Assembly (NCBI GenBank): GCA_024400125.1
Contig: JAKSNG010000001.1
Coordinates: 1 to 64,000, forward strand
Source of the DNA: Paludibacteraceae bacterium
GTDB taxonomy: Bacteria; Bacteroidota; Bacteroidia; Bacteroidales; Paludibacteraceae
Reading direction: 5' to 3'
Length of the DNA stretch: 64,000 bases
Shown here: one piece after another, positions 1-64,000 of the stretch
Numbering within the stretch: the first letter of the stretch is position 1
How the letters are laid out: each line of letters opens with the position of its first letter
The notes under the pieces: generated by a model
What the model was told of the DNA's origin: nothing
Database searches by the model: none
What the model saw: only the letters and a program-made list of their open reading frames with translations
Made by a program: the position numbers and the translations under genes

Positions 1-1
1 A

Positions 2-655
2 ACTTGCGAATCTGTGCAGTCCGTTACTCTATCTGAAGGTTTAATTACGATTGGAACGGGTGCTTTTGAAGATTGCTCCGCTTTAGTTTCCATCAACATC
101 CCTGCAGGTGTTACGACGATTGATACTGCGGCTTTTGAAGGTTGCGCTTTCACATCCATTAACCTGCCTGCTTCGGTTACTACGCTTGGAGCAGAGGCTT
201 TCTTGGGTTGCGAATCTTTGCAGTCCGTTACTCTATCTGAAGGTTTAATTACGATTGGACAGATGACTTTTGTTAATACTGGTCTTACTTCCATCACCAT
301 TCCTGCAAGTGTTACAGAGATTGGAATGTATGCATTCTACGCTTACGCTTCCTCTGCTTTGACTTCCGTTACTTTTAAAGGAACTGCTTGCCAAAATAAT
401 ATCGGTGAGGACGCTTTCTATAATGTTGGTAACCCCGATCCCGCTCTCTTGACTCTGCCTAACAGTTGGACAGGTACCAAGCCAGACGAAGATGGCAATT
501 GGTATGGTGGTAAGTTTGAATTAAGTGAGGATCCTACTGCTCTGCCTACATTGTTTGGCGATGACGTGAAAGTTAACAAGTCCCTCCTCAACGGTCAACT
601 CATCATCCGCAAGGGCAACAAGACCTACAACACCCTCGGACAAGAGGTGAAATAA
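2..655 (+). CDS. Leucine-rich-repeat (BspA-like, LRR_5) surface protein, 3' part only
   Basis: The frame is open to the left edge, so this is the C-terminal part of a longer gene. Residues 1 to about 140 are LRR_5-type repeats with the recurring pattern of a hydrophobic strand, a Pro-Ala-x-Val-Thr turn, Ile-Gly and Ala-Phe-x-x-Cys. The end carries an Asn-Gly-Gln...Tyr-Asn-x-x-Gly-Gln-x-Val-Lys tag also seen in other secreted proteins of this window, which I read as a short form of a T9SS sorting tag. BspA-like proteins are usually surface-exposed and bind host or extracellular ligands; the ligand here is unknown. A terminator follows at 710-743. Confidence 0.85.
   Translation, partial: TCESVQSVTLSEGLITIGTGAFEDCSALVSINIPAGVTTIDTAAFEGCAFTSINLPASVTTLGAEAFLGCESLQSVTLSEGLITIGQMTFVNTGLTSITIPASVTEIGMYAFYAYASSALTSVTFKGTACQNNIGEDAFYNVGNPDPALLTLPNSWTGTKPDEDGNWYGGKFELSEDPTALPTLFGDDVKVNKSLLNGQLIIRKGNKTYNTLGQEVK
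5..259 (+). repeat. Near-identical 51-bp direct repeat inside the LRR gene (5-55 and 209-259)
   Basis: The two 51-bp blocks are 204 bp (68 codons) apart and differ at one position (14 versus 218). LRR units usually diverge at DNA level, so this points to a recent in-frame duplication or conversion. Confidence 0.85.
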
Positions 656-709
656 CGTAAACGCTACACGCTAACCGTTAACGTCAACGTCAACGTTCAA
701 CAACAAAAA

Positions 710-743
710 CAGCGTCGCTCGTTATGAGCGGCGCTGATTTTTT
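710..743 (+). terminator. Intrinsic terminator of the LRR gene
   Basis: Arms CAGCGTCGCTC (710-720) and GAGCGGCGCTG (726-736) pair with one mismatch and are followed by six T. Confidence 0.8.
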
Positions 744-888
744 ACGCTCAGGAGCGTTAGCTTAATTCTTCTCGGGGTCCCCATAGAAACCAACGCAGTG
801 TTTCGTATGGGGAGAGCGGAGGCACAAGTCGCCCATCGATTTAACGTACGTGGTATCGATTCTTGCGACCTTGTTGCCGAACGCGAGG

Positions 889-985
889 TCCATACTCCTT
901 CAGCGAACGAAGTGAGCAGATCGACTGACTGAATCCATATGGGGCTCGCACGGCGAACGAAGTGAGCAGATCGACTGAGCGAAGC
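889..985 (-). repeat. CGCTCACTTCG-type interspersed repeat, two copies
   Basis: Positions 889-917 are the exact reverse complement of 11162-11190 (29 nt). A second partial copy with the same GCGAACGAAGTGAGC core starts at 953. Related copies are at 11141-11190, 45935-45994 (inside korA) and 58540-58580. Confidence 0.75.
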
Positions 986-1031
986 GAAGGAGAACCTGGT
1001 CAACGTGCCCGCACACTCCTCTCGAAATTTC

Positions 1032-1159
1032 TTTGTTTGGATGGGCTATCTCTAAAGTTAGAGACGGATAAGAGAGAATAAGGACTTGGGAACTTGTTCA
1101 CGGAGAACTTATGCTATCTTAGACGATAGTACCAAAGGTACGAAGCCCATCCAGACAAA
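1032..1159 (+). ncRNA. Structured element with a 12-bp closing stem (RNA or MITE-like), unrecognised
   Basis: The ends (1035-1046 and 1145-1156) form a 12-bp stem around GGATGGGC/GCCCATCC with one G-U pair when read on the plus strand; that pair becomes an A-C mismatch on the minus strand, which favours plus-strand RNA. Inside are small hairpins: TCTCTAA/TTAGAGA (1049-1064), CTATC/GATAG and GTACC/GGTAC (about 1114-1140). A DNA reading is also possible: 16-bp terminal inverted repeats with one mismatch, as in a MITE. I do not match it to a known RNA family, and I see no convincing promoter or U-tract on the plus strand. Confidence 0.4.
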
Positions 1160-1188
1160 AAAAACAAGCGACCAAGAAAGGTCGCTTG
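1157..1188 (-). terminator. Intrinsic terminator of tRNA-His
   Basis: On the minus strand a perfect 9-bp stem (CAAGCGACC 1165-1173 with GGTCGCTTG 1180-1188) is followed by eight T. It lies 4 nt after the tRNA 3' end. Confidence 0.85.
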
Positions 1189-1192
1189 CGAG

Positions 1193-1266
1193 GGTGGAGT
1201 GTGGGGCTCGAACCCACGACACTCGGAACCACAATCCGATGCTCTGCCAACTGAGCTAAGACCACC
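1193..1266 (-). tRNA. tRNA-His (anticodon GTG)
   Basis: Read on the minus strand, the cloverleaf has an extra 5' G (G-1, typical of tRNA-His) opposite C73, a GCTC/GAGC D-stem, an anticodon stem TCGGA/TCCGA with loop TTGTGGT, and a GTGGG/CCCAC T-stem. The anticodon GTG decodes His. CCA is not encoded. As I pair it, acceptor-stem positions 5:68 (T-T) and 6:67 (C-C) mismatch, which is unusual. Confidence 0.88.
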
Positions 1267-1417
1267 ATATATTCGCACTATTTCTCAAATGCGCCTGCAA
1301 AAGTATAACTTTTTTTTGACATGACCAAATATTTTTGAAAAAAAATGCAAAAAATCCTCCTAAAAATGAGAATTGAACAAGAAAGATAGCAAAAAAAGCG
1401 AAAAGACGACTGAAAAA

Positions 1418-1449
1418 TTTGCGTATATGGCAAAAATAATATATCTTTG
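1418..1449 (+). promoter_or_regulatory. Bacteroidetes-type promoter of the S1/P1 nuclease operon
   Basis: TTTG (1418-1421), 20 nt, TATCTTTG (1442-1449). The start codon at 1471 follows about 15 nt after the expected transcription start. Confidence 0.75.
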
Positions 1450-1470
1450 CGCGTTATTTTGTGCAAAACT

Positions 1471-2256
1471 ATGAAAAAGACATTATCTGTTCTATTACTA
1501 TGCTTAATTGTTTCAGCTCCTGCGTGGGCTTGGGGCAAACAAGGACACCGTATCGTGTGCGCGTTGGCGTACGAGTATATCAATAAGAACACACGTGCCC
1601 AAATAGACCAGTTATTGGGTAAACGCGGCATCATCTACTACGCTGCTTGGGCAGACGAAATAAGGAGTGACACTATCTATCCATATAGTTACGATTGGCA
1701 TTTCCAGGATTTAGACAGCGGCATGAGTGACTCCGCTTTGGTGGCTAAGTTATCCGATTATCCCGAAGTTGGAGGAAACCTCTTTCGCGTGTTGGATAGC
1801 CTCTATACTGTCCTTGATATGGATAATCAGCAAGTCGATGCACTCAAGTTCTTTGTACATTTGGTCGGCGACCGCTTTTGCCCCATGCATACTGCACACT
1901 TGGAAGACAAAGGCGGAAACAACGTGCGCATCAAATGGTTCGGTCAGTCCACTAACCTGCATAAGATATGGGATGACGCAATAATCGACTTCCAAGGTTT
2001 TTCCTACACGGAATATGTGACCTATCTCATTGATCGCTACGGAGACCAAAAGAAAGCGATTGAACAACAATCTCGTGCCGACGAGTTGCGATACAACTAC
2101 CAACTCACGGAACAGATATACCAATACCAAGACTCCTGGAACGGCAATGCCCACAACTACGCCTATACATGGAAAGAGAAATTAGACTATCAACTCTACT
2201 GCGCAGGAGTCAAATTGGCACAGTCGTTGAACGAACTATACGGACGAAAAAAGTAA
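1471..2256 (+). CDS. S1/P1-type nuclease, secreted
   Basis: Zinc-dependent S1/P1 family nuclease or nucleotidase (3'-nucleotidase/nuclease activity is usual for the family). A signal peptide of about 20 residues ends in AWA; the mature protein begins WGKQGH, where the N-terminal Trp and nearby His bind zinc in this family. Also present are WADEIR, FVHLVGD followed by CPMHTAH, and the GGNN...NLHKIWD block. The usual GDxHQPLH is GDRFCPMH here: both metal-binding ends stay but the middle differs. I chose ATG 1471 rather than the upstream GTG 1447 because 1447 overlaps the -7 box. Length 261 aa is normal. It heads a plus-strand run of genes. Confidence 0.88.
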   Translation: MKKTLSVLLLCLIVSAPAWAWGKQGHRIVCALAYEYINKNTRAQIDQLLGKRGIIYYAAWADEIRSDTIYPYSYDWHFQDLDSGMSDSALVAKLSDYPEVGGNLFRVLDSLYTVLDMDNQQVDALKFFVHLVGDRFCPMHTAHLEDKGGNNVRIKWFGQSTNLHKIWDDAIIDFQGFSYTEYVTYLIDRYGDQKKAIEQQSRADELRYNYQLTEQIYQYQDSWNGNAHNYAYTWKEKLDYQLYCAGVKLAQSLNELYGRKK

Positions 2257-2259
2257 ATC

Positions 2260-3048
2260 ATGAGAGACTTTACACGCACACAATATCGCGAACTGTTAGT
2301 GACACTGAAAGCCGCTGGGTATCGATTTGTCACATTTGGTGAGTACTGTCAAGCCAAACCGCAATCGCCCTACGTCATCCTTAGACACGATGTGGACTTG
2401 AAAGCCATCAATAGCCTTCGCACAGCTCAAATAGAAGCCGAGTTGGGACTGACAGCCAGTTACTATTTCCGTGTGGTGCCCGAGAGCAACCAACCCACTA
2501 TCATTCGGCAGATTGCTGACTTAGGGCACGAAATAGGGTATCACTACGAAGATATGGCTATCGCTAAAGGCGATGCCGAAAAAGCATTTGCTCATTTCCA
2601 ACAATGGCTGACTTATTTTCGGCAGTTCTATCCCGTACAGACCATCTGCATGCATGGGGCTCCTACCAGCCAATACGATGGACGGGACTTGTGGAAACAG
2701 TATAACTACCGCGATTTGGATATAATCGGTGAACCCTATTTCGATGCAGACTTTGCGCAGATGTTGTACCTAACCGACACCGGACGCTGCTGGGACGGCT
2801 ACAAAGTGAGTGTGCGGGACAAGATTCCCGTTCATCAGGACGAGTGGACACGCCGCGGATGGGTCTTTCATCATACGGACGATATCATCCGATTTATTCA
2901 AACACAACCCCAACAGCAACTACCGAATATCATGTTCACGACCCATCCGCAACGCTGGACGAATAGCCCTATCGCGTGGTGGAGGGAACTGATACTGCAA
3001 AATATAAAAAATATCATCAAACGAATATTGATTAACCGAAGAAAATAA
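2260..3048 (+). CDS. Polysaccharide-deacetylase-like protein
   Basis: 262 residues resembling the NodB/CE4 deacetylase superfamily in a divergent form. HDVD at residues 43-46 stands where CE4 enzymes have a metal-binding Asp motif; GHEIGYHYE at 89-97 supplies a further His, and CMHGAP at about 130-135 another. No signal peptide is visible, so a cytoplasmic substrate such as a glycolipid or nucleotide-sugar-linked glycan is possible. It starts 3 nt after the nuclease gene and ends 4 nt before a sugar transferase, which suggests a role in surface-glycan synthesis. The exact reaction is not clear. Confidence 0.7.
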   Translation: MRDFTRTQYRELLVTLKAAGYRFVTFGEYCQAKPQSPYVILRHDVDLKAINSLRTAQIEAELGLTASYYFRVVPESNQPTIIRQIADLGHEIGYHYEDMAIAKGDAEKAFAHFQQWLTYFRQFYPVQTICMHGAPTSQYDGRDLWKQYNYRDLDIIGEPYFDADFAQMLYLTDTGRCWDGYKVSVRDKIPVHQDEWTRRGWVFHHTDDIIRFIQTQPQQQLPNIMFTTHPQRWTNSPIAWWRELILQNIKNIIKRILINRRK

Positions 3049-3052
3049 CCTT

Positions 3053-4555
3053 ATGTGGAAACGATTATTAACGGATATAGTCATTTGGCTCTTAGCTACA
3101 TTGCTCTGCGTACTGTGGCGATGGATAGCCGACAAGAGTGAGATTTTGACCTATTTCACGCTCTTTGCATGTATGGCAGGTGCGTGGATAGTGTTAGGAC
3201 TGCTATTCTTCAAATACTGGCATTCGTACAAAGAGATGTGGTATTGGCAAGATATGCTCTGCATGATTGCTACGGGCGTAGGTGTTGCCGCTCTCGTTCA
3301 CTATCTGCTGCCGCTTGTACCTTACTCGTTCTCAATGACGGTAGTATATGGAATGATAGGTATTGTGATGGCGCTGGATGCAGTTGCTATCTTGGCACTG
3401 CACTACTGGAAGTTCGCTCTCAACATGACCGTCCCCGCGATGAAAATTGAGAAACGAAAAGACGCCAAAGTTACCCGCGCCAGCGAGAAACGTTCGCCTG
3501 AATCCATTGAATCTATTCACCAAGCAGTACTCTCATTGACTACCGAAGAAGACTATCAACTGCTGTTAGACAAAGCCAAGTTGGATAATCGACAAACCAA
3601 AGTCGTTGCTACCACAGACCGTTTCGCGTTCCTACAAATACCGAATTATCAGTATAAGACCTTGGTCGATTTGACGCTGCTGAACGATGCACGAGGTATC
3701 AATAAACGCTTCTGTATCGTCAACGAGAAACTGCCCGACAACGGACACTATGTCTGCTGCTATCGACCACAAGAATATATCAAGTCGAAGATGTTGGCGA
3801 AATACCCGAAGGGCATCAACTATATCGTCTATACGTTCTGGTTTTTGTGGAAACGAGTTGTTCCCCGTCTTATGCTGACAAGCCGCGCGTACTACGAATT
3901 GACCCAAGGGCGCAAACGTATGCTCTCTAAAACAGAAGTGTTGGGACGATTGTACTACTGCGGATTTGAAGTCGATGAGATTATTCCAATGGGGCATATC
4001 GAGTATGTGTTTGCACATCGTCACTCGCAGCCCTACGAACAAGAGCAAATCAAAGTCTATGGCCCACTCATCAAACTACCTCGTATCTGCAAAAACAAAG
4101 AGATAGTCTATTTCTACAAGTTCCGCACGATGCACCCATACTCGGAGTATATCCAAAACTACGTCTTTGACCAGCACGGGGGTATGAACATTGCCGACAA
4201 GAGCGACAACGACTGGCGTATCACTACGTGGGGACGGTTCATGCGTAGGTATTGGTTAGACGAACTGCCCATGATGATCAATTTCCTCAAAGGTGACGTC
4301 AAATTAGTAGGAATACGTCCGCTCTCAAGAGCGATGTTTGAGCAATATCCAAAGGACTTGCAGGACAAACGTACGCGCTGCAAACCTGGACTTATACCAC
4401 CATTCTATATCGACCATCCGAAGACGTTTGACGAACTCTATGCGTCCGAAAATAAATACTTAGATGAATACTTCCGTCATCCGCTGTGGACAGACTGTAA
4501 GTACTTCTTCTTAACTGTAAACAGTATATTGTTCAAGCGTATGCACTCAGCCTAA
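3053..4555 (+). CDS. Membrane-anchored bacterial sugar transferase (polyprenyl-phosphate type)
   Basis: 500 residues. About four hydrophobic segments lie in the first 130 residues, then a soluble middle region, then a bacterial sugar-transferase domain from about 345 to 490 with YFYKFRTM and DELPMMINFLKGD followed by VGIRP (around residue 403). Such domains (WcaJ/PglC/WbaP class) move a sugar-1-phosphate to undecaprenyl phosphate to start a glycan. The canonical Lys-Arg lead-in to the domain is not obvious, and the long middle region is atypical. The stop overlaps the next start by 1 nt (TAATG), implying coupling. Confidence 0.8.
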   Translation: MWKRLLTDIVIWLLATLLCVLWRWIADKSEILTYFTLFACMAGAWIVLGLLFFKYWHSYKEMWYWQDMLCMIATGVGVAALVHYLLPLVPYSFSMTVVYGMIGIVMALDAVAILALHYWKFALNMTVPAMKIEKRKDAKVTRASEKRSPESIESIHQAVLSLTTEEDYQLLLDKAKLDNRQTKVVATTDRFAFLQIPNYQYKTLVDLTLLNDARGINKRFCIVNEKLPDNGHYVCCYRPQEYIKSKMLAKYPKGINYIVYTFWFLWKRVVPRLMLTSRAYYELTQGRKRMLSKTEVLGRLYYCGFEVDEIIPMGHIEYVFAHRHSQPYEQEQIKVYGPLIKLPRICKNKEIVYFYKFRTMHPYSEYIQNYVFDQHGGMNIADKSDNDWRITTWGRFMRRYWLDELPMMINFLKGDVKLVGIRPLSRAMFEQYPKDLQDKRTRCKPGLIPPFYIDHPKTFDELYASENKYLDEYFRHPLWTDCKYFFLTVNSILFKRMHSA

Positions 4556-7365
4556 TGGAGATTTTAACGGACTCATTACATCGTATCGCATATTCCACAG
4601 ACGCGTCGGCTTATCGCGAAATACCCATTGGTGTTGCCTATCCCAAGACGGAAGACGACATCCGCTGGCTGATGGACGAAGCACGTCGCCGCCATACCCA
4701 TCTCATTCCGCGTGCAGGAGGTACCAGTATCGCTGGACAAGTAGTGGGCGCTGGAATAGTGGTTGATGTTAGTCGGTATATGAATCGTATCCTCGAAATC
4801 AATGCCGAGGAACGTTGGGTGCGTGTGCAGCCTGGTGTCGTACGAGACGAACTCAACATCGCGCTGCAACCATACGGACTCTATTTCTCGCCCGAGACAT
4901 CTACCTCTAATCGCTGCTGCATTGGGGGTATGGTCGGCAATAACTCCTGCGGAACGCATAGTCTCATCTATGGCTCTACACGACATCATGTCATTGGCAT
5001 CAAAGCTATCTACCCAGACGAAACACAAGGCATGCAATTGCTGCAAAAGTGGCAACAGGATACTGCTGTTCGGCAACTGATTGAGGACAGTTTTCCAGAC
5101 CCTCATCTGCGCCGGCGTTCTTGTGGATATGCGCTGGACGAGTGTCTATACAATACCAATGGCACGATAGACTTGCCCGCATTGATGTGCGGCAGCGAAG
5201 GCACGTTGGGCTTTGTCACGGAAATAACCCTCTCCTTAGATCCGTTACCACCCACCCATAAAATGGTGGTGTGCGAATTGCTGAACGACCTCAACGACGC
5301 GTGGGAAGCCAATCTCAAAGCCCTCGCACGCAAACCTGTAGCCGTTGAACTCATTGATGGCAAGATATTAGAACTGGCGAAAGACAATATCGACGCGCAA
5401 CGTAATATGGCGGTGTTGGGACTGGACTTGTCCCATCTCCCTAAAGCCATCTTAGTATCGGAATTTTGGGCAGATAAGGTAGAAGACTTATCGCAATGCT
5501 ATAGCGGCGACGGCACACTCCCTGCTATCACATTATACGACGCCGATGTGCAGAAAGTGTGGAACTTGCGCAAAGCGGGACTCGGCGTCCTTACTTCAAT
5601 GCCCGGTGACGCCAAACCCGTCGGCGTCATTGAAGATACGGCTGTCGCCCCAGAACGATTGGGCGCTTATATGCACGATTTTCAAGCCATGATGAAACGA
5701 CTGGGACTCGACTGCGTCTATTACGGACATATATCGACTGGCGAATTACATCTTCGTCCTATCTTGGATTTGCACCGCGAAGAAGATGTCAGGAAATTCC
5801 GCGAGGTAGCCACCGAAACCGCGAAGTTAGTCAAGAAACACAAGGGCAGTCTCTCTGGCGAACACGGAGACGGACGATTAAGAGGAGAGTTCATCCCGCT
5901 TATGTATGGACAGGAAGTGTATGATTTATTCTGCCAACTCAAAGACGCTTTTGACCCCGAAGGCATACTCAATGTGGGCAAGATTGTACGCACGCCTCCT
6001 ATGGACGCTTTCCTTCGTGTGCATACACCTGTCGCAGCACATTCAATCTTCCAGACACCATCGGCACAACACCCTATACTTCAACATATCGAGCGCTGCA
6101 ACGGCTCAGGCGATTGCCGTAAATCCAATCTCATCGGCGGCACATTGTGTCCGGCTTATAAAGTGAGCAAAGACGAACTCAAGACTACTCGCGCTCGTGC
6201 GAACGTGCTGCGCGAGAAACTGCTCACAGACCCGAAGGGAGTGACTTCCAAAGAGGTAGCAGAAGTGCTTGACTCGTGCTTGGCTTGTAAGGGCTGCAAA
6301 AGTGAGTGCCCCAGCAATGTGGATATGACACAATTGCGTAGCGAGATACTGCAACTCAAATACGATGCTTCGCATACTCCGTTCCGCAGTTGGATGGTGG
6401 CGCGTATGGCGCAGATAGAGGCACTTGGAATGCTTGTCCCACATATCTATAATTGGTTTGCCACGAATAAACTGACTTCAACCGTCCTCAAACATATCTT
6501 GCGCTTTGCAGCCGAACGACAAATACCGACTCTTAGTCGCTATTCCCTTCGCCGTCTCGCTAAACAATATCCCAGCACAACAGCCAACACTTCATATAGG
6601 AAGCGAATCTATCTCTTTGCAGACGAGTTCACTAATCACATGGAAGCAGAACTGGGACTGACTTTTATTCGTTTGGCAAATGCGTTGGGGTACGAGGTGA
6701 TTATTCCTAAACATGTAGAGTCGGGTAGAGCAGCAATCTCAAAAGGCTGCTTGCATTTAGCGGCTAAGTTGGCACGCAAGAATGTATCCCTTCTCAAAGA
6801 CCTCATTACCGAGGACACACCTTTAGTGGGAATCGAACCCTCATGTATATTGTCCTTTAGAGATGAGTATCCCCGTCTTGTTCCACCCGAAGAACGTGAG
6901 GCAGCACAACGCTTGGCTAAAAACTGCCTGCTCTATGACGAATGGCTAATGCGCGAAGTGCGGGCAGGTCGCACACTTGGAACTTTTGGAACTCTTGGAA
7001 CTTCTTCGCCCACCATCTACCTCCACGGACATTGCCATCAGAAAGCGTTGGTCGGAGTCGAGAAAACAGCCGATTGTCTGCGGCTTATTCCTAATGTCGA
7101 AGTGCATGTTATACCAAGTGGCTGCTGCGGTATGGCTGGTAGTTTTGGGTACGAGAAGGAACACTATCAGACCTCTATGGACATCGGAGAAATGGTATTG
7201 TTCCCTGCGGTGAGAAAAGCCATGGCAGAGACCTCTTTGGACGAAAAACACCCACAGACAATCATCTGTGCTCCAGGAACGAGTTGCCGCCAGCAGATTC
7301 ATGACGGAACAGGCTTCCGTGCCTATCATCCTATAGAAATATTATATCAATCCATACAACAATAA
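4555..7365 (+). CDS. FAD-linked oxidase / Fe-S / CCG-domain oxidoreductase (GlcD-GlcF-like fusion)
   Basis: 936 residues. Order of parts: FAD-binding PCMH domain (LIPRAGGTSIAGQVVG near residue 50), FAD-oxidase C-terminal domain (to about 470), a dicluster 4Fe-4S region (CxxxxxC and CLACKGCKSECP, about 518-590), then two CCG modules (HGHCHQ...GCCGMAGSFG near 820-865 and a C-terminal CAPGTSC). This is the layout of D-lactate or 2-hydroxyacid dehydrogenases that feed electrons to the respiratory chain (YdiJ/Dld-II-like); the substrate is not determined. Between the Fe-S part and the second CCG module lies a tandem LGT-FGT-LGT stretch encoded by a 9-bp repeat (6976-7002), not expected in the family. 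Confidence 0.85.
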   Translation: MEILTDSLHRIAYSTDASAYREIPIGVAYPKTEDDIRWLMDEARRRHTHLIPRAGGTSIAGQVVGAGIVVDVSRYMNRILEINAEERWVRVQPGVVRDELNIALQPYGLYFSPETSTSNRCCIGGMVGNNSCGTHSLIYGSTRHHVIGIKAIYPDETQGMQLLQKWQQDTAVRQLIEDSFPDPHLRRRSCGYALDECLYNTNGTIDLPALMCGSEGTLGFVTEITLSLDPLPPTHKMVVCELLNDLNDAWEANLKALARKPVAVELIDGKILELAKDNIDAQRNMAVLGLDLSHLPKAILVSEFWADKVEDLSQCYSGDGTLPAITLYDADVQKVWNLRKAGLGVLTSMPGDAKPVGVIEDTAVAPERLGAYMHDFQAMMKRLGLDCVYYGHISTGELHLRPILDLHREEDVRKFREVATETAKLVKKHKGSLSGEHGDGRLRGEFIPLMYGQEVYDLFCQLKDAFDPEGILNVGKIVRTPPMDAFLRVHTPVAAHSIFQTPSAQHPILQHIERCNGSGDCRKSNLIGGTLCPAYKVSKDELKTTRARANVLREKLLTDPKGVTSKEVAEVLDSCLACKGCKSECPSNVDMTQLRSEILQLKYDASHTPFRSWMVARMAQIEALGMLVPHIYNWFATNKLTSTVLKHILRFAAERQIPTLSRYSLRRLAKQYPSTTANTSYRKRIYLFADEFTNHMEAELGLTFIRLANALGYEVIIPKHVESGRAAISKGCLHLAAKLARKNVSLLKDLITEDTPLVGIEPSCILSFRDEYPRLVPPEEREAAQRLAKNCLLYDEWLMREVRAGRTLGTFGTLGTSSPTIYLHGHCHQKALVGVEKTADCLRLIPNVEVHVIPSGCCGMAGSFGYEKEHYQTSMDIGEMVLFPAVRKAMAETSLDEKHPQTIICAPGTSCRQQIHDGTGFRAYHPIEILYQSIQQ
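6976..7002 (+). repeat. Three 9-bp tandem units inside the FAD oxidase gene
   Basis: CTTGGAACT, TTTGGAACT, CTTGGAACT in frame (Leu/Phe-Gly-Thr three times), just before the conserved HGHCHQ block. It looks like a small low-complexity insertion. Confidence 0.8.
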
Positions 7366-7392
7366 TTATTAACATTCTAAAACAACACAACT

Positions 7393-8049
7393 ATGAAAAA
7401 AATGTTTATGATGGCTGCCGCCTTAATCGCAGCTTTGACAATGAATGCGCAACACGTCACTCCGTTAGACGTGAAAATGGTCGATGTAAATTTAGAGCCA
7501 CTTCGTACTGAGTACAAAGCAGACAAAAACGCTTATCTCGTACAACTCCAACACTTGGAACTGGACTTAAAAGGCAATGCAGAAGTGCTCAAACAAGCAC
7601 GCAAACAATTGGACGAAGAGAAAGCGTACTCCAAATGTATCGCTGACTACGTAAAGTACGCTACCAAACTGCTCAAGACATACGAAAAAAGTTGCCAAGA
7701 GGAAATCAAAGACCTCAATGACATGTTAACTACCATTGACAAACAAACGGGAACCGCCCAAAAATTAGCCCTCATCGTGGACTCCTCCAAACCTAAATTC
7801 ATAGGACACATGGCAAACGAGCGTGGTCAAGTGGCAGAGCAAATTGAGAAAGTAACGGCTTTGCAACAAATGATTGTTCGCCAACAAGCACAAGTCGGAA
7901 CTATTCAAGCAGGTCTCGACATCTACAACGCAGAAATTACGACTAAAGATAACGACTTGACATTGAAAGATAACGTGCTCAAAGCCAATACCGACATGCT
8001 GAAACAAGAACTGAAGAACGTGAAAGCAGAATTAAAATCAGCCAAGTAA
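7393..8049 (+). CDS. Secreted coiled-coil protein of unknown function
   Basis: 218 residues. A signal peptide (about 19 residues, ending in MNAQ) precedes an almost wholly helical, charged sequence rich in Lys, Glu, Gln and Leu heptads from about 45 to 215, so a periplasmic coiled coil is likely. No catalytic motif is visible. It starts 27 nt after the oxidoreductase and is probably the last gene of that run. I do not recognise a named family. Confidence 0.7.
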   Translation: MKKMFMMAAALIAALTMNAQHVTPLDVKMVDVNLEPLRTEYKADKNAYLVQLQHLELDLKGNAEVLKQARKQLDEEKAYSKCIADYVKYATKLLKTYEKSCQEEIKDLNDMLTTIDKQTGTAQKLALIVDSSKPKFIGHMANERGQVAEQIEKVTALQQMIVRQQAQVGTIQAGLDIYNAEITTKDNDLTLKDNVLKANTDMLKQELKNVKAELKSAK

Positions 8050-8050
8050 A

Positions 8051-8785
8051 CTACAGTCGCCTAAACTCAGCCAAAACGACTGCTGTTGCAATGGCAACAT
8101 TCAAACTCTCCGAAGTCTCTGCATCCGCAGGATAAGACGGAATACGAATAGCGTCTGTCACACATGCTCGAACGGCTGGAGAAATACCATTCCCTTCGTT
8201 GCCCATGATAAGAATAGCCCTGTCACTGTGTTTCTTTTCGCTGAAAACGTGATACATGTTTTTACCATCCAAGAATGTTCCGTAAATGGGACATTCTTGT
8301 TGTTTGAGCCACGGAACGAGATCTATATATTCGACACGTACTCGCGCCAACGCCCCCATCGTGGCTTGAACAACCTTGGGGTTATAGCAATCTGCCGTAT
8401 TCATCGAGCAGACGATATGACGTACTCCAAACCAATCGCATGTGCGAATAATCGTACCCAAATTGCCTGGGTCTTGAATACCGTCCAATACCAATATAAG
8501 TTCTTGCGTGTCCTGTAACTCGTTGAGGTGCAGTTCTTTAGGAATACGAAAAATACCCAATGACCCTTGCGGCGTGCGCAAAGAAGACATCTGCTCAAGT
8601 TCGGTCTCAGAACAACTCACAGATGACGCATGAGGGTAGTTAATCAACAGATGTGGCTCAAACGTTTTGAGTAACTCTTCGATACATTTATTTCCCTCTG
8701 CAACGAATAAACCGTACTCGTCACGAAACTTCTTTTGCTGCAAACTGCGAACGAATTTGACTTGTGATTTGCTAATCTGCTCCAT
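8051..8785 (-). CDS. RNA 2'-O-methyltransferase of the TrmH/SpoU family
   Basis: 244 residues from ATG 8785; the longer frame upstream crosses the promoter and is not used. The N-terminal third fits the SpoU substrate-binding domain (FVAEGNKCIEELL). The C-terminal two thirds show the SPOUT knot motifs: LDGIQDPGNLGTIIRTCDWF, MGNEGNGIS and IPSYPADAETSESLNVAIA. These enzymes methylate rRNA or tRNA ribose with S-adenosylmethionine; which nucleotide cannot be told. It is divergent from tamL and shares a palindromic promoter region with it. Confidence 0.88.
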   Translation of the reverse strand: MEQISKSQVKFVRSLQQKKFRDEYGLFVAEGNKCIEELLKTFEPHLLINYPHASSVSCSETELEQMSSLRTPQGSLGIFRIPKELHLNELQDTQELILVLDGIQDPGNLGTIIRTCDWFGVRHIVCSMNTADCYNPKVVQATMGALARVRVEYIDLVPWLKQQECPIYGTFLDGKNMYHVFSEKKHSDRAILIMGNEGNGISPAVRACVTDAIRIPSYPADAETSESLNVAIATAVVLAEFRRL

Positions 8786-8805
8786 GTTTTTCTTAAAAAA
8801 TTGTG

Positions 8806-8837
8806 CAAAGGTAAACAAAAATTTGCATATATGCAAA
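8806..8837 (-). promoter_or_regulatory. Promoter of the TrmH-family gene, overlapping the divergent tamL promoter
   Basis: Minus-strand TTTG (8834-8837), 20 nt, TACCTTTG (8806-8813). The -33 box lies in the palindrome TTTGCATATATGCAAA (8822-8837), whose other half is the -33 box of the opposite promoter. Confidence 0.8.
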
Positions 8838-8853
8838 AAAATATGTATCTTTG
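8822..8853 (+). promoter_or_regulatory. Promoter of the tamL-sppA-lpxK-msbA operon
   Basis: TTTG (8822-8825), 20 nt, TATCTTTG (8846-8853). The start codon at 8865 is only 11 nt after the -7 box, so the mRNA should have a very short or no leader. Confidence 0.8.
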
Positions 8854-8864
8854 CGCGGTTTTTT

Positions 8865-11129
8865 ATGCAAAATAGGAAGATATACATATTATCTGTCGCT
8901 CGATGGCTCTGTTTAGTGGGAGTTGTTTGCCTTTGTGGATGTAACGCCACGAAGTTCGTTCCGCAAGGACAATACCTGCTCAATGACGCGAAAGTCAAGG
9001 TGGCGGACGCAACTCCTGGTGAGGACTTTTCGGACTTGTCTAAATACCTGCGTCAGCAGCAGAATACGGAGATATTAGGTTTCTGGAAATTGCAGATGCA
9101 TGTGTGGAATACAGCTCCGCGCGACACCACTACGCAGAGTAAAAAACGCCTTGCGGCGAATGCTCACAAGATGGGTGAAGAGCCTGTCATCTATGACCCT
9201 AACTTGACCGTGGCTTCTATGAATCAATTGCAGCGCGTCATGGCTAATCGAGGGTATTTCCAGGCTCAAGTAGATACGTCGGCAGTAGTAAAAAAACGCA
9301 AAATCAACCTCACTTATACCATTACCGCCAATCAGCCCTACAAGATTCGCGATTATCGAGTGACGATTGAGCATCCTATCATTGACTCGATTGCTTCGTC
9401 ATCTACGTTGGTGCATAAGGGGGATATTTTTAATACCGAAGTGCTGGACGCAGAGCGTGATCGTATCACTAAAGTTCTGCATGACGAGGGGTACTATTAT
9501 TTTGATAAATCGCTATTGGTCTATAAAGCAGATAGCAATTTCAACGCACACGAAGTCGCTGTGGAATTGCGGATGTCGGAGGATTTGCAATATCTGCCAG
9601 ACTCTATTCTTGACCGTATTTTTCAGCGCTACACTATTCGTCGCGTCGCGTTCCATTTGGACTATGACCCATCCCAATTACCAGAGGGCAAAGTGCTGAC
9701 TCGCACAACGCAAGACCAATACGAATACTCATTTGTGGACAAGCCGCTATTGAGAAATCGCATATTGCGCAAGTACTGTGCTGTCCGTCCAGGAGACTAT
9801 TATTGTGCTGCCAATGTGGAAAAGTCTTATTCTCAACTCAATGGCTTACAGCCTGTCAAGTACGTAGATATATCGTTTGCTCCGGATGGTGACAGTCAAT
9901 TGATTTGTCATGTGACAGTCTCGCGTACAAAACTGAATTCCGTCAATGTGGATTTGGACGGAACGTATAGTGCAGGCGACTGGGGTGTTGCCACAGGGGT
10001 GGGGTATGTCAATAAGAACATCTTCCGTGGTGCTGAACAACTGAGCCTGAATGCGCGCTTTAGTTATGAGTGGAGACAGAATGGAGGTCGCGCACTCGAA
10101 GCCAAAGCCGAGGCAGGTTTGCTCTTCCCTAATTCGTTGCAAATCAAATTCGCTTATCAGTATCAACATCGACCGGATGAGTTCACACGTAATATCGCGT
10201 CTGCTGGACTGTATTACACGGCACGTCGTTCGCGTCCAAACTGGAAACACTCGTTCAACTTGTTTGACCTCAACTATGTCTATCTGCCATGGATCTCTCC
10301 TGAGTTCAAGGCTGCTTATATTGACAAAGCCACTGTGCTCAAGTATAGTTTTGAAGACCACTTCATTATGGATTGGAGTTATACGGGACGATATTCCACG
10401 CAGCGGCAAGGACAAATCAATCGCGATTATGTCAACTTTACCTACACGGTGGAGACCGCAGGAAATGCCCTCTATCTCATCAGTCAGGCTGCCAAACTAC
10501 CGAAGAACGAGAATGACAATTATACGCTACTCAATATCCCCTTTGCGCAATACGCCAAAGCCGATGTGAACTTCACCTATCATCAAGTACTCGTTCCGGA
10601 CCATCGTTTGGTCTATCACGTTGGTGTGGGAGTTGTCGTACCATATCTGAACGCAAGTGTCGTTCCGTTTGAGAAACGCTATTTCTCCGGAGGTTCAAAT
10701 AGTGTTCGTGGCTGGCAGTCTCGGACGCTCGGACCTGGCGCTTTCAAGGGTGCTGGAGGTGGACTTATCTATGATTTGCAGACGGGCGATATACGTCTCG
10801 ACTTGAACCTTGAGTATCGCTATCACGTGTGGAACTTCATTGAATTGGCTGCCTTCACCGATGCCGGAAATATATGGACTATTCGCGATTACTCCAGTCA
10901 ACCGCACGGCGTCTTTGAGTGGGGCGAGTTTTATAAACAGTTAGCATGGAGTTACGGCGCAGGTTTACGTTTTAACCTCAGTATCATTGTCTTACGACTG
11001 GATTTTGGTGTTAAACTGCATGACCCAACGCGTCTCTACACCGACGGAAAAGTGTGGCGTACAATCGGCAACGGCTTGTCGTGGAAAGACGACATGACCC
11101 TGCACTTCGCTATAGGCTACCCATTCTAA
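8865..11129 (+). CDS. tamL: TamL-type outer-membrane lipoprotein of the BamA/TamA family
   Basis: 754 residues from ATG 8865. The signal sequence ends in a lipobox (LCGC). POTRA-like segments cover about residues 50-400 and a 16-strand Omp85-type beta-barrel the rest, with GGSNSVRGW (the lid-lock-like motif of surface antigen barrels) near residue 610 and a C-terminal aromatic residue (FAIGYPF). In Bacteroidetes TamL is the lipoprotein counterpart of TamA and works with TamB in envelope assembly; no tamB is in this window. The longer upstream frame crosses the promoter, so I reject it. SppA, LpxK and MsbA genes follow on the same strand. Confidence 0.87.
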   Translation: MQNRKIYILSVARWLCLVGVVCLCGCNATKFVPQGQYLLNDAKVKVADATPGEDFSDLSKYLRQQQNTEILGFWKLQMHVWNTAPRDTTTQSKKRLAANAHKMGEEPVIYDPNLTVASMNQLQRVMANRGYFQAQVDTSAVVKKRKINLTYTITANQPYKIRDYRVTIEHPIIDSIASSSTLVHKGDIFNTEVLDAERDRITKVLHDEGYYYFDKSLLVYKADSNFNAHEVAVELRMSEDLQYLPDSILDRIFQRYTIRRVAFHLDYDPSQLPEGKVLTRTTQDQYEYSFVDKPLLRNRILRKYCAVRPGDYYCAANVEKSYSQLNGLQPVKYVDISFAPDGDSQLICHVTVSRTKLNSVNVDLDGTYSAGDWGVATGVGYVNKNIFRGAEQLSLNARFSYEWRQNGGRALEAKAEAGLLFPNSLQIKFAYQYQHRPDEFTRNIASAGLYYTARRSRPNWKHSFNLFDLNYVYLPWISPEFKAAYIDKATVLKYSFEDHFIMDWSYTGRYSTQRQGQINRDYVNFTYTVETAGNALYLISQAAKLPKNENDNYTLLNIPFAQYAKADVNFTYHQVLVPDHRLVYHVGVGVVVPYLNASVVPFEKRYFSGGSNSVRGWQSRTLGPGAFKGAGGGLIYDLQTGDIRLDLNLEYRYHVWNFIELAAFTDAGNIWTIRDYSSQPHGVFEWGEFYKQLAWSYGAGLRFNLSIIVLRLDFGVKLHDPTRLYTDGKVWRTIGNGLSWKDDMTLHFAIGYPF

Positions 11130-11140
11130 AAGACTTAAAG

Positions 11141-11190
11141 GAGGAATATGGAGTATAGACCGCTCACTTCGTTCGCTGAAGGAGTATGGA
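11141..11190 (+). repeat. CGCTCACTTCG-type interspersed repeat between tamL and sppA
   Basis: The block includes GGAATATGGAGTATAGACC followed by GCTCACTTCGTTCGCTGAAG. Its 11162-11190 part is the exact reverse complement of 889-917. The same order of parts, with small changes, recurs inside korA (45935-45994). Confidence 0.8.
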
Positions 11191-11216
11191 AATAGAAGAC
11201 TAAAAAACTAAACATT

Positions 11217-12971
11217 ATGATCATTGTTAAGAAATCAGAGGGTGAACCTCGCAAACGACGCGGCTGCTTATGGACAGCTATTATTGCTATTCTTATTTAC
11301 GTAGGCATAAACGTGCTGGTGACAATGGCACTTGGAAGTAAGTTCTCTACATCCACCGCCAAACTCACAGAGCATTCTGTATATAAACTGGAACTTAAAG
11401 GAACGGTCGTTGAGCAAGCACCTGCCGAAGATCCATTTGCTGCTTTCATGGCTGAAATGCCGATGGGAATGCAGCAGGACCAAGTGGTCGGATTAGACCA
11501 ACTGTTATCTAATATCCGTCTGGCAAAAGACGATGCTCGCATACAAGGCATCTACCTTCGCGGTGGTTCATTAGCCGTGGGTGCAGCTTCTGCCAAAGCC
11601 ATTCGTGACGCACTTATCGACTTCAAGCAGTCTGGCAAGTGGATTATTGCGTATGCCGATAGTTATTCGCAAACGAACTACTACATCGCTTCTGTTGCAG
11701 ACCGTATCTTCCTAAACCCTGTTGGTTCCGTTGATTGGAATGGTTTATGTGGCGGCAAAATGTACTATACACGCTTGCTGGAAAAGATTGGTGTCGAAAT
11801 GCAGATTGTTAAAGTCGGCTCTTTCAAGGCGGCTGTGGAACCTTTCTTTCGCACCTCTATGTCGGATGAAGACCGTCGTCAAACGCAGGTATATATAGAT
11901 GGCGTTTGGGAAAACATGGTACGCGAAGTTGCACAATCGCGGCACATTGAAGCCAATCAATTGCAGGCTTATGCAGATGAGATGATAACGTTTCAACCCA
12001 TCGAAAAATACCTCTCTTACGGGCTGGTAGATAGCCTCGTCTATACACAATCTATGGATAGTATCTTGCGCCAATGGACTGGCACAAAAGACTATAACTT
12101 GATGAAGACATCCGAATTGGCGTCCGTCAAACGCACCACGCTGACCTCATCTAATCACATCGCAGTCGTTTATGCCGATGGCGAAATCAGCGACGAAGGC
12201 ACCGAAGGTATCTCTGGTAAAGAAATGCTCAAAACCCTCCGCAAAGTCCAAAAAGATAATAAAGTTAAAGCCGTTGTTCTACGTGTGAACAGTCCTGGTG
12301 GAAGTGCTAATGCCAGCGAACAGATTTGGCATGCTGTCACGTTGCTGCAAGAGAAGGGCTTGCCCGTCGTCGTTTCTATGGGCGACTATGCAGCGTCGGG
12401 AGGTTATTATATCAGTTGCGAAGCGGATTACATCTATGCGGAACCTACCACGCTCACTGGTTCAATTGGAATCTTTGCTCTTGTACCTGACTTTAGCCAT
12501 TTGCTGGACAAAGTGGGTGTTGATGTGGACGAAGTGCATACCAACAAACACGCTGCCATGAGTATGAACATGACCCTGAAAGGTATGGATTCTGACGAAT
12601 ATCAGCTTGTGCAATCAATGGTTGAGCGTGGTTATGACCTCTTTACTTTGCGCTGCGCGCAAGGACGTCACATGTCCCAAGATGCCATCAAACAAATCGG
12701 CGGAGGTCGTATTTGGCTTGGACAAGACGCTATCAACTTAGGTTTAGTTGATGCACTCGGCAATATCGATGATGCTGTCAATAAGGCTGCCGAACTGGCT
12801 GCTTTAGACGATTATGAGTTGGCTTATTTTCCTGACCGTAAAGACCCATGGGCAGAGTTCTTAAAAATGTTTGACAACTCTACCGAAGAAGAAAAACTAA
12901 TAGCGCGTCTACGTACATTCGTTAGTCAACCGCGTATCATGACTTGGACACCAATCGTAAAGATTCAATAA
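11217..12971 (+). CDS. sppA: Signal peptide peptidase SppA, 67K type
   Basis: 584 residues, the normal double-domain length. One membrane segment near residues 20-48 anchors it in the inner membrane. The catalytic pair is visible: Lys204 in VGSFKAAVEPFFR (N-domain) and Ser394 in DYAASGGYY (C-domain), close to the E. coli positions. It degrades signal peptides left in the membrane after secretion. It lies in an envelope operon with tamL upstream and lpxK 1 nt downstream. Confidence 0.93.
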   Translation: MIIVKKSEGEPRKRRGCLWTAIIAILIYVGINVLVTMALGSKFSTSTAKLTEHSVYKLELKGTVVEQAPAEDPFAAFMAEMPMGMQQDQVVGLDQLLSNIRLAKDDARIQGIYLRGGSLAVGAASAKAIRDALIDFKQSGKWIIAYADSYSQTNYYIASVADRIFLNPVGSVDWNGLCGGKMYYTRLLEKIGVEMQIVKVGSFKAAVEPFFRTSMSDEDRRQTQVYIDGVWENMVREVAQSRHIEANQLQAYADEMITFQPIEKYLSYGLVDSLVYTQSMDSILRQWTGTKDYNLMKTSELASVKRTTLTSSNHIAVVYADGEISDEGTEGISGKEMLKTLRKVQKDNKVKAVVLRVNSPGGSANASEQIWHAVTLLQEKGLPVVVSMGDYAASGGYYISCEADYIYAEPTTLTGSIGIFALVPDFSHLLDKVGVDVDEVHTNKHAAMSMNMTLKGMDSDEYQLVQSMVERGYDLFTLRCAQGRHMSQDAIKQIGGGRIWLGQDAINLGLVDALGNIDDAVNKAAELAALDDYELAYFPDRKDPWAEFLKMFDNSTEEEKLIARLRTFVSQPRIMTWTPIVKIQ

Positions 12972-12972
12972 C

Positions 12973-13992
12973 GTGAAAAAAACAGACTGGAGAGTTATAT
13001 TGTCCCCTTTTAGCATGTTGTATGGACTTATTTTAGCCATACGACATGACTTGTACGACACCCACCTCTTGCCGTCTCACGAGGTTGATGTGCCTACTAT
13101 CTGTGTGGGTAACTTAGCGGTGGGGGGCACAGGCAAAACGCCGCATATCGAGTACCTCATTCGTCTGCTCAGCACACACTACAAAGTGGCAGTTCTGTCT
13201 CGTGGGTACGGTCGCCGCTCACATGGTTTCTGTCTCGCAGACGAACGCAGTTCGGCTCGCACGTTGGGTGACGAACTGATGCAGATGCATCGTAAGTTCC
13301 CTGCTGTGCCGATGGCTGCTTGCAAGAATAGGGTAGAGGGTATTCGTCGTCTCAAACGACTTTATCCGCAGATTGATGTCGTGTTGCTCGATGACGCTTT
13401 TCAATATCGTGCGTTGAAGTGTGGCTTTAATATCTTACTCACCACGGCAGATAATCTCTATGTCGATGACCACTTGTTGCCTTGGGGAACTCGCCGCGAT
13501 TTGCTCACACGCGCACAACACGCTACTGCCATCATCATCACGAAGTGCTCTCCGTCTATGCGCCCTATTGACAAACGTGTGCTGGACAACAAACTGCACT
13601 TGCCCACTTTCCAAAAACTGTTCTTCTCGCACATCGTGTACGAACCATTAACCATCACGGCACAACATCCGCTTTTGATTACCGGTATTGCTCATCCGTC
13701 TTATTTATTGGACTATTTGCGTGCGTCATATCCCAATATCGAGTTGCTCTCGTATCGAGACCATCATCGTTTCACACGTTTTGACGTGGCTCGTATTCGT
13801 GAACTCGCACAATCGCATGACATCATTTTTACGACCGAGAAAGACTACGAACGACTTCTGCTCACAGAATTACCGAACGAGTTGGGCAACAAACTACATG
13901 TTGTCCCAATGTCAGTCGATTTGGATGTAGAGCAGCCCGAATTAGAACGTTTGGTCATGAACTACGTTTCCGAATCCCTCCGATCCCATTAA
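12973..13992 (+). CDS. lpxK: Tetraacyldisaccharide 4'-kinase LpxK
   Basis: 339 residues, GTG start 1 nt after sppA. The N-terminus (SMLYGLILAIRHDLYD) forms the usual membrane-facing helix and a P-loop follows (VGNLAVGGTGKTPH, about residues 46-59). SRGYGRRSHGF and LLDDAFQYRALK are family motifs. It phosphorylates the lipid A precursor at the 4' position in lipid A biosynthesis at the inner leaflet. The neighbour msbA exports the product, so the operon joins lipid A completion and export. Confidence 0.93.
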   Translation: MKKTDWRVILSPFSMLYGLILAIRHDLYDTHLLPSHEVDVPTICVGNLAVGGTGKTPHIEYLIRLLSTHYKVAVLSRGYGRRSHGFCLADERSSARTLGDELMQMHRKFPAVPMAACKNRVEGIRRLKRLYPQIDVVLLDDAFQYRALKCGFNILLTTADNLYVDDHLLPWGTRRDLLTRAQHATAIIITKCSPSMRPIDKRVLDNKLHLPTFQKLFFSHIVYEPLTITAQHPLLITGIAHPSYLLDYLRASYPNIELLSYRDHHRFTRFDVARIRELAQSHDIIFTTEKDYERLLLTELPNELGNKLHVVPMSVDLDVEQPELERLVMNYVSESLRSH

Positions 13993-14008
13993 ACTTTCGA
14001 CTTTTGAC
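13993..14008 (-). repeat. Two-unit AAAGTNR heptamer array in the lpxK-msbA gap
   Basis: The whole gap is CTTTCGA CTTTTGA plus two bases; read on the minus strand these are AAAGT heptamers. It is a short member of the family described at 15867, 22838, 45225, 47103, 51639 and 57022. Confidence 0.65.
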
Positions 14009-14009
14009 T

Positions 14010-15866
14010 ATGCTACGCATCATTCACCGTTTTATCCCACCTTATCGTTGGCAAGTTGCACTCAATATCTTTTTCAACTTATTGGCAACAGTCTTGTCAT
14101 TATTCTCTTTTGCTGCTATCATTCCGGTATTGCAAGTACTTTTTGGTATTAGTACAGGTTCTACTGTGTATATGGAAATGCCAGACGGAGCCACATTGGG
14201 TCAAATAACCGAAGTCCTCAAGAATAATTTTTACTATTGGATGCAGGGGCAGTTGACTATTCACGGCGGTACATGGGTATTGCTTTTCTTGGGATGTATG
14301 TTGGTGCTCTTAACTGGACTCAAATGTGCGGCATCTTATTTTGCCATGTATTTTATGTCTCCTATCAGCACAGGCGTCTTGCGCGACTTGCGCGTGCAAT
14401 TATATAATAAGGTCGTTTCTCTGCCTATTGGCTTCTTTACAGAGGAGCGAAAAGGCGACATCATGTCTCGCATGACTAACGATGTGCAGGAAGTGGAGAA
14501 CTCCATCATGTGCTCGCTCAATATGTTGTTCCGTGACCCGATTATGATTATCATCTATTTGGTCACACTCTTTTGCATCAGTTGGCAGTTGACTCTTTTT
14601 GTAGCTATACTCTTGCCTACAGCTGGTTGGCTCATTGGTCGCATTGGGCGTAGCCTCAAACGCCGTTCTACTAAAGGTCAGGAACAGACCGGAGACCTCA
14701 TCGCGCAGATTGAAGAGACATTGGGTGGCTTACGTGTTGTCAAGGCTTTTAATGCTGAGCACAAACTGTCGGATAGATTCACCAATCATAGCAATCTCAC
14801 TCGCCGCACATTCATGCGCATTGACCGTCGTTACTCGTTGGCGCATCCAATGTCTGAGTTTTTAGGCACGGCTATGATAGCGGCATTGCTGTGGTATGGC
14901 GGCACGCTCATTCTCAATGACCACAGTTCTATTGATGCGGCTACGTTCATTTATTATCTGGTTATTTTCTACTCGATTATCAATCCTGCCAAGGACTTAA
15001 CCAAAGCCTCATACGGTATTCGCAAAGGTCTTGCTTCGCTCGAACGTATTGATCGTATCTTAGATACGAAGTCGAATATTACTGAATCTGCTCATCCGCT
15101 ACCTCTCGATTCGTTCAAAGATGTGATTCGCTATGAACACATCTCGTTCGCTTATCAACCTGACCGTGAGGTCTTGTCGAATGTGTCGCTTGACATTCAC
15201 AAAGGACAAACTATTGCGCTTGTCGGACAGTCGGGTGGGGGAAAAACGACGATGGCAGATTTACTTCCTCGCTTCTACGATGTCACTTCTGGTCGCATTA
15301 CTATTGATGGTGTTGACATTCGAGATGTGCGTCCAACAGACCTGCGTGCGTTGATGGGAAACGTCAATCAAGAAGCGATTTTGTTCAACGACACCTTCTT
15401 TAATAACATCACTTTTGGTGTAGATACTACGCAACCTGCTCCCAATGGTCAGACATGGCAGCAGGCGGTAGAGAATGCGGCTAAGATTGCTAATGCTCAC
15501 GATTTCATTATGGCTACGCCAGACGGTTATGAGACTTGTATTGGTGACCGTGGCAGCCGCTTGAGCGGAGGGCAAAGACAGCGTATCTCTATTGCACGTG
15601 CCATCTTGAAGAATCCTCCTATACTCATCTTGGACGAAGCCACTTCGGCATTGGATACCGAGTCCGAGAAACTGGTGCAGGAGGCGTTGGATAATTTGAT
15701 GAAAGACCGTACCACATTAGTGGTAGCGCATAGACTGAGTACGATTCGTAACGCAGATCTCATCTGTGTCTTGCATGAGGGACAAATTGTCGAGATGGGT
15801 CGCCACGACGACCTCCTCGCTCTCCATGGTCATTACTCTCACCTCGTCTCCATGCAATCCGCTTAG
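14010..15866 (+). CDS. msbA: MsbA-like lipid ABC exporter (fused permease and ATPase)
   Basis: 618 residues from ATG 14010. Residues 1-340 hold six membrane segments of the exporter fold; the ATPase domain has Walker A GQSGGGKTT (near 408), signature LSGGQRQRIS, Walker B ILILDEATSALD and the H-loop VVAHRLST. The position directly after lpxK supports MsbA function (flipping lipid A-core across the inner membrane), though multidrug exporters share the architecture. A C-rich repeat pair downstream may end the transcript. Confidence 0.85.
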   Translation: MLRIIHRFIPPYRWQVALNIFFNLLATVLSLFSFAAIIPVLQVLFGISTGSTVYMEMPDGATLGQITEVLKNNFYYWMQGQLTIHGGTWVLLFLGCMLVLLTGLKCAASYFAMYFMSPISTGVLRDLRVQLYNKVVSLPIGFFTEERKGDIMSRMTNDVQEVENSIMCSLNMLFRDPIMIIIYLVTLFCISWQLTLFVAILLPTAGWLIGRIGRSLKRRSTKGQEQTGDLIAQIEETLGGLRVVKAFNAEHKLSDRFTNHSNLTRRTFMRIDRRYSLAHPMSEFLGTAMIAALLWYGGTLILNDHSSIDAATFIYYLVIFYSIINPAKDLTKASYGIRKGLASLERIDRILDTKSNITESAHPLPLDSFKDVIRYEHISFAYQPDREVLSNVSLDIHKGQTIALVGQSGGGKTTMADLLPRFYDVTSGRITIDGVDIRDVRPTDLRALMGNVNQEAILFNDTFFNNITFGVDTTQPAPNGQTWQQAVENAAKIANAHDFIMATPDGYETCIGDRGSRLSGGQRQRISIARAILKNPPILILDEATSALDTESEKLVQEALDNLMKDRTTLVVAHRLSTIRNADLICVLHEGQIVEMGRHDDLLALHGHYSHLVSMQSA

Positions 15867-15908
15867 TCTTTCGACTTTTGACTTTCGACTTTGGTCTTTC
15901 GACTTTTT
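15867..15908 (-). repeat. Heptamer array (six 7-bp units)
   Basis: CTTTCGA, CTTTTGA, CTTTCGA, CTTTGGT, CTTTCGA, CTTTTTT in register; minus-strand reading AAAGTNR. Confidence 0.85.
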
Positions 15909-15910
15909 TT

Positions 15911-16000
15911 TACATCCCCCTTCTTTAGAGGGGGCTTGGGGGTGTCTCTTTCCGCTTTCTTCCTACATCCCCCTTCTTTAGAGGGGGCTTGGGGGTGTCT
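15911..16000 (+). repeat. Two copies of a C-rich/G-rich hairpin repeat
   Basis: A 37-bp unit occurs at 15911-15947 and 15964-16000 (period 53). Each contains CCCCCTTCTTTAGAGGGGG and then CTTGGGGGTGT, so the C5 block can pair with either of two G5 blocks. T-rich runs follow each copy; they may end msbA transcription. Confidence 0.8.
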
Positions 16001-16023
16001 TTTTCTACGTTTGTGTTTTAGGC

Positions 16024-16083
16024 TATCTTCCCCGACGGTCACCCGACAGTCACCCGACGGTCACAGCACCTTTTATCGAACTG
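16024..16083 (-). repeat. 11-bp tandem repeat, 3-unit copy with fixed flanks
   Basis: On the minus strand GTTCGATAAAAGGTGCTGT is followed by three GACYGTCGGGK units (16030-16062) and GGAAGAT. The same flanks surround eight units on the plus strand at 51491-51605, so copy number varies between loci. Confidence 0.85.
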
Positions 16084-16304
16084 TAAAGAAGACGTGCTCC
16101 TCTCAAAATTATCAATACAATAATTATGATTTGCAAAAGAGAAAGTAGGTTTTTTTAGTGCATATTATTGCATCTACAACTCTAACATTATCCCCCTTTG
16201 GGCATTTGGACTGAATTACTAAAAACTGCGATTCCTTGTTATTCCCTTGATATTTGTACTTCTCTGCTAATCAGCCTACTTTGCGGACAATCCCATAAAC
16301 ACAA
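16084..16304. other. AT-rich intergenic stretch without a gene
   Basis: Nothing coding is evident. An 8-bp AAAGTAGG/CCTACTTT pair brackets 16142-16282, but the inner sequence shows no convincing fold. Confidence 0.4.
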
Positions 16305-16332
16305 CCATCGCAACCCCGAGAGGCTGCGATGG
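16305..16332 (-). terminator. Probable hairpin terminator of the second LRR gene
   Basis: CCATCGCA (16305-16312) pairs with TGCGATGG (16325-16332), with additional inner GC pairs. The minus-strand T-run after it is weak (GTTGTGTTT), so termination strength is uncertain. Confidence 0.55.
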
Positions 16333-16382
16333 AAGAGAGTTAATCCATTACCCTTCCCTTAATGAGGAGGTTCGGAAAGGTC

Positions 16383-18446
16383 TTATTTTAAACTTTGTGC
16401 ATTTGCGTTATAAATCTTTCCATCTGGTAATGTAATATAAAATGTTCCATCTTGTATTACCTTCTTTGTTATAATGCTATTACCATAAGTTGGTTCAAGA
16501 CTTGAACTAATAGGAATTGCTTCGTATGTTGCGTAATATGAAGCATATCCTCTTGCTATAACAATTTCTGGTGTCCATCCAATAAATTGGTATGTATAGG
16601 TGTCGTCATTAGGTCGCGTTGGTGTCTCTCCTGTATAAACGGGAAGAGTTCCTTCTTCAACATCTGTAAGGCTAAGCAGCAATTCCCCATCCCAATTATA
16701 AAATGAAACAGTAAATTGTTGTTTAGAAGTTGTAAACTCTACTAATTTTGTATATAATGTTATTTGGGGATCATACATAGCGGTTACTGTATAAGTAAAT
16801 GTTGTTCCTGATTGCAAAGAAGAATATCGACGATACCAACCATTTCCCGTGAAGTTTGCATTTGAGACATTTTGGCAAGTGTAATCTGCTATACATTGAG
16901 AAAAATCGCCACTAAAACATTGTCCTTCTTCGTTTGAGACAAATGAGATTATTGTTTTTCCATCTTGTTTAACTTCATGCATATACAATGTTGCACCTTC
17001 TACTTCTGGCCACTCTAATGTGACTTCTGTCGGTTCATTGATAGTAACCTTAATATCAGATACTGCCGAAGTTTTTGCTTTAAATAGAGAGTTAAGTGTG
17101 ATGTAGTGACTTGATAAATAATCTGTCCATGGTTCTATTCTCTCATCGAAACTATTACTTATATACACGTGAACGGGATTTGATTGGTCATGTCTAACAA
17201 TAATACTACCACCATTCTTGTCCTCATCGTTCATACCATATAAACTTGTCAAAACATTTACATCATTTAATCCAAAACAATTTTTGAATGCACCAGCATA
17301 TTTTCGTACATCTTTTCCAACTACTATAGCAGACAGATTTCTACAATTGGCAAAAGCGTCATTCTCTATGAGTCTAACTTTTTGACCAATAATCACTGAC
17401 TTAAGATTTGTACAATTTTCAAAGGCAGTAGCGGAAATAGTATCAACACTATTGGGAATAATCACTGATGCAAATGAGCAATTCGCAAAAGCATTTTTTC
17501 CGATAAATGTTATGTTACTTGGAATTTTGAGTGAAGACATATTGCTATATTTGGCGAAAATGCCTTTCCCTAGTCTCGTTATATTGTTGGGAATAATGAT
17601 ATCCGTTAATGGTTGTCCATTTAGAAACAAGGTGGCGTTAGATAGAAGATTGCTATCAAAATCAATTGAACACCAAGCCGATAAATCATTTATATTAACA
17701 GTAGCAAGGCTGTCGCACTCATAAAAAGCATGATTACCAACGGATTGTATTCCTTTCCCCATTGTTAATGATTTTAAACCGTTACAACGTTCAAATGCGC
17801 TTTCTCCTATAAGTGTTACCTTATCGGGAATAATAATATTGCTCAAACTATCACAGTAGTAAAATGCCCCCCTTCTAATAGCAATCACGCTTTCAGGAAT
17901 ATTAATAGACTTTAATCTATGGCATTCATTGAATGCATTAGAACCTATCCATCGAGTCCCCTCTTTTATTGAATAAGTCTCTTTTGATTTGTCAATTACT
18001 CCCTGCAAATACGTGTCTGCATATCGAATATTATTTTCAACAGGTAAACTTATACAACCATTAAATGCACCGTCATCAATCTTATTTATGTTTTTATTAA
18101 TAGAAATTGTGGTTAATGCACTGCATTCGTCGAATGCATATTCGCCTATGCTGGTTACATATTTGCCTATCGTTACAGATGTTAGATTTTTGCAATTGGA
18201 AAAGGCATGACTACCAATGCGAGTTACTTTATAACCATTAACTTCATTAGGGATATCCGCGATAGTTACATCTGGTCCGTAATAAGTACGAAGATGACTA
18301 GCATCTTGATACCTCGCAAATGTTACTTCTGCAGTCATATCCCTTGAATTTAAATTGTAATATAAATTACCAATCTTTGTACTTGCAGATATTGTTCCTT
18401 CGTGCAAAATAATAGCAAAGAATAAAATTAAGAATTTAGTTTTCAT
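16383..18446 (-). CDS. Secreted leucine-rich-repeat (BspA-like) protein with InlB-type repeat and C-terminal tag
   Basis: 687 residues from ATG 18446. Signal peptide (about 22 residues), then about 14 LRR_5 units (to about residue 430, pattern AFxxCxxLxxVxIxxxVxxIG), a fibronectin-like segment (about 445-560), a Listeria-Bacteroides (InlB B-type) repeat (FTVSFYNWDG ... FIGWTPE, about 585-645) and a short tag near the end (VIQDGTFYITLPDGKIYNAN). The tag is a diverged member of the one shared by other secreted proteins here. Likely surface-exposed adhesin or scaffold. The 146-codon gene upstream may share its transcript. Confidence 0.85.
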   Translation of the reverse strand: MKTKFLILFFAIILHEGTISASTKIGNLYYNLNSRDMTAEVTFARYQDASHLRTYYGPDVTIADIPNEVNGYKVTRIGSHAFSNCKNLTSVTIGKYVTSIGEYAFDECSALTTISINKNINKIDDGAFNGCISLPVENNIRYADTYLQGVIDKSKETYSIKEGTRWIGSNAFNECHRLKSINIPESVIAIRRGAFYYCDSLSNIIIPDKVTLIGESAFERCNGLKSLTMGKGIQSVGNHAFYECDSLATVNINDLSAWCSIDFDSNLLSNATLFLNGQPLTDIIIPNNITRLGKGIFAKYSNMSSLKIPSNITFIGKNAFANCSFASVIIPNSVDTISATAFENCTNLKSVIIGQKVRLIENDAFANCRNLSAIVVGKDVRKYAGAFKNCFGLNDVNVLTSLYGMNDEDKNGGSIIVRHDQSNPVHVYISNSFDERIEPWTDYLSSHYITLNSLFKAKTSAVSDIKVTINEPTEVTLEWPEVEGATLYMHEVKQDGKTIISFVSNEEGQCFSGDFSQCIADYTCQNVSNANFTGNGWYRRYSSLQSGTTFTYTVTAMYDPQITLYTKLVEFTTSKQQFTVSFYNWDGELLLSLTDVEEGTLPVYTGETPTRPNDDTYTYQFIGWTPEIVIARGYASYYATYEAIPISSSLEPTYGNSIITKKVIQDGTFYITLPDGKIYNANAQSLK

Positions 18447-18487
18447 AATACTTTGAAGTTTTAATTGTATTAAACACATTATATAAA

Positions 18488-18928
18488 TTAATTGAAATAA
18501 CCATGTTCTCTTAAATAATGATAGAGTTGTCTTTCGGCAAATAGCACAAAGTCAATACGAGTCCAACCTGATAAAGCCATATTCCGTAAGTGAATAATAT
18601 TAAATAATTTTTCATAACGTTTAGAATATCGTTTGAGATTATCTTCAATATGTTTAGGGACATCTATTCCATTCCTTTCGCAAATATCTAGAGCATCTTT
18701 TATTAGCGTTTTTCTACCAACACCATGTTGATCCATTTGCCTTTGCAAATCTTTTAAGCGATTATAGACCTCATCAAAAGTGTGCATATTTTCCCATCCT
18801 TGATGCTCCTTAATTTGATTCCATGTGAAAGGAATCCGTGTATTAACTTTCTGAAATAAAAATGGCAATTGAATTTGGTCAACGTATTGTTGATACTTTT
18901 GTAAGAGATTGTTGAGGAATTCTTCCAT
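18488..18928 (-). CDS. Unrecognised cytoplasmic protein
   Basis: 146 residues, no signal peptide or membrane segment, helix-rich and charged. Motif-like parts are FTWNQIKEHQGWENMHTFDEV and a C-terminal Tyr-His-rich end. It resembles no family I can name. It sits 41 nt upstream of the LRR gene on the same strand and downstream of the small-RNA candidate, whose terminator should separate them. Confidence 0.6.
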   Translation of the reverse strand: MEEFLNNLLQKYQQYVDQIQLPFLFQKVNTRIPFTWNQIKEHQGWENMHTFDEVYNRLKDLQRQMDQHGVGRKTLIKDALDICERNGIDVPKHIEDNLKRYSKRYEKLFNIIHLRNMALSGWTRIDFVLFAERQLYHYLREHGYFN

Positions 18929-19003
18929 AAATTATTTCCCTAATTCGTGTCGGGCACAACTATTAAATTATCAAACAAAATCAGTCCGTTGTTAACGAGG
19001 CAC

Positions 19004-19032
19004 AAAAAAGTGGACTAAACTTTTTAATCCAC
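19004..19032 (-). terminator. Intrinsic terminator of the small-RNA candidate
   Basis: Minus strand: GTGGA...TCCAC arms (19028-19032 with 19010-19014), inner TAAA/TTTA pairs, then six T (19004-19009). Confidence 0.75.
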
Positions 19033-19162
19033 ATTTCGTCGGTATCGCCAAACACCTTTTGTCAATGAATCTTATAAAGTAAAGCCCACATTTATATAAT
19101 GTGAGCGTTGAACTTTACTTCTCATTGACATTTTGTTAAAATTGGCGATTTTACGAAATGTG
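19004..19162 (-). ncRNA. Candidate small RNA: 133-nt rod-shaped hairpin plus intrinsic terminator
   Basis: On the minus strand a long imperfect hairpin spans 19162 to 19030: CACATTTCGT/ACGAAATGTG at the base, then TCGCCAA/TTGGCGA, TGTCAATGA/TCATTGACA, AGTAAAG/CTTTACT and CACATT/AATGTG at the tip, separated by internal loops. A strong promoter (19168-19199) would start transcription at the base of the hairpin, and a terminator (19004-19032) ends it, giving an RNA near 159 nt. No reading frame fits inside. A rod with internal bulges recalls 6S RNA, but I cannot confirm the family; a palindromic mobile element is the alternative. Confidence 0.6.
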
Positions 19163-19167
19163 AGAAA

Positions 19168-19199
19168 CAAAGATAACGCTATATTATCTATTGTGCAAA
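19168..19199 (-). promoter_or_regulatory. Promoter of the small-RNA candidate
   Basis: Minus-strand TTTG (19196-19199), 20 nt, TATCTTTG (19168-19175): full consensus and spacing. Confidence 0.75.
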
Positions 19200-19224
19200 A
19201 ATCTTGCTTGTCTTATTCCATAGG

Positions 19225-19431
19225 CTACATTCTTTTTTCGTTATGATATTCATCTAAAACATACACAGGACTTTGAAAACACAATCCTGTTTCTTGTTGT
19301 GTGAGTGCATTAAACGTACGAGAACTACAAAAAGCATCCATCGCATCTCGCATTGCCATTCCTTCCTCCTCCATTAAGAGGACTACTACGTCACGAGTCA
19401 ATGACTCTATCATTAATGCTTCTTTATTCAT
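19225..19431 (-). CDS. Small protein of a DUF3990 cassette (third gene)
   Basis: 68 residues, acidic N-terminal helix (LTRDVVVLLMEEEGMAMRDAM), then ETGLCFQSPVYVLDEYHNE. I recall small partners with an ETGLxxxSPxYVxxxL end next to DUF3990 genes in Bacteroidales, but cannot check. It overlaps the DUF3990 stop by ATGA (19428-19431), so translation is probably coupled. A role as antitoxin or accessory is inference. Confidence 0.6.
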   Translation of the reverse strand: MNKEALMIESLTRDVVVLLMEEEGMAMRDAMDAFCSSRTFNALTQQETGLCFQSPVYVLDEYHNEKRM

Positions 19432-19898
19432 TTTCGTTTTAGTAAGGATAATGCTCGCTCTGTTCCAAAAAAGTATTGCATCGTCACTTGATGAAATTTG
19501 ATTTCTTCTAAAAACTGTAACTTGGTTATGAAACCCTCAGTATATCTACGAATCTGAAAACCTATGGTATCGTCTGCTATTGGACCAATTACAATATCAT
19601 AATTGTGTGACGATGAATGATGCTTGTTTTGCCGGTTGAGTAAAACAAAATCAGCCCACTTTTCTGAATACGAATCAAAACGCAGAACTTTTAGTTGTTG
19701 TAGATCTTCTTCCTTAAAATCATACACTTGTACGACAGAACTACCTTCCCCGTATTGACGAAATTTACGCTCGGCTTGACGAATAGCCACTTGCTTGTTG
19801 TCGGTGAGATAGAACCCATATCCAAAGTCTTTCCCAACTCGACTCTTATTCAAAAGTATTTGCTGAAAATCAATATTTGTGCCGTGATACAAAATCAT
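19428..19898 (-). CDS. DUF3990 family protein, ADP-ribosyltransferase-like
   Basis: 156 residues. It starts with MILYHGTNIDF and continues with GKDFGYGFYLTDNKQVAIRQ, the hallmark N-terminus of DUF3990 and typical of ADP-ribosyltransferase folds, where the His-Gly-Thr strand and a following Tyr bind NAD. A middle block (DFVLLNRQ ... YDIVIGPIADD) and an RRYTEGFITKLQFL end fit the family. A third catalytic residue cannot be assigned by eye. It sits between two small genes with ATGA overlaps at both ends, a layout expected of toxin-antitoxin-type systems. The target is unknown. Confidence 0.75.
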   Translation of the reverse strand: MILYHGTNIDFQQILLNKSRVGKDFGYGFYLTDNKQVAIRQAERKFRQYGEGSSVVQVYDFKEEDLQQLKVLRFDSYSEKWADFVLLNRQNKHHSSSHNYDIVIGPIADDTIGFQIRRYTEGFITKLQFLEEIKFHQVTMQYFFGTERALSLLKRK

Positions 19899-20119
19899 GC
19901 CAAATACCCTCCCATACGTTTACAGTAAATTGTGACATCCTCAACTGCCTCATCATAAGATAAGGTGTGTTCAACATCATAAAATTCCTCCACAAAATCC
20001 AGACCTTTGAATTGTTGCAAATAGAGATAGGCTTGCTGCAACGACAAATGGTGTGCAACAGCAAATTCTGATATTAGCGCAATCAGATAATTCAAACGGT
20101 CTTTAATAGATTTACTCAT
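19895..20119 (-). CDS. DUF3791 family small protein (first gene of the DUF3990 cassette)
   Basis: 74 residues, helical. The pattern LIALISEFAVAHHLSLQQAYLYLQQFKG ... FYDVEHTLSYDEAVEDV matches DUF3791, commonly found directly upstream of DUF3990 genes. The stop overlaps the DUF3990 start (ATGA, 19895-19898). It is first in the transcript, as antitoxins often are. The frame of 19870-20064 is a shadow. Confidence 0.72.
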   Translation of the reverse strand: MSKSIKDRLNYLIALISEFAVAHHLSLQQAYLYLQQFKGLDFVEEFYDVEHTLSYDEAVEDVTIYCKRMGGYLA

Positions 20120-20138
20120 ACTTTTTCAAATTTCGGTG

Positions 20139-20170
20139 CAAAAGTACTATTTTTTTATGATATATGCAAA
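20139..20170 (-). promoter_or_regulatory. Promoter of the DUF3791-DUF3990 cassette
   Basis: Minus-strand TTTG (20167-20170), 20 nt, TACTTTTG (20139-20146), 20 nt before the start codon at 20119. Confidence 0.8.
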
Positions 20171-20204
20171 TATTCTGCAAAAAATCCCCAAATTTCCCCC
20201 TTAT

Positions 20205-22820
20205 CTATTTCCCTCCAACCAGTTTCTTGATCTCTGACAACTTATTGAGTGCTTCTAACGGCGTCAAGTTATTGATATCCATCTTCGTCACTTCGTCTCG
20301 TATTTGCTCTAACACAGGGTCATCTAATTGGAAGAAACTCAGTTGCATCCCTTCACGACTTTGCCCAATCTGCTGCATCCGTCCTTCGCTCTTAGAACTA
20401 TTATTTTGTGCCTTACTATAGTCTTCTAATCCTTTCAACACTTGATTTGCTCGCTCCACAATAGACGCAGGCATTCCAGCTAACTTCGCCACATGAATAC
20501 CAAAACTATGTTCACTTCCGCCACGAGCTAACTTACGTAGGAAAATAACTTTGCCATTCACTTCGCGTACACTTACATTGTAGTTGCGAATACGCTCAAA
20601 CGTCGCCTCCATCTCATTGAGTTCGTGATAGTGTGTGGCAAACAATGTCTTTGCATGCCCCTTGTGTTCGTGAATATATTCCACAATCGCCCACGCAATC
20701 GATATACCGTCATACGTGCTTGTGCCTCTGCCTAACTCGTCAAACAGCACTAAACTCCGTTCGCTCAAGTTATTCAAAATAGAGGCTGCCTCGTTCATCT
20801 CAACCATGAAAGTGGACTCACCCATCGAGATATTATCACTCGCTCCAACACGCGTGAAAATCTTATCAACTATACCAATCGACGCACTCTCTGCTGGCAC
20901 AAAACTACCAATCTGAGCCATCAGCACAATCAATGCCGTCTGACGAAGCAATGCTGATTTACCTGCCATGTTGGGACCAGTCAAGATGATAATTTGTTGC
21001 CCCTTGTTGTCCAATAGCACATCATTCGCCACATACTCTTCACCCATCGGCAACTGCTGTTCAATCACAGGATGGCGGCCTTGACGAATATCAATCACTA
21101 ATCCGTCATTCACATCTGGACAAACATACTTATGCGCTGCTGCCGTTGCCGCAAAGGACAATAAACAGTCTAACTGAGCCAACACATTCGCGTCCAATTG
21201 CATCTGCGGAACGTATTGAGTCATAGCTAACAACAACTCCGTATATAGCCGATTCTCAATGACTTGTATCTTTTCCTCTGCTGAAGTAATCTTTTCTTCG
21301 TAGGTTTTTAATTCGTCTGTGATGTATCGTTCTGCACCCACCAACGTCTGTTTACGAATCCACTCTTTCGGTACTTGCTCTTTGTATGTGTTGCGTACTT
21401 CTAAATAGTAACCAAACACATTATTAAAACCAATCTTCAAACTCTGAATACCTGTTGCCTCAATCTCGCGTTGCTGCAATTTCAGTAGGTATTCGCGACC
21501 ATTGGACTGTATATCACGATATTCGTCTAACTCTGCATCCACACCGCGTAGGAAAATGTTGGGCTTGCCTTGTACAGCAGGTGGATCAGGAGTAATCTGC
21601 ATACGGATTCGGTCGCGTATCTCTTCGCATAACGATAATTGGTCTCCTAACATCTGCAAGAAATCGTTATCTTCTGCCTGCATACATAGGTCTTTAATCG
21701 GAACAATTGCCGTTAGCGCATTACCCAATTGCACTACTTCTCGAGGACTGATTCGCCCTGTGGACACTTTGCTCACGATACGCTCTAAATCTTGTATCTT
21801 GCTCAACTGCTCTGCCAGTTCTGCACGGGCTTCTGGATATTTGAAGAAGTGCTCCACCACACGCTGACGATTACGAATAGAACGCACGTTCTTCAGCGGA
21901 AATGCCATCCAACGACGCATTGTCCTGCCACCCATCGGTGTCAAAGTCTTGTCCAAAATATCAATCAACGTCTTGCTCTCTTGTGTTTGCCCCCCTAACA
22001 ACTCCAAGTTCCGTACCGTAAACCTGTCTAACCACACATATTTATCTTCTTCGATACGGCTAAGGTGCTGAATATGACCCGTCTGCAAGTGCTGCGTCAT
22101 ATCTAAATAATGCAATATACCGCCAGCTGCAATAATTCCCAATGGCAACTGATCCAATCCAAAACCTTTGAGGTTTTGTGTCTCAAACTGCTTATTCAGT
22201 CGATCTCTTGCTGCCTGCTCACTCAGCATCCAGTCTTCTAACTCAAACGTGAAATATTTATTTCCAAACTGTGCCTCAAAAATCTCTTTCTTGCCCCTTA
22301 AGAACAGCACTTCTTTGGGAGCGAAATTAACCAGCAGTTTGTCGATATAGTCTGATGTTCCTTGAGCTACTAAGAACTCACCTGTCGATATATCCAAAAA
22401 AGACACTCCCACTTCGCCCTTGCCATATTGTACTGCTGCAAGCCACGTGTTCTCTTTCTGATTAAGTGTCGTATCTGAATAACTTACTCCAGGAGTTACT
22501 AATTCGGTTACGCCTCGTTTGACTAATTTCTTGGTCAACTTGGGGTCTTCTAATTGGTCACAGATAGCGACGCGAAGCCCTGCTCTCACCAATTTAGGAA
22601 GATACGTGTCCAATGCATGAAATGGAAAACCTGCCATATCAATCGCCGCTACAGACGCCGTCCCATTAGAACGATGTGTCAGCGTGATATTTAATATCTT
22701 AGAGGCTTTGACTGCATCCTCGCAGTAGGTCTCATAGAAATCGCCGCATCTAAATAGCAGCATCGCGTCCGGGTACGTCTCTTTTATTTCCCGAAACTGC
22801 TTCATCATTGGTGTTTCCAT
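20205..22820 (-). CDS. mutS: DNA mismatch repair protein MutS
   Basis: 871 residues from ATG 22820; the TTG 22844 extension lies in the heptamer-repeat leader and is not used. The N-terminal mismatch-recognition domain has [11 protein letters not shown] (Phe-x-Glu). The ATPase has Walker [17 protein letters not shown], Walker [17 protein letters not shown] and the following ATHYHEL. The C-terminal region ends in helix-turn-helix-like residues. It detects mismatches and recruits MutL. Full length, no damage seen. Confidence 0.96.
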
Positions 22821-22837
22821 ATCTTTACTTTTTATAA

Positions 22838-22879
22838 CTTTCAACTTTTGACTTTCTACTTTCGACTTTCTACTTTCTA
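22838..22879 (-). repeat. Heptamer array between the TonB receptor gene and mutS
   Basis: Six in-register units (CTTTCAA, CTTTTGA, CTTTCTA, CTTTCGA, CTTTCTA, CTTTCTA on plus). On the minus strand the receptor's stop codon TAG (22877-22879) is part of an AAAGTAG unit. Confidence 0.85.
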
Positions 22880-25363
22880 CTTCAAATCTACTCTTATCTT
22901 GAAATTAAACATCCTTCCCGTCAAATAATTCGGACTTGCCCATTGGTAACCATTGGCATCACTGACCCAGAAATACGAGTTCACGTTTTTCCAACCCACT
23001 AAGTTAAATACCTCAAACTGCAATGCCCATTCTTTCACATGTTTAGCACTCTCTCTGCGCATAAACTTAGCCGTCTTCTGATTGAATACATACGTAGCCC
23101 CAATATCTAAACGCCGATAGGCTGGTGTACGAAAATCTTTCATGGTTGCTATGTCTCGTGGAGAAGAGAAGGGCAATCCATCGCTCCAAATAAACTTAAA
23201 ATGGAAAATCAACTGGGGTAACTTCGGTATATAGTCTTGAAACAACATAGAGAACGAATATCGCTGCTCTTGTGGGGATGGTAACCATCCCAAATCAGGC
23301 TTATCTAGCAGTTTTTGCCTTGCACTCATTAACCCAAAACTAATCCATGAATCTGCTCCGGGCACTAACTCACCATACAATTTGATATCCGCTCCGGCAG
23401 CATAACCCACCGCATCGTTCTTTCCTGAATAGCGCACACGCACATTATCTACAGTGTAACTTTCCATGCGGTCGATATACTTGTAATATCCTTCTGCGGA
23501 CAACTTAAATGGCCGCCCCCATCCTCGGAAATAGTAGTCTACACCTGCCAAAGCATGTACCGAACGTTGTGCTTTCAGTTGGTCATTGATAGAGATACGT
23601 GTCACTCCATCTACATCCGTCACTGTGTCTCGCAGTTCTTTGTAGAATGGTGCCTGATAGTACAAACCTGTAGCCACGCGGAAAGTTACATCACGTTTCC
23701 AACCTGGAATAAACTCCACACTCGCCCTTGGTGATGGCAACACTTCATTCGTATAACTCCACCAGTTCAGTCGTGCTCCAACGGTTAACAAAATCTGACA
23801 ATTCTCCGTGCGCCATTTATGCACATTCTCTATATATGCTTGCAATCGTGCGGAGTTCATTGCGTTCTCACCTCGCATCGAATAGAATAACTCCAACGAA
23901 GAGGGATTATTGGGTAATGAATACCCTGCGGAATCGCGCCATTCCCACTCGCTGATACGATCGCGTATCAATTCTGCTTGACCGCTTACACCCCACTTCA
24001 ACTCATTATTCGTATGTTTCCAAACGCCATGATGACTGAGCGTAATAACTTCTGCTTCCAGTCTGTTGCGTGCATGTTGATGAAACACACCCGTTCCTAA
24101 TACGGCTGCATCGTTGTAGTCTCCGATGTTCTCTCCTGGACGACTACTGCCTCCTTTTCCATCACTATCGGGAGTGGATAACACATATTCAGCAGTAATA
24201 TCGAAGTTCTCTTGCTCGTTGGTATAGAATCCCGATAAGTCAAAGCCAATCTCTACTTCTTTGCTTACTTTTCCTTGTGCGGATAGGGCTGCAAATGTGG
24301 TCAAAAAACGGTCTTTTTCTTGCCCATCGTACCATATACTCAAGTTCTTTGCATTGTCCATACCCCCAAAACTCTCACTCATTGAGTCGGGCACAAACCG
24401 ATAGTCATTCAAACTCACATTGCCCAAAAACGACATCGTCCAAGGATGAGCTGCTGACTTACCTACTTTCCACGTCACATACGTCTGATAATCAAAGAAG
24501 TTCGGACTATAATTGCCGGACGTCGGTAATGCTCCTAACAAGTATGACGATGTCTTATATCGTATTCCGTGCATCTGCGAATACGTGCTGTCGCCGTGTC
24601 CTACATACGCACTTGCACCTAACAAACTTGCACTCAAACTGCTCTCAAATCGGTCAGGACGCTTGTATTCAATATCCAATACAGACGACATTTTATCGCC
24701 GTATTGAGCGCTATATCCACCTGCAGAAAACTGCACGTTTTGTGCCATCTCGGGATTAACAAAACTCAGTCCTTCTTGTTGACCGCTGCGGATGAGTAGG
24801 GGACGGTGAACTTCGATACCATTGACATAAACTTCGTTCTCATCAAAACTGCCACCGCGTACATTGTACTGACTACTCAATTCGTTATTTTGATTGACGC
24901 CAGAGAATGTAATCAATATGCTCTCAATCGAACCTCCAGTTGCGTCTGGCATGATTCGCGTAGTTTGTGCGTCTATCTCGTCCATCGTGCCGCTTGTGCG
25001 TTTCAGACCTCTAACTTCCACTTCTTCCAGCCACTGCTCGTCCGTTGGTAGCTGAACGTTGATATTGATAACACCATCTTTGGCAGAAGAAAGGGGCACT
25101 TGTGTCGTGGTATATCCCACCATGGAAAAAACAATAGAAACGGAATCGCTGGTATCAATATGCAAATCATAGTAGCCGTTTCTGTTGGTAGAAGTGCCTT
25201 GCAAAATACCGTTTAATCCTTGCGCATAGACATTGGCTAATTCAATGCCGCGATTATCGATATCCGTCACGTACCCGTACACGCGCACATGTTGCGCCCA
25301 CGCGGGAATAATAGTAAGGAATAGAAAACTACCCAAAAACACTATGTGACGAATCCTGCTCAT
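22877..25363 (-). CDS. TonB-dependent receptor with carboxypeptidase-like regulatory domain
   Basis: 828 residues from ATG 25363. Signal peptide (about 24 residues, ends AWA), CarboxypepD_reg-like domain ([20 protein letters not shown]..., about 25-110), plug domain (about 120-235, with [25 protein letters not shown]) and a barrel to the C-terminal FKIRVDLK. No SusD partner is nearby, and the short N-domain form is typical of receptors not tied to polysaccharide loci. Substrate unknown; iron or cobalamin uptake is possible but not shown. It starts 2 nt after the VanY-like gene. Confidence 0.88.
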
Positions 25364-25365
25364 AT

Positions 25366-26070
25366 CTAATTTCTCACAGTGATGTGAAAACAACTCTGTT
25401 TATATTCGTACTTGACGTAAATATGTCCGTCTCGTTGTTGATTCAGTAGCACTTGAGCCAACACTAACTTGAGATTGTCATCCGTCATATAGTCGTTACT
25501 CTTGCTCGTCTTCTCAAAATGCATATATGCCAAGTCGAATGTTGTGCCGTAGTTATGTGCTGAATGAGCCGTCGAATTACTATTTGTTCGTTGCAAACGG
25601 CGAATATCGTCTTGCGTCCGCAATATAGACGTCACACGGAATCGATAAGATGGCAGGTTGTTGCGACTCAAAATATCTTGAAACTCTGCCCCGATAGCAT
25701 CCAATCGAGCAGCTGCCGTAGGAACTAAATATGGAATAGAGTAGGTTAATTCGTCAATCACGTAGTTGTTGCACGAAGTGACCTCACGCAATTGTCGCTT
25801 CATCTGCTTTGCTTCCTCGCGATTAGCTGGACTGGGACACAAACCAATCTTCTTGGCTGCTGCCAAGTGCTTATCGTTCAGGTCACGAAAACGCTGACTA
25901 TAGTTAATACTACGCCCTGGATAAGCCACTAAATGCATTTCCTGGACTTCTTCTGTCTCCTCAATGGGCGTGTCTGACGACGCAGGACTGTTAACTAATA
26001 ATCCCAATGTAAAGCCAATGAGCAACAACCCAAAACCGATAAAAATATGTTTCTTTTGTTCTATTTCCAT
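25366..26070 (-). CDS. DUF5715 family protein, VanY/M15 peptidase-like, membrane-anchored
   Basis: 234 residues from ATG 26070. One N-terminal membrane segment (residues 8-27) then a periplasmic domain. SAHNYGTTFDLAY and CFHITV keep the zinc-ligand pattern SxHxxGxxxD ... H of M15/VanY D-Ala-D-Ala carboxypeptidases, and YRFRVTSILRTQDD fits the family. Peptidoglycan trimming is a reasonable inference. Divergent from the DHH phosphoesterase gene through a shared palindromic promoter region. Confidence 0.75.
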   Translation of the reverse strand: MEIEQKKHIFIGFGLLLIGFTLGLLVNSPASSDTPIEETEEVQEMHLVAYPGRSINYSQRFRDLNDKHLAAAKKIGLCPSPANREEAKQMKRQLREVTSCNNYVIDELTYSIPYLVPTAAARLDAIGAEFQDILSRNNLPSYRFRVTSILRTQDDIRRLQRTNSNSTAHSAHNYGTTFDLAYMHFEKTSKSNDYMTDDNLKLVLAQVLLNQQRDGHIYVKYEYKQSCFHITVRN

Positions 26071-26079
26071 TTCAGGGCG

Positions 26080-26111
26080 CAAAATTACTAAAAAATTTGC
26101 ACATATCCAAA
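26080..26111 (-). promoter_or_regulatory. Promoter of the VanY-like/TonB-receptor pair
   Basis: Minus-strand TTTG (26108-26111), 20 nt, TAATTTTG (26080-26087). Its -33 box overlaps, in mirror image, that of the divergent promoter. Confidence 0.75.
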
Positions 26112-26127
26112 AAAAGTTGTACTTTTG
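26096..26127 (+). promoter_or_regulatory. Promoter of the nrnA-like gene
   Basis: TTTG (26096-26099), 20 nt, TACTTTTG (26120-26127). The two -33 boxes form TTTGCACATATCCAAA (26096-26111), an imperfect version of the palindrome at 8822-8837. Confidence 0.8.
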
Positions 26128-26163
26128 CAGTCCAAAAATAAAAATCGTTTTAATTTAAGTATT

Positions 26164-27264
26164 ATGATAACGGATAAGTTCGCCTCATCACTTGTTCAAC
26201 AAGTCCTCGCGTGGATACAGTCTTCATCGCATATTGTCATCTTAACACACATGTCTCCGGACGGCGATGCCATGGGGTCTTCTTTAGGTTTATGCCATTG
26301 GCTACGACTCTGTGACAAACAGGTCTCAGTTGTTGTCCCCAATACTTTCCCTGACTTCTTGTCATGGTTGCCTTCTGCTTCCGAAGACCTTATCTATGAG
26401 ACGGACAGTGAAGCTGCCGACCGCTTATTAGCACAAGCAGATCTCATCATCTGCACGGATTTTAATGAACCCAAACGTATCGGCTCTTTAGGCGACCGAC
26501 TCATGGAGCAGCATGCTGCCGGCAAGCGAGTAATCGTCATCGACCACCATCTTATGGTCGAAGAAAAAACAGTGCCGCCAACGGACAATGTACTCAAACT
26601 AATTTATCCAGACTCTCCAAGTGCTTCTGAATTAGTGTATCGTCTTCTCTTGCAAATGCGTGTGCTGCAGCCTAACCTTCCTGCTCTCAACCTTGATGCT
26701 GCTACGTGTATTTACACGGGCATGATGACAGACACCGGCAATTTCTCGTTCAATAGTAACTATCCCGAGATGTACGAGATAGTAGGCGACTTAGTGCGGC
26801 TGGGCGTCAATAAAGATGCCGTGTACAATAGCGTCTTTAATAGTTACAAAACCGACCGTATGCGTCTGATGGGCTACTGCCTCTACCAAAAAATGCGTAT
26901 TTACCCCGAACACCATACTGCTTTGATTTATCTTAGCCGCAAGGAACTATATCGCTTCAATTTTCAGTCCGGAGACGCAGAAGGCATCGTCAATCTGCCT
27001 CTGCAAATAAAAGACATTTATTACTCCTGCTTTATGCGCGAAGACAAAGTTAACCCAACCGAAGTGAACTTGGCTAACGGTAGCAAAATTAAAGTCAAAA
27101 TATCTATGCGCAGTCAAGGCGATCGTCCTGTCAATACCATGTGTCACGAGGTCTATAATGGCGGAGGACACAAAAATGCTTCTGGCGGTGAGTACTATGG
27201 TCCGCTACCCGAAGCAGTTGAGCGTTTCCTCAATAATTACCAACACTACTTCAAAAAAGATTGA
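26164..27264 (+). CDS. DHH/DHHA1 phosphoesterase (NrnA-like)
   Basis: 366 residues from ATG 26164 (the upstream ATG at 26125 lies in the promoter). The DHH motifs are clear: THMSPDGDAMGSSLG, an Asp in CTDFNE, VIDHHLM and TDTGNFSF; the DHHA1 end has MRSQGDRPVNT and NGGGHKNASGG. Family members hydrolyse nanoRNA, pAp or cyclic dinucleotide products; NrnA is the closest guess by architecture. Cytoplasmic. Confidence 0.85.
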   Translation: MITDKFASSLVQQVLAWIQSSSHIVILTHMSPDGDAMGSSLGLCHWLRLCDKQVSVVVPNTFPDFLSWLPSASEDLIYETDSEAADRLLAQADLIICTDFNEPKRIGSLGDRLMEQHAAGKRVIVIDHHLMVEEKTVPPTDNVLKLIYPDSPSASELVYRLLLQMRVLQPNLPALNLDAATCIYTGMMTDTGNFSFNSNYPEMYEIVGDLVRLGVNKDAVYNSVFNSYKTDRMRLMGYCLYQKMRIYPEHHTALIYLSRKELYRFNFQSGDAEGIVNLPLQIKDIYYSCFMREDKVNPTEVNLANGSKIKVKISMRSQGDRPVNTMCHEVYNGGGHKNASGGEYYGPLPEAVERFLNNYQHYFKKD

Positions 27265-27309
27265 TTTTTTCTTACTTTTGCTGCTTTTTTTACTTTTTCT
27301 GCACTTTTA

Positions 27310-27341
27310 TTTGCATAATCCAAAAAAAAGCAGTACTTTTG
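27310..27341 (+). promoter_or_regulatory. Promoter of pnp
   Basis: TTTG (27310-27313), 20 nt, TACTTTTG (27334-27341); leader of about 60 nt. Confidence 0.8.
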
Positions 27342-27408
27342 CAGCGACTTTTGTGGTCTATTATATTAACCGTTCCGAAATACGTCGGAACATAAACGTA
27401 AAATTAAG

Positions 27409-29652
27409 ATGAATATTGTTCGTAAGGAAGTACAACTTCCTGATGGGCGTGTGATTACGCTCGAAACCGGCAAGCTCGCTAAACAGGCTGATGGTGCCGT
27501 TATGGCTACTATTGGCAACACGATGATTCTTGCCACTGTATGCTCCGCTAAGGATGCTGTTCCAGGTACGGATTTTATGCCGTTAACCGTTGAGTACAAA
27601 GAGAAATTTGCAAGTAATGGACGTTTCCCTGGCGGCTTTACTCGCCGCGAAGGAAAAGCCAGTGATTATGAGATCCTGATTGCACGTCTCATTGACCGTG
27701 CGCTCCGTCCTCTTTTCCCTGCTAATTATCATGCTGAGACTTTTGTCAACGTCACTATGTACAGTGCCGATGGCGTCGATATGCCTGAGTCTATCGCAGG
27801 TTTGGCTGCCGGTGCAGCACTTGCTTGCTCCGATATACCTTTTGAAGGTCCCGTTTCCGAAGTGCGCGTCGCTCGCGTCAATGGCCAAATGGTGATTAAC
27901 CCAACCTTTGAGCAATGCGAGGCTGCTGATCTCGAACTCATGGTTGCTGCCACATACGAGAACATTATGATGGTAGAGGGCGAAATGAAAGAAGTGCCAG
28001 AAAGCGTAATGCTCGAGGCTATCAAAGCTGCTCACGAAGCTATCAAACCGCAATGTCTCGCTATCAACGAGATGATGAAAGCTTACGGCAAAGAAGTAAA
28101 ACGCGAATATTGTCACGAAGTGAACGATGACGAACTCCGTCAAGCTGTTCACGACTTCTCATACGCTCGCGCTTATGCACAAGCTACCTCTGCTGACACT
28201 GACAAACATCACCGCGAAGCGATGTTCTCACAGATTTGTGCAGACTTCAAGGAGGAAAAAGTAGAGTACATGCAATCGCGCGCAGAGGCACTCGGTATCG
28301 ATATCGACGAAGTCGCTGCTATGGTAGATCGTTACTACCACGATGTAGAAAAAGAAGCTATGCGTCGTGCTGTTCTTGATGAAGGCAAACGTCTGGATGG
28401 TCGTAAAACAACCGATATCCGTCCTATTTGGTGCGAGGTTGGTTACCTGCCTGGCCCTCACGGATCTTCTATCTTCACTCGCGGTGAAACACAATCTCTC
28501 TCTACTGTTACGCTTGGTACTTCTAAAGACGAGAAGATGGTGGACGAAGCGCTCATTCAAGGTACTGAGAAATTCTTACTCCACTATAATTTCCCACCAT
28601 TTGCAACAGGTGAAGCCAAAGCCGCTCGTGGCGTAGGTCGTCGTGAGATTGGTCACGGTAATCTCGCTTGCCGTGCTCTTAAGAATATGATTCCGGAAGA
28701 TTTCCCATACTCCGTTCGCGTAGTATCTGACATTCTCGAATCCAACGGATCTTCTTCTATGGCAACCGTTTGTGCCGGTACGTTAGCTCTCATGGACGCT
28801 GGTGTACCAATTAAAAAACCTGTCAGCGGTATCGCTATGGGTATGATCTCTGAACTCGTTGGTGACAAACTCAACTATAAGATTCTGTCCGATATCCTTG
28901 GTGACGAAGACCACTTAGGCGACATGGACTTCAAGACTACTGGTACACGCGACGGTTTAACCGCTTGCCAAATGGATATTAAAGTGGACGGCTTGAGTTA
29001 CGAAGTACTGGAGAACGCTCTCGAACAAGCACATCAAGCACGTATGCACATCATGGACAAAATTTGCGAATGTATGCCAGCTCCACGTGCTGACCTCAAA
29101 CCTCATGCTCCACGTATTGTTGAGTTCTATATCCCGAAAGATATGATTGGTGCCGTAATCGGTCCTGGCGGAAAAATCATCCAAGGTATTCAAGCTGAGA
29201 CGGGCGCTGTTGTTTCTATCGATGAAGATGAGAAGGGTGGCAAAGTACAAGTTTGCTCCAACAACGGCGAAGCTATGCAGGCTGCTGTGGCTAAAATCAA
29301 AGGCATCGTAGCTCTTCCTGAAGTAGGTGAAACATACGAAAGTACCGTTAAATCTATCATGCCTTACGGCTGCTTCGTAGAGTTTATGCCTGGCAAGGAA
29401 GGCTTGCTTCATATCTCTGAAATCGATTGGAAACGCTTTGAGACAATGGAAGAAACTGGCATCAAAGAGGGTGACAAAATCATGATTAAGTTGCTCGAAG
29501 TTGATGAGAAGACTGGTAAGTTCCGTCTCTCTGCTCGTGCCCTCAAGGAGAAACCCGAAGGTTATGTAGAGCCCGAGCGTCCAGCTCGTCCAGAGCGTGG
29601 CAATCGCGGTCCTCGTCCAGAGCGTCGCGGACCACGTCCAGAACGTCATTAA
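27409..29652 (+). CDS. pnp: Polyribonucleotide nucleotidyltransferase (PNPase)
   Basis: 747 residues. Two RNase PH domains (about 1-230 and 320-545) joined by a helical linker, a KH domain ([20 protein letters not shown], about 568-590) and an S1 domain ([20 protein letters not shown], about 643-710), then an Arg/Pro/Glu-rich tail (RPERP repeats) of about 25 residues that could add RNA affinity. It degrades RNA 3'-to-5' by phosphorolysis. Long antisense frames across it (27583-28152, 28957-29688) are shadows. Confidence 0.97.
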
Positions 29653-29668
29653 TAAGGCAACCATTGAT

Positions 29669-30601
29669 ATGGAAAAGATAATCATCATCGGTTCCGGTCC
29701 TGCAGGTTACACGGCGGCAATTTATGCCGCTCGTGCTAACCTCAACCCACTTCTGATTGAGGGGCCACAGTTAGGTGGTCAATTAACCATCACTACAGAG
29801 GTTGAGAACTTCCCTGGTTATCCAGACGGAGTTGAACCTTTCCAAATGATGGACGACTTGCGTCGCCAAGCAGAACGTTTCGGTACTCGATTCGTCAGTG
29901 GATCTGTCACCAAAACCCAATTGACCGGCGAAGTGAAGACAATCGTCGTTGAGGACGAAGTCACCTACGAAGCACAATCAGTCATTATTGCTACAGGTGC
30001 AAGTGCCAAGTTCCTCGGTATAGCCTCCGAAGAGGAGTATCGCGGACGCGGCGTTAGCGCGTGCGCTACATGCGACGGTTTTTTCTATCGTAAGAAAACG
30101 GTGGCCGTTGTCGGTGGTGGTGACACAGCGTGCGAAGAGGCAACGTATCTCGCAGGCTTATGCGAAAAAGTGTACCTCATTGTTCGCAAACCATATCTTC
30201 GTGCCTCACAAATCATGCAAGACCGTGTGCTGAACAATCCCAAAATCGAAGTGCTCTTTGAGCACAATACGATTCGTCTCACAGGCGAGAGTAAAGTGCA
30301 GGGTGCTGATTTGGTTTATCGCAAAGGGGAAGTTGATGAAGATATGCGACATATCGACATCGATGGTTTCTTCCTCGCTATTGGACACAAACCTAATACA
30401 GACTTGTTCAAGGCAGATGTTCAAGTGGATGCCGAAGGCTACATCGTGGTAACCGACAATACTCAGCAAACTACTTGCGCCGGAGTCTTTGCCGCAGGCG
30501 ATTGTTGCGACCCTCATTATCGTCAAGCTATTGTGGCTGCTGGCTCCGGTTGCAAAGCCGCTATGGATGCAGAACGATGGCTCAAAAGTTTAGCACATTA
30601 A
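29669..30601 (+). CDS. trxB: Thioredoxin reductase
   Basis: 310 residues from ATG 29669. FAD-binding GSGPAGYTAA at the start, the redox pair Cys132-Ala-Thr-Cys135 (CATC), NADPH-binding GGGDTACEEA, and a C-terminal FAD motif (GVFAAGDCCDPHYRQ). It reduces thioredoxin with NADPH in the cytoplasm. It overlaps the next gene by 25 nt. Confidence 0.95.
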   Translation: MEKIIIIGSGPAGYTAAIYAARANLNPLLIEGPQLGGQLTITTEVENFPGYPDGVEPFQMMDDLRRQAERFGTRFVSGSVTKTQLTGEVKTIVVEDEVTYEAQSVIIATGASAKFLGIASEEEYRGRGVSACATCDGFFYRKKTVAVVGGGDTACEEATYLAGLCEKVYLIVRKPYLRASQIMQDRVLNNPKIEVLFEHNTIRLTGESKVQGADLVYRKGEVDEDMRHIDIDGFFLAIGHKPNTDLFKADVQVDAEGYIVVTDNTQQTTCAGVFAAGDCCDPHYRQAIVAAGSGCKAAMDAERWLKSLAH

Positions 30602-31518
30602 TTGGATTATTAGTGTTCTTGACGGCTTGTCAAGCGCCTTCCACTCATAACGCTCTATCTTCTAATGCGAAGGTAGAGCGTATTGCTGTCACCAGTTGCA
30701 CGCATATCGGTTTTTTAGATGCACTCGGACAACTCGACAAAGTGGTCGCAGTTTGTAATAAAGACTTGATTTATACGTCATTACCTGATTCGGTTATCGA
30801 TTTGGGCGATGCGCTATCTCCTAATATCGAAGTCCTGCTGCGTGCGGACATCGATGTGGTGTTTGTCTCCTCTTATACGCAAGACAAGGTGGCTGCTAAG
30901 ATGGAGCAATTAGGTCTCAACGTCATCTATATCAATGAATGGCAAGAGTCCACACCCCTTCAGCGGACGGCTTGGATACGTACTTTTGGGGACGTGTTAG
31001 ATTGTCGCGAACGAGCAGATTCCATCTATTCGGTCGTCGAAACGCGCTATGACTCGTTACGCACGTGTGTGCACGCGTATAATAAACAAGGAGTCACTAT
31101 CATGACAGGAAACGATTTTCGTGGCACGTGGTATGTTCCTGCCGGCAACACATTCATGGGTTGTCTATTCAAAGACGCTGGTGCGCAATACGCTTTTTAT
31201 ACGGACTCTCGTTCTGAGAGTATTCCGTTGACTCTCGAAAAAGCCATCTCGGTCTTCAAGGACGCAGATGTTTGGGTTGGCACCAACGCGCGCACGATGT
31301 CTGAACTGACGAACATGGACAAGCGTCACTCTTGGCTCAAACCTTATCAAACGAAACAAGTCTATAACTGGTTAGCCCAATCGAATCAACAGGGCGCAAA
31401 CAATTTCTGGGAACGTGGTGTTGTTCGCCCAGATGAAATCTTAGAAGATCTCATTCACATTGTGCATCCTACTGTAGCAGATAGTCTTCCGCTACATTTT
31501 GCAAAACAATTAGATTAG
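30577..31518 (+). CDS. Periplasmic-binding lipoprotein, BtuF/FhuD type
   Basis: 313 residues from ATG 30577, which lies inside the end of trxB (25-nt overlap). The signal ends in a lipobox (LVFLTAC). The fold is the helical-backbone TroA/BtuF class (VERIAVTSCTHIGFLDALGQ ... SPNIEVLLRADIDVVFVSSY). Such proteins deliver cobalamin, haem or iron-siderophores to an ABC importer; no permease or ATPase gene is adjacent, so the substrate stays open. The coupled translation with trxB is unusual. Confidence 0.8.
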   Translation: MAQKFSTLIGLLVFLTACQAPSTHNALSSNAKVERIAVTSCTHIGFLDALGQLDKVVAVCNKDLIYTSLPDSVIDLGDALSPNIEVLLRADIDVVFVSSYTQDKVAAKMEQLGLNVIYINEWQESTPLQRTAWIRTFGDVLDCRERADSIYSVVETRYDSLRTCVHAYNKQGVTIMTGNDFRGTWYVPAGNTFMGCLFKDAGAQYAFYTDSRSESIPLTLEKAISVFKDADVWVGTNARTMSELTNMDKRHSWLKPYQTKQVYNWLAQSNQQGANNFWERGVVRPDEILEDLIHIVHPTVADSLPLHFAKQLD

Positions 31519-31519
31519 T

Positions 31520-32008
31520 CTATCGACGTAGATACTCTGCAAACGTGTACGAGAATGGGTTTTTCTCGTCTGCTTCGTGCCGTTCTTCTGAAATACAACG
31601 CCACGTATCTTCTTGAATAGCAGGGAAAAACGTATCTGCTTCCTGCCACGAATGATGAATATGCGTGATGTATAGCTTGTCTGCAATCGCCATAAACTGA
31701 CGATAAATCATGCCGCCACCAATGATGAATGCTTCCTCATTGGCATCTACCATTTTGACGGCTTCTTCAATCGAATACGCCACTTCCGCACCCTCGAAGA
31801 CTTTGCCTACCTGATCCGTAATGACGATATTGCGGCGGTTGGGTAGGGGGTGTTTGGGTAACGAATAGAACGTGCGCTCTCCCATCACCACGGAGTGTCC
31901 AGCAGTAATGGTCTTAAAATGCTGCAAGTCGTTGGGCAAGTGGCATAGCAAGCCGCCTTTGAGCCCAATCGCATTTTCTTCGGATATAGCAACAATGATA
32001 CTTAGCAT
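31520..32008 (-). CDS. folA: Dihydrofolate reductase
   Basis: 162 residues. IVAISEENAIGLKGGLLCHLPNDLQHFK at the start gives the Ile-Gly and Leu-Pro-x-Asp signature (the acidic residue in the active site is Asp26 or nearby), and VMGERTFYSLP plus FIIGGGMIYRQ bind NADPH. It regenerates tetrahydrofolate after thymidylate synthesis. It lies 13 nt after thyA and is last in its operon. The frame converges with the BtuF-like gene, whose stop is 1 nt away. Confidence 0.95.
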   Translation of the reverse strand: MLSIIVAISEENAIGLKGGLLCHLPNDLQHFKTITAGHSVVMGERTFYSLPKHPLPNRRNIVITDQVGKVFEGAEVAYSIEEAVKMVDANEEAFIIGGGMIYRQFMAIADKLYITHIHHSWQEADTFFPAIQEDTWRCISEERHEADEKNPFSYTFAEYLRR

Positions 32009-32021
32009 ATTGGTATAAGTT

Positions 32022-32816
32022 CTATACTGCTACTACGCCAGCTATATGTGGGTGCGGATTATAGTTGAGCAGTTCAAAGTCTTCGTATTGGAAACTGAAA
32101 ATATCCTTCACTTCGGGGTTGATATGCATCGTCGGCAACGGGCGCACATCGCGTGTCAACTGCAGTTTGACTTGGTCTAAGTGATTGAGGTAAATGTGTG
32201 CGTCGCCCAATGTATGTACAAAATCACCTGCTTGCAAGCCTGTCACTTGTGCCATCATCTGCAGCAGCAGTGCGTAACTCGCGATATTGAATGGCACTCC
32301 TAAGAAGATATCTGCTGAACGTTGATAGAGTTGCAAGGACAATCGTCCATCGGCTACGTAGAACTGAAACAGCGAGTGGCAGGGGGGCAAAGCCATTTTC
32401 TCTACTTCTGCCACGTTCCATGCCGAGACCAGCATACGGCGCGAGTCCGGATTATGCTTAATCATCTCGACCACATTAGCTATCTGATCAATTGTTCCGC
32501 CATGATAATCAGGCCATGAACGCCATTGATGACCATAGACTGGACCTAAATCACCATTCTTGTCTGCCCATTCGTTCCAAATACGCACGCCATGCTCCTG
32601 CAAATAGCGCACGTTGGTATCGCCCTGCAAAAACCACAGTAACTCATATATGATAGATTTGAGGTGTAATTTTTTAGTCGTCAGCAGCGGAAATCCATCG
32701 GCTAAGTTATAGCGCATTTGCGCACCAAAAACAGAGATTGTCCCTGTTCCGGTACGGTCGTGCTTGACAGTTCCTTCGTCTAGCACGCGGCGGCAAAGAT
32801 CAAGATATTGTTTCAT
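32022..32816 (-). CDS. thyA: Thymidylate synthase
   Basis: 264 residues, the normal length. The catalytic Cys lies in [12 protein letters not shown] and the dUMP contacts in [32 protein letters not shown] and the C-terminal HIAGVVAV fit. It makes dTMP from dUMP, using methylene-tetrahydrofolate, and pairs with folA. Its ATG overlaps the porE stop by 1 nt (TAATG), so thyA-folA may be translated with the secretion gene. Confidence 0.97.
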
Positions 32817-34867
32817 TAGTACAGTTTATATGTCGTCTTTAATACTTTGAATTCCGTGCGGCGGTTAATCTGATGGCAAATCTCTTGCTTGTCTTTGGGC
32901 AAGGTGTTGATAAATGCTTCATCTAACACTTGCTCCTGCGGAATAAACGGATACTGTTTATGTAGCGCTGCATCGGCAACCACAGGTTTGGATTCGCCAT
33001 AGCCTACGGGGGTTAGTCGCTCTTTTTCTATTCCGTGTGCAATCAAGTATTCCACTACTGACTGTGCACGTTTGAAGGACAAAGTCTGGTTGCTCAGCGA
33101 GTCGCCGACCATATCGGTATGGGCTGCCATCTCAATCGTGATATTCGGATTATCGTTCAGCAGTTTGACTAAAGATTGTAATCCTGTCTCGCTATCTGCT
33201 GTCAGTGTCCATTTGCCAAATTCATAGAATATATTGCCCATCTTAACTGGTTTGGAGATAGGTGACAACTGAAAATCCTCCGTATAAGTTTTGCTATCTT
33301 GCAGGTCGTGGGTATTGAAGGACGTGGTTTGGTTGAGGTATCCTCGTGCGGACGCCAACATCACATATTGTGCATTGCGATTCAATTTGACTTTGTATGT
33401 ACCGTCTCGGCGAACGGATAATTTGGTGTTGGTGCCATCGTCACCCACCAATCGCAATTTCGCGTCCGAGATAGGGTCGTTGTTGTTGTCGCTCACTAAT
33501 CCCTCTACCACAAACACCATCTCTGGCAGCATAAAGGAATAGATTTCGTCGTAGCCTTTCTTCTGTGCGCGATTCGACGAGAAGAATCCGTTTTGTGTGT
33601 TGCCTACGAAGGTGATACCAAAATCGTCGCCATTGGAGTTAAATGGAATACCCATGTTATACACCAGCCAGCCTAATGTATCTACGGTATCTTTGACGGC
33701 ACGGAAGATGTCCAATCCGCCATAGCCTGGGTGTCCTTTGGACGCAAAATACAGTGAGCCGTCCGGATGTATAGTAGGGTAGAGTTCGTCGTCGCTGGTG
33801 TTGATACGATTACCCATGTTCTGTGGATTGACCCACTCCGAGCCGTCCAACTCCGCCATCCATATATCTTTGCCGCCCAATCCGCCTGGGGCGTCTGAAA
33901 CGAAGTACAGTGTGTCGCCTGTTGGGCATATTGATGGGTGTCCTACGGTGATGCTACTGTCTTTGAATAACTTGATTTCTTGAGGCTCAGCCCACTCGCC
34001 ACTTGCGCGAGAGGAAGTGAAGATTTTTGCACCCAAGTCTTGTCCATTCACGGGTAACGAGTAGGTGAAATACATGGTTTTCCCGTCTGGAGTAAAACTG
34101 CACACACCCATTTCTGCGGCACCACTTTTGCCGGTACTGTCATTTTCGTTCTCGGTCTCTTCGGTGTTGTATAATCCTTCTGCGGGTGACAAATCTTGCC
34201 ATTTGCCAGCCGCATCTTTGCGTGCAGAGTAGAGTTTGCATGTAGCTGCGCCGGTTACGGGGCTGGGGCGTTTGAGTGTTTTTTTGCCTTTCGACTGCTG
34301 CTCTTGTCTATTCGTGGTGAACATGAGTGCGTCGCCGTCTGAACCAATGAACGCAGGGGCAAAATTGATAGTACGCTTCTGATTAAACTCTTTCGCCAAT
34401 GCCACTTTGTAGCGAGATGGCACTTTTTTCCAGTCATTCACTTGCGTGCACGCATATTTGCCTGCTCGGGCTACGTAGTCGTCCGGATGTGCTTCTAAAT
34501 AGATGTCGTACTGTTTTTCTGCTTCCTTGTATTTAGACTGATATTGCAGCGCTTGCGCATAGTGCAGATATACGATGGAGTCTTGATACTTGTTGCGAAT
34601 CGCATTTTGGAAGCAGTTAGCTGCGCGTGTGTTGTTGATGGCGCGATAGCATTCGCCTTGCTGAAATGCTACGTAGGCTTTGAGTGGTTTCTCTTTCTTC
34701 GAGGATACGCGTCCATAGCATTGTTTATAGATTTCTCCTGCGTCGTAGTATTCGCCGATGGCATATTTCTTATCGGCTTTTTTGATACGTTGTTTCACGC
34801 TGCAACTGCTCAGCGTTATTACCGCCAAGCCTACCGCACATAGCCATATTCTGCTTTGAATACTCAA
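32816..34867 (-). CDS. porE: PorE-like T9SS outer-membrane lipoprotein (TPR, beta-propeller, OmpA domain)
   Basis: 683 residues. Lipobox at VITLSSC (residues about 16-22), TPR-like helices (about 25-160), WD40/PD40-type beta-propeller (about 170-450, with repeated [24 protein letters not shown] and [11 protein letters not shown]), a carboxypeptidase-regulatory-like domain (about 460-540) and an OmpA peptidoglycan-binding domain (about 555-675, with [20 protein letters not shown]). This domain order is that of PorE of the type IX secretion system. The start is TTG: no in-frame ATG lies between the upstream stop and the signal sequence. Other OmpA-family proteins could look similar without this order. 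Confidence 0.85.
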
Positions 34868-34869
34868 TG

Positions 34870-36114
34870 CTATACTAAACTATGGATAACCAGTCCCGAA
34901 CGCAGTTTCGGCTCAAACCAAGTGGTCTTAGGCGGCATTATTTTGCCGGAGTCTGCGATGTCGATTATTTGTTGCATGGTGACGGGGTAGAGTGCTAAAG
35001 CCACTGCCATTTCGCCACTATCCACTCGACGTTTGAGTTCGCCTAAACCACGAATACCGCCCACAAAGTCGATACGTTTGTCGGTGCGTAGGTCTTTGAT
35101 ACCTAAAATTTTGTCCAATATCAGACGAGACGATATATCTACATCCAGTACGCCGATTGGGTCTTGGTCGTTGTATCGTCCAGGCATTGCCGTGAGCGAG
35201 TACCATTCGCCATTTAGGTACAGTGAGAAGTTATGCAATGCGTTTGGTGTATAAACTTCGCAGCCTTTTGGCTCGATAATAAAGTCTTCGCTCAGTTTGG
35301 TGAGGAATTGGCGGTCGGTGAGTCCGTTGAGGTCTTTGACTACGCGGTTGTAGTCCATCACTTTCAACTGATTGTCGGGGAAGCAGACGGCCAAGAAGTA
35401 GTTATATTCCTCGTTGCCAGTATGATTAGGATTTTGCAGCTTCTTTTCGTTGCCTACCAATGCAGCGGCAGCTGAGCGGTGGTGTCCGTCTGCGATATAC
35501 ATTGCGGGTATCTCTTTGAAAATCTGTGTGATACGCTCAATCATACTCTCGTCCTCAATCACCCAGAATGTGTGACCAAAGCCATCTAATTCGCTGACAA
35601 AATCGTATTCTGGTTCGGTAGCGGTTACGCGCGCAATCATCTCATCTAATTCGTCTTGATGAGGATAGGCGATGAACACGGGTTCGATATTGGCGTTGTT
35701 GATACGCACGTGACGCATACGATCTTCCTCTTTGTCTTTGCGGGTCAGTTCGTGCTTTTTGATGCGTCCTTGCATGTAGTCTTCCACCCATGCTGCCACC
35801 ACTAAGCCATACTGTGTACGACCGTCCATCGTTTGGGCATAGACATAGTACTGCTCTTTCTCGTCTTGGATTAGCCAGCCCTTCTTTTGAAACAATTGGA
35901 ATTGTTCTACTGCACTTTGATAAACGCGCTCGTCGTGCTCATCAAGAATAGGGGAGAAATTGATTTCTGGCTTGATGATGTGGTATAGAGAACGCTCATT
36001 ACCTGCTGCCTCGCGTGCAGCCTCTTCGGAGTTGAGTACATCGTATGGACGACTGCTCACTTCGGTGACCAAATCTTTGGGAGGGCGAATACCCTTAAAC
36101 GGTTTAATAACCAT
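34870..36114 (-). CDS. DUF1015 family protein
   Basis: 414 residues, complete. IKPFKGIRP at the start, IKKHELTRKDKEEDRM and YIADGHHRSAAA are the family hallmarks. The family's biochemical role is unknown to me; the His-rich YIADGHHR block suggests metal or phosphate chemistry. No signal peptide. It lies 15 nt after the bactofilin gene and 2 nt before porE in one operon. Confidence 0.88.
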   Translation of the reverse strand: MVIKPFKGIRPPKDLVTEVSSRPYDVLNSEEAAREAAGNERSLYHIIKPEINFSPILDEHDERVYQSAVEQFQLFQKKGWLIQDEKEQYYVYAQTMDGRTQYGLVVAAWVEDYMQGRIKKHELTRKDKEEDRMRHVRINNANIEPVFIAYPHQDELDEMIARVTATEPEYDFVSELDGFGHTFWVIEDESMIERITQIFKEIPAMYIADGHHRSAAAALVGNEKKLQNPNHTGNEEYNYFLAVCFPDNQLKVMDYNRVVKDLNGLTDRQFLTKLSEDFIIEPKGCEVYTPNALHNFSLYLNGEWYSLTAMPGRYNDQDPIGVLDVDISSRLILDKILGIKDLRTDKRIDFVGGIRGLGELKRRVDSGEMAVALALYPVTMQQIIDIADSGKIMPPKTTWFEPKLRSGLVIHSLV

Positions 36115-36129
36115 ATATTATTTATTTAA

Positions 36130-36495
36130 TTATTTCTTTTCGGGTGCGGCAGGGTTTTTGCTCATTGAGCACGAGCCATTAAAGATAGCATTTGGTTCGA
36201 CAATCAAGGTTTGTGTTGTCACTTCGCCTTTAATGTTGCCAGTAGCACGAAGTGCTAACGTATGTTTAATATCGATTTTGCCTTCTAATGTGCCCATTAT
36301 CTCTGCGTTTTGACATTGGATAGTGCCTTTGATACGACCTTGTTCGCCGATAACGACTTTACCATTAGCCTGAATATCTCCTTCTACTACACCATCAATG
36401 CGAAAATCGGAGTCGGCAATAATTGTGCCAATAATTTTGCTACCGGCTGTTAATGCGTTATATAGCGTGCCGGTTTGTTGTTGTTGATTTGCCAT
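36130..36495 (-). CDS. Bactofilin (polymer-forming cytoskeletal protein)
   Basis: 121 residues from ATG 36495. The core has regular right-handed beta-helix repeats (GTIIADSDFRIDGVVEGDI ... KVVIGEQGRIKGTI ... GTLEGKIDIKHTLAL), characteristic of bactofilins, with short polar termini. Bactofilins polymerise without nucleotide and organise envelope or peptidoglycan enzymes. First gene of the operon with DUF1015, porE, thyA and folA. The longer frame (from 36585) crosses the promoter. Confidence 0.87.
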   Translation of the reverse strand: MANQQQQTGTLYNALTAGSKIIGTIIADSDFRIDGVVEGDIQANGKVVIGEQGRIKGTIQCQNAEIMGTLEGKIDIKHTLALRATGNIKGEVTTQTLIVEPNAIFNGSCSMSKNPAAPEKK

Positions 36496-36522
36496 AATAC
36501 TACATTTTTTCAAATTCGGGCA

Positions 36523-36554
36523 CAAAGGTAATACAAATTTTTGGAATGTGCAAA
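36523..36554 (-). promoter_or_regulatory. Promoter of the bactofilin-porE-thyA-folA operon
   Basis: Minus-strand TTTG (36551-36554), 20 nt, TACCTTTG (36523-36530). The sequence between is nearly identical to the promoters at 42505 and 48521 (shared AATTTGTATTACCTTTG). Confidence 0.85.
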
Positions 36555-36604
36555 CTTTTTGGGCACAAAATTTGATTTTAATCAAATAATAGTACTTTTT
36601 TGGT

Positions 36605-36727
36605 ATTTTTTAACACTACCGTGCGATGTCGTATCTTGTACGACCACGCGACTCTGTCGCTTGTAAAGTACTCGATACGTCTTATCGCCCGTACACAAAT
36701 TGAACAACTCGCTACGCTCGACACTAT
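36605..36727 (+). repeat. ~122-bp intergenic repeat, copy A (inverted relative to 42361-42485)
   Basis: It is close to the reverse complement of 42361-42485, sharing GCGATGTCGTATCTTGTACG, CTGTCGCTTGTAAAGTACTC and CAACTCGCTACGCTCG. Both copies lie just upstream of near-identical promoters pointing away from each other. Further small palindromes follow to 36850 (CACACGAAGTGTG, CTGCTTGCAG). No gene in 36496-36996. Confidence 0.85.
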
Positions 36728-36901
36728 TATTTTTGTGTTCACACGAAGTGTGTTGTTCGGCTGCTTGCAGCCGTTGTGCTGTGCCTATGCCGTCAGTCCG
36801 AAATACTTTACGAGCGACTGTGTCGCGATGTCGTATAAGGACGGACAATAGGCACTTGTGTTTAATATCATCAAAATCGAGCGCAAAGGCACATTTTAGT
36901 C

Positions 36902-36938
36902 AAAAAAAACCTCACCCCGTTAGCTATATAGGGTGAGG
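36902..36938 (-). terminator. Intrinsic terminator of the tagged-protein pair
   Basis: Perfect CCTCACCC (36910-36917) with GGGTGAGG (36931-36938); on the minus strand eight T follow. Confidence 0.9.
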
Positions 36939-36996
36939 TTGGATTGGGGTTAGACCCCGCAGGAGAGACTACGCGTTCTCGTTCTCGTTACCTTCG

Positions 36997-37764
36997 TTAC
37001 CTCACCTCTCGTCCGAGGGCATTGTAGGTCTTGCCCTCGCGTTGGATGATGACTTGTCCGTTGCGGAGGATTTTCTGTACGTGCGGTGCGTGTATGTCTA
37101 TGACGGACTCCGTGGATAAGGGCAGTTCTTGCACTCCCCATGTGACATTGTCTATGTAATATGTGCCACCGTTGTTATACAGTTTGCCCACAAACCGAAA
37201 AGCCATGAAGAACACATCAGCCGTCTCAACGATGTCGGGAACGCGCTGCAAACTGACCATCAGTGGATACCACGTATTTTCCATTGATTCGTCTTCGAAA
37301 GGGATATAAGGATCTAAGTCGGTCAGACACTGAGCGATAGGCTCTGCTGGGTCTGTTGGGTCAATATAGAAGACTTCAAGCCTATGTTCTTGTCCCTCAA
37401 AGAGTATGTCAGACATGACCTCAAAGGTGAAAACTTTGGTAGCAGCATTATTGTAATCGAGTGCCGGTGTCACCAACCACATTTCGCAATCGGTGGGTGT
37501 AGTTTCACCAAATACGTATGACGTCGCTTTGGCCATATACTCGGTTGCGTCGAGTGGGTTATACCCCCACCAAGCGCGGTTGCCGGCAAACACTACGTTT
37601 TGCCAACCATCCATCTGCAAAGTCTGATTGCGATAGGACTGTGCAGCCTCAAACGTCTCGTTGAGTGATGATAGCGGATTAGAGGTGTCAAACTGGAAGT
37701 CGTTTGCAGCCCAAGCTGTTGTCAGCATAGATAGGGCGAAGATGTTTAGCAATAATTTTTTCAT
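36997..37764 (-). CDS. Secreted choice-of-anchor-like protein with short C-terminal tag
   Basis: 255 residues. Signal peptide of about 19 residues, then a beta-rich domain with an FETFEAAQ-type opening, WWGYNP and MWLVTPALDY, resembling the choice-of-anchor J (cleaved-adhesin) fold. The end is GQVIIQREGKTYNALGREVR, the tag common to this window. Probably exported by T9SS and bound to the surface; the ligand is unknown. 12 nt after the next gene upstream and probably co-transcribed with it. Confidence 0.8.
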   Translation of the reverse strand: MKKLLLNIFALSMLTTAWAANDFQFDTSNPLSSLNETFEAAQSYRNQTLQMDGWQNVVFAGNRAWWGYNPLDATEYMAKATSYVFGETTPTDCEMWLVTPALDYNNAATKVFTFEVMSDILFEGQEHRLEVFYIDPTDPAEPIAQCLTDLDPYIPFEDESMENTWYPLMVSLQRVPDIVETADVFFMAFRFVGKLYNNGGTYYIDNVTWGVQELPLSTESVIDIHAPHVQKILRNGQVIIQREGKTYNALGREVR

Positions 37765-37776
37765 AGTCGTTATCTA

Positions 37777-39519
37777 TTAGAAGCCAAGCACATTATAGCA
37801 CTTGCCGTTGTTATCAATGATTATCAGTTGTCCATCTTTCAGCACTTTAGTGGCTTTGGTTGAGATAGCCGGAGTAACAACATCGGTGGCGGGAGATTGC
37901 CACATTAGTTTGAAATCATCCAGCAGCACCTCTGCGCCCTTCAATAGTTTGAGACGGAACTCGAAACGGTTGCCGTTGGCTGGTTTAGTCGTGCGAATGA
38001 TATACGAAGTCCATTCGTCTGAAGAGGGTAATACTTTTTGCAGTTTATCGGCGTCTTGAGTCAGACCTTGTGAAATATCAACGCCTTGATATTGTGACCA
38101 GAAACTTTGTAAAGTCAAGTCTTCTCCTTTACTTGTCAACACTTTATACCAAAGTGTCAATTCAAATTCGTCACCCACATTAAATTCTGTCATGTCAATG
38201 GATTGGAAGAGAGTGGAGGTGGTTCCTAATTCGGATGTTCGTAAAGCGTTTGTGCCTTCTTTGATATCCGTAGCCTCTGTCGTTAGTCCAGACAAGATGC
38301 CATCCCATCCGTTATAGGTTGTAATTAATCCGAAAAGTGGGTTGGTCTTGGTCTCGAACTGCTCAAAACCACCATTTGCGATAAGGTTAGATAGTGGTTT
38401 GGGGTCAACGTACTCAATGACTTTCCATGATAAAGTCACGGTTTTAACCAATGTGCCAGAGGCTAAGGTAATCGTTTCGGTTTGTTCGCCCAAGGTGTTG
38501 GGTGTGATAGTGATGACAACGTCTTTGTTGGCAGCATCGCTCTTGCTGATAGATGATATAGATAGGGCTACATCGTTATGGGTTTTGCTCAGTGTGATGT
38601 CATCGGTCAAGTTGGCACCATTAACGGTAAAGGTCCATGTCTGTGCTTCGCTGTTTTGCACGATTTCGCCAAAGTCATGGTTGTCTGCATTAAGAGTGAT
38701 AGATGGCTCTTTGACATCGCTGCCGCTTTCCCACAAGTCTGCCCAAGCGGTAGCCACTTTAATCTCGTCAATAAACATATCACGAGAAGTGTTCGCAGCT
38801 TGATTGATGACAACTCCTGCTATGGAAGTTGCATCATCCTTAGAGTCAGAACCTTGTTTAGCACCACCGCCAGTCGTTGTATCGCGAACGCAGGTAACAG
38901 TAGGTTGTGCAGTCTCTGCGGTTGGGTTGATATAGAGGGAGACAAAGTCATTTTTCTCTCCGTCTGCGAACTCGTACTTCATAACAAGAAGATAGGTCTC
39001 ACCATAGTTGAGTTTTTGTGAGTAGCGCAAATAACCACTGGCTTCTGCGAATTTGGCGATGCCTAATTGATAGCCGTCGCTTGATTTCTTAGTATATAGA
39101 CGTGCAAAGGCACTTGAACCAGCGATGTCAGGAGTCATACATAAGAAGTACTCTTTGGTATCATCACTACCTTGTAATGTGTTGATTTTAACCAATGCGC
39201 TTACATAGACTGAACCTGTGGTGATGTCTGCAAATTGACGACCAGTCTTGTAACTTTTTGCAGATATTTTGACAGCTTTGCCTGTTGCTTTTGTGCAATA
39301 ATTAGGGTAGGTTAGGTTGGTGTCTGCCACTTGCAGGAGAGTGTTTGTTCCAGATGCGTTGTAGTACCAATTCGTGTAATCAAGATAACTGAGGTCGTCT
39401 TGTGTGGTTAAAGTGGTGAGGTCACCTACGTTGTGATTAAAGTGCTCTGTCCAAATGGATTTTGCAGAGATGGTTGTGATGGTCATTATTGCCATCAGGG
39501 AAAGTAGAATTTTTTTCAT
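37777..39519 (-). CDS. Secreted multidomain protein with short C-terminal tag
   Basis: 580 residues. Signal peptide (about 19), an N-terminal jelly-roll-like region (about 20-260), an Ig-like/BACON-type domain with LNADNHDFGEIVQNSEAQ (about 275-365), and a second carbohydrate-binding-like domain (LIANGGFEQFET..., about 375-545). The end is DGQLIIIDNNGKCYNVLGF: the tag lacks its usual final Val-Lys. Likely surface glycan binding; no catalytic motif seen. Promoter at 39590-39621. Confidence 0.78.
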   Translation of the reverse strand: MKKILLSLMAIMTITTISAKSIWTEHFNHNVGDLTTLTTQDDLSYLDYTNWYYNASGTNTLLQVADTNLTYPNYCTKATGKAVKISAKSYKTGRQFADITTGSVYVSALVKINTLQGSDDTKEYFLCMTPDIAGSSAFARLYTKKSSDGYQLGIAKFAEASGYLRYSQKLNYGETYLLVMKYEFADGEKNDFVSLYINPTAETAQPTVTCVRDTTTGGGAKQGSDSKDDATSIAGVVINQAANTSRDMFIDEIKVATAWADLWESGSDVKEPSITLNADNHDFGEIVQNSEAQTWTFTVNGANLTDDITLSKTHNDVALSISSISKSDAANKDVVITITPNTLGEQTETITLASGTLVKTVTLSWKVIEYVDPKPLSNLIANGGFEQFETKTNPLFGLITTYNGWDGILSGLTTEATDIKEGTNALRTSELGTTSTLFQSIDMTEFNVGDEFELTLWYKVLTSKGEDLTLQSFWSQYQGVDISQGLTQDADKLQKVLPSSDEWTSYIIRTTKPANGNRFEFRLKLLKGAEVLLDDFKLMWQSPATDVVTPAISTKATKVLKDGQLIIIDNNGKCYNVLGF

Positions 39520-39589
39520 AGTTGTATTTTTTAGAGATTGTTTGTTGTTATAATTTTATTGATTACGTGCGCACGCATAAAAAATTGTG

Positions 39590-39621
39590 CAAAAGTATAA
39601 CTTTTTTTTGATATACGCAAA
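39590..39621 (-). promoter_or_regulatory. Promoter of the minus-strand tagged-protein pair
   Basis: Minus-strand TTTG (39618-39621), 20 nt, TACTTTTG (39590-39597). Confidence 0.78.
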
Positions 39622-39707
39622 TTTTTATGGAAAAATATTATAAAATATGTTATTTATGTGCAAAAATGCATATTTTGCTATTTATAAAGTACAAAATGAT
39701 AAATTTA

Positions 39708-39739
39708 TTTGCAAATATAAAAATTATTGATTACTTTTG
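39708..39739 (+). promoter_or_regulatory. Promoter of the 39787 gene
   Basis: TTTG (39708-39711), 20 nt, TACTTTTG (39732-39739), with 47 nt to the start codon. Confidence 0.8.
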
Positions 39740-39786
39740 CAGCGTTTTTTGTTACGTATTGTTTAATTATTAAAAATATTTAAGGT

Positions 39787-41661
39787 ATGAAAAAAATTTT
39801 TACATTTATTTTTGTTTCCGTTCTTGCACTTAGTTGCTGGGGAACAGAGTATCAAGTTGGCAATGGAACCCATTCTACTGATAACCATGTGCCAATGTCA
39901 TTTGGTGCAGGAACAGGTTATTCCCTTTCTCAGCAAATCTATACAAGTGAAGAATTATTAGCAGCAGGGATGACTGAAGGTTTGATTACAGAAATCCAGT
40001 TTTGCTATGCAAATACGTCTGCATATGAGCGTACATGGGAAGTGTATATTACCAAACCGATGAAGTCAAGCAAAGAAAAAAGTAATTATCAATTCGCAGA
40101 GTTTTATTCAGCGGGAGATTTAGCTTTTTCGGGAAAGGTAAATATACCTAGTACCAAAACTTGGTATAAAGTCAAATTAGATACACCTTATGCTTGGGAT
40201 GGTGAGTCAAACATCATGATAACAATAAATGATATCACTGGGACAACGATTTCGTTCTCACGTTATGATAGCACTTATGTCGTAAGTGATAGGGGTGTAT
40301 ATATATACAACAGTTCTTCTCCATATAATATTGCTAATATTGGTCCATTGACTCCTACGAAATCATCATCTATTCCAAAGATTAAATTCACCATCGGCTC
40401 CGACGCCCCTGTTGCAACTCCCACTCTCACATTGGACAAAAACTCTGTTAACTTGGGGACTTTGGATGCACAATACGAAACAGTAGAACAAACATTTGTG
40501 GTTAAAGGTAGTGACCTTACAAACGATGTCACCATCTCTGCTGCCACAGGTTTACAAGTCTCTCCGTCATCTATTACGAAAGAAGACATCGCTACCGCTG
40601 GTGATGCAGGTGTTCAAGTAACGGTTTCCAATACGAGTGCATTTACATACAACTCCCCCCAAGTGACCGTTTCTTCCACCGATGCTGTATCCAAACAACT
40701 AACAGTAACAGGCACAGTAGCTGCATACTCAGACAAAAGTACTATAAATTTTTTGAAAAACGCTGGTAGCAATACATATTGCACTCTATCTGTTGTTCCT
40801 ACTATTTCTGCTGTAGATGCAAGCAACAAGATAATAACCATCTCGAAACTTGGTACGATTGATGTTGACTATTCTTTAGTAGATGGCTCATACGCTGTTA
40901 ATGGCACTATCAGTAACCTCAAAGGTAAACTCATCAACGAACACCTTTTCAAAGCCTTCGCCTTCAATTATACAGCTCCAGTTGTGACTGGTATCACAAT
41001 TGACGAGAATGCAGATAACTCTGCGGTATTGGCGACTAATGATGGTCAAAGCGTAACTGTGAACTTCACCCGTTCGCTCACGCAAGGTATGTACAATACT
41101 ATCTGCTTGCCGATTGCGCTGAACGAGGCATTTCTTGAATCGACTTTTGGAACGAGTTGTTCACTCATCAGCCTCGCTTCGTCAACGTATGAGGATGGCG
41201 TTATCACTTTGAACTTTGAAGAAGAAAGAGAACTGGAGGCTGGTAAACCTTACTTGGTTAAACCTACCAAAGTAGTCACTAATCCTGTTTTCAATAGTTG
41301 GTTAGTTAGTGCAGAACTCCATCCAGTGGAGACTACTTATGCCGATTTTATTCCCGTGTTCAGTCCTACAGTATTGGAGCAAAGCAAGAGTATTCTTTTC
41401 TTGGGTGCTGATAATGAACTATTTTGGCCAACGGAGGCTGGTACAATCAAAGGCTTGCGTTGCTATTTCCGCGTGCATGTGGATGATTCGCCTATTCCTT
41501 CTGGAGCTCCTGTACGCATGGTTATTGGACGTGGAACTCCTACAGACATCTCACAAACCGCAGATAAGCAAATCTCTGCACAAAAAGTAATTGAGAATGG
41601 TCATATCTTCATTGAACGCAATGGAGTACGTTATAACTTGAATGGTCAAATTGTTAAATAA
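39787..41661 (+). CDS. Large secreted Ig-like protein with short C-terminal tag
   Basis: 624 residues. Signal peptide about 19 residues, a beta-sandwich (about 20-205, resembling T9SS-cargo fibronectin-like N-domains with ITEIQFCYAN), an Ig-like domain starting LTLDKNSVNLGTLDAQYETV, then further beta-rich domains and an end of VIENGHIFIERNGVRYNLNG plus QIVK. A small peptide gene follows after 9 nt. Function unknown; likely surface protein. Confidence 0.78.
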   Translation: MKKIFTFIFVSVLALSCWGTEYQVGNGTHSTDNHVPMSFGAGTGYSLSQQIYTSEELLAAGMTEGLITEIQFCYANTSAYERTWEVYITKPMKSSKEKSNYQFAEFYSAGDLAFSGKVNIPSTKTWYKVKLDTPYAWDGESNIMITINDITGTTISFSRYDSTYVVSDRGVYIYNSSSPYNIANIGPLTPTKSSSIPKIKFTIGSDAPVATPTLTLDKNSVNLGTLDAQYETVEQTFVVKGSDLTNDVTISAATGLQVSPSSITKEDIATAGDAGVQVTVSNTSAFTYNSPQVTVSSTDAVSKQLTVTGTVAAYSDKSTINFLKNAGSNTYCTLSVVPTISAVDASNKIITISKLGTIDVDYSLVDGSYAVNGTISNLKGKLINEHLFKAFAFNYTAPVVTGITIDENADNSAVLATNDGQSVTVNFTRSLTQGMYNTICLPIALNEAFLESTFGTSCSLISLASSTYEDGVITLNFEEERELEAGKPYLVKPTKVVTNPVFNSWLVSAELHPVETTYADFIPVFSPTVLEQSKSILFLGADNELFWPTEAGTIKGLRCYFRVHVDDSPIPSGAPVRMVIGRGTPTDISQTADKQISAQKVIENGHIFIERNGVRYNLNGQIVK

Positions 41662-41670
41662 GTAAAGATT

Positions 41671-41814
41671 ATGAAACGTTATATTTCACCCATCGTAACT
41701 ATTACCCTAATAACTCCCGCTAATCAAATTTTGGGAGCAAGTACACCAATTATCAATGCCAATTTCGGCATACATTCTAGCGGTGCTGGCGGCTCCGTCG
41801 AGTATGCTATGTAA
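41671..41814 (+). CDS. 47-residue peptide of the MKxYxxP type
   Basis: ATG 41671 to TAA 41812-41814. It reads MKRYISPIVTITLITPANQI, then LGAS and a Gly/Ser-rich end. I recall many short Bacteroidales peptides that begin MKKYxxP, have an ILAAS/LGAS-like middle and a Gly-rich tail; their role is not known to me. It lies 9 nt after a tagged secreted protein and before a terminator, so it is probably co-transcribed. Confidence 0.6.
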   Translation: MKRYISPIVTITLITPANQILGASTPIINANFGIHSSGAGGSVEYAM

Positions 41815-41840
41815 ACATTGATAATCACACATTCCATAGA

Positions 41841-41882
41841 AAAAACTACCAAAAGGGGTCTGACCCTAATTGGTAGTTTTTC
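41841..41882 (+). terminator. Intrinsic terminator (works both ways)
   Basis: AAAAACTACCAA pairs with TTGGTAGTTTTT around an inner AGGGGTCTGACCCT hairpin. Confidence 0.85.
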
Positions 41883-41890
41883 TTGTTTTT

Positions 41891-42085
41891 ACCCCTCTTC
41901 TGCGGAGGTTATGGTTTGTTGCAGTCAGTCCGGTTTGTTGTGTTTTTTTGTTGTTTGTTGTAGTCTGTTGCGGTTTGTTTGCCCCTCTTCTGCGGATGTT
42001 TTGGTTTGTTTTGGTTTTTCGTTGTATATTGTAGTCTGTTGCGGTTTGTTTGCCCCTCTTCTGCGGAAGTTTTGGCTTGTTGTAT
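41891..42085 (+). repeat. G/T-rich imperfect tandem repeat, three units
   Basis: CCCCTCTTCTGCGGANGTTW starts at 41892, 41982 and 42053 (spacing 90 and 71), each preceded by GTTTGTTG-type sequence (TGTAGTCTGTTGCGGTTTGT in two of them). No reading frame of interest. Confidence 0.75.
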
Positions 42086-42269
42086 TTCGGTTATTTTATA
42101 GTTTCAACCATAAATCTCTATAATATGTTGATTATTAGTCTTCTATGCGACATTTACCGGACGATTACCGATAGATTACCGGTATATTACTGATTTATTA
42201 GCGGCAAATTACCTAAATATTCCCTAATTCTTGTAAATGATTGGTGGCAATGATAAAGCCTAAAAAAGT

Positions 42270-42343
42270 TGCTTCCGCGTATTGCTGCTACAAATAATCG
42301 CCATCGCGTTCGGCAACTGCGACCTTGTTTCCGAACGCGAATC
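42270..42343 (+). repeat. TGCTTCCGCGTATTGCTGC repeat plus CGCGTTCGG hairpin
   Basis: 42270-42302 matches 48233-48265 at 32 of 33 bases. Next comes a perfect 9-bp hairpin (CGCGTTCGG/CCGAACGCG) whose loop resembles 864-880. Confidence 0.8.
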
Positions 42344-42360
42344 AGCAACATTGAACAAAA

Positions 42361-42485
42361 AATAGTGTGCGAGCGTAGCGAGTTGTTCAATTAGTGTACG
42401 GGCGATAAAGCGTATCGAGTACTTTACAAGCGACAGAGTCGCGTGGTCGTACAAGATACGACATCGCCCGTTTGTGTTAAAAAAT
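42361..42485 (-). repeat. ~122-bp intergenic repeat, copy B
   Basis: Inverted match of copy A at 36605-36727. A piece of it (from about 42456 to the promoter) recurs at 51700-51750, also just upstream of a promoter. Confidence 0.85.
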
Positions 42486-42504
42486 GCACTTTTTGCCCAA
42501 AAAG

Positions 42505-42536
42505 TTTGCACATTCCAAAAATTTGTATTACCTTTG
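42505..42536 (+). promoter_or_regulatory. Promoter of the CYTH-mltG-usp-engB run
   Basis: TTTG (42505-42508), 20 nt, TACCTTTG (42529-42536), 10 nt before the start codon: a very short leader. Confidence 0.85.
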
Positions 42537-42546
42537 CAGCCCGATT

Positions 42547-43002
42547 ATGAAGAATTTAGAGATTGAACGGAAATTTTTAGTGTTAGATGACCGCTATAAA
42601 GCATTTGCCGTGCGGCATCATGAGATTATGCAAGGGTATTTGTGCAAGGACAAAGACCGCACTATCCGCGTACGAATCCGAGATAACGAAGCATTCTTGA
42701 CAATCAAGTCGGCTACCAATCAGAAAGGCATTGCTCGATTTGAATGGGAACGGACAATTGATGTGGAAGATGCTAAACAACTGCTGCAATTGGCGTTGCC
42801 TGGAGTAATTGAGAAAACACGATGGATAATTCCAGCAGCAGAACCTGGCTTGGAGTGGGAAGTGGATGAGTTCCTCGGACGTTTAGCAGGACAAACGTTG
42901 GCCGAATTAGAACTGGAAGACGAGACGCAGCCGTTTACTAAACCCGAATGGTTAGGCGAAGAAGTGACGGGTAATCCTCAGTATTATAATGCAAATATGT
43001 GA
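42547..43002 (+). CDS. CYTH-domain (triphosphate tunnel) protein
   Basis: 151 residues from ATG 42547. The EIERKFLV start is the hallmark ExExK motif, followed by TIRVRIRDNEAFLTIKS and ARFEWERTID, the alternating Arg/Lys/Glu strands that line the tunnel and bind triphosphates and metal. Small bacterial CYTH proteins act as inorganic triphosphatases or similar; the substrate here is unknown. Its stop shares a base with the mltG start. Confidence 0.88.
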   Translation: MKNLEIERKFLVLDDRYKAFAVRHHEIMQGYLCKDKDRTIRVRIRDNEAFLTIKSATNQKGIARFEWERTIDVEDAKQLLQLALPGVIEKTRWIIPAAEPGLEWEVDEFLGRLAGQTLAELELEDETQPFTKPEWLGEEVTGNPQYYNANM

Positions 43003-44042
43003 TGAAGAAAAGAACAATTATTATAGTGTCTGTCGTGGTTGCGGTGCTGTTGGCATTGGCGGCTGCGTATGTGGTTGAGCAGTATTATCGTTTGGAGGTG
43101 TGCAACTTCGAATCGATAGATGGCGAAAGCCACGGCTATTATGTCTATCCCAATGCTACCGCAGATAGTGTGATTGCACTCATGCAAGAGGATTATAAGA
43201 TTGCATCTATGTCGGTATGGAAAAGACACCAAAAACGACTGCATTTCAAGTCTCCCAAGGCTGGCTATTACAAGTTCCCTGCACGGATAGGCGATAAACA
43301 TCTGATTCGCCGTTTGCAGTTTGGACAACAGTCGCCTTGTCGTCTCACGTTCAATAGCTATATACGCACGCGCGAACAATTGGCTGGTCGATTGGGGCAA
43401 GTGCTGTTGTTAGATTCGTTGGATGTGCTCCTGCGACTGGAGAGTGACGAGTATATGGCTAAATATGGGATGAACAAAGAGAACTCACGTTGTCTGTTTA
43501 TCCCCAATACGTACGAAGTCTATTGGACTATTTCGGTGGACGATTTGTTTAACCGCATGTATGCGGAGTACAATAATTTCTGGACAGAGACGCGTCGCCA
43601 CAAAGCGGATTCGCTGCATCTAACGCCTATCGAAGTGGCAACATTGGCTTCGATTGTGGAGTCCGAGACACGCAACAAGGCAGAGCTGGATACGATTGCC
43701 TCGTTGTACTTGAATCGTCTGCGCAAAGGTATGGCATTACAAGCGTGTCCAACCGTCATTTATGCGACAGGTAACTTGAAACTCAAACGCGTGCTGAAAC
43801 GCCATTTGGCAATTGATTCACCGTATAACACCTACAAATACAAGGGTTTACCCCCTGGACCAATTCGTTGCCCGAATGGCTCAACTATAGACGCTGTGCT
43901 GAATGCTCCCAAGACCAATTACTTGTACATGTGTGCTAATCCAGACTGGTCGGGAAGACACATTTTCTCTAATAGATATTCCATTCATGCGGCGGCTGCT
44001 CGTCAGTATCAGCGTGTACTTAATGAAAAAGCAATTCGATGA
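43002..44042 (+). CDS. mltG: Endolytic murein transglycosylase MltG
   Basis: 346 residues from ATG 43002 (TGATG junction). One N-terminal membrane helix (residues 4-24), then a LysM-like part and the YceG domain with the catalytic Glu in IVESET and downstream YLNRLRKGMALQACPTVIYA. It cuts nascent glycan strands in the periplasm. Overlaps the next gene by ATGA. Confidence 0.93.
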   Translation: MKKRTIIIVSVVVAVLLALAAAYVVEQYYRLEVCNFESIDGESHGYYVYPNATADSVIALMQEDYKIASMSVWKRHQKRLHFKSPKAGYYKFPARIGDKHLIRRLQFGQQSPCRLTFNSYIRTREQLAGRLGQVLLLDSLDVLLRLESDEYMAKYGMNKENSRCLFIPNTYEVYWTISVDDLFNRMYAEYNNFWTETRRHKADSLHLTPIEVATLASIVESETRNKAELDTIASLYLNRLRKGMALQACPTVIYATGNLKLKRVLKRHLAIDSPYNTYKYKGLPPGPIRCPNGSTIDAVLNAPKTNYLYMCANPDWSGRHIFSNRYSIHAAAARQYQRVLNEKAIR

Positions 44043-44599
44043 TTTGGGATGATAACGAAGATATTAAACGTATCGAATGTGCTAATCGTGCACGGGTGAT
44101 ACAAACTTATTTAGATGAGTCCCGCGAGGAACGGCGTCCGTATGTGTTTATCACAGACACGATGAAAATCAAACCACTACATCGTATTTTAGTGCCGGTG
44201 TCGATGTTGGAGGAGGAAGTGTATAAGGCGGAGTTATCGACCTATTTAGCTCGTAAGACTGGCGCTCATCTGATTTTGCTGAAGGCACACGACTACGGCT
44301 CTCATGCGCAACGAAATGTGAATAAGATGGTTTCGCATATTCGTGGCGTGGTAGAGCGAACAGGGGAGGCAGTGTCCTATGAAGTGGTGGAGGCTAAGAC
44401 GGATAGTTTTTCGTTAACAAAGGAAGCTGCAGAGCGGCAGCGTGATTTTCAATATGATCTCTTGCTGTTGACTGCAAGCCGCGAATATGGTTTGGACGAT
44501 TGGTTGTTTGGACCACCCGAACGCAAAGCTATTCAGCGGGCACTTGTGCCGGTAATGTTAGTGAACCCGAGAGCAGACTTGTTCTCACTTTGTGATTAA
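44039..44599 (+). CDS. Universal-stress-protein-like cytoplasmic protein
   Basis: 186 residues. From about residue 45 the sequence fits a UspA-like fold (HRILVPVSMLEEEVYKAELS, then HLILLKAHD, and a final LVPVMLVNP). The first 45 residues are an extra charged N-terminal part. The nucleotide-binding Gly motif of UspA is not clear, so it may be a non-ATP-binding member. Translationally coupled to mltG (ATGA at 44039-44042). Confidence 0.65.
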   Translation: MIWDDNEDIKRIECANRARVIQTYLDESREERRPYVFITDTMKIKPLHRILVPVSMLEEEVYKAELSTYLARKTGAHLILLKAHDYGSHAQRNVNKMVSHIRGVVERTGEAVSYEVVEAKTDSFSLTKEAAERQRDFQYDLLLLTASREYGLDDWLFGPPERKAIQRALVPVMLVNPRADLFSLCD

Positions 44600-44602
44600 G
44601 AC

Positions 44603-45223
44603 ATGATTAAGAACGCTAATTTTATAATCTCCAGTCCGGACGTGAATGCGTGTCCTAAGAGTACGTTGCCAGAGTTCGCATTTATTGGACGTAGTAATGT
44701 GGGTAAGTCGTCGCTTATCAATATGTTATGCCGCAATCCGAAGTTGGCCAAGACCAGCCAAAAACCAGGTAAGACATTGCTCATTAACCATTTTGGAGTT
44801 CAGAGCGTGTCAGAGAAAAGTGGCAACACTTGGTCGTGGCATTTGGTTGATTTGCCAGGCTACGGATTTGCGCAGACGAGTCTCACACAGCGCGAACAAT
44901 TGCGTCGTATGATTGAGCGCTATTGTCTCTTGCGTGAGCAGTTGACGAATCTCTTTGTGCTGATTGATTGTCGTTTAGAGCCGCAGAAGATTGATTTGGA
45001 TTTTATGGAGTGGCTGGGTGAAAATGGGATACCATTCTCTATCGTGTTTACGAAGGCGGACAAAGTGGGGAAGGGACGTTTGGCAGAGAATGTGGGGAAC
45101 TATAAACTCAAACTGCAAGAGGTGTGGGAGGAGTTGCCGCCTATTTTTGTGACGAGTGCAGAATCGGGTTTGGGCAAGAGCGAACTAATTGATTACATCG
45201 AGCAGATCCTGGCCAGTTTGTGA
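44603..45223 (+). CDS. engB: Ribosome biogenesis GTPase EngB (YsxC/YihA)
   Basis: 206 residues. G1 [13 protein letters not shown]3 DLPGYGFA, G4 TKAD and G5 TSAESGLG are present, with the family's K-P-G-K-T segment ([13 protein letters not shown]) between G1 and G3. It assists 50S assembly and is usually essential. A heptamer repeat fills the gap to korA. Confidence 0.95.
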
Positions 45224-45224
45224 T

Positions 45225-45274
45225 AAAGTCAAAAGTCAAAAGTCCGCTTGCGCTAAAGTAGAAAGTCAAAATTT
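45225..45274 (+). repeat. Heptamer array with CCGCTTGCGCT core upstream of korA
   Basis: AAAGTCA twice, AAAGTCC, the short palindromic GCTTGCGCT, then AAAGTAG and AAAGTCA. Its 45239-45267 part is identical over 29 nt to 57049-57077 inside murC. Confidence 0.9.
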
Positions 45275-45285
45275 TATAATACAAT

Positions 45286-47109
45286 ATGAAAAACGTAGTT
45301 ATTCGTTTTTGTGGAGACTCAGGTGACGGAATGCAGTTGACGGGCAACATGTTCTCGTCGCTATCCGCTATTTTGGGCGATGAAATCTCTACATTGCCCG
45401 ATTTCCCAGCTGAGATACGTGCTCCGCAGGGTACATTAGGCGGAGTTAGCGGTTTCCAAGTTAACTTAGGTCAAGGCGTTTACACACCAGGTGACAAAGC
45501 TGATGTGATTGTGGCAATGAATGCTGCAGCGCTCAAAGTGTGTGTGATGAATAAACTGTTCCACGACCATGCTATTATCATTGTGGATACAGACACGTTC
45601 ACCAAAGTCGATTTAGAGAAAGCACAGTACAAGACGGACAATCCGTTCGAGGAACTGGCTATCAAAGAGTCCGTACAAATCGTGCCAGTAGCATTAACAA
45701 GTCTGACTAAAGAGAGTTTGAAGGATTCGGGATTAGACAATAAGTCGATTCTCAAGTCTCGTAATATGTTTGCATTGGGACTTGTGTGCTGGTTGTTTGA
45801 CCGCCCGATAGATAAGGCAATACATTTCTTGGAGGAGAAATTCCAAAAGAAACCTGCGCTTATTCCAAACAATGTCAAAGTGCTGACAGATGGCTACAAC
45901 TATGGTCAGAACTTGGCATTGAATGTGATTCATTTGGACCGCTCCGCTGAAGGAATATGGAGTATGGACCGCTCCGCTGAAGGAAAGAATAAACACACGT
46001 TGATTGCCGGCAACAAAGCGACCGCGTGGGGACTGATTGCAGCTGCACAACGTTGTGGCAAACGACTGTTCTTGGGCTCGTACCCAATAACCCCCGCCAC
46101 AGATATCATGCACGAGTTGGCAGGTCGCAAAGACATGAACGTAATGGTTGTGCAGGCAGAAGATGAGATAGCAGGTGTTTGTACGGCTATTGGTGCTTCA
46201 TTCGCAGGAGACTTAGCTTGCACGAGCACTTCTGGGCCTGGACTGAGCCTGAAGAGTGAAGCGATTGGTTTGGCTGTGATGGCAGAGTTACCATTAGTCG
46301 TGATTGATGTGCAACGTGGTGGACCATCAACTGGACTACCTACCAAGACGGAGCAAACAGACTTATTGCAGGCAGTATATGGTCGTAACGGAGAGTGTCC
46401 TGTAGTCGTGATGGCAGCGTCTAATAGTGCTAACTGTTTTGACTACGCATATCGTGCATGTAAGATTGCTTTAGAGAATATGACACCAGTCATCTTGATG
46501 ACGGATACGTATTTGGCGAACGGCTCTTCGGTATGGCAGATTCCACAATTGGCTGAGTTGCCAGAGATTTGTCCGCAGACTGTTCCAGAGGAGTTGAAGG
46601 GACAATATAACCCTGCGCTACGCGACTCCCATTCTATTCGTTATTGGGCTATACCTGGTATGGAAGGGTTTGAGCATCGCAATATCGGTTTGGAGCGTGA
46701 CGCTCAGACGGGTGTTATTTCGACTAAACCAGATAATCACGAACAGATGGTTCGTGCGCGTCAAGCTAAGATAGACCAAATAGTGGAACAGTTGCCTTTA
46801 TTGGAGGTACAGGGCAATGCGCAAAGTGATACGTTGTTAGTAGGATGGGGTAGCACAGAAGGACACTTACGTGCAGCAGCCAACGAACTCAACTGCGCTT
46901 TGGCACATTTGAACTATATCAACCCGATGCCGAAGAATACCGCAGAAGTGATGAAGCGATACAAACGAGTGATAGTTTGTGAACTCAATACTGGGCAGTT
47001 GGCTACGATACTTCGTTCGCGCGTGTCCGATGTCGTTTTTGAACAGTATAACGAGATTCAAGGGCAGCCATTTTCAGTTGAAAGAATTGTAGAATGGGTA
47101 AGAAAGTAA
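45286..47109 (+). CDS. korA: 2-oxoacid:acceptor oxidoreductase, gamma-alpha fused subunit
   Basis: 607 residues. The gamma domain covers about 1-185 (RFCGDSGDGMQLTGNMFSS), followed by the pyrimidine-binding alpha domain (LGSYPITPATDIMHELA near 263, STSGPGLSLKSEA, RGGPSTGLPTKTEQ). With KorB it oxidises 2-oxoglutarate or a related 2-oxoacid to acyl-CoA and reduces ferredoxin. Residues about 218-237 contain a tandem DRSAEG block encoded by an interspersed repeat, located at the domain junction. The stop codon lies in a heptamer array. Confidence 0.9.
   Translation: MKNVVIRFCGDSGDGMQLTGNMFSSLSAILGDEISTLPDFPAEIRAPQGTLGGVSGFQVNLGQGVYTPGDKADVIVAMNAAALKVCVMNKLFHDHAIIIVDTDTFTKVDLEKAQYKTDNPFEELAIKESVQIVPVALTSLTKESLKDSGLDNKSILKSRNMFALGLVCWLFDRPIDKAIHFLEEKFQKKPALIPNNVKVLTDGYNYGQNLALNVIHLDRSAEGIWSMDRSAEGKNKHTLIAGNKATAWGLIAAAQRCGKRLFLGSYPITPATDIMHELAGRKDMNVMVVQAEDEIAGVCTAIGASFAGDLACTSTSGPGLSLKSEAIGLAVMAELPLVVIDVQRGGPSTGLPTKTEQTDLLQAVYGRNGECPVVVMAASNSANCFDYAYRACKIALENMTPVILMTDTYLANGSSVWQIPQLAELPEICPQTVPEELKGQYNPALRDSHSIRYWAIPGMEGFEHRNIGLERDAQTGVISTKPDNHEQMVRARQAKIDQIVEQLPLLEVQGNAQSDTLLVGWGSTEGHLRAAANELNCALAHLNYINPMPKNTAEVMKRYKRVIVCELNTGQLATILRSRVSDVVFEQYNEIQGQPFSVERIVEWVRK
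45935..45994 (+). repeat. CGCTCACTTCG-family repeat inside korA, in-frame 30-bp tandem
   Basis: A unit TGGACCGCTCCGCTGAAGGA plus ATATGGAGTA (30 bp, ten codons) is followed by a partial second unit (18-20 bp). The order GGAATATGGAGTATGGACC then CGCT...GAAGGA matches 11141-11190. No stop is introduced. Confidence 0.85.
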
Positions 47110-47130
47110 AAAGTTAAAAGTAGAAAGTTA
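47103..47130 (+). repeat. Heptamer array spanning the korA stop and korB start
   Basis: AAAGTAA, AAAGTTA, AAAGTAG, AAAGTTA in register. The korA stop TAA (47107-47109) is in the first unit and the korB ATG begins with the last base of the fourth. Confidence 0.85.
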
Positions 47131-48152
47131 TGGAAGCGCAAGAGTTTAAATCAAATCAATATGTACGTTTTTGCCCAGGATGTGGTGATCATGCTATTTT
47201 GGCAGCATTAACCAAAGCCATGGCGCAGATTGGAGTTCCCACGCATGAGACAGTCGTTATCTCTGGTATAGGTTGTTCATCTCGTATGCCGCACTATCTG
47301 AATACGTACGGTTTTAATACTATTCATGGTCGTGGTGGAGCAATTGCCACGGGCGTTAAAACGTCCCATCCCGAACTCACAGTATGGCAGATGTCAGGCG
47401 ATGGAGACTGCTTAGCTATTGGTGGTAACCACTTCATTCACGAGATACGTAGAAATGTGAACTTGAATATCTGTCTTTTTAATAACCGTATCTATGGTTT
47501 GACCAAAGGTCAGTACTCACCAACCAGTCCTAAAGGTTTTGTGTCTAAGTCCAGTCCTTTCGGTACTGTTGAACGTCCGTTTGTGCCGGCAGAATTAGTG
47601 ATGGGAGCGCGTGGTACGTTCTTTGCCCGCACGTTGGATGTAGATATGCCGACGGCAGTTGACTGCATGGTGAAGGCGCATCAACACAAAGGTGCGAGCG
47701 TCATTGAATGCCTTGTCAATTGTGTCATTTTCAATAACGGAACGCATAGTTGGATTGCAGACCGTGAGACGCGTGCTGAGCGCAGTATCGTACTACGACA
47801 TGGCGAGAAAATGATTTTCGGCAAAGACAACGACAAAGGCTTGGCATTGGATTATACTAATCGTCTCATCCCGCGTCTCATCGTGGTAGCAGCAGATGAT
47901 GAGCGTGTGCTGGTGCATGACGCACATGAGCAAGACCCCACGTTGCATCGGATGTTAGCATTGATGGGGCAAGAACGCTACGAGAACGCCAATGCCGAAG
48001 TGCAGGATGAGCTGCCAATTGCTTTAGGAGTTATTCGTGATGTGGAGGCAGAGACGTATGATGAGGCAGTTAATAAACAGATTAACGAAGTCCGCTCGCA
48101 GTCTCACGCAAAGACCTTTGACGAACTAACTGCTACGCTGGAACAGTGGTAA
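47130..48152 (+). CDS. korB: 2-oxoacid:acceptor oxidoreductase beta subunit
   Basis: 340 residues. CPGCGDHAI near the start, and the thiamine-diphosphate motif GDGDCLAIGGNHFIHEIRRN with NNRIYGLTKGQYSPTS. It forms the TPP-containing half of KorAB; the lack of a separate ferredoxin-type delta gene fits the two-subunit enzyme. The substrate is most likely 2-oxoglutarate. Confidence 0.93.
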   Translation: MEAQEFKSNQYVRFCPGCGDHAILAALTKAMAQIGVPTHETVVISGIGCSSRMPHYLNTYGFNTIHGRGGAIATGVKTSHPELTVWQMSGDGDCLAIGGNHFIHEIRRNVNLNICLFNNRIYGLTKGQYSPTSPKGFVSKSSPFGTVERPFVPAELVMGARGTFFARTLDVDMPTAVDCMVKAHQHKGASVIECLVNCVIFNNGTHSWIADRETRAERSIVLRHGEKMIFGKDNDKGLALDYTNRLIPRLIVVAADDERVLVHDAHEQDPTLHRMLALMGQERYENANAEVQDELPIALGVIRDVEAETYDEAVNKQINEVRSQSHAKTFDELTATLEQW

Positions 48153-48205
48153 TATCGTCCAAATCGCTTGTTTTTTGAAGAAAAAAACATTTTTTTCACA
48201 CAAAT

Positions 48206-48237
48206 ATTTGCGTATATGCAAAAAAAGTAGTACTGCT
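48206..48237 (+). promoter_or_regulatory. Promoter-like site whose -7 box is replaced by repeat sequence
   Basis: TTTGCGTATATGCAAA (48206-48221) resembles the -33 palindromes elsewhere. At the right spacing (48230-48237) stands TACTGCTT instead of TACTTTTG; the TGCTTCCGCG repeat begins at 48233. It is probably not functional now. Confidence 0.55.
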
Positions 48238-48265
48238 TCCGCGTATTGCTGCTACAAACAATCGC
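48233..48265 (+). repeat. TGCTTCCGCGTATTGCTGC repeat, second copy
   Basis: 32 of 33 bases match 42270-42302. No gene is seen in 48153-48578. Confidence 0.85.
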
Positions 48266-48416
48266 CTAATTGAGATTCCGGCGTTGTTTGTATAGCGCAC
48301 TACTTTGGATTTCGGACGCCGCCAGACGCAAGCGTCTTTCCCCCGAATAGTAAACTGCATTTTTATTAAAATGTGCAAGGTTCCGCAAAATATGCAAAAA
48401 CGGCGTTTCCGTCCTT

Positions 48417-48500
48417 GCTGGCGATAGCCTCATCCTTATATGAGCAAGCTCCTAACGGACGACACTATCGACAGCATAGATAGATGAATCTATCTTTTTT
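48417..48500 (+). other. Structured intergenic segment with a terminator-like end
   Basis: GCTGGCGATAG (48417-48427) pairs with CTATCGACAGC (48465-48475) apart from one mismatch, enclosing CTCAT/ATGAG (48429-48444). AGATAGAT/ATCTATCT (48478-48495) and six T follow. It could be the end of a small RNA or of a leader; no promoter is obvious. Confidence 0.4.
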
Positions 48501-48520
48501 GCATTTTTTTTGCGAAAAAA

Positions 48521-48552
48521 TTTGCACATTCCAAAAATTTGTATTACCTTTG
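48521..48552 (+). promoter_or_regulatory. Promoter of the PIN toxin module
   Basis: TTTG (48521-48524), 20 nt, TACCTTTG (48545-48552). It is the same extended promoter as at 42505 (identical TTTGCACATTCCAAAAATTT). Confidence 0.85.
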
Positions 48553-48578
48553 CGGCGGATTTTGAAAAGTCGTACTTT

Positions 48579-48680
48579 ATGGAAGCAAAAGAAACCAAAC
48601 AAGAAAGAACAAACCCAGCATGGTTGGCTGCTCAAAAGTATCAGGGCTCTATTATTATCAATGACCCTGCTTGGAGATAG
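48579..48680 (+). CDS. 33-residue peptide upstream of a PIN toxin, candidate antitoxin
   Basis: ATG 48579 to TAG 48678-48680. The sequence is polar at the start and ends NPAWLAAQKYQGSIIINDPA plus WR. It sits between a strong promoter and the PIN gene, which starts 5 nt later, the place where a VapB-type antitoxin is expected. It lacks room for a DNA-binding domain, so it could be a minimal antitoxin or the remnant of one. Confidence 0.55.
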   Translation: MEAKETKQERTNPAWLAAQKYQGSIIINDPAWR

Positions 48681-48685
48681 GTATT

Positions 48686-49108
48686 ATGCGCTACTTGATA
48701 GATACGAATATTTTCGTGTACTTTGCATCTGATTTAGATTTATTAAATCGTGATGTACTATCCATTATGTCAGATTACGATACTGTTCTCTATATGAGTG
48801 CGGAATCTGTAAAGGAATTGATTGTTGCTTTTCGAACAAAGAAACTGCTTAGTAAACGATGGAAGAATGAACTTGAAATGATTCGTGCTATTGAGGAAGA
48901 GTTCTTCATCCAAATACTTCCAATCAAAAAGGAGGATTTGAAAACGTATGCTCAACTTCAACTTAATGAGGCGCAAGGGCACAAAGATCCGAGTGATCAT
49001 ATTATTATCGCACAAGCAATTACGGAACATATCCCTCTGATTTCCAGCGATACGCGTTTCCCATTTTACAGAGCTCAGGGTTTAGACCTTGTATATAATA
49101 CGAAATAA
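48686..49108 (+). CDS. PIN-domain ribonuclease toxin (VapC type)
   Basis: 140 residues from ATG 48686. The PIN acidic residues are visible: Asp6 in LIDTNIF, Glu in SAESVKELI (about 45), Asp in DPSDHIIIAQA (about 99) and Asp in SSDTRFPFY (about 117). VapC-type toxins cut tRNA or rRNA. The protein appears intact, so it should need a partner; only the 33-residue gene is adjacent. Confidence 0.85.
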   Translation: MRYLIDTNIFVYFASDLDLLNRDVLSIMSDYDTVLYMSAESVKELIVAFRTKKLLSKRWKNELEMIRAIEEEFFIQILPIKKEDLKTYAQLQLNEAQGHKDPSDHIIIAQAITEHIPLISSDTRFPFYRAQGLDLVYNTK

Positions 49109-49218
49109 TTTATAAAACATAACATAATTAAACATAATATAGGCAAAAAGAGAAGTAAAACAGGTGCGGGGATGACCCTGCAAAGACATAATTAAATTAA
49201 GCGTTGTAAGCCAAACTT

Positions 49219-49382
49219 GATCTTTTGAAACTTCGACACTTTCAAAAAATCAATTACTTATTCAAGTACGGTTTTTGCACGCTCACGTGGTGCGTGAGTT
49301 TTTCCGTGTTTATTTGAATAAGTAAGGTAGTCGAAGACCTCAAAAGATCAAATGAAGCGAACGAAAAAGTTCACGCTTTTTT
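49219..49382 (+). ncRNA. Second rod-shaped hairpin with terminator, candidate small RNA
   Basis: A 131-bp dyad: GATCTTTTGA/TCAAAAGATC (49219-49228 with 49340-49349), CTTCGAC/GTCGAAG, ACTTATTCAA/TTGAATAAGT and an apical CTCACG/CGTGAG hairpin. A terminator-like AGCG-AAC...GTT-CA-CGCT with six T ends at 49382. The architecture matches the candidate at 19004-19162, and both carry ACGCTCAC on the ascending arm near the tip. A matching promoter is not evident. The rest of 49109-49452 holds no gene. Confidence 0.5.
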
Positions 49383-49452
49383 GTGCATGTATATGAACGA
49401 AAGTAGAAAGTAATATAACATATTTATTAACCAATTAAAAATTTTTACGATT

Positions 49453-51291
49453 ATGAAAAACAAATTCAAATTTTTAGCATTAGCCATAATGGCATTGCTG
49501 AGTGTTAATGTGTGGGGTGCAGATGTAGCGCATGATTTTGCGCAGAGTATTGAGAAACTACTGAATAATAACGCAAGTATTTCCGGTATTAATATTTCAG
49601 AGCAGAGTTATGCCATCAAAGAAGTTAGGATTGTATGTCGTTATAATAAGACAATAGATCCAGCAGTTACGATAAGTGTCTCTGTTGGCGGCACTTCTTG
49701 GGGAACACAAACGGTAGGTAATAATTTTAATGGTACGAAGACATTTTCTGGAACAGCAAAGAAGGGTGCTGTTGTGATATCTTTTGCAAACAATTGTGGT
49801 TCTGGTACTGGTAAAGGAACTTTTTATGTAACTAATGTTCAATTGGTTGAAGGGTCTTCTGCTCCAAAAGTTGAAACGTCAATTACTCTTTCTCAGGCAG
49901 GTAATGAAAGTACCGTTTCAGGAACATACTATGTGGGGGATTCATACACATTACCTTCTACGACGAGTGCGACTTGCGGAGACAAGGAGTTTGTAGGTTG
50001 GAGTACTGTTGCAATTCCTACACCAGGCAGCAAACCAACTTCCAACTATTATGACAAGGGGGCTAGCGTGACTTTGGCTGCGAATAACACTTTCTATGCA
50101 GTCTTTGCAGATGCAAATAGTAGTGGCGCTGCAACTTCTAAAACATTGAGTTTTACCTATAATTCACATGCAGGTTGGACAATCTCAACCTGTACCGATA
50201 AAACCTCGTATTATATAATAAATACAAATGGATCAATTGTATCGCCCACTTTTGATGTTTCAAATATTACGCAAATTACTGCTAATTGTAGAACATTTGG
50301 AGGAGCGTCATATAATACGATTAATGTTAAGTGTGAAGGAACGACATTGGGAACGATAACAGCAGCAAGTAGTTCTCTTGCAAACGCGAATATCTCTTTT
50401 GCGAGTCCTAAACCTTCATTGTCTGGAACGAAATCATTAACATTCTCTTCGACAACTACTACTACCGCAAATGGTCCAGGTGTCGCTTCAATCACGATAA
50501 CCTATTCTGTCCCCTCTGTCACTTACTCCAACTACACCACGACTTGTGTTTCTTGTACCGCAATTTCGCCGACGTTGTCTTATACGGCAGCGACTACGAT
50601 TGGACAAGTGCTGAATCCCACATTGGATAAGAAAGGAAGTTCGGGCGCAGTTACTTATTCTATTAAATCGGGTGGTTCGTACGCATCTATCAACGCAAGT
50701 ACTGGTGCATTAACTTGTTCTGCCACAGGTACAGTAACGGTTCAAGCTACAATCGCAGCTGCTGGTGACTATTGCGATGGCACAGCAACTTCAAATGCAA
50801 TAACTATTTCCGAACCATCTTATACTATTACAGCAACCAAAAATGATGCCTCATTAGGAAATGTATCATTGTCTGGAAAAGTGATTACTGCCACACCAAA
50901 TGCTTGCGTCGGTTATGATGCCAATTCTGCTTACACAGTTACTTCCGGAAGTGCTACAGTTAGTCAAAGTGGCAATAAATTTACCGTTACTCCTTCTTCT
51001 AATTGTACGATTTGTATTAACTTTGATGAATTGGAGAAGGATACCTACGTGGACAACTTGCATGGTAATACTACCATTGAGAAATGTGGCTCATACACAG
51101 CCCCATCATTAGATGATGCAGCTAAAGTTACTGAAGGAAACTGCGATGTGGTTCACTACCACTTTGCCGGTTGGGTAACTAAGACCATTTCTACCGGTAC
51201 TACTGATGCTCCTTCAGAAATGATTACGGCTGGAACAAACATGAACTCTACTGGAGAAAAATATATTGCTGTTTGGGCAAAGGAAGAGTAG
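49453..51291 (+). CDS. Secreted Ser/Thr-rich multidomain protein, probably truncated at the 3' end
   Basis: 612 residues. Signal peptide (about 22 residues), a beta-rich domain with repeated SVGGTSWGTQT-type strands, an InlB-like repeat (about 150-220, with FVGWSTVAIPTP and AVFAD), further domains (about 225-360, 365-460), and a last InlB-like half repeat ending KYIAVWAKEE. Sibling proteins end with the short tag; this one stops within a repeat and has none, so the 3' end may have been lost. Function unknown. Confidence 0.72.
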   Translation: MKNKFKFLALAIMALLSVNVWGADVAHDFAQSIEKLLNNNASISGINISEQSYAIKEVRIVCRYNKTIDPAVTISVSVGGTSWGTQTVGNNFNGTKTFSGTAKKGAVVISFANNCGSGTGKGTFYVTNVQLVEGSSAPKVETSITLSQAGNESTVSGTYYVGDSYTLPSTTSATCGDKEFVGWSTVAIPTPGSKPTSNYYDKGASVTLAANNTFYAVFADANSSGAATSKTLSFTYNSHAGWTISTCTDKTSYYIINTNGSIVSPTFDVSNITQITANCRTFGGASYNTINVKCEGTTLGTITAASSSLANANISFASPKPSLSGTKSLTFSSTTTTTANGPGVASITITYSVPSVTYSNYTTTCVSCTAISPTLSYTAATTIGQVLNPTLDKKGSSGAVTYSIKSGGSYASINASTGALTCSATGTVTVQATIAAAGDYCDGTATSNAITISEPSYTITATKNDASLGNVSLSGKVITATPNACVGYDANSAYTVTSGSATVSQSGNKFTVTPSSNCTICINFDELEKDTYVDNLHGNTTIEKCGSYTAPSLDDAAKVTEGNCDVVHYHFAGWVTKTISTGTTDAPSEMITAGTNMNSTGEKYIAVWAKEE

Positions 51292-51432
51292 GGAATTTGG
51301 ATTGTGGCAGTGGCGGTGGACGTGGTTCTTAGTTACGCGTTTTATGCCAGTCGCATCGCTGCTGTCACTCTTTTGAACTAACATTATTTTAACAATACAC
51401 GCTCATCACAAATCACACCATGAGCATTTTGA

Positions 51433-51468
51433 GGGCTTGAATTCCTACGGTTCAAGTCCTTTTTTTTT
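51433..51468 (+). terminator. Intrinsic terminator after the 612-residue protein
   Basis: GGGCTTGAA (51433-51441) pairs with TTCAAGTCC (51451-51459, one G-U pair), then nine T. Confidence 0.85.
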
Positions 51469-51490
51469 GTGCGTGCGAGGTGATTGTAAG

Positions 51491-51605
51491 AGTTCGATAA
51501 AAGGTGCTGTGACCTTCGAGTGACCTTCGGGCGACTGTCGGGTGACCGTCGGGTGACTGTCGGGTGACTGTCGGGCGACCGTCGGGTGACCGTCGGGGAA
51601 TATCC
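51491..51605 (+). repeat. 11-bp tandem repeat, 8-unit copy with fixed flanks
   Basis: GTTCGATAAAAGGTGCTGT, then eight 11-bp units (51511-51598; GACYTTCGRGY twice, then GACYGTCGGGN six times) and GGAATAT. It is the inverted, expanded version of 16024-16083. Confidence 0.9.
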
Positions 51606-51638
51606 GATAAATACGCGCAAAAAAATGACCTATAGACC

Positions 51639-51666
51639 AAAGTCGAAAGTCGAAAGTCGAAAGTAA
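51639..51666 (+). repeat. Heptamer array (four units)
   Basis: AAAGTCG three times, then AAAGTAA. Confidence 0.85.
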
Positions 51667-51699
51667 ACCATCCGTCATAACTTACGACTACGCGAGACA

Positions 51700-51776
51700 C
51701 CATCGCCCGTTTGTGTTGAAAAATGTATTTTTTTGCCCAAAAAGTTTGTGTAATTCAAAAAAAAATCGTACCTTTG
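51700..51776 (+). promoter_or_regulatory. Promoter of the secreted-protein operon, with partial repeat B upstream
   Basis: TTTG (51745-51748), 20 nt, TACCTTTG (51769-51776). The part 51700-51750 resembles 42456-42510 (shared CATCGCCCGTTTGTGTT and TTTTTGCCCAAAAAGTTTG). The leader is about 130 nt and A-rich. Confidence 0.8.
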
Positions 51777-51912
51777 TCGCGTTTTTTTCAAGATGCCGAA
51801 AACAAAATAGAAATATAACGAACGAGATGTAATAATATAAGAACAAAAAGGCAAACGAATAAACGAACAAAATAACAAAATATCAAACAAACAATTATAA
51901 CCTATATTTACA

Positions 51913-52293
51913 ATGAGAAAAACAATCCTATTAATTTCATTATTTCTCGGAATGTCTATTACGACATTTGCAGAAGAGAAAGTGCATGATGCCATTTATG
52001 TATGGATAGATGGTCAGAGTACGTGTTATCGATTAAGCTCTATGCCTAAAATAACTTATTCCGATTCGCGAGCCATCTTGTCATTTAGAGACGAGACCAC
52101 ACCTTTAATCCTTGAATTATCGGAAGGACAGCAACTTAAAGTTGTTTATGGCGTATATGAAGAGGCAGGTGTAGAAACTACACATAAGCAGCCCGTTGAG
52201 CAAGTGGGAAAATACATCCGTGGTGGGCGCTTGCTAATTTTCAAAGATGGCAAATTGTATGATGTCAATGGGCGTGTGATACAAGAACATTAA
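51913..52293 (+). CDS. Small secreted protein with short C-terminal tag
   Basis: 126 residues. Signal peptide (about 20 residues), a short beta-rich region (DAIYVWIDGQSTCYRLSSMP ... ALLSF-like strands) and GGRLLIFKDGKLYDVNGRVI near the end, the window's tag family. The N-part resembles short T9SS-associated presentation modules (PKITYSDSRAILSF). First of four genes with small gaps. Confidence 0.72.
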   Translation: MRKTILLISLFLGMSITTFAEEKVHDAIYVWIDGQSTCYRLSSMPKITYSDSRAILSFRDETTPLILELSEGQQLKVVYGVYEEAGVETTHKQPVEQVGKYIRGGRLLIFKDGKLYDVNGRVIQEH

Positions 52294-52308
52294 TTTTTTA
52301 GTACTGAT

Positions 52309-53265
52309 ATGAAAAAGATTATTTTATTTGTATTTTTGAGCATTGTTAACATATCGTTTATAAATGCGCAGATATTAAAAGTGTATAAAGGAAGTGCGAC
52401 AACGCCCATCTTTGAGGTTGTTGATGCGGACAGTGTGGTTGTCGGTGGCGATGGTTGGTGTATTCATCCTGCTCCCAAAGATGCTGATATCCCAGCAGAT
52501 GCTATCCATGTTTATGAAGCTGTAGATATTTGTAATCAATTAGAAAGTGGGGTACTCACGACAGATACCTATCATGTAAAAGGGTGGGTGTGTGCTATAG
52601 ATCCAAAAAATGTAGATGATATTCAAAATTATGGGAACGCTGTCTTCTATATTGCGGATTCTTATCCGTTGAGCGCTAAAAAGCAACCTCAATTTGAAGC
52701 CTATCAAGTTTATGGAAAAAATGGCAAGAGATTGGTGGACCCATGTCAAGTAGCACTTGGTGACTATGTTGTAATTGAGGGGAAAATATGTAATTATAAT
52801 GGTCAAGCTGAAACACAAGGACGAGGCAGCGCGTTTATTTATTCTTCCACGAATGTTAATTTTGACCCAGCGGATCCAGAACCTACGCCAGCACCAGATT
52901 ATGTCAATGTTCCTCAAGGAACTCTCATTGTCTATGAGGCTATTGCATTAGGAACGGAAATCGGAGCTGGGAATAAGACGTCTGAAGCGCATTATGTTAT
53001 GGGATATGTACGTAAGGTCGAAGATCGTTTTGATCCGCAATATGGCAATTATACATTCTATATTGCAGCCAATAAAGAGGGAATGGTGACAGAATTGTTT
53101 GAAGCGTATCGAGTTCTTGGAAAAAATGGAAATAAAATAACGAATGCCGATGCAGTCAAAGAAGGAGATTTTGTTATTTTATATGGAAAAATATATAATT
53201 ATAATGGTACAATTGAAACGACATCAGGTTCATATATCTATTATAGTAACAACCCCAATTTCTAA
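52309..53265 (+). CDS. Secreted protein with two OB-fold-like (DUF6359-type) domains
   Basis: 318 residues. Signal peptide (about 19 residues), a short linker (LKVYKGSATTPIFEVVDADS) shared with the next protein, and two tandem domains of about 115 residues each (from about 65 and from about 205) with the matching segments YHVKGWVCAID/HYVMGYVRKVE and GDYVVIEGKICNYNG/GDFVILYGKIYNYNG. They look like secreted OB-fold modules. No tag at the end. The function may be binding of nucleic acid or glycan; not shown. Confidence 0.72.
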   Translation: MKKIILFVFLSIVNISFINAQILKVYKGSATTPIFEVVDADSVVVGGDGWCIHPAPKDADIPADAIHVYEAVDICNQLESGVLTTDTYHVKGWVCAIDPKNVDDIQNYGNAVFYIADSYPLSAKKQPQFEAYQVYGKNGKRLVDPCQVALGDYVVIEGKICNYNGQAETQGRGSAFIYSSTNVNFDPADPEPTPAPDYVNVPQGTLIVYEAIALGTEIGAGNKTSEAHYVMGYVRKVEDRFDPQYGNYTFYIAANKEGMVTELFEAYRVLGKNGNKITNADAVKEGDFVILYGKIYNYNGTIETTSGSYIYYSNNPNF

Positions 53266-53284
53266 TTAGTAATTAATAATCAAT

Positions 53285-54511
53285 ATGAAAAAGATATTTA
53301 TGACAGCCCTATTAGCAATAAGCGTCATCGTAGGGCAACTATGTGCACAAACGTCTTGGCACTATTTAGGAACTAATTCGGTAAAAATTTATAAAGGCAA
53401 TGCCACAACGCCGATTTTTACTTTTGCTGACGTAGATAGTATTGTCTTTGTTGAGAAACCGCAAGTTCCGGAGGATTATCAAGCTCCTATCATTTCGGAA
53501 CAAGAAATTAGTTCCATTGTGGGCAATGGTGTTATTATGAATATAGACGATTTTGTCGCTGCGTACATGACGGAAGAGGGTAATTGGCATAGTCAAGAAC
53601 GTCCATATCCGTTGCGGGCGACAGATGGAGAATATTTCTTATTCTCAATAGATACAATACCAGAGGATGGAGCGCCTATTTTCTTGAGGGCTCGTATTGC
53701 TATTAAGGAACATACATCTCCCAAAAACTCTAAGGATACGAAAAGATATGTATTGCAACAAGTGGTTGCCGGACAACAACAAACAATTCGTATGGTTGCT
53801 ACCATTTCGGATAGTTTGGATATGGTTGGACAAGAAGTGCTAATCAAAATGAATGGTTTGGCAGTCGGACGCCATTCTGACCAGATATTTTTAGGTATGC
53901 CACATTATTTTACCGAGGATGACTATATCAGTCATGGTGACGAAAAGTGTGGTTGGCGTCTCGGAACTATTCGTCCAAGAGATTGGAATAATAAATTATG
54001 GCGCATAGGTCAGCCGGACCCTTCCAAAATCGTATATACGACTATGACGATTGACGAGTATTTCAAGGTTTTTTCGAAAGAACATAGACATTTGGATGGC
54101 ACGTTGGTAGAAGTGAAGAATGTGTATTTCACAGGACAGTATGAGTATTATTTAGGCAGCCTGATAGAATGCACTACGGGTAACCCTATGCAAGATGAAT
54201 ATGCTAACTATTTTGCTCCAACGACATTGGGACTTTATTTCCCCCAACAACGTGTTTTTACAGATGGAACAAATTCCTCACTAACATCCTGTTATGAATG
54301 GAGTCCATTGGCATTAGTGCAATTACCTGCATCCGAATATGTGGGTACTGTCCGTGGAGTGCTGACGTTTATAGAGGATAATATGAAAAATATTTTAAAT
54401 TACGGATTTTCACAATGCAATTGGAGTATCGGAGTTCAGTCTGTCTCGGATATCAATTTGAAAAATAGTAATGGAGAAGCGTGGACACCAATAATATATC
54501 CAAACGAATAA
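53285..54511 (+). CDS. Secreted DUF5689-like protein
   Basis: 408 residues. Signal peptide of about 21 residues, the same VKIYKGNATTPIFTFADVDS linker as its neighbour, then a long domain with PLRATDGEYFLFSIDTIPED and LVEVKNVYFTGQYEY strands resembling DUF5689-type OB folds. No tag visible at the end (IIYPNE). Translated 19 nt after the preceding gene and 21 nt before the endonuclease. Role unknown. Confidence 0.68.
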   Translation: MKKIFMTALLAISVIVGQLCAQTSWHYLGTNSVKIYKGNATTPIFTFADVDSIVFVEKPQVPEDYQAPIISEQEISSIVGNGVIMNIDDFVAAYMTEEGNWHSQERPYPLRATDGEYFLFSIDTIPEDGAPIFLRARIAIKEHTSPKNSKDTKRYVLQQVVAGQQQTIRMVATISDSLDMVGQEVLIKMNGLAVGRHSDQIFLGMPHYFTEDDYISHGDEKCGWRLGTIRPRDWNNKLWRIGQPDPSKIVYTTMTIDEYFKVFSKEHRHLDGTLVEVKNVYFTGQYEYYLGSLIECTTGNPMQDEYANYFAPTTLGLYFPQQRVFTDGTNSSLTSCYEWSPLALVQLPASEYVGTVRGVLTFIEDNMKNILNYGFSQCNWSIGVQSVSDINLKNSNGEAWTPIIYPNE

Positions 54512-54532
54512 ACTACTAAATTCTTTTAAACT

Positions 54533-56353
54533 ATGAAAAAGTGTATCTTAACATGCCTATTGGCTTCTGTCATGACAGTATTCTTGGTTAATGCTGAAGA
54601 AACCGTGTTGCTAAATGAGACGTTTGCTACTGATTTGGGTAATTTTACGTTGGATGAGCAACCTTACCCGGGGTGTACTTATGCATCCATTTGGCGTTGG
54701 AACTCGTTTAATGGCGTTGGATACGCGTACATCAATGTCAACTCCGGTTCCACATCGCGTGGAGCGAGTAACTGCAAATTAGTTTCTCCAATCATTGATT
54801 GCAGTCAAATGAATAAGGTTGCAATGTTCTTTACTCATGCTACTTATTCAGGGTCTCGGGCAGATGAAGCTTATTTATCTGTAGAAGCAACATCTGATGG
54901 TCAAACATGGACTTCGGTAGCTATTTCTACATGGCCCACGTCTAAATGGGGATGGGTAACTTGCGAAATGGATTTAACACCTTTTGTATCGGCTAATATG
55001 CAGTTCCGATTTGTATATACTTCTACAGATACATACGCACCTGCATGGGAGATTAAAGATGTGGTTGTAATAGGTGGCACCACACCTGATGTGCAAGAAG
55101 ACGAATGTCGCTATCCTTCAGCAATGGGATTGTCGGGGACGGATTTGTTAAATGCGTTGCACGCAACCATCTCTGACCATACTGTTTTATCATACGATGC
55201 TATTAGAGCGGATAAAGCAAAAGTTGATTTGCGTGAAGATGGTTCTGTATGGGATATGTACTCAAGTTGCTCTTTCTATGCTTCTAACTATTGTGGCTAT
55301 GGTGAAGAGCCCGAAAGATGCGAATGTTATAACCGTGAACATACATTGCCTAAATCTTTCTGGGGGGGTGATCTAACAGAACCTATGTACACCGATTTGC
55401 ACCATATTATTCCGACCGACGCGGAGGCCAACACCACTCGTTCGGCATGGATTTATGACGAAGTGGACACTTATACTTGGACTAACGACCTCAGTAAATT
55501 AGGTTCCAGCAAGAACTTCAGCGGAGAAACAGCTTTTGAACCCGCAGACGAATACAAAGGCGACATAGCACGCGTGTACTTCTATATGATTACGTGCTAC
55601 AAAGATAAAGACTTTACGCAAGGAGGTAGAGGCTGGAAGTATTTCAAGTCTGGAACCGCAGAACTGAATACTACAGCTCTTAATTTGCTCCTAAAATGGC
55701 ATCGTAATGACCCCATTTCTCAAAAGGAAATCGATCGCAATAATAAGGTCGAAAATCTACAAGGCAACCGCAATCCGTTTGTTGATGACCCTAATTTGGT
55801 TGAGTATATATGGGGAGCTTTGAAAGGGAAAAAATATGATTGCTCGGGAGCTATTATTGAGATTGACACCACGGATGTTGCTGGTGCTATCAAATGCGAG
55901 GAAGCGCGCGCACTCGCATTAGAACAGGAACACGATGTCTCCACAACAGACGAATATACCGTACAAGGGTACGTCACTTCTATTAAGGAAGATTATTCCG
56001 TGCAATATGGTAACCAAGCTTTCTGGATGGCGGATAAGAAAGGCGGAGGACAAGTCTTTTTAGCATATCGTTGCTATGCGTCGGAGGCTGTTTATGTAGG
56101 CGACAAAGTAGCCATCACAGGTCAACTGACTAGATTTTACGAAACTCCTGAAATGAAATTCGGACAAACACAAATCTTGCTTCGTGGACAAGTCGCAACC
56201 GATGTAGAACAAGTGACTATCAATCTGCAAGACGACGAATGCCGTGTCTTCAATATCATGGGTCAAGAGGTTACTAATCTCAAGAATAATTTGCCACGAG
56301 GGATTTATATCCTCTATCAACAAGGACAATCAACAAAGGTATTTCATCAATAA
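54533..56353 (+). CDS. Secreted endonuclease I family nuclease with T9SS type A sorting domain
   Basis: 606 residues. Signal peptide (about 22), choice-of-anchor-type domain (about 25-185), endonuclease I domain (about 195-435) with the NREHTLPKSFWGG and TDLHHIIPTDAEANTTRS active-site motifs, an OB-fold-like domain (about 445-545), and a full type A sorting domain (CRVFNIMGQEVTNLKNNLPR then GIYIL). Probably digests extracellular DNA or RNA. Only 6 nt separate it from murC. Confidence 0.87.
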   Translation: MKKCILTCLLASVMTVFLVNAEETVLLNETFATDLGNFTLDEQPYPGCTYASIWRWNSFNGVGYAYINVNSGSTSRGASNCKLVSPIIDCSQMNKVAMFFTHATYSGSRADEAYLSVEATSDGQTWTSVAISTWPTSKWGWVTCEMDLTPFVSANMQFRFVYTSTDTYAPAWEIKDVVVIGGTTPDVQEDECRYPSAMGLSGTDLLNALHATISDHTVLSYDAIRADKAKVDLREDGSVWDMYSSCSFYASNYCGYGEEPERCECYNREHTLPKSFWGGDLTEPMYTDLHHIIPTDAEANTTRSAWIYDEVDTYTWTNDLSKLGSSKNFSGETAFEPADEYKGDIARVYFYMITCYKDKDFTQGGRGWKYFKSGTAELNTTALNLLLKWHRNDPISQKEIDRNNKVENLQGNRNPFVDDPNLVEYIWGALKGKKYDCSGAIIEIDTTDVAGAIKCEEARALALEQEHDVSTTDEYTVQGYVTSIKEDYSVQYGNQAFWMADKKGGGQVFLAYRCYASEAVYVGDKVAITGQLTRFYETPEMKFGQTQILLRGQVATDVEQVTINLQDDECRVFNIMGQEVTNLKNNLPRGIYILYQQGQSTKVFHQ

Positions 56354-56359
56354 GTTTGT

Positions 56360-57775
56360 ATGAACTATAGTCATTTCTATTTCTTGGGTATTGGAGGGAT
56401 TGGAATGAGTGCGATTGCACGGTATTTCCATCACAATGGATATGAGGTGCGAGGCTATGACCGCACACCTTCTCCGCTCACACGCGAACTGGAAAACGAA
56501 GGAATAGACATCGTCTATGACGAGACGATGCAAACTGCACCATGGAATATCAACGACTGGACAAAAGCAGACACATTGGTTGTGCGTACACCTGCCGTGC
56601 CTCATGAACAAGAGATATATACATTTCTGCGCGAACAGCAGTTTACAATCCTCAAACGTGCCGAAGTATTAGGACTGATTACACAGCACAACAAAGCTCT
56701 CTGCGTCGCTGGAACACATGGCAAAACAACCACATCTACCATCTTAGCACACTTGATGAAACAGTCACACGTGGGCACCAATGCGTTCTTGGGAGGAGTG
56801 AGCAATAACTACCACTCTAACTTACTCATTGACACGAACTCCGACTATGTCGTGGTCGAAGCAGATGAATACGACCGCAGTTTCCATCACTTGACACCAT
56901 TTATGTCAGTCATCACAAGTGTTGACCCTGACCATTTAGATATTTACGGCACGGCTGAAGCCTATCGAGAGAGCTTTGCCCATTACGCTTCCTTGGTGCA
57001 AAATACCATTGTCATCAAGAAATCCGCTTTCGCGGAAGTAGAAAGTAGAAAGTCCGCTTGCGCTAAAGTAGAAAGTCGAAAGCAAATATATACCTACGCT
57101 GTGAACGAAGTGGCAGATTTCTATGCAGACAATATTTGTGTCAACGAAGGAACGATTACTTTTGATTTTCATTCACCTACTACGACTATCGCTCATCTGC
57201 AATTAGGAGTTCCAGTGTGGGTGAATATAGAGAATAGCGTCGCTGCGATAGCTATTGCTATGCTGAACGGCGTCACGGAGGAAGAAGTGAGACACGGATT
57301 GGCAACTTTCGCGGGTGTGTATAGGCGTTTCAATGTTCATGTTAATACGCCGCAAGTCGCTTACATAGACGACTATGCACATCATCCGACGGAGCTGGAA
57401 GCGTCGATTCGGTCTATTCGACAACTCTTCCCTCAACGACATATCGTAGGTGTGTTCCAACCGCACCTCTACACACGTACACGCGATTTCGCAGACGGCT
57501 TTGCTGCCGTGCTGAGTCAATTAGACGAAGTGATATTGTTGCCTATTTATCCGGCACGTGAATTGCCTATACCTGGTGTGACATCCGATATGCTGTTAGA
57601 CAAAATAACTTGTCCACGCAAACGACTGGTGCAGAAAAATGAGTTGGTAGAGACACTCCAATCTCTGTCCCAACAATCATCTCCTGTAGCGATAATCACG
57701 TTGGGCGCTGGAGACATAGACCGACTGGTGCCGGAGATTGCCCTGCGACTGCAAGCTAACGAAACGAACTCATGA
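56360..57775 (+). CDS. murC: UDP-N-acetylmuramate--L-alanine ligase MurC
   Basis: 471 residues. UDP-binding GIGGIGMSAIA at the start, ATP-binding GTHGKTTTS (about 115-123), EADEYDRSF and the VDPDHLDIY motif, then YAHHPTE (about 340). It adds L-Ala to UDP-MurNAc in the cytoplasm. Residues about 222-241 are an insert (two related VESRK-ending blocks) encoded by an interspersed heptamer repeat in the central domain. Its stop overlaps ftsQ by ATGA. Confidence 0.93.
   Translation: MNYSHFYFLGIGGIGMSAIARYFHHNGYEVRGYDRTPSPLTRELENEGIDIVYDETMQTAPWNINDWTKADTLVVRTPAVPHEQEIYTFLREQQFTILKRAEVLGLITQHNKALCVAGTHGKTTTSTILAHLMKQSHVGTNAFLGGVSNNYHSNLLIDTNSDYVVVEADEYDRSFHHLTPFMSVITSVDPDHLDIYGTAEAYRESFAHYASLVQNTIVIKKSAFAEVESRKSACAKVESRKQIYTYAVNEVADFYADNICVNEGTITFDFHSPTTTIAHLQLGVPVWVNIENSVAAIAIAMLNGVTEEEVRHGLATFAGVYRRFNVHVNTPQVAYIDDYAHHPTELEASIRSIRQLFPQRHIVGVFQPHLYTRTRDFADGFAAVLSQLDEVILLPIYPARELPIPGVTSDMLLDKITCPRKRLVQKNELVETLQSLSQQSSPVAIITLGAGDIDRLVPEIALRLQANETNS
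57022..57082 (+). repeat. Heptamer-family repeat inserted in frame in murC
   Basis: TCCGCTTTCGCGGAAGTAGA, AAGTAGAAAG, then a 29-nt block (57049-57077) identical to 45239-45267 upstream of korA. It reads through without a stop. Confidence 0.9.
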
Positions 57776-58512
57776 AGATAAATGTCAAACACATATTGCT
57801 GTCCTTGTGCGCGATACTGCTGTTAGCGTATGTCGTTACGGTGAGTGTATTGGTGACGAAACATTGTTCATCACAACTGTGTTCCTCTGTCGAATGGACA
57901 ATCTCTGACCAAGCACAACGCCAATATGTGACCGAAGACGAACTAACCACAATGCTCAAGCAAATGGGATTGTATCCGGAAGGCAAAACGTTGTCCAATA
58001 TATCGACGCAAACAATAGAAAAAGCCGTTCTGACACACCCTATGGTGCGAAAGGCACAGTGTTTTATCACCGCCAACGGCACCGTCCGCATTCGTCTGTC
58101 ACAACGAAGACCTATCTTGCGCGTGTTGACGGCTTCTGAGAGTTACTTCGTGGACTCCGACCGCAAACGGATGCCTATTCGTGAGTCTGTGAACACGCCC
58201 GTAATGATGGTACGTGGAGTTGTTACGGAACATGCTGCATGCGACGAGATTGCCGATATGGTGCTTTGGATAAACCACGATGGCTATTGGCGTGAGAAAA
58301 TACAAAGTGTACACGTCAACAATCCACACTACGTTTATTTAGTGCAAAAACCGGACGAGACTAAACTCATCTTGGGAGACATAAAAGGTTACCGCGCTAA
58401 ACTGCGCAAGCTCAAAACATTGTACGAAGAGGGATTTGAGAAAATAGGCTGGAGAACGTATCGAGAAATCGACCTGCGATATAAGGGGCAAGCGATAGGG
58501 CGGGGTAAGTGA
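57772..58512 (+). CDS. ftsQ: Cell-division protein FtsQ (DivIB)
   Basis: 246 residues. Short cytoplasmic start, one membrane helix (about 7-27), then a POTRA-like part (YVTEDELTTMLKQMGLYPEGKTLSN) and a beta domain. Position between murC and ftsA fixes the identity. It links the divisome proteins in the periplasm. Coupled to murC by ATGA. Confidence 0.88.
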   Translation: MKINVKHILLSLCAILLLAYVVTVSVLVTKHCSSQLCSSVEWTISDQAQRQYVTEDELTTMLKQMGLYPEGKTLSNISTQTIEKAVLTHPMVRKAQCFITANGTVRIRLSQRRPILRVLTASESYFVDSDRKRMPIRESVNTPVMMVRGVVTEHAACDEIADMVLWINHDGYWREKIQSVHVNNPHYVYLVQKPDETKLILGDIKGYRAKLRKLKTLYEEGFEKIGWRTYREIDLRYKGQAIGRGK

Positions 58513-58539
58513 CACCCACAAAGACACCACGAGAGTAAA

Positions 58540-58580
58540 GACCGCTCACTTTGCTCGCTGAAAGAATAAGGAATATAGAC
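58540..58580 (+). repeat. CGCTCACTTCG-type repeat between ftsQ and ftsA
   Basis: GACCGCTCACTTTGCTCGCT, then GAAAGAATAAGGAATATAGAC; a diverged copy of the unit at 11141-11190. Confidence 0.8.
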
Positions 58581-58587
58581 TAAGTTT

Positions 58588-59862
58588 ATGGCAAGGAAGA
58601 AACAACAATTAGCACAGACATTACCATTAGTCGCTATCGACTTGGGAAGTCATAGCGTACGCGCTATGGCTGCGACGCGCGTCGATAATGACTTGTTGCA
58701 TATATTAGGTTTTGAACAATCTACTAAGTTTCAAGGAGTGGAACGTGGCGTTGTTGCACACAGTGCCAATGTGGGTTTCATGATTGGTGAAGTACTGCGT
58801 CTTCTTGCTAATCGATTGGGTTTCGCCGACCTGCCAACGGCATTTGTACTCACGGGAGGCAAAACTATGCAAATCGCTAAAGTCGGCTCAAAACGTGACC
58901 AAGGTCGCAAACGCGAAATATCCAGTCAACTGCTGGAAGAAATGGAAGAGGAGTGCAAACGCAAAATCGAAGCACACAATAAAGGTGTTGCAGTCTTGGG
59001 TTTGGTACCAGTCTATTTTACCTTAGATGGGGTAGAGCAAGATGAAGTGCCTACTGCTGGTCAACGTGCCGAACGTATTGAAGCACAGTATGTTGCGTTT
59101 GTGGCAAAAGCTGATATTGAACAACAAATGCAAAAAGCTTTTGATCAAGCTGGCAAATCTATCGAATCTACCTTTGTTCGTCCCGAAGCCTTACTCTCTG
59201 CTTTTGCCGCAGAAGATGGTCCAGAAATCTATCGTGACGGTTGCGCTGTGCTCGATATGGGAGCACAAACAACCACTCTCTCTATCTACAAGGGAACACA
59301 GTACTTGTACAACAAAGTAATTCCACAGGGCGGCTACCACATCACACGCGTGCTTGAGCAACAAGGCATATCATTTGCGCTTGCTGAGCAACTGAAATGC
59401 AATTATGGTTACGCATCTGCTGCACAAGTCGAGAAGAACTTGCGCATGAAACTGCCCGTGGCAGGCGCAGAAGGAGAAACACTCGTCGTGACAAGTGAGG
59501 ATGTGGCATATACCATATCTCTCAAGTTAGAAGAAATAATCAATCCGCTTATTGATGAACTCAATAAATACGCTGACCGTATCAAGACACTCTACCTCAC
59601 TGGCGGTGCCGCAATGTTAGCAGGATTACAAGATTTTATCCAACAAAAAACATCCCTCAAAGTACTCTATGGAGCCCACGATAGGTTGTTAGACAAAACG
59701 TCCGATCCACGCTATTATGAACCAACCTATTCCGCGTTGGTGGGTGCTCTTATCATGGGCAGTGACTATCGAGACGAACATAAAAACCAACTCGTCAAAA
59801 ATCCTTCTATCTTTGAAAAAATAAAATTACAAACCGAAATAGTTTTTACTCCACAAGAATAA
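58588..59862 (+). CDS. ftsA: Cell-division protein FtsA
   Basis: 424 residues. Actin-like fold: VAIDLGSHSVRAMAA at the start, CAVLDMGAQTTTLSIYKG (phosphate 2) and LYLTGGAAMLAGLQ near the end. It anchors FtsZ to the membrane and ATP-binding regulates recruitment. The last 20 residues (SIFEKIKLQTEIVFTPQE) do not show a convincing amphipathic helix of the usual membrane-targeting kind. Confidence 0.93.
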   Translation: MARKKQQLAQTLPLVAIDLGSHSVRAMAATRVDNDLLHILGFEQSTKFQGVERGVVAHSANVGFMIGEVLRLLANRLGFADLPTAFVLTGGKTMQIAKVGSKRDQGRKREISSQLLEEMEEECKRKIEAHNKGVAVLGLVPVYFTLDGVEQDEVPTAGQRAERIEAQYVAFVAKADIEQQMQKAFDQAGKSIESTFVRPEALLSAFAAEDGPEIYRDGCAVLDMGAQTTTLSIYKGTQYLYNKVIPQGGYHITRVLEQQGISFALAEQLKCNYGYASAAQVEKNLRMKLPVAGAEGETLVVTSEDVAYTISLKLEEIINPLIDELNKYADRIKTLYLTGGAAMLAGLQDFIQQKTSLKVLYGAHDRLLDKTSDPRYYEPTYSALVGALIMGSDYRDEHKNQLVKNPSIFEKIKLQTEIVFTPQE

Positions 59863-59874
59863 ATTGCAACAACT

Positions 59875-61146
59875 ATGAATATCGACGAAGAAACATTACC
59901 CTTGCCAATCGAAATCAAGGAAGACAGTATTATCAAAGTGATGGGCGTAGGTGGTGGCGGATGTAACGCCGTTAACTACATGTATCGTCAAGGCATCAAA
60001 GGTGTTACATTTTTAGTATGTAATACCGACAAGCAAGTACTCGAAAAATCCTCTGTACCTGCCAAACTGCAACTCGGCACTGGTCTCGGTGCTGGGGGTA
60101 ACCCTGACAAAGCACACGAATATGCAGAAGCCAGTCGTGACCGCATTCGTGAGGCTTTAGACGATGGAACACAGATGCTTTTTATCACCGCAGGCATGGG
60201 CGGTGGCACAGGTACAGGCGCATCCGCTACTGTAGCCGAAGTAGCACAGTCAATGGATATACTCACCGTCGGCATCGTCACTATTCCATTTGCATTTGAG
60301 GGCAAACAGAAAATTCGCAAGGCTTTTACAGGCATAGCCCATTTGGCAGAGCATGTGGATGCATTGCTGATTATCAATAACGAGAAACTCAAGCAAATCT
60401 ATCCTGACCTCACAGCATTCAACGCATTCTCTAAATCCGATGACGTAGTGGCTAATGCTGCAAAGTCTATTGCAGAGATAATTACCGAACCAGGCTATAT
60501 CAATACCGACTTTGCGGATGTCTATAACACGCTCAAGAATGGAAATGTTGCCATTATGAATGTGGGTCAGGCAGAAGGCGAAAACCGTATCACAGCCGCT
60601 ATCGATAATGCACTCAAGTCACCGTTGGCGAATGCGAACGATGTACACGGTGCTAAACGCGTGTTGCTGCAGTTCTATTGCTCTACGGAACATGCACTCA
60701 TCATGCACGAGTTAGACGAGATACATCGTTTCGTGGACGAAGTGGGAGATGAAGTGGAAGTGCAATGGGGTGTTTCTGTAGATGAATCGCTGGGCGAAGC
60801 CGTACGTGTGACGATTATTGCTACCGGATACGAAGTGAGCGATATTCCTTCACTCGAAGAAGTCGCTGGCAAAGTATCTATCGAAGAAGCAGTCAAACTC
60901 AACTACGATATTAAGGCTCCAACTGAGCCTAAAGAAGATGAGCAAGCCACAGAGATAGACCTAACGGGTACATTGACTGCTACACAACCAGCACAACCAG
61001 CACAACCTACGCAGCCAGCAGAACCTCGTGAAGTAGGCCCTAAAGACGACGAAATCGTCATCAATATAGAAGATGACGATTCCGTAGAAGAGAATCCTGT
61101 TGCTCAAGATGGTCAGACATCACTTTTTCGCTGGATGAGAAAGTAA
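59875..61146 (+). CDS. ftsZ: Cell-division GTPase FtsZ
   Basis: 423 residues. Tubulin signature GMGGGTGTGASATVAEVAQ, N-terminal GGGGCNAVNYM and the T7-loop region (NTDFADV). The tail after residue 335 is a Pro/Gln/Thr linker (TQPAQPAQPTQPAEP) and an acidic end closing with SLFRWMRK, unlike the DIPAFLR-type peptide of many FtsZ. The last 27 nt overlap the convergent DedA gene. Confidence 0.95.
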   Translation: MNIDEETLPLPIEIKEDSIIKVMGVGGGGCNAVNYMYRQGIKGVTFLVCNTDKQVLEKSSVPAKLQLGTGLGAGGNPDKAHEYAEASRDRIREALDDGTQMLFITAGMGGGTGTGASATVAEVAQSMDILTVGIVTIPFAFEGKQKIRKAFTGIAHLAEHVDALLIINNEKLKQIYPDLTAFNAFSKSDDVVANAAKSIAEIITEPGYINTDFADVYNTLKNGNVAIMNVGQAEGENRITAAIDNALKSPLANANDVHGAKRVLLQFYCSTEHALIMHELDEIHRFVDEVGDEVEVQWGVSVDESLGEAVRVTIIATGYEVSDIPSLEEVAGKVSIEEAVKLNYDIKAPTEPKEDEQATEIDLTGTLTATQPAQPAQPTQPAEPREVGPKDDEIVINIEDDDSVEENPVAQDGQTSLFRWMRK

Positions 61147-61773
61147 TTTCTTGATTACAAAGAATACAATTACTGCAACTGCCAGTACGAGTATAGCCAC
61201 ACTAAGTTCGTGGCTATATTCTTTTATCATATCCATTTGGCCATTGGCAATGTAACCCAATAAAGCCAACACACAATTCCAAGCAAAAGCACCAATGAAC
61301 GTGTAGAACAAGAATGCACCAAAGTGCATACGTGATAGACCAGCAGGAATAGAAATCAGTTGGCGAATACCAGGAATAAATCGACCAATGAACGTGGACA
61401 TATTGCCGTGCACACGGAAATAGTCTTCTGCCTTTTGCACTTTCTCGCTGCTGAGTAAGCATAGGTGTCCTAATTTGCTATCCGCAAACTTATAGATGAT
61501 AGGGCGGCCTAACCAAACCGACAGCACGTAGTTGATAATGGCACCGAACAAAGCTCCTAACGTACCAAAGAGCACAATAATAATGACATCAATAGGATAG
61601 ACACCAGTGGCGCACAGCACGCTCGTAGGTTCACTTGCAACAAAGGCAGCAGGAGGAATTACAACTTCCGAAGGAAAAGGAATAAACGATGACTCAATGG
61701 TCATCAACGCAGTAATCGACGCATAGTTCATGTGCGCCGAATACCACGAGATGATTTGATCAATAATGGTCAT
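61120..61773 (-). CDS. DedA family membrane protein
   Basis: 217 residues with about five to six membrane segments. The family motif region FPSEVVIPPAA and the FIGRFIPGIRQLISIPAGLSR loop are clear. DedA proteins scramble or flip phospholipids or polyprenyl phosphates and sustain envelope homeostasis. Its 3' end overlaps that of ftsZ on the other strand (27 nt). It is 0 nt from the antiporter gene. Confidence 0.88.
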   Translation of the reverse strand: MTIIDQIISWYSAHMNYASITALMTIESSFIPFPSEVVIPPAAFVASEPTSVLCATGVYPIDVIIIVLFGTLGALFGAIINYVLSVWLGRPIIYKFADSKLGHLCLLSSEKVQKAEDYFRVHGNMSTFIGRFIPGIRQLISIPAGLSRMHFGAFLFYTFIGAFAWNCVLALLGYIANGQMDMIKEYSHELSVAILVLAVAVIVFFVIKKLLSHPAKK

Positions 61774-63078
61774 TTAGATGAAGATTAATTGAGTGATGAT
61801 ATAAATTGGCAAGCAAACAATCAATGAGAACTTACCCATGTAGCCGAAGAACGAAGGCATATCAATGTGCTCTTGCTCTGCAATACTCTTAACCATGAAG
61901 TTTGGACCATTACCAATATAGGTTAATGAGCCAAAGAAGACTGCACCCATTGAGATTGCTTTTAGATACGTATCATTAGCCAAACCTGCTATGTCACCAA
62001 ATGGAGCCATTGAGTTAAAGACCATAGCTGTAGGCGCATTATCTAAGAACGCAGACAACGCGCCTGTGCAATATACATATTGCCAAGGTTGACTTAACAC
62101 GGCTTGAATGGAGTCTTTCATTTGCTCTAAGAACATCAATGCAGGCGTCATTGTGGCAAAGATACCTAAGAAGACGCATGCTACTTCCAGGATTGGTGTC
62201 CATGAGTAGTTATTAGCTACACGCACAGTCTTCTTCGTCGTGAACCATGATCCAGCGATGATGGCGATAAATACCCATTCACGCAGTAATTTCAAGTACC
62301 ATGGCGCATGCTCTGCTCCCATAGCAGGGATGTAAGTCTTGTTGATGAACATCGTGCTGCAGATGACACCTAACAACCAGAGTACATTGATTAGACCAGA
62401 TATCTGTAGCGGTTTTTTCTCACGCATGTCAGCCATCACGTTCTCCAAGTGCCCCTTAATCTCTTTCTTGTAGTAATACGTATCTACCACAAAATAGACA
62501 ATCAGCAGTAACGCACCTGTCACAGCCCACTCACCAAGCATGTTGTTTAACCACCAAGTGAATGACGCACCTTTCTGGAATAATAAGAACAAAGGTGGGT
62601 CACCTAATGGCGACAATAGACCACCGCAGTTAGCGACAATCGCAATAAAGAAAAGGACAGTGTGCACTTTGAACTTGCGCTGTTTGATGGTCTCTAACAA
62701 TAGACGAATCAGCAGCATAGCGGCGCCGGTAGTGCCCATGAACGATGCCAATACCCAACCGATAGCCATGATAATCGTGTTGGTAATAGGCTTAGCCACT
62801 AAGTCACCTTTGATGCAAATGCCGCCTGTTGTTACAAACAATGCCATCAGCAGCAAGATAAAAGGTACATAATCGTAAATCATTTGGTGCATCAAGTCAT
62901 GCGACATTCCATGCAGACACAACCAAATACCTACGGGAATACCCAAGATAAGGGACACAATCAGTTTGTTTTTGTTTTCCTCCCACCATTCACCGACTTT
63001 AGGTAACAGTGGTAAAATAGCGATGCTTAACAGCATCATTGCAAATGGAATTAACATCCATGCGGGAATCTGTTCCAT
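61774..63078 (-). CDS. NhaD-type Na+/H+ antiporter
   Basis: 434 residues with about 11 membrane segments. NCGGLLSPLGDPPLFLLF, SAFLDNAPTAMVFNSMAP and GNGPNFMVKSIAE are the hallmarks of the ion-transporter/NhaD group. It exchanges Na+ or Li+ for H+ at the inner membrane. Its stop is directly adjacent to the DedA start; the two are probably co-transcribed. Confidence 0.85.
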   Translation of the reverse strand: MEQIPAWMLIPFAMMLLSIAILPLLPKVGEWWEENKNKLIVSLILGIPVGIWLCLHGMSHDLMHQMIYDYVPFILLLMALFVTTGGICIKGDLVAKPITNTIIMAIGWVLASFMGTTGAAMLLIRLLLETIKQRKFKVHTVLFFIAIVANCGGLLSPLGDPPLFLLFQKGASFTWWLNNMLGEWAVTGALLLIVYFVVDTYYYKKEIKGHLENVMADMREKKPLQISGLINVLWLLGVICSTMFINKTYIPAMGAEHAPWYLKLLREWVFIAIIAGSWFTTKKTVRVANNYSWTPILEVACVFLGIFATMTPALMFLEQMKDSIQAVLSQPWQYVYCTGALSAFLDNAPTAMVFNSMAPFGDIAGLANDTYLKAISMGAVFFGSLTYIGNGPNFMVKSIAEQEHIDMPSFFGYMGKFSLIVCLPIYIITQLIFI

Positions 63079-63103
63079 AATATTGTTGATTATAAAGTTA
63101 TTT

Positions 63104-64000
63104 TTAGTCGAGTTTTAGTACGGCGAGGAAGGCTTTTTGTGGCACTTCTACGTTACCGATTTGTTTCATACGTTTCTTTCCGCGTTTCTGTTTCTCTAAC
63201 AACTTGCGTTTACGGCTGACGTCACCGCCATAGCACTTAGCGAGCACATCTTTGCGCACTTGTTTGACTGTTTCGCGCGCAATAATTTTAGCGCCAATCG
63301 CAGCTTGAATAGCAATATCGAACTGTTGACGAGGCAGCAACTCTTTGAGTTTCTCACACATCCGTCGTCCAAAATCAACAGCATTATCGCGGTGGGTGAG
63401 GGTAGAGAGCGCATCCACTTGTTCTCCATTGAGCAAGATATCTAACTTGACGAGATTAGACGGGCGGAAACCGTTCATGTGCCAGTCGAAGGACGCGTAA
63501 CCTTTGGAAATTGACTTGAGTTTGTCGTAGAAGTCAATCACAATCTCACCCAACGGCATATCAAATAGCAGTTCCATACGGCTACCGGATATATATTCTT
63601 GCTTTACTAATTCGCCACGTTTGTCGAGACAGAGGGTCATGATGTTACCGATATAATTGCTTGTAGTGATGATGCTTGCGCGAATATAGGGCTCTTCTAT
63701 ATGGTCTATCTCTGTCAAGTCTGGCATGCCCGCAGGATTGTGTACTTCCTTAAGGTTGCCGTCTTTGGTATAGACTTTATAACTTACGTTAGGCACCGTT
63801 GTGATGACGTTCATATCAAACTCACGGTCCAAACGCTCCTGAATAATCTCCATGTGCAGTAGTCCTAAGAATCCGCACCGGAAACCAAAGCCCAACGCCA
63901 TAGAACTCTCTGGTTGGAAACTGAGACTGGCGTCATTGAGTTGTAACTTCTCAAGGCTTGCGCGCAAGTCTTCATAGTCTTCTGCCTCAATCGGATAAAC
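63104..64000 (-). CDS. lepA: Elongation factor 4 (LepA), C-terminal part, cut by the right edge
   Basis: The frame continues past 64000. The visible 299 codons cover the domain III-V region: [41 protein letters not shown] and the LepA C-terminal domain ([20 protein letters not shown]). LepA is a ribosome-associated GTPase that promotes back-translocation or 30S biogenesis under stress. G-domain not in the window. Confidence 0.95.

Follow-up and report, generated by a model that had tools for sequence, protein, structure and literature searches.

The window analysed here, a stretch of 64,000 nucleotides from a Paludibacteraceae bacterium, contains at positions 19004-19199 a long imperfect hairpin with a promoter-like block on one side and a terminator-like structure on the other. 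The question raised by this locus is whether such an arrangement is an RNA gene in its own right or part of a larger transcript. An earlier note, made from the letters alone, had taken it for a free-standing small-RNA gene, possibly with a 6S-like function. We consider it more probable (about 0.72, as judged from comparative sequence analysis) that the element is a cis-acting 5′ leader belonging to a phylum-wide family of transcription attenuators with a four-segment logic.

The element in the window

The RNA element is carried by the minus strand, on which the long bulged rod corresponds to window positions 19162-19030 (Table 1). The folding energy of 19004-19199 on this strand is -62.4 kcal/mol, vs -32.0 kcal/mol for shuffled sequences (z = -8.1; plus strand z = -6.3), and the imperfect hairpin described earlier is thus real. 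No ORF of 60 aa or more in the ORF list of the window lies on the rod, in agreement with the view that no coding frame explains the pairing. At 19032-19010 (-), a terminator-like 10-bp hairpin, GTGGATTAAA-AAG-TTTAGTCCAC, is followed by U6 at 19009-19004, so that the intrinsic terminator proposed for the RNA end is present in the sequence, with termination itself predicted. The 3′ arm of this hairpin is also complementary to segment 3 (duplex of -16.4 kcal/mol in the window copy), and the sequence of segment 1, AAGCGUUAGCUUUAUUCUUG, is complementary to the ascending strand of the rod tip.

On the same strand as the rod, the U run is followed after 75 nt by a 146-aa ORF, with its start at 18928 (-). 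The protein that it encodes has no Pfam match, and the next gene (16383-18479) encodes a BspA-type LRR protein (Pfam LRR_5). Directly 5′ of the element, at 19225-20119 (-), lie a DUF3791/DUF3990 (ART-like) gene pair and a 68-aa ORF, which together look like a toxin-antitoxin operon; RelE/YafQ-like small genes precede other genus copies too. That the copies generally lie 3′ of toxin-antitoxin operons was considered and rejected, as it holds for several genus copies and not in general. The window also holds a second, diverged copy on the plus strand, with a U run at about 49377-49382 (+) and a segment 4, AAAAAGTTCACGC, that is complementary to GCGTGAGTTTTT at the rod tip.

Table 1. Positions of the leader elements and neighbouring features in the window.
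Feature	Position	Strand	Basis or remark
Rod RNA	19030..19167	-	Fold, covariation, model match 143.6 bits
P1	19162-19153 / 19039-19030	-	Fold and covariation
P2	19149-19142 / 19051-19044	-	Fold and covariation
P3, then apical helix	about 19130-19121 / 19069-19060	-	Fold and covariation
Segment 1 (5′ element), complementary to segment 2	19162..19182	-	Duplex with ascending strand -15.9 kcal/mol (window copy)
Segment 2, ascending strand of rod tip	19098..19123	-	Pairs with segment 1 or 3; both coevolve
Segment 3, descending strand of rod tip	19068..19092	-	Pairs with segment 2 (antiterminator) or 4 (terminator)
Segment 4 and putative terminator	19004..19032	-	Terminator scan
Downstream ORF, 146 aa, presumed controlled gene	18488..18928	-	ORF list
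Promoter-like block TTTG-N20-TATCTTTG	19168..19199	-	-33 at 19199-19196, -7 at 19175-19168
Mini-ORF ATG-GAA-TAA in conserved box GCCTATG	19213..19221	-	Box comparison across copies
Second, diverged leader copy	49213..49390	+	R2 match 46.6 bits, E = 6e-8 in window
ORF downstream of second copy, 612 aa, N-terminal signal-like stretch	49453..51291	+	ORF list

Copies and conserved structure

Within the genus, BLAST identified dispersed full-length copies, mostly 79-85% identical and with unrelated flanks. A first covariance model (R1) found 27 strong copies and many weaker ones in the genus. A second model (R2), built from 39 copies, gave 11 copies in the window's own genome and matches in 168 of 178 same-genus genomes. 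Order-wide, R2 matched in at least 152 of 393 genomes and at least 93 of 206 genera (seven candidates per genome scored), and phylum-wide in 39 of 395 genomes at E up to 1e-5; the genomes sampled are mostly metagenome-assembled, the E-values are rough, and the copies inspected by eye have a common architecture. Eight genomes searched in depth contain 18, 9, 12, 6, 14, 8, 28, and 16 copies, respectively (range 6-28). In four genomes (G449, G256, G529, and G386), several copies are found no more than about 500 nt from a contig end, which would suit a location close to repeated or rearranging DNA.

The covariance search that had been suggested as a check on the small RNA thus returned a multi-copy family with heavily covarying pairs. 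In the alignment of 39 copies, which was fitted to the earlier model and leans towards the structure for that reason, 92.9% of the cells are paired and two-sided changes occur in 42 of the 46 pairs, a result matched by 0 of 500 shuffles. The number of cells with two-sided changes is 300, vs 84.5 in shuffles, and the covariation score is 0.482 vs 0.172. This signal covers P1, P2, P3, the apical helix, and the 3′ hairpin, and it collapses when the alignment is slid. Two-sided changes were already seen in 11 pairs of an earlier nine-sequence alignment, which was built with no structure as input. Single-stranded motifs are conserved as well, namely AAA and (A)ACC around P2, with AATTT and GGTGTT beside this helix. 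Judged from these alignments, the rod is a structured RNA under selection on base pairing, and the conservation of pairing asserted in the earlier note is borne out.

Position upstream of genes

Of the 75 testable copies in the order-wide sample, 72 are followed within 250 nt by the start of a same-strand ORF of 60 aa or longer (median distance 62 nt; short ORF calls are mechanical), and the genus copies are alike, nearly all of the 27 close ones being directly upstream of a same-strand ORF. Since this placement is found both in the copies from other genera and in the close ones, we assign the element to the 5′ leader of an mRNA; the window copy has its own same-strand ORF downstream, and the proposal of a free-standing small-RNA gene is not supported. 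A U run (at least six T in eight) is present at the 3′ end of 75 of 78 copies, vs 29% of control stretches.

The genes that follow the leaders appear to be mostly those of secreted proteins or lipoproteins, plus restriction and defence genes. By a crude score, an N-terminal hydrophobic stretch is found in 50 of 72 downstream proteins vs 12 of 47 upstream control ORFs. The downstream Pfam matches are scattered over surface families (LRR_5, OMP barrel, T9SS tail, PEGA, BACON), a PLD-helicase, and restriction families, and there is no pathway common to these genes. Some weaker genus copies stand before DNA methyltransferase or restriction genes, as named from sequence reading. Diverged rods at four loci (L079, L080, L081, and L082) precede a DNA methyltransferase gene, behind which comes a type III restriction subunit, as well as further genes for DNA modification. 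At four other loci (L148, L159, L164, and L165), in four genomes, one PLD/SNF2-type helicase gene is located downstream of the leader.

Three alternative pairings

For 75 order-wide copies, the pairing energies of the segments were compared with those of shuffled sequences and of segments swapped between copies. The 1:2 pairing averages -15.8 kcal/mol (shuffled -7.3, swapped -12.6), the 2:3 pairing -20.8 kcal/mol (shuffled -9.4, swapped -16.4), and the 3:4 pairing -22.4 kcal/mol (shuffled -9.2, swapped -17.2), each with p = 0.0002, although the copies are related and such permutation p-values overstate independence. No coevolution was detected in these 75 copies for the pairings that do not belong to an attenuator (1:4, p = 0.70; 1:3, p = 0.77; 2:4, p = 0.24). 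Three mutually alternative pairings thus coevolve in these leaders, the last of them ending at the U run. Order-wide, segment 4 pairs with the descending strand of the rod tip at -20.3 kcal/mol vs -10.3 kcal/mol for shuffled sequences, and 62 of 77 copies beat all 50 shuffles. Hairpins formed locally at the U run do not exceed chance order-wide (-6.6 vs -7.3 kcal/mol shuffled), but in the genus set they do (mean -11.1 kcal/mol), 31 of 38 copies having one stronger than -8 kcal/mol.

From these pairings we infer both that termination occurs and which state is "on." In the proposed mechanism, the 2:3 pairing within the P1-P3 rod would keep segment 3 from segment 4, no terminator would form, and the gene would be transcribed. 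If segment 1 held segment 2, 3:4 would pair and end at the U run, so that transcription would stop and a short leader RNA would be released. On a northern blot, such a prematurely terminated leader would likewise appear as a short RNA, as would the small RNA proposed earlier.

Compared with folds in which its tip is missing, the rod gains about 30 kcal/mol in stability, and constrained folding yielded no equilibrium state that combines 1:2 with 3:4. Because the rod wins at equilibrium, the choice, if the switch is real, would be kinetic (made during transcription) or factor-driven. Candidate controlling signals are a ribosome, an RNA-binding or NusG-type protein, polymerase speed, or a ligand. 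The window's subfamily has gained a strong local hairpin just ahead of the U run, so that in the window copy transcription may stop by default; as this hairpin is compatible with most of the rod, constitutive termination would fit equally well. A rod extended by 1:4 end pairing, which appears in single minimum-energy folds, was rejected because 1:4 does not coevolve.

The upstream block and the possibility of trans-acting RNAs

The promoter-like block TTTG-N20-TATCTTTG is a full Bacteroidota sigma-AB consensus and is identical in nearly all close paralogues; the named records that have it in common with the close copies are Paludibacteraceae from horse faeces. An order-wide upstream alignment shows the block to be homologous to the ACATA..AAGCGTTAGCTTT block of other subfamilies, and TAnnTTTG boxes (-7), read by eye, are usually found about 60-85 nt upstream of P1. 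As TAnnTTTG stands upstream of GCCTATG..ACATA..AAGCGTTAGCTTT..ATTCTTG in most relatives, that block is probably transcribed there. The full-consensus promoter noted earlier is therefore present as a sequence, but its role is ambiguous: in the window's subfamily it could serve as a secondary promoter, or it could be a mere look-alike. A promoter in this subfamily and a transcribed block in the relatives may both hold.

The GCCTATG box, with its ATG, has a close match in 48 of 115 copies, and in 38 of these 48 the second or third codon is an in-frame stop. Stops at the two codons partly compensate for one another (p = 0.0009 in all copies, 0.016 order-wide), which is moderate evidence that the stop of this ATG-X-stop mini-ORF is itself kept. 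The mini-ORF could possibly act as a control element, with a ribosome there as the controller.

These upstream features bear on a different explanation, according to which the copies are a multi-copy family of independent trans-acting sRNAs, with individual promoters and terminators, whose place upstream of genes is due to chance. The consensus promoter and strong local terminator that flank the rod in the window's subfamily are what it would predict, as is the local hairpin stronger than -8 kcal/mol that reaches the U run in most genus copies, and families of paralogous sRNAs do exist in Bacteroides, such as FopS and GibS, which are multi-copy and have sigma-AB promoters (PMC11697453). However, chance placement does not account for an orientation and spacing to the ORF that are fixed in 72 of 75 copies, the coevolving alternative pairings are typical of attenuators, and other subfamilies have no local terminator and a promoter apparently further upstream. 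Identity with FopS or GibS was itself rejected on size and mode of action: FopS RNAs are 65-70 nt long and act in trans on susC mRNAs (PMC11697453), whereas the present RNA has a length of some 160 nt or more and lies in cis. We regard the trans-acting explanation as unlikely, with perhaps one chance in eight.

Relation to known leader RNAs

Just 3′ of the U run, several copies have the Rfam motif DUF805b (RF02914), which is placed in the stretch that separates the U run from the start codon. DUF805b is a cis-regulatory RNA of 35 nt that excludes the rod and occupies the place next to the U run of this leader. Six of the seven DUF805b sites in the window's own genome have a rod and U run upstream when inspected by eye, and four of them are model matches; there is no DUF805b match at the window element. 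The sites at L090, L091, and L093-L096 of this genome for the most part form the end portion of rod leaders. The rod leaders may thus explain DUF805b, an orphan cis-regulatory motif. A motif beside the start codon would also suit a cis leader that acts mainly on mRNA stability or translation (for instance through a protein on the rod), with a minor part for the U run, and the leader position and strongly conserved internal loops are compatible with such a role. The U run in 75 of 78 copies and the 3:4 coevolution that ends there point instead to transcription termination, and a leader of that kind seems to us improbable, at around one in ten.

The transcription attenuator that we favour resembles trp-type attenuators in its 1:2, 2:3, and 3:4 alternatives, with a U run between the last of these and the gene. 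It differs in that 2:3 here forms the end of a conserved rod of 130 nt (P1-P3), the downstream genes are many and unrelated, and a leader peptide enriched in a single amino acid is absent, its counterpart being at most the mini-ORF, which a minority of copies have 5′ of segment 1. By analogy, the element would work like a trp-type attenuator but would not be a trp leader. Riboswitches that use a terminator as their expression platform are similar in placing a conserved structured domain ahead of a terminator that can be switched. In the rod leaders, the strand in common is the distal tip rather than the basal P1 helix; the internal loops are conserved, but the downstream genes are diverse and without a common metabolite. 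RNAs of the EAR/LoaP or put type are structured leaders, before accessory operons, that are able to allow passage through terminators. The rod has no Rfam sequence match to them, and no antiterminator protein was identified. Flavo-1 RNA (RF01705) is likewise dispersed and multi-copy in Bacteroidota, but its model and sites differ, and it has no match in the window's own genome.

The dispersed palindromic transposable element (MITE-like, with a promoter) that the earlier note named as its own alternative is very improbable. Multiple dispersed copies of mostly 79-85% identity in unrelated flanks, several of them near contig ends, are what it would leave behind, but it is at odds with the fixed orientation and distance to the ORFs, and with the two-sided covariation in P1-P3 and the conserved loops across genera. 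The two end segments, 1 and 4, lack the coevolution expected of terminal repeats, and plasmid, phage, and viral collections gave no match by DNA similarity or exact pattern. A 6S RNA, as suggested by the bulged rod shape, can be practically discounted on the absence of any RF00013 match in the genome, a single RF01685 match that is sub-threshold and at another locus (G000:C34:21674), the 6-28 copies per genome, and the leader position in 72 of 75 copies. The RF01685 locus (L089, G000:C34:21674-21809; 6S-Flavo, 36.7 bits) is a candidate for the real 6S RNA of this genome.

No Rfam family reaches its gathering score at the rod, and a literature search, which was incomplete and leaves room for earlier unnamed reports, found no description of a rod leader family. 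The family is apparently undescribed, and no Rfam family covers the rod.

Implications

Beyond the window copy, we tentatively suggest, at somewhat less than even odds, that these leaders are a Bacteroidota-wide attenuator class, absent from Rfam, that puts dozens of unrelated genes per genome (surface-protein, restriction, and other defence genes) under one common signal through the four-segment switch, and that spreads by duplication of the leader cassette before new genes. With copies in about 40% of the sampled genomes of the order and up to 28 in each, the class would rank among the commonest cis-regulatory RNAs. The hosts concerned are gut, oral, and environmental Bacteroidota, and the leaders would give a handle on the on/off switching of surface lipoproteins and restriction systems in this phylum.
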